DNA of 23,906 nt from the IMG/VR virus record IMGVR_UViG_3300042691_010701, positions 1 through 23,906 of that record; one strand, given 5' to 3'. Made by a program: the position numbers and the translations under genes. Every line of letters begins with the position of its first letter. Positions within the stretch are counted from its first letter, which is position 1. The notes under the pieces are model-generated. The model saw only the letters and a program-made list of their open reading frames with translations. It did no database searches and was not told the origin of the DNA. The DNA is from a virus. Positions 1 through 23,906 of the stretch are shown here, in pieces.

Positions 1-125
1 CACCACAACATCCAGTGGATGACTACACTCTGAGTGTTGTTTCATCAGTCACTAGGATCACATTTGCAGGGGACATGCTCTCATTAATTGCAGGTGATAA
101 AATAAAGGTAGCTTATAGCGTATGA
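1..125 (+). CDS. C-terminal part of tail protein split by the window ends
   Basis: An open frame enters at base 3 and runs 40 codons to a TGA at 123-125, with residues such as DYTLS, ITFAGD and GDKIKVAYSV. The alternating pattern ending in a short beta-strand motif is typical of C-termini of small phage tail proteins. The gene starting at 23705 at the right edge ends with one spare base. Joining that base to bases 1-2 makes TCA (Ser) and continues exactly in this frame, giving a 108-codon protein. The stop overlaps the start of the next gene (ATG at 122). The role is inferred as a minor tail protein just upstream of the hub cluster. Confidence 0.75.
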   Translation, partial: PQHPVDDYTLSVVSSVTRITFAGDMLSLIAGDKIKVAYSV

Positions 126-604
126 GTTTAATACTAGATCGGGCAGTTTACTTAGAGGCAAATGGTTTAAACAAGACTTTAAATCAGGCCATAGTAGATG
201 GTGACATAGGCGCAGGCGGTGGAGGTGGTGGAAGTCCTCTAGAGATCTTCTCTGAGGTAGTCCAAGTGGTTGCCCCTACGGCCTCATCTGAAGGGATAAG
301 TTACTTTATCTCACCTGGATCATCCACAATCTCATTTGTTAAACTGATGGTCTGGGATAAAAATGGTGTGACTACTGGAAACTTAACCATAGACATCAAG
401 AAAAACACATCACCAAATCCTACAGGAATGACATCAATCTTTTCTGTGCTTCCTACTTTGGATTTTGCTACGGCATCAAACTATGACTCAAATGCAGGCA
501 CAATCTCAACAAGTGCAATATCAATCAATGATGTCTTAAGACTTGATGTTACATCAATCCCTAGTGGGTTTATTGGTTATTTTTCTATAACGGTGTTTGC
601 TTAA
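122..604 (+). CDS. Small tail protein, paralogue of the protein at 3371-3877
   Basis: A 160-aa protein. Residues 1-28 look helical and could attach to the virion, followed by a glycine linker (GAGGGGGG, about residues 30-37) and a beta-rich domain to the C-terminus. Residues 70-160 align by eye with the C-terminal half of the protein at 3371-3877. Both have a VKL strand, a GxLxxD strand, a T-S-L-L/I stretch, an ATASxY/STASDY motif and a closing strand ending near S-x-F. This is a likely duplication on either side of the 920-aa hub gene. It overlaps the preceding stop and the following start (TAATG), so translation is probably coupled. It may be a receptor-binding or tip-decoration protein; that is inference. 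Confidence 0.7.
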   Translation: MSLILDRAVYLEANGLNKTLNQAIVDGDIGAGGGGGGSPLEIFSEVVQVVAPTASSEGISYFISPGSSTISFVKLMVWDKNGVTTGNLTIDIKKNTSPNPTGMTSIFSVLPTLDFATASNYDSNAGTISTSAISINDVLRLDVTSIPSGFIGYFSITVFA

Positions 605-3366
605 TGACTTATGATGACTACATCGAACAAACCAGATCTCAAAAAATTATCCTTGCCCACATAGAGGCAAAGCAGAAACATAAAATCTTTTCACTTGTAA
701 GTGGTGCAATATATAAAAAGACAGTCAGCTACTTTGTGGTCAATGTCTCAGTGGATGGATCTGATCTATCTATGGCATCAAATGAGACTCTCTCACCTGG
801 TGAGTTCTACTATAAGGCAGACACATCAGAGCTATTTGTCAGGATGTCAGACGACACAAATCCATTAACCAAAAGTCTCTATGCCACTTATAGGTTTTTC
901 TTTTCTAATATCTCAACCAATGCACCATGGGACATGGGGACAGGATCTCTTGTCAATTATGATCCAAGGATCTCATCTATTGGATCCCTTAAACTTGAGT
1001 TAGATTTTGAGCAGACTGGTATAAGTCTTGAGACAGATAGCTCAATAAGTTTTGAAAATAACGATGGTTTCTGGGAAGACAAATTTGATGTCTTAATATT
1101 TGAAAACAACATCTCAAGATTTTGGGCATGGTCCAAGTCACTAGCATTTGATCAAGCTAAGTTAATCTATAGAGGTCTAGTCTCAGATAAATCCTACAGT
1201 GACAAGTCAGTCTCATTTAATCTTAAGGATGATCTTTCTAAACTTAGAAGAAAAGTCTCCTTACCTTTGTTTTCTAATCTAGATGGTGATGTGGATCCTT
1301 CAGTGATCAATAAACCTAAAAGGTTAGTTTTTGGGAAAGTGGATAAGTTGTCCATGACTGGATGTGATAAGGTCCTGGATGGTTTTAATCTAACTGGTTT
1401 AATAAGTGGTGATGCAGATAGAAACTTGCTACCAGGTACAGTCTCAGGCACATCAGGGCAGAATCAGATTAATGGAGTAGGCACAGACTTTCTCACATCA
1501 TTAACTGCAGGTGATCGGGTAACTATCATTAGTTTCTTTAACGAGTACACATACACAGTCAACACTGTAGTAAGCAACACTCAAATCATAATCTCAGGGA
1601 CCATCTCAGTTAGCTTCTCAGGTGCCCAGATCAGGACTCAAGAGATTGAAAACAACATCATTGATGGGATAGGCACAGCATTTAAAACTGAGCTATCACC
1701 TAATGACAAGATCAAAGTCATAGTCAATGATCTAGAGGAAGAGTTTACAGTCTCTGCCATTAACTCAGACACAGAGATAGTGATCAATGAAGAGATAGAG
1801 ACAAGCTTTGAAAACAAGACTGCCACCAATCTACCAGAGATTAACTACAGATATAAAAACAGAAAGTGGAATATAGCAGGCCATAAGTTAAGGCAATACT
1901 CAGTCACTATCACTGAGATTGTGGACATTAACATAGTGGCAGTGGATGACCTGAATGATCTAGAGGATGGAGATAACATCTCTATTAATGGTCAATACTA
2001 TAAGATCCTAAGAATAGTTAATAACCAAGTCAGACTCAATCAATCTTTTAGGACTGCAGTGGTAGTGGGTGATCTTCTCACTAAGCTTCCACTTAACTTT
2101 GCCTATCTCAATAAGCAAAGATTTACACTTAATAGGGATTTCTACTTAACCAACAATGTTAATGATTGCTACTTAGAGTTTGATGATCTAGCTGAGTTTA
2201 ACGTGGCACCTGTTAAATCTATCAACACTTCATTTACATTTGTGGATGGATCAGACACAGTCACCATCACAGCTAGTGACATTGATCTCACTCAGTTAAT
2301 TAAACCGAGAGACTGGATCAAAGCTAAGACTCTAGTGGTGGATGACTATCATGAGGTCTTGAGTGTTTCTACTTATGAGATCAAATTAAGGATCCCAGTA
2401 GATTATGATTTCACTGGATCACTTAACTACAAGTCACCTAACTACATTGGTGATGACTCAATCATGACCACCGATTGCATTGGTTTAGACTACGGAAATG
2501 AGTGGATCAGATACCCATCTCAGGCCGTGCAGTATGTGATAGAAAATGCAGGTTTCACTAACATTAACACCACATCATTTGATGATGCAGAGGAAGATGG
2601 TAGATTTGAGCTATGTGCATTTTATCCAGAGAATATTGGTGATGAGATCGACACAGTCAGAAACATAGTCTCAGACATTAACGCATCAGTCTTTGGATCC
2701 CTCTACTTGGATCAGGACTTTGACCTAAGCTATAAGGTACTAAATGCAGACAAGCCACTAGACATGGAAGTGATTAAGGATGAGGACATCATAAGTTTTA
2801 GTGTGTCTTCAAAGTCAGACATCATTAACTCTGTCCTGGTAAACTATAAAAAAGAAACTGATCAAACTACAGGCACACTAATAGACTCTAACTTTATCCT
2901 GGACTCAGACTTTGTTAATGAGGCAATAGGTAAGGTAGAGCAAAAGACTTTGGACCTTAAGCTTTACCATGCAGATCAGGCCAACATCATAGGGCAGAGA
3001 TATCTTTTCTTTAAATCCCTAACGCAGTCAGTAGTCACAGTTAAGACAAAATTAAAATTGTCAAACAAGTCCATCAATGATGTGATCTATCTAGATTTAG
3101 ACAGACTCTACAGACGTTATGGAAACTCGACAAATAAGAAGTCTGGGATCATTAACATGATCTCTAGAGATGGTCAAAACACAGTGGTGCAGTTTAATGA
3201 TCTGGCCAATCTCTTTTCAAGGGTGGCCACCATAGCTGAGAATAGCACACCAGATTTCTCATCAGACTCTGAGGATGTGGACAAGTTTGGCTTTGTTGTA
3301 GATAATTTAACAGAAGGTCCAGAAAGTATAAGTGAAGTTGGCATAGGGAATAACTTAATAGGATAA
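604..3366 (+). CDS. Large tail hub / tip protein (920 aa)
   Basis: The largest gene in the window. The N-terminal third (about residues 1-230) contains a beta-rich domain with an IYRGLV segment followed by SVSFNLKDDLSKL, as seen in phage tail-tip and baseplate-hub proteins. The middle holds repeated beta modules with the theme I-x-G-x-G-T-x-F-x-x-x-L-x-x-x-D, then T-V-x-x-x-x-S-x-T-x-I: two clear copies at about residues 287-347 and 348-404, and two weaker ones near 432-497 and 537-614. The C-terminal third (about 670-870) has the hub-like stretch with NSVLVNYKKE and a strand-rich end. No signal peptide or membrane segment is seen. It sits between two paralogous small tail genes. I infer it forms the distal tail structure; it is not a tape measure, because it is beta-rich rather than helical. 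Confidence 0.75.
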   Translation: MTYDDYIEQTRSQKIILAHIEAKQKHKIFSLVSGAIYKKTVSYFVVNVSVDGSDLSMASNETLSPGEFYYKADTSELFVRMSDDTNPLTKSLYATYRFFFSNISTNAPWDMGTGSLVNYDPRISSIGSLKLELDFEQTGISLETDSSISFENNDGFWEDKFDVLIFENNISRFWAWSKSLAFDQAKLIYRGLVSDKSYSDKSVSFNLKDDLSKLRRKVSLPLFSNLDGDVDPSVINKPKRLVFGKVDKLSMTGCDKVLDGFNLTGLISGDADRNLLPGTVSGTSGQNQINGVGTDFLTSLTAGDRVTIISFFNEYTYTVNTVVSNTQIIISGTISVSFSGAQIRTQEIENNIIDGIGTAFKTELSPNDKIKVIVNDLEEEFTVSAINSDTEIVINEEIETSFENKTATNLPEINYRYKNRKWNIAGHKLRQYSVTITEIVDINIVAVDDLNDLEDGDNISINGQYYKILRIVNNQVRLNQSFRTAVVVGDLLTKLPLNFAYLNKQRFTLNRDFYLTNNVNDCYLEFDDLAEFNVAPVKSINTSFTFVDGSDTVTITASDIDLTQLIKPRDWIKAKTLVVDDYHEVLSVSTYEIKLRIPVDYDFTGSLNYKSPNYIGDDSIMTTDCIGLDYGNEWIRYPSQAVQYVIENAGFTNINTTSFDDAEEDGRFELCAFYPENIGDEIDTVRNIVSDINASVFGSLYLDQDFDLSYKVLNADKPLDMEVIKDEDIISFSVSSKSDIINSVLVNYKKETDQTTGTLIDSNFILDSDFVNEAIGKVEQKTLDLKLYHADQANIIGQRYLFFKSLTQSVVTVKTKLKLSNKSINDVIYLDLDRLYRRYGNSTNKKSGIINMISRDGQNTVVQFNDLANLFSRVATIAENSTPDFSSDSEDVDKFGFVVDNLTEGPESISEVGIGNNLIG
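1460..1815 (+). repeat. Two tandem beta-module repeats inside the hub gene
   Basis: Two consecutive blocks of about 57-60 codons share the protein pattern INGVGTDF / IDGIGTAF, then LTAGDRVTI / LSPNDKIKV, then YTVNTVVSNTQIII / FTVSAINSDTEIVI. The repeat is visible at protein level; the DNA has diverged considerably, so this is an old duplication. Confidence 0.7.
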
Positions 3367-3370
3367 GACC

Positions 3371-3877
3371 ATGGCATTTGTAGTTATACCATCAAGCTCA
3401 TACGCAGTAGGTAAGGCAGTTAAGACTGAGCTTTTCGGGAATGTAGTCAACAATTTAAATGATCTTAACGATCGAGTTAATACAATCTCCACAGGTGCCA
3501 ATCCTATTGAGCTTATTGATTCAAAGATCACACTACTCTCATCAGTCTTAGGTGATGGACTCATCACGTATTATGAAGGTAAAAACACTTTCTTTATTTC
3601 TCAAGTTAAGCTTCAGATATTTGAAAAGGGATTAAACACATCGGGCACTTTGTCTGTGGATGTGCTTAAGTCATCTACACTGGGTGGAGTTTATACATCT
3701 CTTTTAACATCATCAATGACTATAGACTATTCTACTGCATCTGATTATGAGTCTGTATTAGCAGACTTTGCCTCAATCCCAGAGGTCAATGCAGGTGAGT
3801 TTATAAAATTTAGAATTATTTCAACACCGTCTAACTTCCCTTTGGAGTTTAGACTTTCATCTTTTGGAGCAGTTTAA
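3371..3877 (+). CDS. Small tail protein, paralogue of the protein at 122-604
   Basis: A 168-aa protein starting four bases after the hub gene stop. The N-terminal 50 residues are different from its paralogue and include an Asn/Asp-rich helical stretch (NVVNNLNDLNDRVN). From about residue 77 the beta-rich domain follows the same order of motifs: QVKLQIFEKG, GTLSVDV, TSLLTSSMTIDYSTASDYES, then closing strands. Different N-termini with a shared C-terminal domain suggest the two bind different virion sites but present the same type of receptor- or surface-binding domain. It overlaps the next gene by one base (TAATG). Confidence 0.7.
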   Translation: MAFVVIPSSSYAVGKAVKTELFGNVVNNLNDLNDRVNTISTGANPIELIDSKITLLSSVLGDGLITYYEGKNTFFISQVKLQIFEKGLNTSGTLSVDVLKSSTLGGVYTSLLTSSMTIDYSTASDYESVLADFASIPEVNAGEFIKFRIISTPSNFPLEFRLSSFGAV

Positions 3878-4542
3878 TGAGTGCGGCAAATATTATTTTA
3901 GGTGCTACAGGTGGAGGAAATCTTTTAAGATTAACCACTTTTACATCATCAGGCACATGGACTAAACAGGCAGATGTTGCAAGGATTTTGGTTTATGTTG
4001 TTGGTGGTGGTGCGGGTGGGAATGGGGCAACTTCTACAGCTTCCTCATTCGCAGGAGGATCTGGTGGAACATCATCTTTTGGGGTTCACTGTTCTGCAAG
4101 TGGCGCCCCTGGTGGTTTAACTACATCAACTTATGGCATAGGATCAGGTGGTGATATAAATCTCAGAGGATCTGGATCTGTTGGTAACACAAGATATATG
4201 GCTTCAGCTATCTCAAATTATACGTGTGGATTAAAGGGTGGAGATAGTATATTTGGGGGTGGCGGACTTGGTTATCCAGGTAGTTCATCAACTGGTGCAG
4301 GGGCAGGGCTCCCAGGAGTTAATGGTGGAGGTGGTGGAGGTGCTGGATATAGAGATGGTGTTAATAATTATCATTGCCAAGGGGGAGGGAGTGGTGGTTG
4401 TGCTATTAAATTAATTCAAGCAACATCTCTTGGATCTACGGTAACGGTCACTATTGGTGCAGGTGGATCAGCATCAGGGGGAGCACAGCCAGGTGGTGCA
4501 GGCGGTGCAGGAATTGTGGTTATTTATGAATATGGGTATTAA
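3877..4542 (+). CDS. Glycine-rich adhesin-like tail protein
   Basis: A 221-aa protein with a short lead, then FTSSGTWTKQ followed by ILVYVVGGGAGG, and many GGG blocks through to the end (FGGGGLG, GGGGGGAGY, GGSGG, GAGGAGIVVIYEYGY). This is the glycine-rich domain often found at phage tail-fibre tips, where polyglycine loops form a sandwich that contacts the host surface. The position after the hub cluster and before the small fibre-associated gene at 4544 fits a receptor-binding role. CpG is less depleted here than in the hub gene, which fits frequent exchange of adhesin genes, but glycine codons also contribute. Confidence 0.75.
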   Translation: MSAANIILGATGGGNLLRLTTFTSSGTWTKQADVARILVYVVGGGAGGNGATSTASSFAGGSGGTSSFGVHCSASGAPGGLTTSTYGIGSGGDINLRGSGSVGNTRYMASAISNYTCGLKGGDSIFGGGGLGYPGSSSTGAGAGLPGVNGGGGGGAGYRDGVNNYHCQGGGSGGCAIKLIQATSLGSTVTVTIGAGGSASGGAQPGGAGGAGIVVIYEYGY

Positions 4543-4543
4543 C

Positions 4544-4738
4544 ATGAAAAACTTCGCAATCATTAACAATGGGATAGTAGATAATATTATTGTTTGGGAC
4601 ACATCAAATGCATATGATCCTATTGGACAGGCAGTTGAGATCCCAGATGGTGTGATGGTCAACATTGGATTTCTTTATCAAGGTGAAGAGTTCATTGATC
4701 CAAATCCACCTGTGGAAGAAACTCAACCAGAGGCATAA
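4544..4738 (+). CDS. Small fibre-associated / tail-assembly-like protein
   Basis: A 64-aa protein with the pattern F-A-I-I-x-N-G-I-V-D-N-I-I-V-W-D, then VMVNIGFLYQGEEFIDP and an acidic Pro-rich tail (PNPPVEETQPEA). This layout is common in small proteins encoded right after tail-fibre genes, often called tail-fibre assembly or virion-associated proteins. I chose the ATG at 4544, two bases after the adhesin stop. A longer frame upstream, inside the adhesin gene, has no support. Function is inferred from pattern and position. Confidence 0.65.
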   Translation: MKNFAIINNGIVDNIIVWDTSNAYDPIGQAVEIPDGVMVNIGFLYQGEEFIDPNPPVEETQPEA

Positions 4739-4741
4739 TAG

Positions 4742-4951
4742 ATGAAAAACCTAGACGATAAGATCAAAGCAATCATTTATTGGATCGGTCTAGGGATCTC
4801 ACTTGTAGTTTATGCTCACGCTAACTTTTCCACTACAAAGCAAGTTGAAAAGCTTGAGGCAAGGATTGAAAGACAGGCAACATCTGAAGACATAGCAAGA
4901 CTTGAGGGCAAGATTGATGCCTTAACTCTTTATCTCTTAGAGAGAAAATAG
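4742..4951 (+). CDS. Membrane-anchored coiled-coil protein, lysis region
   Basis: A 69-aa protein with a short charged N-terminus (MKNLDDKIK), one hydrophobic segment at about residues 10-28 (AIIYWIGLGISLVVYAHA), and a charged heptad-like helix to the end (VEKLEARIER, ARLEGKIDALTLYLLERK). It could be a holin accessory or an inner-membrane spanin. It is immediately followed by the M15 peptidase gene, with the stop and next ATG abutting. One membrane span is few for a classical holin, so the exact role is open. Confidence 0.6.
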   Translation: MKNLDDKIKAIIYWIGLGISLVVYAHANFSTTKQVEKLEARIERQATSEDIARLEGKIDALTLYLLERK

Positions 4952-5323
4952 ATGATCACAGTCACAGATTATTTAATGGGAAGAGACAGGCAGGATCCTT
5001 TGGATATGCTTCAAACTAGAAACATGGCAGAGCTACTCTCTAGAGTTAATCATCTCATGGCAAGTCTAAATTTTGATCCTAAGCTCTCATCAGGTTACAG
5101 ACCACCAAGGATCAATAAATCCGTAGGTGGTGCAAAGATGTCGACACATACAGTGTGTGCAGGCATTGACCTATTAGATCCAGAAAACAAGATAGGTAAG
5201 TTTTTAAAAAAGAATTTTTTCATCCTTGGGAATTATGATCTCTATCTAGAAAATCCAGATCACACACCAGGATGGTTGCACTTAGATATTAAACAAAGAA
5301 AAAATAGAGTCTTTAATCCTTAG
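4952..5323 (+). CDS. Peptidase M15-type endolysin
   Basis: A 123-aa protein that probably cleaves peptide bonds of the cell-wall stem peptide during lysis. Visible signatures are SGYR at 47-50, GGAKMSTHTVCAGIDL around 59-74 and GWLHLD around 107-112. By family knowledge, His66, Asp73 and His110 would be the zinc ligands, with an acidic residue upstream of WLHLD acting as base. No signal peptide is seen, so release would depend on a holin. Length fits the compact catalytic domain with no separate wall-binding domain. It lies between small membrane-protein genes. Confidence 0.85.
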   Translation: MITVTDYLMGRDRQDPLDMLQTRNMAELLSRVNHLMASLNFDPKLSSGYRPPRINKSVGGAKMSTHTVCAGIDLLDPENKIGKFLKKNFFILGNYDLYLENPDHTPGWLHLDIKQRKNRVFNP

Positions 5324-5332
5324 GAGAATTTT

Positions 5333-5587
5333 ATGGAGCAAATCTTTTTATTTTTGAAGCCAATGATTGAGGCATACGCAGGACAGTTTGGACCTGCCAT
5401 TCAGATCATTTCTATTATTGGATCACTCAGACTGGTGATTAAACCTGCCATGGAGTTATTTAAAGCTTATGTGGCAATCACACCAAGCAAATCTGATGAT
5501 CACCTTCCAGGTCAATTTGAAAACTCAAAGATCTACAAAGCTGTAGTTTTCTCACTTGATTGGTTTGCTTCAATCAAACTTAAATGA
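5333..5587 (+). CDS. Putative holin-like small membrane protein
   Basis: An 84-aa protein preceded by AGGAG at good spacing. It has hydrophobic stretches at about residues 3-12 and 17-47 (FGPAIQIISIIGSLRLVIKP is the core) and a polar C-terminal half with a weakly hydrophobic stretch (AVVFSLDWFASI). Its position right after the endopeptidase and before spanin-like genes suggests a holin or antiholin. It overlaps the next gene by four bases (ATGA). Function is inferred from context only. Confidence 0.5.
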   Translation: MEQIFLFLKPMIEAYAGQFGPAIQIISIIGSLRLVIKPAMELFKAYVAITPSKSDDHLPGQFENSKIYKAVVFSLDWFASIKLK

Positions 5588-5826
5588 TCACTCTAGTTTC
5601 TTCCCTTATTGGTGCAGTAGAGGCAGGACTTAAGCTTTGGGGTACCAAAGAGGGAAGAAAATATCTTGATGAAATATTAGAGTTAAAACAGGACTGGGTT
5701 AATGAATACAATAAAGAAACTCATGAAAGGTCTGATGCTAAGCTTGATCTTATTGAGCAACGAATCATGCTCATCAGTGAACTATTCAGTTCCAAGATTG
5801 GAAATGAGGACTCTAAGAATTTGTGA
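5584..5826 (+). CDS. Candidate inner spanin-like protein
   Basis: An 80-aa protein with a short hydrophobic N-terminus (about residues 2-18, interrupted by one Glu) and then a long charged helix (EGRKYLDEILELKQDW, then SDAKLDLIEQRIMLI). This is the shape of an i-spanin: an N-terminal anchor plus a periplasmic coiled coil. A lipoprotein-like gene starts inside it in another frame at 5702, the classical nested Rz/Rz1 layout. The membrane segment is weak, so a cytoplasmic helical protein cannot be excluded. Confidence 0.5.
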   Translation: MITLVSSLIGAVEAGLKLWGTKEGRKYLDEILELKQDWVNEYNKETHERSDAKLDLIEQRIMLISELFSSKIGNEDSKNL

Positions 5827-5995
5827 GAGTCTAGATGGTTTCTGTTATAACTATGATGTGTGCCTCAAGAAATTTCTGGGCATGTGTCTCAAGCGAGAGA
5901 TTGCTACTGATAAAATAGACTTCTCAGACAAAGACAAGGTCAAAGAACTGCTAGATAAAAACTTTCACCTCAAGGCCAGAAAGAAAGTCATCTAG
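5702..5995 (+). CDS. Candidate outer spanin-like lipoprotein, nested start
   Basis: A 97-aa protein beginning 119 bases into the 5584 gene in a different frame. The N-terminus is a signal-peptide shape: MNTIKKLMKG, then a hydrophobic core LMLSLILLSN, then ESC with Cys23 as possible lipid-attachment residue. The residues before Cys23 (N-E-S) are a poor lipobox, so lipidation is uncertain. The mature part has four more cysteines (41, 48, 54, 62) and a Lys-rich end. The nested start plus signal sequence fits an o-spanin that links the inner and outer membranes at lysis. It is longer than typical nested Rz1 and extends past its host gene. Confidence 0.55.
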   Translation: MNTIKKLMKGLMLSLILLSNESCSSVNYSVPRLEMRTLRICESLDGFCYNYDVCLKKFLGMCLKREIATDKIDFSDKDKVKELLDKNFHLKARKKVI

Positions 5996-6171
5996 TGGAT
6001 AAGGCCAAGAAAGAATCACTAGAAAGACTTAAGAATAGACTAGAGCAATTTAAACTCAATCTTAAACTAGCTTCCCAGGACAATGATGTCTGTGACGTTA
6101 AGTATTGGTCCAAGCAAGTTAAGATGACTGAGCTTATTATCAAATGTCTTGATCAAGATAGGAAGATTTAG
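5995..6171 (+). CDS. Small helical protein with GTG start at the end of the lysis unit
   Basis: A 58-aa protein starting with GTG, where the last G of the previous TAG stop is the first base (TAGTG). The sequence is helical and basic (KKESLERLKNRLEQFKLNLKL, two Cys, ending DQDRKI). Support comes from the tight overlap and helical pattern; no family is recognised. Its last 32 bases overlap the 3' end of the convergent RusA-like gene, so the two operons end inside each other with no visible terminator. Confidence 0.5.
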   Translation: MDKAKKESLERLKNRLEQFKLNLKLASQDNDVCDVKYWSKQVKMTELIIKCLDQDRKI

Positions 6172-6595
6172 GAGCATTGATTAACTTAATCCTAACAATG
6201 CAGGACCATGTCTCTCTGGGCCATGGACTCTTTGAGATAGATGCCTGAGTGATCTGGCTATCATCCACACCTATCCTTTTAAATAGGGCATCCTCAAGAA
6301 TTTTAAAGGCATTAGTCACATCAATGCACTTCTCATTTATAGTCCCTCTTTTTGTGAAAAATTCATGCTGAGGCACAAAGATCTCAACGTCAAAGCTAAA
6401 TGAGTGTTTAGTCTTAATGTAGTTCAATCCAATGCCTCGCAACAAATCATCAAATGGCTTGAGGTAGGTGTTTAATTCCCTCTCATAGTTGACTGCTTTG
6501 GCAGACTTGATGAACATCCTACGCTTTGAATGTAGACTAAACTTTTGATTGATTGACAGTGGTTTAATAGGGATTTGTAGAGAGATTTCCTTCAT
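6140..6595 (-). CDS. rusA: RusA-like Holliday junction resolvase
   Basis: A 151-aa protein with the RusA signatures: N-terminal IPIKPLSINQKF (phage RusA proteins begin with a similar P-x-x-x-N stretch), and the acidic active-site core CIDVTNAFKILEDALF around 90-105 followed by IGVDDSQI around 108-115. Asp92, Asp102 and Asp111 or 112 would coordinate metal by family knowledge. Usual RusA length is about 120-150 aa. It would cut four-way junctions formed by the ERF annealing pathway or replication intermediates before packaging. It is the last gene of the - strand operon and is separated from the gene upstream by 136 bases. Confidence 0.85.
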   Translation of the reverse strand: MKEISLQIPIKPLSINQKFSLHSKRRMFIKSAKAVNYERELNTYLKPFDDLLRGIGLNYIKTKHSFSFDVEIFVPQHEFFTKRGTINEKCIDVTNAFKILEDALFKRIGVDDSQITQASISKSPWPRETWSCIVRIKLINAPKSSYLDQDI

Positions 6596-6731
6596 CTCAT
6601 AATTAAACTTTTTAAGGATTAAAATGACAATGAAGGAATGAGATTCTAAAATTTAACTGAGGACTCCACTTAATGTGTGTGGTGGTGTCTTTGCCTCTGG
6701 TGGTTACGGATGATCATCAGGGGCTTTTCAA
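6596..6731 (-). other. 136-bp gap before the RusA gene; no gene seen
   Basis: It contains a 10-bp palindrome GATGATCATC at 6709-6718 and a GT/GGT-rich stretch at about 6673-6704. Only a 15-codon open frame is present, too short to support. No clear promoter or T-run terminator is visible, so RusA is probably read from the upstream operon. Confidence 0.5.
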
Positions 6732-6959
6732 TTATTTCTTAGATGTTTTCTTGGCAGGTTTCTTGGTAGGTTTTGCAGTCTTCTTTGCTACTTTCTTAAC
6801 AATCTTTTTGTCTTTCATTTCTTTCCCCTTATAAAAGTTATAGGCATTTAGCCACGTGTTAAATAAAATTCCATAATAGTTGACAGGCATTTTCTCACCA
6901 TCGAAAAACTTGAGAAAATCATTTCTTACCTTTGCGAAAATTGATTCTGACAATTTCAT
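6732..6959 (-). CDS. Small protein with Lys-rich, histone-H1-like tail
   Basis: A 75-aa protein with an aromatic N-terminal domain (FLKFFDGEKMPVNYYGI, then a WLNAYNFYKG stretch) and a C-terminal tail of about 28 residues made almost only of K, A, T, P and V. The tail repeats are of the type KKVAKKTAKPTKKPAKKT. Such tails bind DNA or RNA non-specifically in bacterial H1-like proteins. The role here (nucleoid or genome binding, or coating of replication intermediates) is inference. The N-terminal part is not recognised. The first 41 bases overlap the small gene upstream. Confidence 0.65.
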   Translation of the reverse strand: MKLSESIFAKVRNDFLKFFDGEKMPVNYYGILFNTWLNAYNFYKGKEMKDKKIVKKVAKKTAKPTKKPAKKTSKK

Positions 6960-7056
6960 ATCCCAAAACTCTCTTGTTTAAAGTTACCTTCTTAAGGTTC
7001 CATCCAAAGATTAAACCTAAAGTAAATATTTTAATGGCTTCAATTTCACTGATCAT
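6919..7056 (-). CDS. Small putative membrane protein (45 aa)
   Basis: An open frame overlapping the 3' end of the metzincin-motif gene by 11 bases and the next gene by 41 bases. The protein begins MISEIEAIKIF and has one short hydrophobic segment (IFTLGLIFGW) followed by a basic C-terminal half (VTLNKRVLGYEIVRINFRKGKK). It fills what would otherwise be a gap in a very tight operon, and its start is coupled to the stop of the gene before. It is short and unrecognised, so confidence is modest. Confidence 0.45.
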   Translation of the reverse strand: MISEIEAIKIFTLGLIFGWNLKKVTLNKRVLGYEIVRINFRKGKK

Positions 7057-7480
7057 AAATGCCTTTTAGATATTTGGCAAAGATATTTGATGCCTTATAA
7101 GGCACAGTCTGCAGATTGTACTTATCTGGTGAGTTCCCTTTATGTGAAAACCCGCATAGGTGAGTAGCTTCATGGTAAATGTTTTCCACTCTATCCCATA
7201 ATGGCAAATTAAGTTTCCTTGAGTTTACATAGATTGTGGACCCCTCAGCATAACCAATCACATTTGACCATGGATTGATTGTCTTATAGAGTTCCACTTC
7301 AATCTCAAGTCCAAACATTAAAGACTTCAGTCTCTGGGACACTGTGAAGCTATCACTTAAGGTGTGATTAAACTTTTCTTGCGTTATTAATTCTAAAAAA
7401 GCTTTGTCCTGATAGTGCATCATCACAAGTCTGCAAGCTTCTCTGGTGACTGGATGGTTAAAATGCATACTTATTTTCAT
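7046..7480 (-). CDS. Metzincin-motif zinc metalloprotease-like protein
   Basis: A 144-aa protein carrying HEATHLCGFSH at residues 103-113, an exact fit to HExxHxxGxxH, the zinc-binding signature of metzincin metalloproteases, in which three His bind zinc and the Glu is the base. Before it lies a helix-rich region and an edge-strand-like stretch (AEGSTIYVNSRKL). It is small for the clan, and no signal peptide is visible, so it would act in the cytoplasm or during lysis. It sits in the replication operon, coupled to the gene upstream by TAATG. Possible roles include cleaving a host protein or maturing a phage protein. The substrate is unknown. Confidence 0.7.
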   Translation of the reverse strand: MKISMHFNHPVTREACRLVMMHYQDKAFLELITQEKFNHTLSDSFTVSQRLKSLMFGLEIEVELYKTINPWSNVIGYAEGSTIYVNSRKLNLPLWDRVENIYHEATHLCGFSHKGNSPDKYNLQTVPYKASNIFAKYLKGIYDQ

Positions 7481-7610
7481 TAAAGTCCCTCATGAATTGT
7501 TTTAGATTGCTCATCCCCACGATAAGCTTTTTCTTCCCCTTCAATTCCACCAGGTAAACACTTTGACCTTTCAATCTTGATCTCCTGATGACCATCGGGA
7601 AAGTGATCAT
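7458..7610 (-). CDS. Small basic protein read in a frame overlapping its neighbours
   Basis: A 50-aa protein (MITFPMVIRRSRLKGQS, then VYLVELKGKKKLIVGMSNLKQFMRDFNENKYAF, shown here in two parts). Its start has GAGGAA upstream at good spacing. It lies inside the 3' half of the 7480-7749 gene in another frame and runs 23 bases into the metzincin gene. Its composition looks more protein-like than the C-terminal third of the gene it overlaps. It may be a true overlapping gene, or the real continuation of that gene after a +1 shift. No family is recognised. Confidence 0.5.
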   Translation of the reverse strand: MITFPMVIRRSRLKGQSVYLVELKGKKKLIVGMSNLKQFMRDFNENKYAF

Positions 7611-7749
7611 TTCTGATTTCCTCACAGCATTTGAACACTTTTTCATTGGATGATGTTATCCCTATAGAAGTGAGGAGATCAAGCTTTGACTCAAGATCTT
7701 TCTCATAGTTTAGGAGTGATAATAGTAGAAATTTAATGTGATCTTTCAT
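7480..7749 (-). CDS. Unknown protein, C-terminus overlaps another gene
   Basis: An 89-aa protein starting with MKDHIKFLLLSLLNYEKDLE; I chose the ATG at 7749 because it overlaps the upstream stop as ATGA, rather than one eight codons earlier. The first 55 residues look like a normal helical protein. The remainder is rich in Gly, Glu and Arg (GGIEGEEKAYRGDEQSK) and is read across the same bases as the 50-aa gene at 7458-7610. It ends TAATG into the metzincin gene. No family is recognised. Confidence 0.5.
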   Translation of the reverse strand: MKDHIKFLLLSLLNYEKDLESKLDLLTSIGITSSNEKVFKCCEEIRNDHFPDGHQEIKIERSKCLPGGIEGEEKAYRGDEQSKTIHEGL

Positions 7750-7904
7750 TTTCTTCTTAATACTTCCAAGCATTGTTGTAGCTTCTCATTAGCGTGATGC
7801 CTATCATAGTCAATTGATGTGGCACCATCCTTAAAACCTACTCTCTTGCCCAAAAAATATCCCATGTTAAGCGAGATCATGATGATGAATAGTATGTTTA
7901 ACAT
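7746..7904 (-). CDS. Small single-span membrane protein (52 aa)
   Basis: The start overlaps the stop of the gene before (TAATG at 7904) and its stop overlaps the next start (ATGA). The N-terminus is a hydrophobic segment (MLNILFIIMISLNMGYFLG, residues 1-19), followed by a polar helical part with a His pair and one Cys near the end. The layout fits an inner-membrane protein with a small cytoplasmic or periplasmic domain. It is short, but coupling on both sides supports it. Function is unknown. Confidence 0.6.
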   Translation of the reverse strand: MLNILFIIMISLNMGYFLGKRVGFKDGATSIDYDRHHANEKLQQCLEVLRRK

Positions 7905-8281
7905 TAGAAAATCCACTTAATGAGTGTGTCTTTGTCGAGATCCATAATCAATCCTGTGTTGATTTCCTTGCATGGTATAGTGTTTCCAGTGGGTGCCCCT
8001 GCTAGGGCATAATCCTCACCATCTTGAGTGACAAAGTAGGTGTTTATCTCTGCTACCTCCACCAGATCACCTAGTGTTTTAGGTTCATCATACTGTTTAT
8101 AAGACTTTCCAAAGGCATTAATCATGGCAGGGATTGCAATCACTGTGGTCCTGTCTAGTTCAATCATGGATGCTAGAAACTTTTGCAGGTCTGGATCCTT
8201 AGTTTTAAAAGATCCTAGTAGAGTCTTGTAGTCTGATGGACTTTTTTGGATTTCCTCGGCCAGTTTTTTCAGTGTCTTCAT
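7904..8281 (-). CDS. Unknown 125-aa protein in the replication operon
   Basis: It has a strong ribosome binding site (GGAGGAAAC) just before ATG 8281. The protein has a helical N-terminal half (LKKLAEEIQKSPSDYKTLL) and a mixed C-terminal half ending with DLDKDTLIKWIF. No motif is recognised. The first 77 bases overlap the 3' end of the DnaQ-like exonuclease gene in another frame, a long overlap even for this compact genome. Confidence 0.65.
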   Translation of the reverse strand: MKTLKKLAEEIQKSPSDYKTLLGSFKTKDPDLQKFLASMIELDRTTVIAIPAMINAFGKSYKQYDEPKTLGDLVEVAEINTYFVTQDGEDYALAGAPTGNTIPCKEINTGLIMDLDKDTLIKWIF

Positions 8282-8891
8282 TGTTTCCTCCTAGTTTATA
8301 AAAGTCTTGATCTAAAAATTCATTTAGATCTATCCTTGGATATAACTTTTTAAAGATCTCATAACAGGCAAAGGCATCATCCCTATCATCATGGTGGTTA
8401 GTGAGTGTAACACCAAGGGACCTTGCCACCGATTTGAGATCTTTCTTTTCAAAATCATAATCTGATTGAAAATAAGATGCAAGTGAGTGTGTAGAAATGA
8501 TCTTTTTCTCTGGGAAGATCTGCAAAAAATCCCAGTAGAGATCAGTGGGGAAGAGTGCCATTTTTAAAAAGGCATGGTCAAATGTCACCATCCTTCCAAA
8601 CGCATCTCTTTTGGCATGACATACAAAGTACCTACATTGGTGGTCTAGAAAGAATCGGATCAGGTCATGTGCTATGTCACTAAAGAGTGGCCAGTCCTCA
8701 GTCATTTCCTTAGTTATGCCATGAACATAAGAAGCCTGATCTGCCTCATCTGTCCACTTCCAAGGTCTACACTGGATCCTCTTATTGGCAACTATAGTGA
8801 GTGACTCATTAAGTATTAGAAAGGTACCTGTCAGAATTGCAGATGTGGATGGATTTGTCCCAGTTGTTTCAAGATCCACCACACAGAACAT
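8205..8891 (-). CDS. DnaQ-like 3'-5' exonuclease (DEDDh)
   Basis: A 228-aa protein with the three exonuclease motifs: VDLETTG at residues 5-11 (Asp6, Glu8), VTFDHAFL around 102-109 (Asp105), and HDDRDDA at 167-173 (His167, Asp172). By family these bind two metal ions and remove nucleotides from 3' ends, as in the proofreading subunit of DNA polymerase III. No polymerase is encoded, so it may trim recombination ends for the ERF protein or partner with host polymerase. The last 25 or so residues overlap the next gene and look like a low-complexity extension. It starts at the last base of the SSB stop (TAATG). Confidence 0.85.
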   Translation of the reverse strand: MFCVVDLETTGTNPSTSAILTGTFLILNESLTIVANKRIQCRPWKWTDEADQASYVHGITKEMTEDWPLFSDIAHDLIRFFLDHQCRYFVCHAKRDAFGRMVTFDHAFLKMALFPTDLYWDFLQIFPEKKIISTHSLASYFQSDYDFEKKDLKSVARSLGVTLTNHHDDRDDAFACYEIFKKLYPRIDLNEFLDQDFYKLGGNNEDTEKTGRGNPKKSIRLQDSTRIF

Positions 8892-9199
8892 TAAGCCACC
8901 TTGCTTGAGGTAAACTCAAAAGTGTAGCACACCACCTGAGTCTTGATCACACCATCTTTCTCATGGGTGTCTAACTCACCATCTAAAAACATAGTGGTGC
9001 CTTCAGTGACGTGCTTATGAAATGCCTCTGCCTTAGATCCGTACATGACACAGTTATGCCAGATAGCTTTATCCTCTTTATCTTTCTGCTTCTTAAATGT
9101 GCCCACATTGAATAGGACAATACAGGTCCCAGACTTAGATTCTATTCTCTTAATGTTATAAACCTTTCCCATTAATAGGACCTTGCAATAACCAATCAT
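8891..9199 (-). CDS. ssb: Single-stranded DNA-binding protein
   Basis: A 102-aa OB-fold protein with the SSB pattern: GKVYNIKRIESKSG, WHNCVMYGSKAEAFHKHV, GTTMFLDGELDTHEKDGV, then a strand ending YTFEFTSS. It would coat single-stranded DNA during phage replication and annealing. It is shorter than cellular SSB and lacks the acidic C-terminal tip that recruits host partners, as in several phage SSBs. It lies between the ERF and exonuclease genes, a standard recombination-cluster order. Confidence 0.85.
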   Translation of the reverse strand: MIGYCKVLLMGKVYNIKRIESKSGTCIVLFNVGTFKKQKDKEDKAIWHNCVMYGSKAEAFHKHVTEGTTMFLDGELDTHEKDGVIKTQVVCYTFEFTSSKVA

Positions 9200-9202
9200 A
9201 GA

Positions 9203-9862
9203 CTACCTTTTGTTTTTAGCTTCAATAAGTTTTGATGCTTCAGATTTAGTGACATTATCAGGGAAAGAGATCCCCATTTTCCTCATCGCATTTTTTTGGG
9301 CATCAGACGCAGGTGTGTTATTTCCTGTACCCACAGATGGTGACTGGGTGTCACTCTTTACATTGGAGGAAACATGATCCCATTGTTTGATTGATGGTTC
9401 ATTTTTCCAAGAATTTTCCCAGTCTCTAGACTCTTCATCATCTAAAGACTCAAGCATGAATGTTTTAAGGTAGCAGTATTTTATAGCCATTGAGTATGCC
9501 TTCCCTGTGGCTTTGTCACCAGAGTCTAAGGCATAGGCAAAACACTGTGTTTGAAACTGATCAGACCTATCATCAGAGTTTATAAAAGTAACTGATGCCC
9601 AGACCTTTACTAAAAAACTTTTTGAGGTGGTGGTCTGTCCTTGATAGGTTTTAGATTGCTCAAAAATTTCTAAATCACAAGTCTCCATCCTTGGCATAGC
9701 CACTATGCCTGCGTTTGCAATAGGATCATGTAACAATGAAGTTACATCATCATGAGAAACTGCAGTGTAGGATGATCTGTCATTTATTTTAACAGTCGAT
9801 CCTTTGTTTACTGATTTAACTTGTTTTTGAACGTCGTTGATTCTTTGGAATAAAGTCTTCAT
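9203..9862 (-). CDS. erf: ERF-family single-strand annealing protein
   Basis: A 219-aa protein with the ERF core: YTAVSHDDVTSLLHDPIANAG near the N-terminus, LVKVWASVTFIN, and GDKATGKAYSMAIKYCYLKTF followed by the acidic DDEESRD at about residues 115-145. ERF proteins anneal complementary strands in phage recombination. The C-terminal third is a polar linker plus a small helical end (DAQKNAMRKMGISFPDN), as in ERF and RecT relatives. I chose ATG 9862, which has AGGTGG upstream, over a GTG three codons earlier. It overlaps the gene upstream by 47 bases. Confidence 0.85.
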   Translation of the reverse strand: MKTLFQRINDVQKQVKSVNKGSTVKINDRSSYTAVSHDDVTSLLHDPIANAGIVAMPRMETCDLEIFEQSKTYQGQTTTSKSFLVKVWASVTFINSDDRSDQFQTQCFAYALDSGDKATGKAYSMAIKYCYLKTFMLESLDDEESRDWENSWKNEPSIKQWDHVSSNVKSDTQSPSVGTGNNTPASDAQKNAMRKMGISFPDNVTKSEASKLIEAKNKR

Positions 9863-10046
9863 AGTTTCCACCTTGTTTAATATGCTCTCTTAAGAGCTTT
9901 GAAAAATAGTCTAATGGTTTTAATCCGTCAATCAGTTTGGAAGACCTTACACACTTGCAGGAAGTGGATGAAACTACATCATCACCTTTGTAGTTAAGCT
10001 CATACCAATCTCTGCACTTATGACATCTGATGATTTCTGCAGTCAT
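9816..10046 (-). CDS. Small zinc-ribbon-like Cys-rich protein
   Basis: A 76-aa protein with CHKC at residues 8-11 and SCKC near 29-32, likely a small zinc-binding site made of two Cys pairs. The C-terminal half is helical and charged. It sits between the loader-like protein and ERF, directly after the loader-like stop, so a role in replication or recombination is likely but unproven. No named family is recognised. Confidence 0.65.
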   Translation of the reverse strand: MTAEIIRCHKCRDWYELNYKGDDVVSSTSCKCVRSSKLIDGLKPLDYFSKLLREHIKQGGNYEDFIPKNQRRSKTS

Positions 10047-10676
10047 TTAAAGTCCATGTTGTTTAGCGTATGATTTCAATGGATTAAGAAAATAATCTAA
10101 ATCTTTATCCTGTGCCTTTTGATTAGACATAAGACCTTGCTTGAGTAGCTTTTCACCATCACCAAAGTAGCATCTGCACCAATCATTAAGGACCATCATC
10201 TCTTTATGTCTGGTATTAAAATGCTCACAGTCTGGGACAATCCTTTTCATGTAAATCAAAACCATCTGATCTAATTGCTCTTGTTTAAACATGGTTAAGA
10301 ATTTGCCTTTTAAATGGTCATAGCATCTGATAGTAAGATCGGTTAGCTCATCCACCTTAATCTCATCCTTGGTTAAATGTGGTTTAATGAGTGCCATGAT
10401 CTCTTGCAGTGTGGGATGCTTATCCATTTTAAATGGGATGGTCTTGCAAATAGAGGCAATCAATTGATGCTTATACCCCATTAAGGAAAGATCCTTTGCC
10501 CAGGTCTGGATGGTGGTCTGAGATGGTGATCTCTCAAATCTTAGTGCCATTTCCCTAAGATGATTCTCAATCTCTGCACAATGGACATCTGTGGACTTAT
10601 CAGATCCCTCAAGTCTTCTCTTTGATGCGTGATCACTCCATCTATCAGTATGATCAACCATGTGTTTTGCAGACAT
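10047..10676 (-). CDS. Replication loader-like protein, first gene of the - operon
   Basis: A 209-aa protein with AAGGAT just upstream of the ATG. An N-terminal polar region is followed by a helical domain with SQTTIQTWAKDLSLMGY and later KHPTLQEIMALIKPHL. The order Trp-x-x-x-L, a long helix, then Pro-T-x-x-E-I resembles G39P-type phage helicase loaders, where this domain binds the replicative helicase. The C-terminal region is Cys- and His-containing (DCEHFNTRHKEMMVLNDWCRCYF) and unrecognised. Being first gene of an operon with SSB, ERF and RusA, but no helicase, fits recruitment of the host helicase. The assignment rests on a weak pattern. Confidence 0.5.
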   Translation of the reverse strand: MSAKHMVDHTDRWSDHASKRRLEGSDKSTDVHCAEIENHLREMALRFERSPSQTTIQTWAKDLSLMGYKHQLIASICKTIPFKMDKHPTLQEIMALIKPHLTKDEIKVDELTDLTIRCYDHLKGKFLTMFKQEQLDQMVLIYMKRIVPDCEHFNTRHKEMMVLNDWCRCYFGDGEKLLKQGLMSNQKAQDKDLDYFLNPLKSYAKQHGL

Positions 10677-10875
10677 AAAGATCCTTTGTTATGAAGATTT
10701 CTTATCATAAGATTTTATGTAGAAAATTATTTTATCACTAAACAATGAAAAGATTTCCAAATATAATTTAAAAGATAAATGAAAACCAATAGTTATTTTA
10801 TTTCTTGTTAATGTATCTAGTTGATAACTCTTTCACTGCTATTGATTATCATCACCAAACTTATCGCATCAGGTA

Positions 10876-10904
10876 TTGACACAGAAAAACTGGCCTGAGA
10901 TAAG
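10876..10904 (+). promoter_or_regulatory. Candidate + strand promoter
   Basis: TTGACA at 10876-10881, a perfect -35 box, lies 17 bases before GATAAG at 10899-10904 (four of six to TATAAT). Transcription would run rightwards through the G-runs and hairpins to the terminator at 11220-11257. Confidence 0.5.
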
Positions 10905-10921
10905 GGGGGATATAAGGGGGG
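10900..10921 (+). repeat. Tandem ATAAGGGGGG repeat
   Basis: ATAAGGGGGG occurs at 10900-10909 and again at 10912-10921, a 12-bp period. Two six-G runs close together are striking in a genome with GC in the high thirties. They overlap the predicted -10 box and start site. They could be a protein-binding site, half of a G-quadruplex, or an origin element. Confidence 0.7.
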
Positions 10922-10986
10922 TTTCTTAAACTTCCTAGATAGTCTTTCTTCCAAATCTTAAAAAGAAAATACTTTTCAATGTCTTG

Positions 10987-11035
10987 GTTTCCACTTGCCC
11001 CGATAGGGGTGAGTGCATGATGCACGAATGGAAAC
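10987..11035 (+). other. Three-way-junction / cruciform-capable element
   Basis: A closing stem pairs GTTTCCA (10987-10993) with TGGAAAC (11029-11035). Inside it are two hairpins: CCCC-GATA-GGGG at 10998-11009, extendable by G-U and A-U pairs to seven pairs, and GTGCAT-G-ATGCAC at 11013-11025, an almost perfect palindrome. All three stems are perfect or wobble-paired and nested without conflict, which is unlikely by chance in 49 bases. Confidence 0.65.
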
Positions 11036-11219
11036 GAGAAAACACACAGGATGTGGGTAGTCTTGTAGCACAATCTTATTAACTAATACTAAACTTCCCT
11101 AAACTCTTTATAGATTTAAGCAGTAGTGGATCATAGTTGATTAATAAGATAATCTATGCAATCATCCTTTTAAGAATGAAATCTAAATGAATGTCAAACT
11201 CAGGGATCAATTCTTAAAT

Positions 11220-11257
11220 GGTGGTAGCTTTATATCCTTTTAGCTATCACCTTTTTT
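11220..11257 (+). terminator. Intrinsic terminator before the exonuclease gene
   Basis: GGTGGTAGCT (11220-11229) pairs with AGCTATCACC (11242-11251) over ten pairs with one G-U, a 12-base loop, and is followed by TTTTTT at 11252-11257. It is directional: the opposite strand has no T-run. It lies 36 bases upstream of the ATG at 11294, so it either ends an upstream RNA or attenuates the operon. Confidence 0.8.
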
Positions 11258-11293
11258 CTTTTCATCCTCAAAATTTATTGAAATCATTTCTCT

Positions 11294-12259
11294 ATGAAGA
11301 AAGTAGAGGAACATGAGCTAGTCGCAAAGATTAAAGAGCTACATGCTGAAAGTGGTAAAACCCCTACTCTAAAAGAGTTTTCAGAGTTTTTCTCTACATC
11401 CACAGCCCATAAGCACGGATGGAATAATTTAATTAAAAAAGCAGGTCTCACACCTAACATGACTCATGTGTCTGCACCTGATCTTTTAGTCCATAAGTGG
11501 GAAGCAAAGATCCTATTTCTAGATATAGAGACAAGTGCTTTGCTAGTCAGGACCTATGGCCTATTCAACCAAAATATTCCTATCCAGAACATAGTGGAAG
11601 ATTGGTCTCTACTTTCATACTGTGCCCAGTTTCATAATGATGACACAGTCTACTATTTAGATCAGCGTTATGCCTCACACCACACAGATGACAGGCAGCT
11701 AGTGGAAGGGATCCATGACCTTATAAGGCAGGCAGACATTATCGTGGCCCACAACATAGACTTTGACTGGGGAAAACTAAATGCCAAGTTTATCAAGTAT
11801 GAACTAGATCCACTTCATCCCAAACAGATCTGCACACTCAAGATGACTCGAAAACTAATGAAGAAAGGGATCACATCTAAGAAATTAGAGTTCCTTGCTA
11901 AGTGGCTAGGATGCACACCTAAGGATCATCACAATGAGTTTCCAGGTGGTAAGTTATGGGAAGAGTGCCTCAATGGTAACATGCGTGCCTGGGATGCTTG
12001 TGAGGCATACAATCGCCAAGATGTGGCCACGTTGATCGAGTGTTTTTGGAAGCTAGTGAGATATGATGTTTCAATAAACTTTTCTATCTATGAGCATAAA
12101 AACAAGTGCATTTGTGGATCTGAGCATTTTATCCGAGATGGTTATAAGGTAACTAACTCTAGCAAAAAGATGCGGTTTAGGTGTAGTGCATGTGGCAAAG
12201 TCTTTACTGCCAGGGTGGAGGAGCTTCCATCTAAGTTAAAGCAGGGACTATTTCAATAA
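11294..12259 (+). CDS. RNase H-like 3'-5' exonuclease with N-terminal HTH-like and C-terminal zinc ribbon
   Basis: A 321-aa protein with three parts. Residues 10-52 (TPTLKEFSEFF, then HKHGWNNLIKKAGL) resemble the small DNA-binding helices found beside HNH endonucleases. Residues 71-260 are an RNase H-like DEDD exonuclease domain: LFLDIETS (Asp77, Glu79), VAHNIDFDWGKL (Asp156), CTLKMTRKLM, and AYNRQDVATL (Asp243). Residues 272-304 form a zinc ribbon from Cys272, Cys274, Cys297 and Cys300. The domain mix suggests a nuclease targeted to specific DNA or RNA. It has no clear ribosome binding site and begins 36 bases after a terminator, so expression may need its own start or antitermination. Confidence 0.75.
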   Translation: MKKVEEHELVAKIKELHAESGKTPTLKEFSEFFSTSTAHKHGWNNLIKKAGLTPNMTHVSAPDLLVHKWEAKILFLDIETSALLVRTYGLFNQNIPIQNIVEDWSLLSYCAQFHNDDTVYYLDQRYASHHTDDRQLVEGIHDLIRQADIIVAHNIDFDWGKLNAKFIKYELDPLHPKQICTLKMTRKLMKKGITSKKLEFLAKWLGCTPKDHHNEFPGGKLWEECLNGNMRAWDACEAYNRQDVATLIECFWKLVRYDVSINFSIYEHKNKCICGSEHFIRDGYKVTNSSKKMRFRCSACGKVFTARVEELPSKLKQGLFQ

Positions 12260-12319
12260 AAGTAAACAAGTCAGTCTTTTAATCCTTTATCACTTAAAAT
12301 AAACCGATAAACTTTTAGT

Positions 12320-12634
12320 ATGAGAAAGAAAACTTTTCCTAAAAAGATGGTTATCCTGGGCAGAAAATTCAAGATCTCTGTGGTCAATAAGACTAAGCTC
12401 TGCACTATCACCACACCAGATGCAGTGGCCTGCGTGGACTTCTCAGATAATCATGTCTACATCTGGGATGAGTTAAGTGATGAGCAAAAGATGCTATCCC
12501 TCTTTCATGAGTTATCCCACATCTGCCATGTGACTGTAGGTCTGGATCAGGTTATCTCTGATGAGTTACAAGAGATCCTATGTGAGTCCATGGCCAATGC
12601 GTTTGGTGACATGCTCAAATCCTTCCATAAATGA
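12320..12634 (+). CDS. Small HExxH metallopeptidase-like protein
   Basis: A 104-aa protein with a beta-rich N-terminal half and FHELSHICH at residues 62-70. HELSH (63-67) is an HExxH zinc site, and a downstream Glu in LCESMANAF (Glu89) is placed like the third ligand of ImmA/IrrE-type peptidases, which often have E-x-x-A-N-x-F. ImmA proteins cleave phage or mobile-element repressors. An XRE-type regulator is encoded 480 bases downstream, a plausible partner. No ribosome binding site is obvious. Its stop overlaps the next gene as ATGA. Confidence 0.65.
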   Translation: MRKKTFPKKMVILGRKFKISVVNKTKLCTITTPDAVACVDFSDNHVYIWDELSDEQKMLSLFHELSHICHVTVGLDQVISDELQEILCESMANAFGDMLKSFHK

Positions 12635-12882
12635 CTGCTCAGGTGATCTTTCTTAACAGATGGTTAGACTGCCCCGATGAGAAGAAACGAGAGCATGCCA
12701 TGATCCAGGCACTTATCCAGGAAGAAGTGGCAAAATACCTATATGAGATCAGAAATTATAATGCCTTCCAAAAGGCAATCTCAAAGCAAAAATCCTATAA
12801 TTTATTCAGGCAAAAACTCAGACTCATTGATGGTGGTGCAGAAAATTCACACCAGAAAAAAGATCCTTCACAAGATAATTAA
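12631..12882 (+). CDS. Unknown helical protein
   Basis: An 83-aa protein, coupled to the HExxH gene by an ATGA overlap. It is charged and helical (DEKKREHAMIQALIQEEVAKYL) with a polar C-terminal tail (GGAENSHQKKDPSQDN). No motif is recognised. Coupling to the peptidase-like gene hints at a shared task. Confidence 0.6.
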   Translation: MTAQVIFLNRWLDCPDEKKREHAMIQALIQEEVAKYLYEIRNYNAFQKAISKQKSYNLFRQKLRLIDGGAENSHQKKDPSQDN

Positions 12883-12916
12883 ATTTAGTCTATAGTCTTT
12901 TAAAAAGGACATGACT

Positions 12917-13132
12917 ATGGAAGTTTCGCTAAGAAGAGATCCCTTCACTATTGATCTTTCAATAACTGCAAGGCAAGACTCAACAGTTTGTGTCTCACAT
13001 CTAGAAATCCCAAACATAACAAATGGCAAGATTGAATTAAAAGACTTCTATAAGTTTATAGTGGATCTTGAGTTTGCACTTAATATGACAATCGAAAAAG
13101 CAGAAAGGACAAATTATGATCACCAGAGCTAA
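12917..13132 (+). CDS. Unknown small beta-rich protein
   Basis: A 71-aa protein (MEVSLRRDPFTIDLSI, later GKIELKDFYKFIVDLEFAL). I prefer ATG 12917, which has AAGGA at proper spacing, over an ATG two codons earlier that would sit against the same site. A strand-rich start and helical end are visible; no family is recognised. It overlaps the XRE gene by 17 bases. Confidence 0.6.
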   Translation: MEVSLRRDPFTIDLSITARQDSTVCVSHLEIPNITNGKIELKDFYKFIVDLEFALNMTIEKAERTNYDHQS

Positions 13133-13379
13133 TAAGATGGCATCACTCATTAAGGCCAGAAGAAATGAATTAAAGATTTCACAGATTGAGTTAGGCAGGC
13201 AGTTAGGATGGACATCATCCAAGGGGCAGGTGGTGTCTAATGTTGAGAGAGGTCTGCAACAGATCCCATCAAGTCACCTTAATAGATTGTCAGTCATCCT
13301 GGTTATCCCAAGAGAGCAGATCATTGAAGCATACATAGAAGACTTTAAGGACTCACTTTATAAGGAGCTAAACAAATGA
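13116..13379 (+). CDS. XRE-family helix-turn-helix regulator
   Basis: An 87-aa protein with a Cro/CI-type HTH at about residues 8-62: LIKARRNELKISQIELGRQL, then SKGQVVSNVERGLQQI as the recognition part, then LSVILVIPREQI. It is a bare DNA-binding domain with a short helical tail, so Cro-like in size. AAGGAC lies upstream of the ATG. It may control the divergent operons or the promoters at 15.2-15.5 kb. No divergent repressor gene is present, which argues against a lysogeny switch. Confidence 0.8.
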   Translation: MITRANKMASLIKARRNELKISQIELGRQLGWTSSKGQVVSNVERGLQQIPSSHLNRLSVILVIPREQIIEAYIEDFKDSLYKELNK

Positions 13380-13603
13380 TTGCAGAGATTAAATTTGTTT
13401 TGCCAGATGAGGCAGATGATTGTGAGGCATGCATGAAAGGTGCAAGATATAAACGCATGATTGATGAGCTTTATGAAGATGTGTTTAGACCACACATTAA
13501 GTATGAAAAGCCAATCATAGGAGATGACCTTAGAGGAAGGGATCTGGATGTCATTGCAGAGATCTGGAATAAATGCAAAGAACATTTTGAGGTGGAAGGA
13601 TGA
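13376..13603 (+). CDS. Conserved small phage protein of unknown function
   Basis: A 75-aa acidic protein with VLPDEADDCEACMKGARYKRMIDELY, written here as VLPDEADDCEAC and GARYKRMIDELY, then HIKYEKP. The order of a Leu-Pro strand, an acidic helix, a G-x-x-Y helix and a KYE segment is shared by many small phage proteins seen in early operons. Its start overlaps the XRE stop (ATGA) with AAGGAG upstream. Function is unknown. Confidence 0.7.
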   Translation: MIAEIKFVLPDEADDCEACMKGARYKRMIDELYEDVFRPHIKYEKPIIGDDLRGRDLDVIAEIWNKCKEHFEVEG

Positions 13604-13785
13604 AAGATAAAGACAAAGACACAATAGAGCAATTTAAACTTATTTATGATTGTCTTGAAGGCATTTCTGCTATTACCGATAATAGATTAGAAATCTATAA
13701 CTCGGTAATAAATTGCTTAATTCTAGAAGCTAAATTTTTAGTCGAGCAAGGTATAAGAGAGCTTGATAAAAGGAAGTCCAAATGA
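13600..13785 (+). CDS. Unknown small helical protein, atypical composition
   Basis: A 61-aa, almost wholly helical protein (DTIEQFKLIYDCLEGI, later EAKFLVEQGIRELDKRK). Start overlaps the previous stop (ATGA). CpG is not depleted here, unlike most of the genome, and GATC is scarce. With the next two genes it forms a compositional island, a sign of recent gain. Confidence 0.6.
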   Translation: MKDKDKDTIEQFKLIYDCLEGISAITDNRLEIYNSVINCLILEAKFLVEQGIRELDKRKSK

Positions 13786-14090
13786 ACGACAAAGACAAAG
13801 AAGCGTTTGAGGAGTGGGTGAAATACAATGTGTCTATTGCTCTTAGAGATCGGTATGGCCTAGCTTTAATTCATACATGGCAAGCCGCTTGTGAGTATAA
13901 GGAAACTGAAAACAAAAAGCTACGTGAGGCTTTAGAGGATTTTATTTTAGAAAGTGAGCATGAACCAAGTTGTAAATATACAGAAGCATTTGGATTTCGA
14001 GAGGACTGTAAGTGCATGGATAGAAGGTATTATAATAGGGATGAATGTATTACTAGAGCTAGTGAAGCACTAAAAGAAATAAAGGAATAA
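13782..14090 (+). CDS. Conserved phage early-region protein, unknown function
   Basis: A 102-aa protein starting DKDKEAFEEWVKYN, with WQAACEYKETENKKLREALE, then a Cys-containing C-terminal part (CKYTEAFGFREDCKCM, ITRASEALKEI). The N-terminal block and the W-x-A-x-x-Y plus coiled-coil block recur in many phage hypothetical proteins. It belongs to the same atypical-composition island as its neighbours. Ribosome binding site AGGAAG is upstream. Confidence 0.65.
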   Translation: MNDKDKEAFEEWVKYNVSIALRDRYGLALIHTWQAACEYKETENKKLREALEDFILESEHEPSCKYTEAFGFREDCKCMDRRYYNRDECITRASEALKEIKE

Positions 14091-14272
14091 AATGATCTAT
14101 TTTCATAAATTTTTACACATCATAATTATAGTAAACTGGAAAAATAGTTTTGGAGTTCACGTAACATTTGAAGATGGTTATGGAATTGTTTTTAGCAAAG
14201 AACAGTGGAATATAATATCAAGTATGTATGAATTTATCGGGGAAATTTAAATAATATAAAGGAATAAAATGA
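14081..14272 (+). repeat. 15-base identical leaders of two successive genes
   Basis: AAAGGAATAAAATGA occurs at 14081-14095 and 14258-14272. Each copy holds the ribosome binding site and ATG, so the gene at 14092-14250 is flanked by direct repeats. Confidence 0.7.
14092..14250 (+). CDS. Small unknown protein (52 aa)
   Basis: ATG follows AAAGGAATAA at good spacing. The protein has an aromatic, hydrophobic N-terminus (MIYFHKFLHIIIIVNW) and a polar strand/helix part (GVHVTFEDGYGIVFSKEQW). The leader of 15 bases is identical to that of the next gene, suggesting this gene was inserted or duplicated as a cassette. It is very AT-rich. Confidence 0.6.
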   Translation: MIYFHKFLHIIIIVNWKNSFGVHVTFEDGYGIVFSKEQWNIISSMYEFIGEI

Positions 14273-14475
14273 AAGTTATATATAAAGAACAGATTTTAGA
14301 AAAGATTTTAGCAGAAAAGAAAAAGGCAGATGTCTTTGGGTGGGAAATTGAAAAAATAATCTTAACTAAATTAGAGTCAGATTTACTTTTTATGCAAAAT
14401 CCAGAGATTGCACCACCTGGAATAGTGGGCAGTATTTATGGCATAAAAATTGAGATAAAGGATCAACATGATTAA
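14269..14475 (+). CDS. Conserved small phage protein of unknown function
   Basis: A 68-aa protein with KVIYKEQILEKILAEKKKAD, a central ekIxLT stretch, and SIYGIKIEI at the end. This type (K-V-x-Y-K-E-Q helix, then x-Y-G-I-x-I strand) is widespread in phage early regions with unknown role. Its start shares a leader repeat with the preceding gene. It overlaps the next gene by eight bases. Confidence 0.65.
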   Translation: MKVIYKEQILEKILAEKKKADVFGWEIEKIILTKLESDLLFMQNPEIAPPGIVGSIYGIKIEIKDQHD

Positions 14476-14674
14476 ACATGATAGGTGTGCAGAGTTTGAA
14501 AAAAGGATCTTAGAGCTTGAGAATAAGCTTATAGACTTTGAGTCAGACTGGGTTAAGATGAGGGATGTTTCTGATAAGGTCCATGATGAAAATAAAAAGT
14601 TAAGAGAGGAAAACATCATCCTTAGGGCAGAGCTTGATGACACCAGGAAGCAGTTAGAAAGGGTATTAGTTTAA
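14468..14674 (+). CDS. Small coiled-coil protein
   Basis: A 68-aa protein predicted to be one long coiled coil: FEKRILELENKLIDFE, then DENKKLREENIILRAELDDTR. AAAGGATC lies upstream. Such proteins are common in phage early operons and probably act through oligomerisation. It ends TAATG into the HNH gene. Function is unknown. Confidence 0.65.
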   Translation: MIKHDRCAEFEKRILELENKLIDFESDWVKMRDVSDKVHDENKKLREENIILRAELDDTRKQLERVLV

Positions 14675-14961
14675 TGAGTTTTGAAAGTGATAAACCATGC
14701 ATCATATGTGGTCAAAATCAACCCAAAATGGTGACATATCACCACATCTATAGAAGAAAGACTTATCCTGAGCATGAGTGGAAGACCTGGAATTTGATGC
14801 CTCTCTGCTTAAAACATCACAATGAAATCCATTCAACATCTAACAGACTGTTTGCATCCAAACATAGACAGGCCCAAAAGTGGTTTGATGATAATGGTTG
14901 GGAAGTTAAACTATCAGGACAATATTTCCATCCTATAGATTTAGATGAAAATGATAGTTAA
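14674..14961 (+). CDS. HNH-type nuclease-fold protein
   Basis: A 95-aa protein with a treble-clef HNH signature: CIICG at 9-13, TYHHIYRRK near 21-29, then WNLMPLCLKHHNEIH near 39-53. The Cys pair and the C-x-x-H pair form the structural zinc site; the HH and later N/H residues would be catalytic. Phage HNH proteins act in packaging, recombination or mobility. It is the last gene of the + strand early operon and its stop overlaps the convergent small gene by four bases. The domain is single and small, so a recombination or host-DNA role is more likely than homing. Confidence 0.8.
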   Translation: MSFESDKPCIICGQNQPKMVTYHHIYRRKTYPEHEWKTWNLMPLCLKHHNEIHSTSNRLFASKHRQAQKWFDDNGWEVKLSGQYFHPIDLDENDS

Positions 14962-15185
14962 TATCCTATACGGCAAGGGCTTTGCTCATCAGTGTAAATA
15001 ATCTCAGTGGGTGGGATATTGTCGGGTGTGCCTAATTCCCAGTGGTAGATCTCTGCATCAGTCTCAACATATTCAATCTCATCAGTTTCTTCCTCAAGAC
15101 TCCAATCCTTAAACATGGCCTCTAATAAGACATCCTGGGCGATTGAATTAAAAGGGAGTAACAAAATAAAGATTAAGACTCTCAT
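14958..15185 (-). CDS. Small exported acidic protein (possible moron)
   Basis: A 75-aa protein with a clear signal peptide: MRVLIFILLLPFNSIAQD, cleaving near A16. The mature part is strongly acidic (LEEETDEIEYVETDAEIYHWE) with one Cys. It is the only gene on its strand here, convergent with the HNH gene and divergent from the lipoprotein at 15267. Exported small proteins carried singly by phages often change the infected cell surface. That function is inference. A weak promoter with TACTAT lies 8 bases before the ATG. Confidence 0.6.
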   Translation of the reverse strand: MRVLIFILLLPFNSIAQDVLLEAMFKDWSLEEETDEIEYVETDAEIYHWELGTPDNIPPTEIIYTDEQSPCRIGY

Positions 15186-15231
15186 GATTAATGATAGTAA
15201 GTCTTTGGATTGATTGTAAATGCCGATTAAT

Positions 15232-15251
15232 TTTACCCTAAGTTTACCCTA
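15232..15251. repeat. Direct repeat TTTACCCTA, 11-bp period, operator-like
   Basis: TTTACCCTA at 15232-15240 and 15243-15251 are spaced by one helical turn and cover the -35 box and spacer, between two divergent genes. This is typical of a binding site for a repressor or activator. Confidence 0.6.
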
Positions 15252-15260
15252 TGCTATAAT
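15232..15260 (+). promoter_or_regulatory. Promoter of the lipoprotein gene, probable leaderless start
   Basis: TTTACC at 15232-15237 and a perfect TATAAT at 15255-15260 are 17 bases apart. The expected start site lies six to seven bases after the -10, at about 15267, the A of the ATG, so the mRNA may be leaderless. Confidence 0.7.
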
Positions 15261-15266
15261 GGGGAT

Positions 15267-15449
15267 ATGAAAATCTTTATCCTGCTATTATTAGTCTCTT
15301 GCGGTAAACCTACGGAAAAATGCATATCTGGGACCGAAAAGATCTTTCTTTGCAAAGCAGAGGTCGCTTCAAATTTCTATCCATCATCTGCACCACAGAC
15401 TGAATTAGACAGATGTCAGGTCACTTATGTGCCAAATGCCTGTTATTAG
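15267..15449 (+). CDS. Small Cys-rich lipoprotein (possible exclusion factor)
   Basis: A 60-aa protein with a very short signal MKIFILLLLVSC; LVSC is a good lipobox with Cys12 as lipidated residue. The mature part is about 49 aa with four Cys (19, 29, 50, 59), able to make two disulfides in the periplasm or outer membrane. It has its own strong promoter and probably a leaderless mRNA. CpG is clearly more common than in neighbouring genes, suggesting recent gain. Small phage lipoproteins of this kind can block receptors against superinfection; that role is inferred from type, not shown. Confidence 0.7.
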   Translation: MKIFILLLLVSCGKPTEKCISGTEKIFLCKAEVASNFYPSSAPQTELDRCQVTYVPNACY

Positions 15450-15479
15450 TTGACACATCTTAACACATCAAAATAAGAT
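15450..15479 (+). promoter_or_regulatory. Candidate late promoter 1
   Basis: TTGACA at 15450-15455 and TAAGAT at 15474-15479, 18-base spacing. The spacer includes ACACATC twice with a 10-bp period (near 15453 and 15463), which may bind an activator. It lies upstream of the head-gene operon. Confidence 0.4.
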
Positions 15480-15486
15480 CAAATTA

Positions 15487-15515
15487 TTGACATGCGTGAG
15501 GCATATCAAAGCATT
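15487..15515 (+). promoter_or_regulatory. Candidate late promoter 2
   Basis: A second perfect TTGACA at 15487-15492, 37 bases after the first, with only a weak -10 (AGCATT region at about 15510-15515). An imperfect dyad ATGC/GCAT lies in the spacer. A poor -10 beside a perfect -35 could mean activator dependence. Confidence 0.35.
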
Positions 15516-15529
15516 AGACGGAGGTCTAT

Positions 15530-15706
15530 GTGGAAATAGGGGCAATCAATGCCATCTTAAGCTCTATTAAAACTAGAGTAGATGGATCAGTCACAATCAA
15601 TCTTGAGGTCAATCCAACAGAGATTGAGGTCATCAATAAATTAATGCAGTCTTATTTGCTTAATCAAAAGCTTTTCACTGTTGCATTTGTGAAGGTGGAT
15701 GAATGA
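15530..15706 (+). CDS. Small conserved pre-terminase protein, GTG start
   Basis: A 58-aa protein starting GTG with a strong GGAGG five bases upstream, which decides the start. Sequence pattern: KTRVDGSVTINLEVNPTEIEVI, split as VDGSVTINLEV and NPTEIEVINKLM, ending VAFVKVDE. Small proteins with this V-D-G-S-V-x-I-x-L-E-V block are often found just before the terminase small subunit. Its stop overlaps the terminase start (ATGA). The role is unknown. Confidence 0.65.
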   Translation: MEIGAINAILSSIKTRVDGSVTINLEVNPTEIEVINKLMQSYLLNQKLFTVAFVKVDE

Positions 15707-16086
15707 GGCAAGTGGGAAGACCAAGCACTTACACTGAAGACATGCCAGAGAAGATGATGAAATGGTTCAATAGGCCAATTGCCACTTACTCTGGGCACAA
15801 GACCATAATCACAAAGTTTCCTACTTTTGAAAGGTTTGCATTAGAGCATGGTGTGCATCACCAAACTTTGCTTAATTGGTGTGATAAACATCCAGAATTT
15901 TTAGAGGCATATAACATTTGTAAGGGGATCCAGAAAGATTTGCTCATTGAAGGTGGACTATCTGGGATCTACAAAGAAAGATTTGCCATGTTTCTAAGTG
16001 TGAATGTCTCAGACTTAAAAGATAAAGTAGAGCAGACAATAGATCAAAAAGTGGTGCAAGTTTCATTGAACTACAAAGATGAATAA
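15703..16086 (+). CDS. terS: Terminase small subunit
   Basis: A 127-aa protein with the N-terminal GRPSTYTED motif and an HTH region (FERFALEHGVHHQTLLNWCD, about residues 45-65), followed by helices (FLEAYNICKGIQKDLLIEGGL). This is the family pattern for small subunits that bind the packaging site and direct the large subunit. It is translationally coupled to both neighbours (ATGA before, TAATG after). The genome should be cut by this complex; headful or site-specific cutting cannot be told from sequence. Confidence 0.8.
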   Translation: MRQVGRPSTYTEDMPEKMMKWFNRPIATYSGHKTIITKFPTFERFALEHGVHHQTLLNWCDKHPEFLEAYNICKGIQKDLLIEGGLSGIYKERFAMFLSVNVSDLKDKVEQTIDQKVVQVSLNYKDE

Positions 16087-17432
16087 TGTCCACACCTACA
16101 CTGCAAGAGTTTAACCCTAAGCTTATTCCCTGGCAGTATAAGGCAATCAAAGAGATCAACAGTTTTGACTACTCAACAGGGATCAATGAGATCTTATTCT
16201 CTGGATCTGTTGGATCTGCCAAGTCAATCAATGGTGCTCACATCCTGGCAAGGCACTTAATAGAAAACCCAAACTCAAGAGCGTTAGTTGTGAGGAGAGC
16301 TTTAAAGGATCTTAAGAGGACCTTTTGGCAATTGTTTCTCAAGCACCTATCAGACACACCTGAGCTTATAAAATCCTACAATAAATCAGAGATGAAGATC
16401 ACTCTAGTCAATGGCAGTGAGTGCATTGGTGACAGCTATGATGACATGAACCTGGAAAAGTTTAGATCACTTGAGTTATCTATGGCACTTATCGAGGAAG
16501 CTACAGAGTCAGAAAGAGAGCTTTATGATGCTATCAAGATGAGAGTAGGGCGATTGCCTGCAATCAAGCAAAACATCATCCTCGCAATAACTAACCCAGA
16601 CTCACCTTCACACTATCTCTATAACTACTTTATAGAATCCCAGTCACACAATAGAAAGGTGGTATACTCACTTACTGAGCAAAATCCTTTCTTGCCACCA
16701 TGGTATGTGCAGAATCTAAAGAATGATCTGGATCCTAAGATGGCCTTAAGGATGCTTGAGGGGAAATGGATTGAGATAGCTGAGGAAGTGATCTACTGGA
16801 ATTTTGACATGCAAAGAAACTATAAGGATCATAGCTATCAGTTTGATCCAAGGTTTCCAATAGACTTTATGCATGACTTTAACATCGGGCACAATAAACC
16901 AATGTCTATGGCAGTGGGACAGTTTATCAATGGGACCTATCATGTAGCCAAGACCATCTTAATTGAAGGTGCCTCAACATCAAACATCATGGATGAGCTA
17001 GCAGACACAGGGATCCTTGATCTACAATGTCCAAGCTTCAGAGTCTTTGGTGATGCCACAGGGAAACATAAGGACACAAGAAACTTTAGATCAGACTATG
17101 ACATCATAAAGCAGTGTTTGATGAGTCACAGAAGAAAAGACAATAGGCCAATGAATGTGGTCTTTGAAGTACCTACGGCAAACCCACACATAAGGGAAAG
17201 ACATAACTTAATGAACGCTCTTTTCCTCAATGCCAATAATCAAACCAGGTTCTACATCTACAAAGATGCCTTTGATGCCACAAAAGGTTTTAGACTTACA
17301 AAGTATAAGCAAGGTGCAAGACTGGTAGAGGATGACTCTACTCCAAAAGAGCAACATGTGACTACTGCAGTTGGTTATTGGTGTTATAGACTTGAGACAA
17401 TCAAACCGATCAAGAAAGTTGTCATTAGTTAA
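16086..17432 (+). CDS. terL: Terminase large subunit
   Basis: A 448-aa packaging motor. The ATPase domain has a Walker A-like SGSVGSAKS at 39-47, Walker B MALIEEAT at 133-140 with catalytic Glu, and coupling motif AITNPDSPS near 167-175. The C-terminal nuclease domain has HDFNIG at 263-268 (Asp264) and VFGDATG at 320-326 (Asp323), acids that by family bind metal for DNA cutting. Length is normal for PBSX/SPP1-like large subunits. It overlaps the small-subunit stop by one base and is followed by the portal, the standard order. Confidence 0.92.
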   Translation: MSTPTLQEFNPKLIPWQYKAIKEINSFDYSTGINEILFSGSVGSAKSINGAHILARHLIENPNSRALVVRRALKDLKRTFWQLFLKHLSDTPELIKSYNKSEMKITLVNGSECIGDSYDDMNLEKFRSLELSMALIEEATESERELYDAIKMRVGRLPAIKQNIILAITNPDSPSHYLYNYFIESQSHNRKVVYSLTEQNPFLPPWYVQNLKNDLDPKMALRMLEGKWIEIAEEVIYWNFDMQRNYKDHSYQFDPRFPIDFMHDFNIGHNKPMSMAVGQFINGTYHVAKTILIEGASTSNIMDELADTGILDLQCPSFRVFGDATGKHKDTRNFRSDYDIIKQCLMSHRRKDNRPMNVVFEVPTANPHIRERHNLMNALFLNANNQTRFYIYKDAFDATKGFRLTKYKQGARLVEDDSTPKEQHVTTAVGYWCYRLETIKPIKKVVIS

Positions 17433-17468
17433 ATTCCTGCCTACAATTAAACACATCAAGGGTGGATC

Positions 17469-19094
17469 ATGGACTATCAATTAACTCAAGAATTTGTTTT
17501 CAACACAATCAATGAGATAGAATCAAATCAAAACAAAGACAGAAAGAAAAAAGAGTTTGCCTCATGGCAGATCTATGATGGTAACTTACGCTACTATGTA
17601 GAAAATAAAGTCAAACAAATGTACCCGAAAACCTGGGAGTCTTACACTATTTCAGACTATTCAGTGATCAAAAAGATTGTAGATAAAAAGTCACAGTCTT
17701 ATAAAGAATCACCGATCAGGAAGCTAGACACAGATCAAGAGACTCAAGACTATCAAGACATCATGAGTGAGTTTAGATTTAATCAGGCCATGAGAAGCTT
17801 TGACAGAGTTTACAATCAACATAAGTATGCCTTAATGGCAGTCTTCCTTGAGAAAGAGATTGAAGATAATAAGGTCAAAAAAGAGTTTAAGTTTATCCCA
17901 TTAGCACCTTATGAGTATGACTTAGTCAGATCACAAGATGGATCCCTTGAGGCAGTTATCCTCTCTTATCCAGATGACTATGTGATCACTGGCCCAGAGT
18001 CAGACTACATCAATGCCACTATCTCAGAGGCAGGGCAACAAGATGAGGCAAGAGGATCAAAGGTCTATGCCTTTTGGACAGAAGATGAACATAAGATTTT
18101 CAAAGTCTCTAAGGATGACAATGGATCAAAGAGGATTGAATATCTAGAGATCCCAGAAAACCCACAAGGGATCAATCCCTATGGTGTGCTTCCATTTGTC
18201 TATGTACCATCAAGTTATGATCCAAACTATCCTGTAAACTCTCCACTACCTTATCAGTCTATTGAGCTTAATGCTCTCATGTCTGTCTACCTAACAAGTG
18301 GCAACATGCAGATAGGTCAATTGGTTTTGAAGTACCCTGCAGATCAAGAGATTGAGATGGTGACATCAGGACTCTTCACAGGGATGAAGCTTCCACAATC
18401 CAAAAACCCAGATGATCCAGACACAGAGGCAGACTACATCTCACCTACTCCAAACTTGTCTGGGCATAGAGAATCTATCCTCACTTATCTATCAATGATA
18501 TTAGATGAGCAGGGAATTAACTCAAACCAAATCATTAATCCAAACGAAAAATTTACATCAGGATTTGACAGATTATTAAGCTCTGCAGATTTGCAGGGAA
18601 TAATTGAAGCTAACCAAGACCTTTATCACACCGTTGAGCAACAAGTGTATAAGATCATCAAAAAGATGCACATCAATGAAGGTGAGGCAGGCAAGTTTAG
18701 ATCTGAAAACATCCAAGTGATCTACAGAAAACCTAAGATCCTAGTAAGTGATAGAGAGAAGCTAGAAAACCTTAAGCTCATGGAAGACCTTGGTGTACTA
18801 CTTGAATGGCAGAAGTTTCAAATTGTGGATCCTAACTTATCAGATGAGCAGGCGAGAGAAAGACTTGAGATGAAGAAAGATGAGAAGCGTAAAGCTCTTG
18901 AGGCACTAAGCACAGATGATGCGTTTAATGGTGCACAGGTTACATCTATTGTTGAGGTAGTTGAGAAGGTAGCAAATGGCACAATCCCTAGAGAGTCAGG
19001 GGTAGCAATCCTTGTGGCATCTTTTGGCATCTCAGAAGAAAATGCAAACAAGATGATCCCAGGTGCAGGATTTCAACCATCAGTGGTCCCATAG
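17469..19094 (+). CDS. Portal protein
   Basis: A 541-aa protein after the terminase, with AAGGGTGG upstream of its ATG. It has an N-terminal helical and beta wing region, FKFIPLAPYEYDLV, GVLPFVYVPSSYDPN, a central stretch with INSNQIINPNEKFTSGFDRLL around residues 350-370, and a long C-terminal helix, as in SPP1-type portals. The C-terminal block (DDAFNGAQVTSIVEVV, then GISEENANKMIP) also recurs in phage portals. Twelve copies would form the DNA entry ring in the capsid. Confidence 0.85.
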   Translation: MDYQLTQEFVFNTINEIESNQNKDRKKKEFASWQIYDGNLRYYVENKVKQMYPKTWESYTISDYSVIKKIVDKKSQSYKESPIRKLDTDQETQDYQDIMSEFRFNQAMRSFDRVYNQHKYALMAVFLEKEIEDNKVKKEFKFIPLAPYEYDLVRSQDGSLEAVILSYPDDYVITGPESDYINATISEAGQQDEARGSKVYAFWTEDEHKIFKVSKDDNGSKRIEYLEIPENPQGINPYGVLPFVYVPSSYDPNYPVNSPLPYQSIELNALMSVYLTSGNMQIGQLVLKYPADQEIEMVTSGLFTGMKLPQSKNPDDPDTEADYISPTPNLSGHRESILTYLSMILDEQGINSNQIINPNEKFTSGFDRLLSSADLQGIIEANQDLYHTVEQQVYKIIKKMHINEGEAGKFRSENIQVIYRKPKILVSDREKLENLKLMEDLGVLLEWQKFQIVDPNLSDEQARERLEMKKDEKRKALEALSTDDAFNGAQVTSIVEVVEKVANGTIPRESGVAILVASFGISEENANKMIPGAGFQPSVVP

Positions 19095-19095
19095 A

Positions 19096-19578
19096 ATGGC
19101 ATTAAAAAAGGATGAGACTAGCTTCCTATTTAAACCAGACATAGATGCTAAGGCAGATGAGTTTGGAGTTAAATTAAGCAAGTCAGAAAAGAAAGAGCTA
19201 TTAAATGAGATAGGTGATTATCTTGTCACTGAGATCCTTTCTTATGTTGGTGATGCCAATAGTCCAGTCAGTGGTTATGGTGAGTTTAAAAAGTTATCCA
19301 AAGAGTATGCAGATAGAGAAAAGCTTGGTGATCGGTCCCCTATCCTGGAATTAAATGGTGACATGCTTGAGGCATTAACCTTTGAGATAGTAGATGGATC
19401 CTTAAAAGTAGGGATCTTTGATGAGGATCAAGCTATCAAGAGTTATAACCACAATAAGGGTGACACAGTCCCCATGAGAAGATTTATCCCAGATCAGAAA
19501 GAGAAACTCAAGAAAGACATAACGTCTTATGTTGACACAATCATAGAGGATTATTTGAGTGATAAAGGGCAGGATTAA
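19096..19578 (+). CDS. Neck / virion morphogenesis protein 1
   Basis: A 160-aa protein; I chose ATG 19096, directly after the portal stop, over a GTG 33 bases earlier. The core reads SPVSGYGEFKKLSKEY, LELNGDMLEALTFEI, YNHNKGDTVPMRRFIP, then a long helix. The order of G-x-M-L-x-x-L, a His-Asn-x-G segment and RRFIP fits the gpG/gpS/HK97-gp10 type of neck or tail-completion protein. The next gene has the same pattern, so they look like tandem relatives. Confidence 0.65.
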   Translation: MALKKDETSFLFKPDIDAKADEFGVKLSKSEKKELLNEIGDYLVTEILSYVGDANSPVSGYGEFKKLSKEYADREKLGDRSPILELNGDMLEALTFEIVDGSLKVGIFDEDQAIKSYNHNKGDTVPMRRFIPDQKEKLKKDITSYVDTIIEDYLSDKGQD

Positions 19579-20158
19579 CGCAACCAAAGTCATTAAGGCA
19601 TTGAAGAAATCCAATGCCAATATAAAGAATGAATTTGTCCACATCGTGGAGAGAAAGGGAAAATATTTAACTGATGCAATTAAGGACCTTATCACAAAAG
19701 GGATCTCACCTGTCTTTGGTATTAGAAAGTTTCAAAGATATTCAGAGTCATACAATGAACAAATCAAGGGGAAGTTATCTTTCTTTACCACTAAGAGTAA
19801 ACAGATTGTCCCAGTCATAGAAGAGAAAACAAGCAACGAAAAAGGTAAGAAGAAAACCTATGCCAAACAAGGTTTAGGCTACAACAAAAAGCTAAGGCCA
19901 ATTAATATGACTCTATCAGGCAAGATGCTAGACTCACTCAAAGCAGGAAACAAAAGAGATGAGGCCATGATTTGGTTCAATGATAAAAAAGCAGATTACC
20001 ACAATGAAGGTGCAAAACTTTGGCATGGTGGAGAGTTACCAAAAAGACGTTTACTTCCCACAAATGATGGAGAAAGATTTCATAAGAATGTTTTTAAACT
20101 CATTAGATCTTATGTTGGGGAAGCTGTAGAGAAAGCATTTAAGTCAACATTTAAGTGA
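19559..20158 (+). CDS. Neck / virion morphogenesis protein 2, related to protein 1
   Basis: A 199-aa basic protein starting at a GTG that overlaps the previous gene by 20 bases, with GAGG nine bases upstream. C-terminal half: MTLSGKMLDSLKAG, KKADYHNEGAKLWH, LPKRRLLPTNDGERF, then VFKLIRSYVGEAVEKAF. This mirrors the motif order of the preceding protein (G-x-M-L-x-x-L, H-N-x-G, RRxxP, long helix). Both may sit at the head-tail joint. A Lys-rich insert (about residues 85-115) is specific to this one. Confidence 0.65.
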   Translation: MIKGRINATKVIKALKKSNANIKNEFVHIVERKGKYLTDAIKDLITKGISPVFGIRKFQRYSESYNEQIKGKLSFFTTKSKQIVPVIEEKTSNEKGKKKTYAKQGLGYNKKLRPINMTLSGKMLDSLKAGNKRDEAMIWFNDKKADYHNEGAKLWHGGELPKRRLLPTNDGERFHKNVFKLIRSYVGEAVEKAFKSTFK

Positions 20159-20183
20159 TTATCTAGACAATAGAGCTAGATAA
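20159..20183 (+). other. Perfect 8-bp inverted repeat before the scaffold gene
   Basis: TTATCTAG (20159-20166) pairs with CTAGATAA (20176-20183) across a 9-base loop, starting just inside the previous stop and ending 22 bases before ATG 20206. No T-run follows, so it is not a terminator. It may be an mRNA-processing or stability site that raises scaffold and capsid expression. Confidence 0.55.
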
Positions 20184-20205
20184 ATTAATAATAATAGGAG
20201 GATTC

Positions 20206-20805
20206 ATGGAAAATGCAGAGCTTGGTGGAGATCAAGCAAGTGTGGGCGAAGGCACTACATTATCAGTTGAGCAATTGATGGAAAAGGTTAATGCACTTCA
20301 GAAGACCAACGAGAGGTTGATTGATGAACATCGCAAGGCCAAACAATCAAATGCAGGCTACAGAGAAATGATTGAACAGGTAGAGAGGAAGAAACTGGAA
20401 ACGGATGGTAACTTGTCTAGTCAATTAGAGTATGAACGAAAGAAAAACTCTGAGCTAGCACAAGCCTATTCTGAGATTAAACAAAAGACTCTGAAAACTA
20501 ACATCATCAATACCTTTCTTAAGGTTGCACCAGATGTTAATGACATTGATGATTTGTTAAATCAACCAAAGTTTTCCCACTTACTCAAAGATGCTATTGA
20601 TGAAGAGTCATTAAGCATTAATGAGGAAATGGCACAGATCTACAAAAATGAAGTTCTCAATGCAAAGCCATGGTTGAAAAAACAAAGTCCAAAGGTTGGA
20701 GCAGTTACCACAAAGCCTAGCTTTATTGGTGGCAATCAAACTGATGACTACAGATCCTTAGAAAAAGATGAGTTAGAAAAGTTTATTAAAGCAAAATTCA
20801 AATAG
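20206..20805 (+). CDS. Capsid scaffolding protein
   Basis: A 199-aa acidic protein directly before the major capsid gene, with a strong AGGAGG before its ATG. A coiled coil spans about residues 18-105 (VEQLMEKVNALQKTNERL, then EYERKKNSELAQAYSEI), followed by helices and a basic C-terminal helix ending EKFIKAKFK. Scaffolds often bind the shell through such a C-terminal basic helix. No protease motif is seen here, and no separate protease gene is present, so the scaffold is probably released intact or cleaved by other means. Confidence 0.75.
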   Translation: MENAELGGDQASVGEGTTLSVEQLMEKVNALQKTNERLIDEHRKAKQSNAGYREMIEQVERKKLETDGNLSSQLEYERKKNSELAQAYSEIKQKTLKTNIINTFLKVAPDVNDIDDLLNQPKFSHLLKDAIDEESLSINEEMAQIYKNEVLNAKPWLKKQSPKVGAVTTKPSFIGGNQTDDYRSLEKDELEKFIKAKFK

Positions 20806-20814
20806 GAGTAAATT

Positions 20815-21654
20815 ATGCCAGACGTTATTTTAAATCCATCGAACGTATCAAAGATGGACTACATCTCTTCCCTAGTTCTTAAAGAGCTTCAATTTAAAGC
20901 TCAACTTTTACCTAAAGTTACAGATGTTTCTAACTTTGCAGTCAAAGGTGTAAAGACTATTTCTTTCCCTAAGCTATCAAGCTTTACTGCAGTTAACAGA
21001 GCATTTGGATCTGCAGGAAATGCTACGGCTATCGTAGAAACTGTGGACACACTTACAATCGACAAGACTCCGTATGTTGCTTACCTAGTAGATCAATCAT
21101 CTGCTATGCAATCATCAATTGACTGGGACCTTGAGTGTGCTAAGCGTGGATCTACTGCTCTTGCACGCTTTGTTGATAATGAGTTGATCTCTACTATCTT
21201 TGGTGCAGGGATCCCCGTCACTGCAGTTGGTGACATCACTTATGATTCTGTTCTTGAAATGATTGAAGAGCTACGTAAAGCTGAAGCAGACATGAACATG
21301 GTTACACTACTTGTGTCACCTGCTCAACATACTGCACTTATGAAGCTTGATGAATATAAGAGAGCAGATGTTTTCGGTGGTGCTAACCTACAAGCTAACG
21401 TACTTGGTTACATCCATGGGATCCCTGTTCAAGTTCACAGTGGTCTATCAGATGCTCAATTTGCTATGTTTGAGAAGTCTGCAGTAGCTATCGGTTTCCA
21501 AGCTCAAATCAACATGTCTGAGCAAGGTGCCAACGAGATCGGTGCTATGTCTAAGCGTGTAGCTATGGATGCACAATTTGGGATCACTGCTCTTCAACTT
21601 GGTGAGAAAGGTGCAGGGGCTACTGAGTCTCCACTTATCCGTATCAATAACTAA
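20815..21654 (+). CDS. Major capsid protein, HK97 fold
   Basis: A 279-aa protein following the scaffold with AGGAG upstream. It has features of compact HK97-fold capsid proteins: VKGVKTISFPKLSSF, a PYVAYLVDQSSAMQSS region, MVTLLVSPAQHTALMKL, VLGYIHGIPVQVHSGL, and a C-terminal strand. It has no long N-terminal delta domain, consistent with a separate scaffold. Codon use differs from the rest: five of its seven Arg codons are CGT or CGC while AGA/AGG dominate elsewhere, GCT and CTA are frequent, and CpG is about four times as dense as in the terminase or hub gene. This fits selection for very high expression. Confidence 0.85.
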   Translation: MPDVILNPSNVSKMDYISSLVLKELQFKAQLLPKVTDVSNFAVKGVKTISFPKLSSFTAVNRAFGSAGNATAIVETVDTLTIDKTPYVAYLVDQSSAMQSSIDWDLECAKRGSTALARFVDNELISTIFGAGIPVTAVGDITYDSVLEMIEELRKAEADMNMVTLLVSPAQHTALMKLDEYKRADVFGGANLQANVLGYIHGIPVQVHSGLSDAQFAMFEKSAVAIGFQAQINMSEQGANEIGAMSKRVAMDAQFGITALQLGEKGAGATESPLIRINN

Positions 21655-21661
21655 GAGTTAA

Positions 21662-21877
21662 ATGGAAGCCAAACTCACTCACATACCAAACTTTCTTGAG
21701 GCCAGGTCTAAAAAGGACCTGGTCTTAGAATGTGCTAAGAACAATGAAAGACTTGGAATGTATGTCCACTACTTTGATTTTCAAGAGCAAAAGGATGGCA
21801 TGTGGGTGTGTTGGTATTTTGAAGATCTAACTGATGCGATATTATCGCAGGCATTTAGAAAGAGAGCTAAGCTATGA
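21662..21877 (+). CDS. Small unknown protein after the capsid gene
   Basis: A 71-aa mixed alpha/beta protein (LTHIPNFLEARSKKDLVLEC, later MWVCWYFEDLTDAIL). The W-V-C-W-Y-F strand and a short charged helix are notable. It starts seven bases after the capsid stop and overlaps the next gene as ATGA. No family is recognised. Placement suggests a virion or head-assembly role. Confidence 0.6.
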   Translation: MEAKLTHIPNFLEARSKKDLVLECAKNNERLGMYVHYFDFQEQKDGMWVCWYFEDLTDAILSQAFRKRAKL

Positions 21878-23178
21878 CTCTACCTGGATCAATTAAAGAC
21901 AGAGAGCATGCTAGGTTTAGACAAGGTCCATCCAAGGATAAGACTAGAGTAGCGGTCATAAATGAGCAGGGGCCGTACAATCCTGTACCTGTCTCATTAG
22001 TATCTGAGGACTCTTTCGGTAGAGTTAAGACTGCACCACCTTACTTATTATTTGATTCAAGTTTTCAATACTCACTCCAAACTAAAGTCTTCATCCAGAG
22101 CACTCAGTTAGGAGCTAGCATCATTCATGACTCTGTAAGATGTGCGGCAAAGATCCAAGCATCAAGCACTGCAGGATCAAGAGCCAGATTTAGATCAAGA
22201 AATTATTTTCCCTATTCACCTGCCTTCACAAACACCATCACTGCATCATTTAACTTCCATGGCATCCAGTCAGGGATAGTCAAAAGAGTAGGGATGTTTG
22301 ATGAGAAAAATGGTTATATCTTAGAGGCATCAAATGGTGCCATGAGAGTAGGGATAAGATCATCCATCTCTGGTGTGCCTATGACTACCTATGTAGATCA
22401 AGCAGACTGGAATGTAGATAAGATGGATGGATCAGGTGATGAGATCACAAATCCATCTGGTGTGTTATTAGATCCAACAAAACAATTAATTTTATCAATC
22501 TCCTATCAGTGGTTAGGATCTGGCATGGTCCAGTTTTCAATCATTGAAGGTGCAAACATAAGAGTCATTCACAGATTCTTTCATAGCAATATTTTAACAA
22601 GTCTCTACTCACAGACTGGGACCTTGCCTGTGCAGGCAGAGATCCTCAATCAGTCTGGCTTAGAGAGTTACTTTGAATTTACATGTTGCTCAGTTGTTTC
22701 CAATGGTGCCAATGCTCAGCATGGACATTTAAACAGTGTTTCAAATCTGTCTGCACCTAAGAGCATGCCAAACATAAATGTTGCATATCCTGTTATCTCA
22801 TTAAGAAAGAAAGCAGGTTTCACAAATGTCCCAGTCCAGATCTTGGACATGTCTGCATTTAGTACATCACAAGATGATTTCTTGGTGCAAATTGTCCACA
22901 AGCCTACACTTGTAGGGGCAGTCTGGGCAGATATCCCTAACTCATTATGCCAAAGGGATCTATCGGCCACATCACTCACAGGTGGTGACATTGTTGCTCA
23001 GTTTTATATGAAAGGAAACTTACAGGCATCTGAGAAGCTTGAGGCACTATCTAAGTTTTGGGACCTAACACTAGGTGATGATTTTGCAGGTAACTCTGAA
23101 ATCATGACTATGGTAGGGATCCCATTAACTACAAATGCCTTGCTTTATGGTGTGATAAGTTTCAAGGAATTTGAATGA
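21874..23178 (+). CDS. Virion protein of a family common in marine phages
   Basis: A 434-aa beta-rich protein. The motif order YLLFDSSFQY, RSRNYFPYSPAF, GIVKRVGMFDEKNGYILEA, VDKMDGSGD with SGVLLDPTKQLILSIS, QWLGSGMVQFSI, then VIHRFFHSN and PVQAEIL matches a family I know from many marine phages. In those, R-x-Y-F-x-Y-x-P, R-V-G-x-F-D, D-G-T/S, E-W-L-G-x-G and a P-V-x-x-E-I strand appear in the same order. It is usually annotated as a structural or hypothetical protein near the head genes. The exact role (decoration, fibre or short-tail component) is not established. It overlaps neighbours as ATGA on both sides. Confidence 0.7.
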   Translation: MTLPGSIKDREHARFRQGPSKDKTRVAVINEQGPYNPVPVSLVSEDSFGRVKTAPPYLLFDSSFQYSLQTKVFIQSTQLGASIIHDSVRCAAKIQASSTAGSRARFRSRNYFPYSPAFTNTITASFNFHGIQSGIVKRVGMFDEKNGYILEASNGAMRVGIRSSISGVPMTTYVDQADWNVDKMDGSGDEITNPSGVLLDPTKQLILSISYQWLGSGMVQFSIIEGANIRVIHRFFHSNILTSLYSQTGTLPVQAEILNQSGLESYFEFTCCSVVSNGANAQHGHLNSVSNLSAPKSMPNINVAYPVISLRKKAGFTNVPVQILDMSAFSTSQDDFLVQIVHKPTLVGAVWADIPNSLCQRDLSATSLTGGDIVAQFYMKGNLQASEKLEALSKFWDLTLGDDFAGNSEIMTMVGIPLTTNALLYGVISFKEFE

Positions 23179-23546
23179 TAAAGCTTAGAAGATCCTGGGC
23201 AGACTTTAAATCTATAGTAGCTTCAAAGAGTTTGCAGATATTTTATGGTGATTCTAGATCAGACTCATACCACTTACTGGCCATTGATGGTCAAGTGACT
23301 TATGAGTGTTATGTCCCAAAGGATGGTGGATCTGATCAATTAGACTTTGAAGCATCTTACATGCCAAGCATAGTCAATAGGATCAGTGTTGATCCAGACT
23401 GGGATGACATGATCACCACATTCCCTGCATCAAATCAAGATCTCCATACTTACAAAAGAAACTCATCTACTGTCATGACTGTGCTAGTCACCTACTCAGG
23501 TCCTAGCAAACAAGTCATTTTAAGGATTGAAAAGGTAAGGGTTTAA
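23175..23546 (+). CDS. Unknown virion-region protein (123 aa)
   Basis: A beta-rich protein: WADFKSIVASKSLQIFYGD, HLLAIDGQVTYECYVPKDGG, QLDFEASYMPSIVNRISVD. Small proteins with an F-K-x-x-x-x-S-K-x-L start and a D-x-E-x-x-Y-x-x-x-x-N segment appear next to marine-phage structural genes. It is coupled by overlap to both neighbours. It is probably a tail or connector component. Confidence 0.65.
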   Translation: MIKLRRSWADFKSIVASKSLQIFYGDSRSDSYHLLAIDGQVTYECYVPKDGGSDQLDFEASYMPSIVNRISVDPDWDDMITTFPASNQDLHTYKRNSSTVMTVLVTYSGPSKQVILRIEKVRV

Positions 23547-23704
23547 TGTGGGTTTTTAATCCTGTTAAAGTTGAGCTACAATTTTTGACATCAGTGGATG
23601 AAATCCAGACTGGAATGATTGACATGGGGTTAGGTGATCTAAGCATAGACACAGGTGATCGCATGAATGACACATCATTAATAGATCAGGGTGAGAGGAT
23701 TTAA
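23546..23704 (+). CDS. Small protein (52 aa) between tail genes
   Basis: The start overlaps the stop of the gene before (TAATG) and the next ATG follows its TAA directly. The protein reads MWVFNPVKVELQFLTSVDE, then IDMGLGDLSIDTGDRMNDTS, and is acidic. Tight coupling on both sides supports it; no family is recognised. Confidence 0.65.
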   Translation: MWVFNPVKVELQFLTSVDEIQTGMIDMGLGDLSIDTGDRMNDTSLIDQGERI

Positions 23705-23906
23705 ATGGCAATATTTAAGGCACCAAGACTAACACAATCACAAAGGGAAAGTTTAGCTCTTGATGCTAGTGAGATTGTCTTTGATATAACACTAAATAAG
23801 TTTTTCGGTGGTGATGGATCCTTGGGTGGTTTCCCCATAGGGCAAGGCACAGGATCAAATGTTGACAAGATAACTATAACACAAACACATGTAGACAATA
23901 AGGCAT
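23705..23906 (+). CDS. N-terminal part of tail protein continuing at base 1
   Basis: 67 codons plus one base. The start MAIFKAPRLTQSQRESL followed by SEIVFDITLNKFFGGDGSLGG, written as EIVFDITLNKFFGG, is a pattern seen in phage tail proteins that introduce fibre or tip modules (P-R-x-T-x-x-Q-R, then E-x-V-x-D-x-x-L-x-x-F-x-G-G-D). The sequence then runs DKITITQTHVDNKA and off the window. Adding bases 1-125 gives S-P-Q-H-P-V-D-D-Y-T-L-S and a natural C-terminus, 108 aa in total. Confidence 0.75.
   Translation, partial: MAIFKAPRLTQSQRESLALDASEIVFDITLNKFFGGDGSLGGFPIGQGTGSNVDKITITQTHVDNKA

What the first reader, a model, noticed from the sequence alone, without database searches (positions are those of the whole stretch)
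10876..11257. Possible undescribed phage RNA between the divergent operons
A + strand promoter (TTGACA-N17-GATAAG), a compact three-stem fold and a strong intrinsic terminator bracket about 350 bases without a supported gene. The terminator sits 36 bases before the first gene of the early operon, so this could be a free RNA, an origin-linked RNA, or an attenuated leader needing antitermination.
Basis: partly seen in the sequence, partly recalled or inferred. Interest (0 to 1): 0.75.

Follow-up and report, generated by a model that had tools for sequence, protein, structure and literature searches.

The report
Phage RNA shared with Bdellovibrio relatives
A phage carries a folded non-coding RNA element, kept in shape by paired mutations, whose relatives are repeated in genomes and transposons of Bdellovibrio-related bacteria and look built to bind the host regulator CsrA.

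Summary
Between the divergent operons lie a conserved promoter-like site, a three-way-junction fold (10981-11039) and an intrinsic terminator (11220-11257), 36 bases before the exonuclease gene. Two related phage contigs keep the layout; in the junction 5 of 23 pairs changed on both sides and none broke. No Rfam family reaches its gathering score.

A broader model finds the RNA in 6 of 368 Bdellovibrionota genomes and 0 of 363 of another phylum. Across 26 distinct copies, 17 of 23 pairs have double changes. Some copies lie inside or beside transposons. After the junction, 26 of 27 copies carry a hairpin with loop CA(N)GGA(T/A)G, close to the published CsrA site.

Best reading: a structured RNA family of mobile elements that binds CsrA; in the phage, a free decoy or an attenuated leader. 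Fold and family are well supported; CsrA binding is inferred. The phage copy has one conserved GGA site, which a rival pairing can hide, and one full-length phage fold does not form the junction. No transcript has been seen.

The parts
10876..10904 (+). promoter-like site TTGACA-N17-GATAAG (TG one base before the -10)
   Evidence: kept in L002 and L003 with the same spacing
10904..10921 (+). G-rich tract at the predicted 5' end (G6-N6-G6; in relatives GGGAGGGGTGGGGGAGGG)
   Evidence: role unknown
10910..11257 (+). predicted transcript, about 348 nt (start inferred from the -10, end from the terminator)
   Evidence: inferred; no transcript data
10982..11039 (+). helix P1 of the three-way junction (10982-10993 with 11029-11039)
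   Evidence: 11 pairs, 3 with double changes, 100% paired in 3 phages; 10 of 11 double-changed in the wider set
10995..11012 (+). helix P2 (UUGCCCC/GGGGUGA)
   Evidence: 7 pairs, invariant in the phages, 3 double-changed in the wider set
11013..11025 (+). helix P3 (GUGCAUGAUGCAC), followed by junction GAA 11026-11028
   Evidence: 5 pairs, 2 double-changed in the phages, 4 in the wider set
11045..11055 (+). P4 hairpin CACAGGAUGUG with CsrA-like loop CAGGAUG
   Evidence: motif in 3 of 3 phages and 26 of 27 copies overall; only 3 bp in the phages
11046..11066 (+). alternative hairpin that pairs ACAGGAU with GUCUUGU and would hide the GGA
   Evidence: preferred in 89-90-nt local folds of all three phages
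11174..11201 (.). second conserved block GAATGAAATNNAAATGAATGTCAAACTC, function unknown
   Evidence: 26 of its 28 positions identical in 3 phages
11220..11257 (+). intrinsic terminator, stem 11220-11229/11242-11251 and T6
   Evidence: z -6.52; stem re-formed in relatives
11294..12259 (+). first gene of the rightward operon: RNase H-fold exonuclease, no Shine-Dalgarno-like sequence seen before it
   Evidence: phrog_403 E 3.5e-63, PF13482; upstream bases

Best explanation
The region encodes a structured RNA of about 350 nt, read from the + strand. Its core is a three-way junction (P1, P2, P3, junction GAA) followed by a hairpin (P4) whose loop presents CAGGAUG. It belongs to an RNA family, absent from Rfam, that is repeated in some Bdellovibrionota genomes and carried by transposons there. 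Most likely the junction is a scaffold that presents GGA loops to the host translational regulator CsrA. In the phage the RNA is made from its own promoter and mostly stops at the terminator at 11257. The free RNA then takes CsrA away from its targets, or CsrA binding decides how much transcription continues into the exonuclease operon. Shown: conservation of the fold, strand preference, family relationship, recurrence of the GGA hairpin, a csrA gene in each of the nine bacterial genomes tested (six of which carry the RNA). Inferred: transcription, CsrA binding, titration, timing, host.
For: Three phages: 69 of 69 cells paired, 5 of 23 pairs with double changes; slid versions pair 41-52%. The phage-only model R1, given 19 loci (the phages plus loci that R2 had picked), scores the ten G131 loci at E 1.5e-7 to 2e-4 and two of three G011 loci at 6e-4 and 7e-4. 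R3 finds copies in four genomes not used to build it: G257 (best E 7.5e-8), G183 (1.4e-7), G064 (6e-6), G256 (1.2e-4), in a search of 368; control phylum 0 of 363. 26 distinct rows: 94.0% of 529 cells paired, 17 of 23 pairs double-changed, 0 of 500 shuffles reach any of the five measures. Strand: 497 of 529 cells pair on this strand, 441 on the other. P4: CA(N)GGA(T/A)G closed by at least 3 bp in 26 of 27 copies, while stems differ (CAC/GUG, GAGCC/GGCUC, AAAAC/GUUUU, AGAAC/GUUCU, AAGAC/GUCUU); shuffled tails give this in 0 to 4.2%. The same kind of motif sits at P3 in 20 of 27, in 15 of them with 3 or more contiguous pairs. Published CsrA consensus: RUACARGGAUGU, GGA in a hairpin loop, mostly four or fewer pairs (PMC7652899, passages). 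CsrA (PF02599): 5 of 5 genomes and 4 of 4. A terminase relative (E 6e-150) sits in a Bdellovibrionota assembly.
Against: In the three phages the P3 loop (AUGAU) has no GGA, so one GGA hairpin is conserved; the window's other GGAs are predicted paired. The phage P4 has 3 bp and local folds prefer a hairpin that buries the GGA (P4 probability 0.09, 0.01, 0.04 for window, L003, L002); in the full transcript it is 0.19, 0.98, 0.17. In full-length folds the innermost P1 pair has probability 0.53, 0.02 and 0.73 (same order), so the predicted L003 transcript does not form the junction. Of four folds of G011 copies only one forms P1, and the two 212-nt G131 units folded gave other pairings. Alignments A14 and A16 were fitted to the model, which favours the structure. 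Known CsrB-type RNAs have many sites (recalled). Several copies sit in or beside transposons or in repeat units. Orientation to neighbouring genes varies. The RNA is in only 6 of 368 genomes; the phage's host is not known directly. No transcript or binding data.
Confidence: 0.4

Rival explanations
1. Cis-acting leader: promoter, structured leader, terminator, operon, like the lambda pR'-6S-tR' leader or an HK022 put-type antiterminator RNA (both recalled). The junction or a bound factor changes the polymerase or the terminator so that the exonuclease operon is read.
For: The terminator ends 36 bases before the ATG and the consensus scan lists no promoter between them. The layout is kept in L002 and L003. 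No Shine-Dalgarno-like sequence precedes the exonuclease. Alternative P4 pairings give a possible switch.
Against: The same core occurs in bacteria after a transposase gene or in intergenic sites without such a leader layout. A promoter outside the scan's consensus could lie before the exonuclease.
Confidence: 0.22
2. A transposon structure: the element is a REP- or MITE-like folded end, or an RNA part of insertion sequences, used in transposition; the phage captured one.
For: The G256 copy with long flanks lies between the transposase stop and the right end of an element whose ends share AAAACTGGCCCACAT. A G183 copy follows a short C-terminus resembling that transposase. G064 copies lie beside an IS110 transposase. 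G131 has eleven copies in repeat units of roughly 170-330 bp, with one inverted weak match beside a tandem pair.
Against: Different transposase families, and in G064 the opposite strand. No transposase among the phage proteins scanned, and yet the phages keep the fold by double changes. Strand-specific G-U pairs fit RNA better than a DNA cruciform.
Confidence: 0.2
3. Replication-linked RNA: the transcript primes replication through an R-loop at the G-rich tract.
For: A G-rich tract at the predicted 5' end in all three phages. The region lies between divergent operons. No helicase or primase was named among the proteins scanned.
Against: Only ten proteins were scanned in each library, and the polymerase names there are matches of exonucleases. 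Only short repeats were found. The G tract differs in the window. Not tested further.
Confidence: 0.05

Closest known systems
CsrB/CsrC, RsmX/Y/Z (CsrA/RsmA-sequestering sRNAs)
   Same: non-coding RNA with hairpin loops of the CsrA-site type; the bacterial genomes with relatives have csrA
   Different: three-way-junction scaffold, one or two sites instead of many, repeated in genomes and transposons, carried by a phage; no Rfam match
lambda pR'-6S RNA-tR' leader and HK022 put RNA (recalled)
   Same: promoter, short structured leader and terminator before a phage operon
   Different: no antiterminator identified; junction shape and sequence differ as far as recalled; relatives occur outside leaders
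merRNA of Bdellovibrio bacteriovorus (PMC3627812, passages)
   Same: an RNA proposed to act as a sponge in a predatory bacterium
   Different: merRNA holds a c-di-GMP riboswitch; the phage RNA matches no Rfam riboswitch
IS110/IS1111 bridge RNA or seekRNA (recalled; PMC11187229 seen in a listing)
   Same: structured RNA next to an IS110 transposase in G064
   Different: opposite strand to the transposase there; other copies lie with another transposase or none seen

Membership tests
CsrB/Rsm-type CsrA-sequestering sRNA | several GGA motifs in hairpin loops | tested here: not met
   phage: one conserved GGA hairpin in 3 of 3; the window's other GGAs predicted paired. Bacterial copies: motif at both P3 and P4 in 19 of 24
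CsrB/Rsm-type CsrA-sequestering sRNA | loop matches the CsrA consensus | tested here: met
   CA(N)GGA(T/A)G in 26 of 27 against RUACARGGAUGU; the phage loop lacks the R
CsrB/Rsm-type CsrA-sequestering sRNA | matches an Rfam model of the family | tested here: not met
   no gathering hit in the window or in 7 bacterial loci; lax scans give only sub-threshold hits to other families
CsrB/Rsm-type CsrA-sequestering sRNA | CsrA present in the cell | tested here: inconclusive
   present in 9 of 9 bacterial genomes tested; the phage host itself is not identified; 0 of 4 viral records encode it
CsrB/Rsm-type CsrA-sequestering sRNA | binds CsrA | not testable with these tools
   needs a binding assay
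put-type antiterminator RNA | acts in cis on the transcribing polymerase | not testable with these tools
   layout is compatible
IS110 bridge RNA | lies in the element's non-coding end, same strand as an IS110 transposase | tested here: not met
   no transposase among the window proteins scanned; G064 copies on the opposite strand
HEARO / omega RNA of IscB or TnpB | Rfam HEARO match and adjacent IscB- or TnpB-like nuclease | tested here: not met
   no Rfam hit; the neighbour is an RNase H-fold exonuclease with an HNH-associated repeat

The most novel reading that the evidence does not exclude
A CsrA-binding RNA module is shared by unrelated mobile elements of Bdellovibrionota: a phage, at least two kinds of insertion sequence, and MITE-like repeats. 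Each uses it to draw off the host's CsrA and so free its own messages or push a predatory host between its life phases.
Probability: 0.27. Interest if true: 0.87.

Novelty: new variant of a known kind. Interest (0 to 1): 0.7.

Why it matters
It is a structured RNA without an Rfam entry, supported by covariation across phages and bacterial genomes. If it binds CsrA, mobile elements would be shown to carry their own antagonist of a global regulator; the Rsm/Csr pathway is reported to control CRISPR-Cas systems in Serratia (PMC8450108, abstract start in a listing), which suggests one possible benefit. It would also give an RNA handle on Bdellovibrio-like bacteria and links this orphan phage group to a likely host phylum.

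Tried and rejected
CRISPR-repeat mimic: P1 of the window resembles repeat ends (GTTTCC...GGAAAC, recalled), but the relatives change these bases, so dropped. Hammerhead-like core: bases do not fit as recalled and no Rfam hit. Short ORFs in the RNA: read by eye on the alignment, frames not kept. Antisense targets of the conserved block in the window: 4 matches with up to 3 mismatches, one being the site itself, against 2.0 expected; 17 of 100 shuffles reach 4. Single R2 hits in G209, G279 and G349 at E 0.002-0.007: not found again by R3, so not counted, though R1 scores the G209 locus at E 0.0014 in the loci given. Bacteroidales hit L030: R3 finds nothing in that genome at E<=1, taken as chance. 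In one search I set the E limit at 0.0003, which drops one inverted match at E 0.0004 seen. The control phylum has no genome known to hold the RNA, so its zero shows specificity only. Viral scans with core patterns returned only the same two contigs or none; the tool leaves out the window's own record. Phage and plasmid collections gave only chance-level DNA matches. Terminase in named genomes: no relative. G003 is the same virus (99.99% over shared parts) but lacks window 9712-11833 and R1 finds no copy in it. Large genome searches score only 11-18 candidates per genome, so copies may be undercounted.

Literature: no phage- or transposon-borne CsrA decoy and no account of this RNA was seen in searches of the held library, which lacks most subscription journals and preprints. 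Searches returned nothing. I saw listings with titles and abstract starts, and passages of PMC7652899 and PMC3627812; no paper was read whole.

Full report
Observation. The region 10677-11293 separates a leftward operon (first gene 10047-10676) from a rightward one (first gene 11294-12259). TTGACA-N17-GATAAG is at 10876-10904, a three-stem fold at 10981-11039, and an intrinsic terminator at 11220-11257, 36 bases before the ATG. The stretch 10981-11040 folds better than all but 1 of 200 shuffles, the terminator better than 200 of 200. There is no tRNA and no Rfam match at gathering level; the lax scan of 10800-11320 has a best E of 0.52, to a snoRNA family.

Related phages. A search with the exonuclease gives L002 and L003 (88% identical protein) from one metagenome; both carry the region. 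The spacer is less conserved than the gene, with islands: promoter, junction, a block at 11174-11201, and the terminator. In the junction the window and the relatives differ at ten paired bases, which make five double changes; all 23 pairs hold in all three phages. The terminator stem is likewise re-formed. L002 and L003 are close to each other, so the phage-only evidence is in effect one comparison.

Relatives outside phages. A short pattern from P2/P3 hits two loci of one Bdellovibrionaceae MAG, SI075_bin85 (G011), and one Bacteroidales locus taken as chance. The 36-nt model R2, built from the phages plus these two, gives ten copies in another genome, G131, of the same phylum. The phage-only model R1 scores those ten loci at E 1.5e-7 to 2e-4 among the 55 kb given to it. 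Model R3, built from 15 sequences (3 phage, 10 G131, 2 G011), finds the RNA in 6 of 368 genomes of the phylum: G131 11, G256 4, G011 3, G183 3, G064 2, G257 1. G064, G183, G256 and G257 were not used to build it, and their best E-values (7.5e-8 to 1.2e-4 per genome) are below what 368 genomes would give by chance; the weakest single copies (E 0.003-0.006) would not stand alone. In 363 genomes of the Bacteroidales locus's phylum R3 finds none at E<=0.01.

Covariation. On 27 aligned copies (26 distinct; the alignment is fitted to the model and so leans towards the structure) 94.0% of 529 cells pair, 17 of 23 pairs have double changes, and no shuffle of 500 reaches any of the five measures; slid versions pair 34-50%. 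The opposite strand would pair in 441 of 529 cells against 497, because G-U pairs are conserved, one of them in 23 of 24 copies with letters there. The preferred strand is the one along which the phage promoter and terminator point. Energy folds agree only in part: the junction is the local optimum in the phages and in the 90-nt G131 core, but one of four G011 folds forms P1, two 212-nt G131 units fold otherwise, and in the full-length L003 transcript the innermost P1 pair has probability 0.02, against 0.53 for the window and 0.73 for L002.

Loops. After the junction, 26 of 27 copies have a hairpin with loop CA(N)GGA(T/A)G closed by 3 to 9 pairs; the exception is one G131 copy. The motif sits at P3 in 20 of 27 (15 with 3 or more contiguous pairs); the three phages, two G011 copies, one G064 and one G131 copy lack it there, though the last two have a GGA. 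The review PMC7652899 (passages) gives the CsrA SELEX consensus RUACARGGAUGU, with GGA in a hairpin loop. The CsrB repeat CAGGA(U/A/C)G is recalled. CsrA genes were found in all nine bacterial genomes tested, six of them carrying the RNA, and in none of four viral records. Against this, the phage P4 has 3 pairs, and a hairpin pairing ACAGGAU with GUCUUGU (6-7 pairs) wins in local folds of all three phages. It may be a switch, or it may mean the phage RNA no longer uses the site.

Genomic settings. G256: four copies; the one with long flanks lies between the stop of a 288-aa transposase (IS1 model, below its cut-off) and the right end of an element whose ends share AAAACTGGCCCACAT. G183: three copies with the same 82 bases before them; in the copy translated these end in a C-terminus like that transposase's. 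G064: two copies next to an IS110 transposase gene, on the other strand. G131: repeat units of roughly 170-330 bp, between ordinary genes in the three loci examined. G011: two copies shortly after genes; the third was not examined. So the family travels with mobile DNA in part, but not with one kind.

Host. A profile of five terminases matches 3 of 368 Bdellovibrionota genomes, the best at E 6e-150 in G206:C299, a 16.9-kb contig whose other ORFs look phage-like by eye. R3 does not find the RNA in G206. A Bdellovibrionota host is likely but not shown; other phyla were not searched with this profile in that way.

Verdict. It should not be filed as CsrB/Rsm: no Rfam match, and the multi-site feature is not met in the phage. 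That it works like a CsrA-binding RNA is the best-supported mechanism, at about 0.40. A cis leader and a transposon part are the main rivals.

Noticed in passing
window 15450-15477: Second TTGACA-N16-AATAAG site before the packaging genes, kept in contigs 3300031787_006050 (L002/L007), 3300008339_001401 (L009) and the same virus's contig (L004/L010); two such sites in the window against 0.03 expected for this after-the-fact pattern.
   Followed up: partly
window 11174-11201: Conserved block with AATGAA twice, 11 bases apart, and TTGACA on the minus strand; could be an operator or an antisense promoter.
   Followed up: partly
window 10904-10921: G-rich tract at the predicted transcript start; relatives have GGGAGGGGTGGGGGAGGG, a G-quadruplex-type sequence.
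   Followed up: no
window 10886-10895: AAAACTGGCC also occurs at transposon ends in G256 and in G131 repeat units; not kept in L002 or L003.
   Followed up: partly
window 11294-12259: Exonuclease with an N-terminal homing-endonuclease-associated repeat and, by eye, cysteines like a zinc ribbon at the C-terminus.
   Followed up: no
window 15255-15267: TATAAT at 15255-15260 lies six bases before an ATG, suggesting a leaderless message for a small lipoprotein-like ORF.
   Followed up: no
L010/L026 (IMGVR_UViG_3300031951_000755): Same virus as the window (99.99%), starting at another point and lacking window 9712-11833; implies a genome of about 34.5 kb and an assembly break around the RNA.
   Followed up: yes
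L070, L072 (G131:C35, same place): Two tandem copies of the element and one inverted weak match beside them.
   Followed up: partly
L081 (G206:C299): Phage-like contig in a Bdellovibrionota assembly with a terminase related to the window's.
   Followed up: partly
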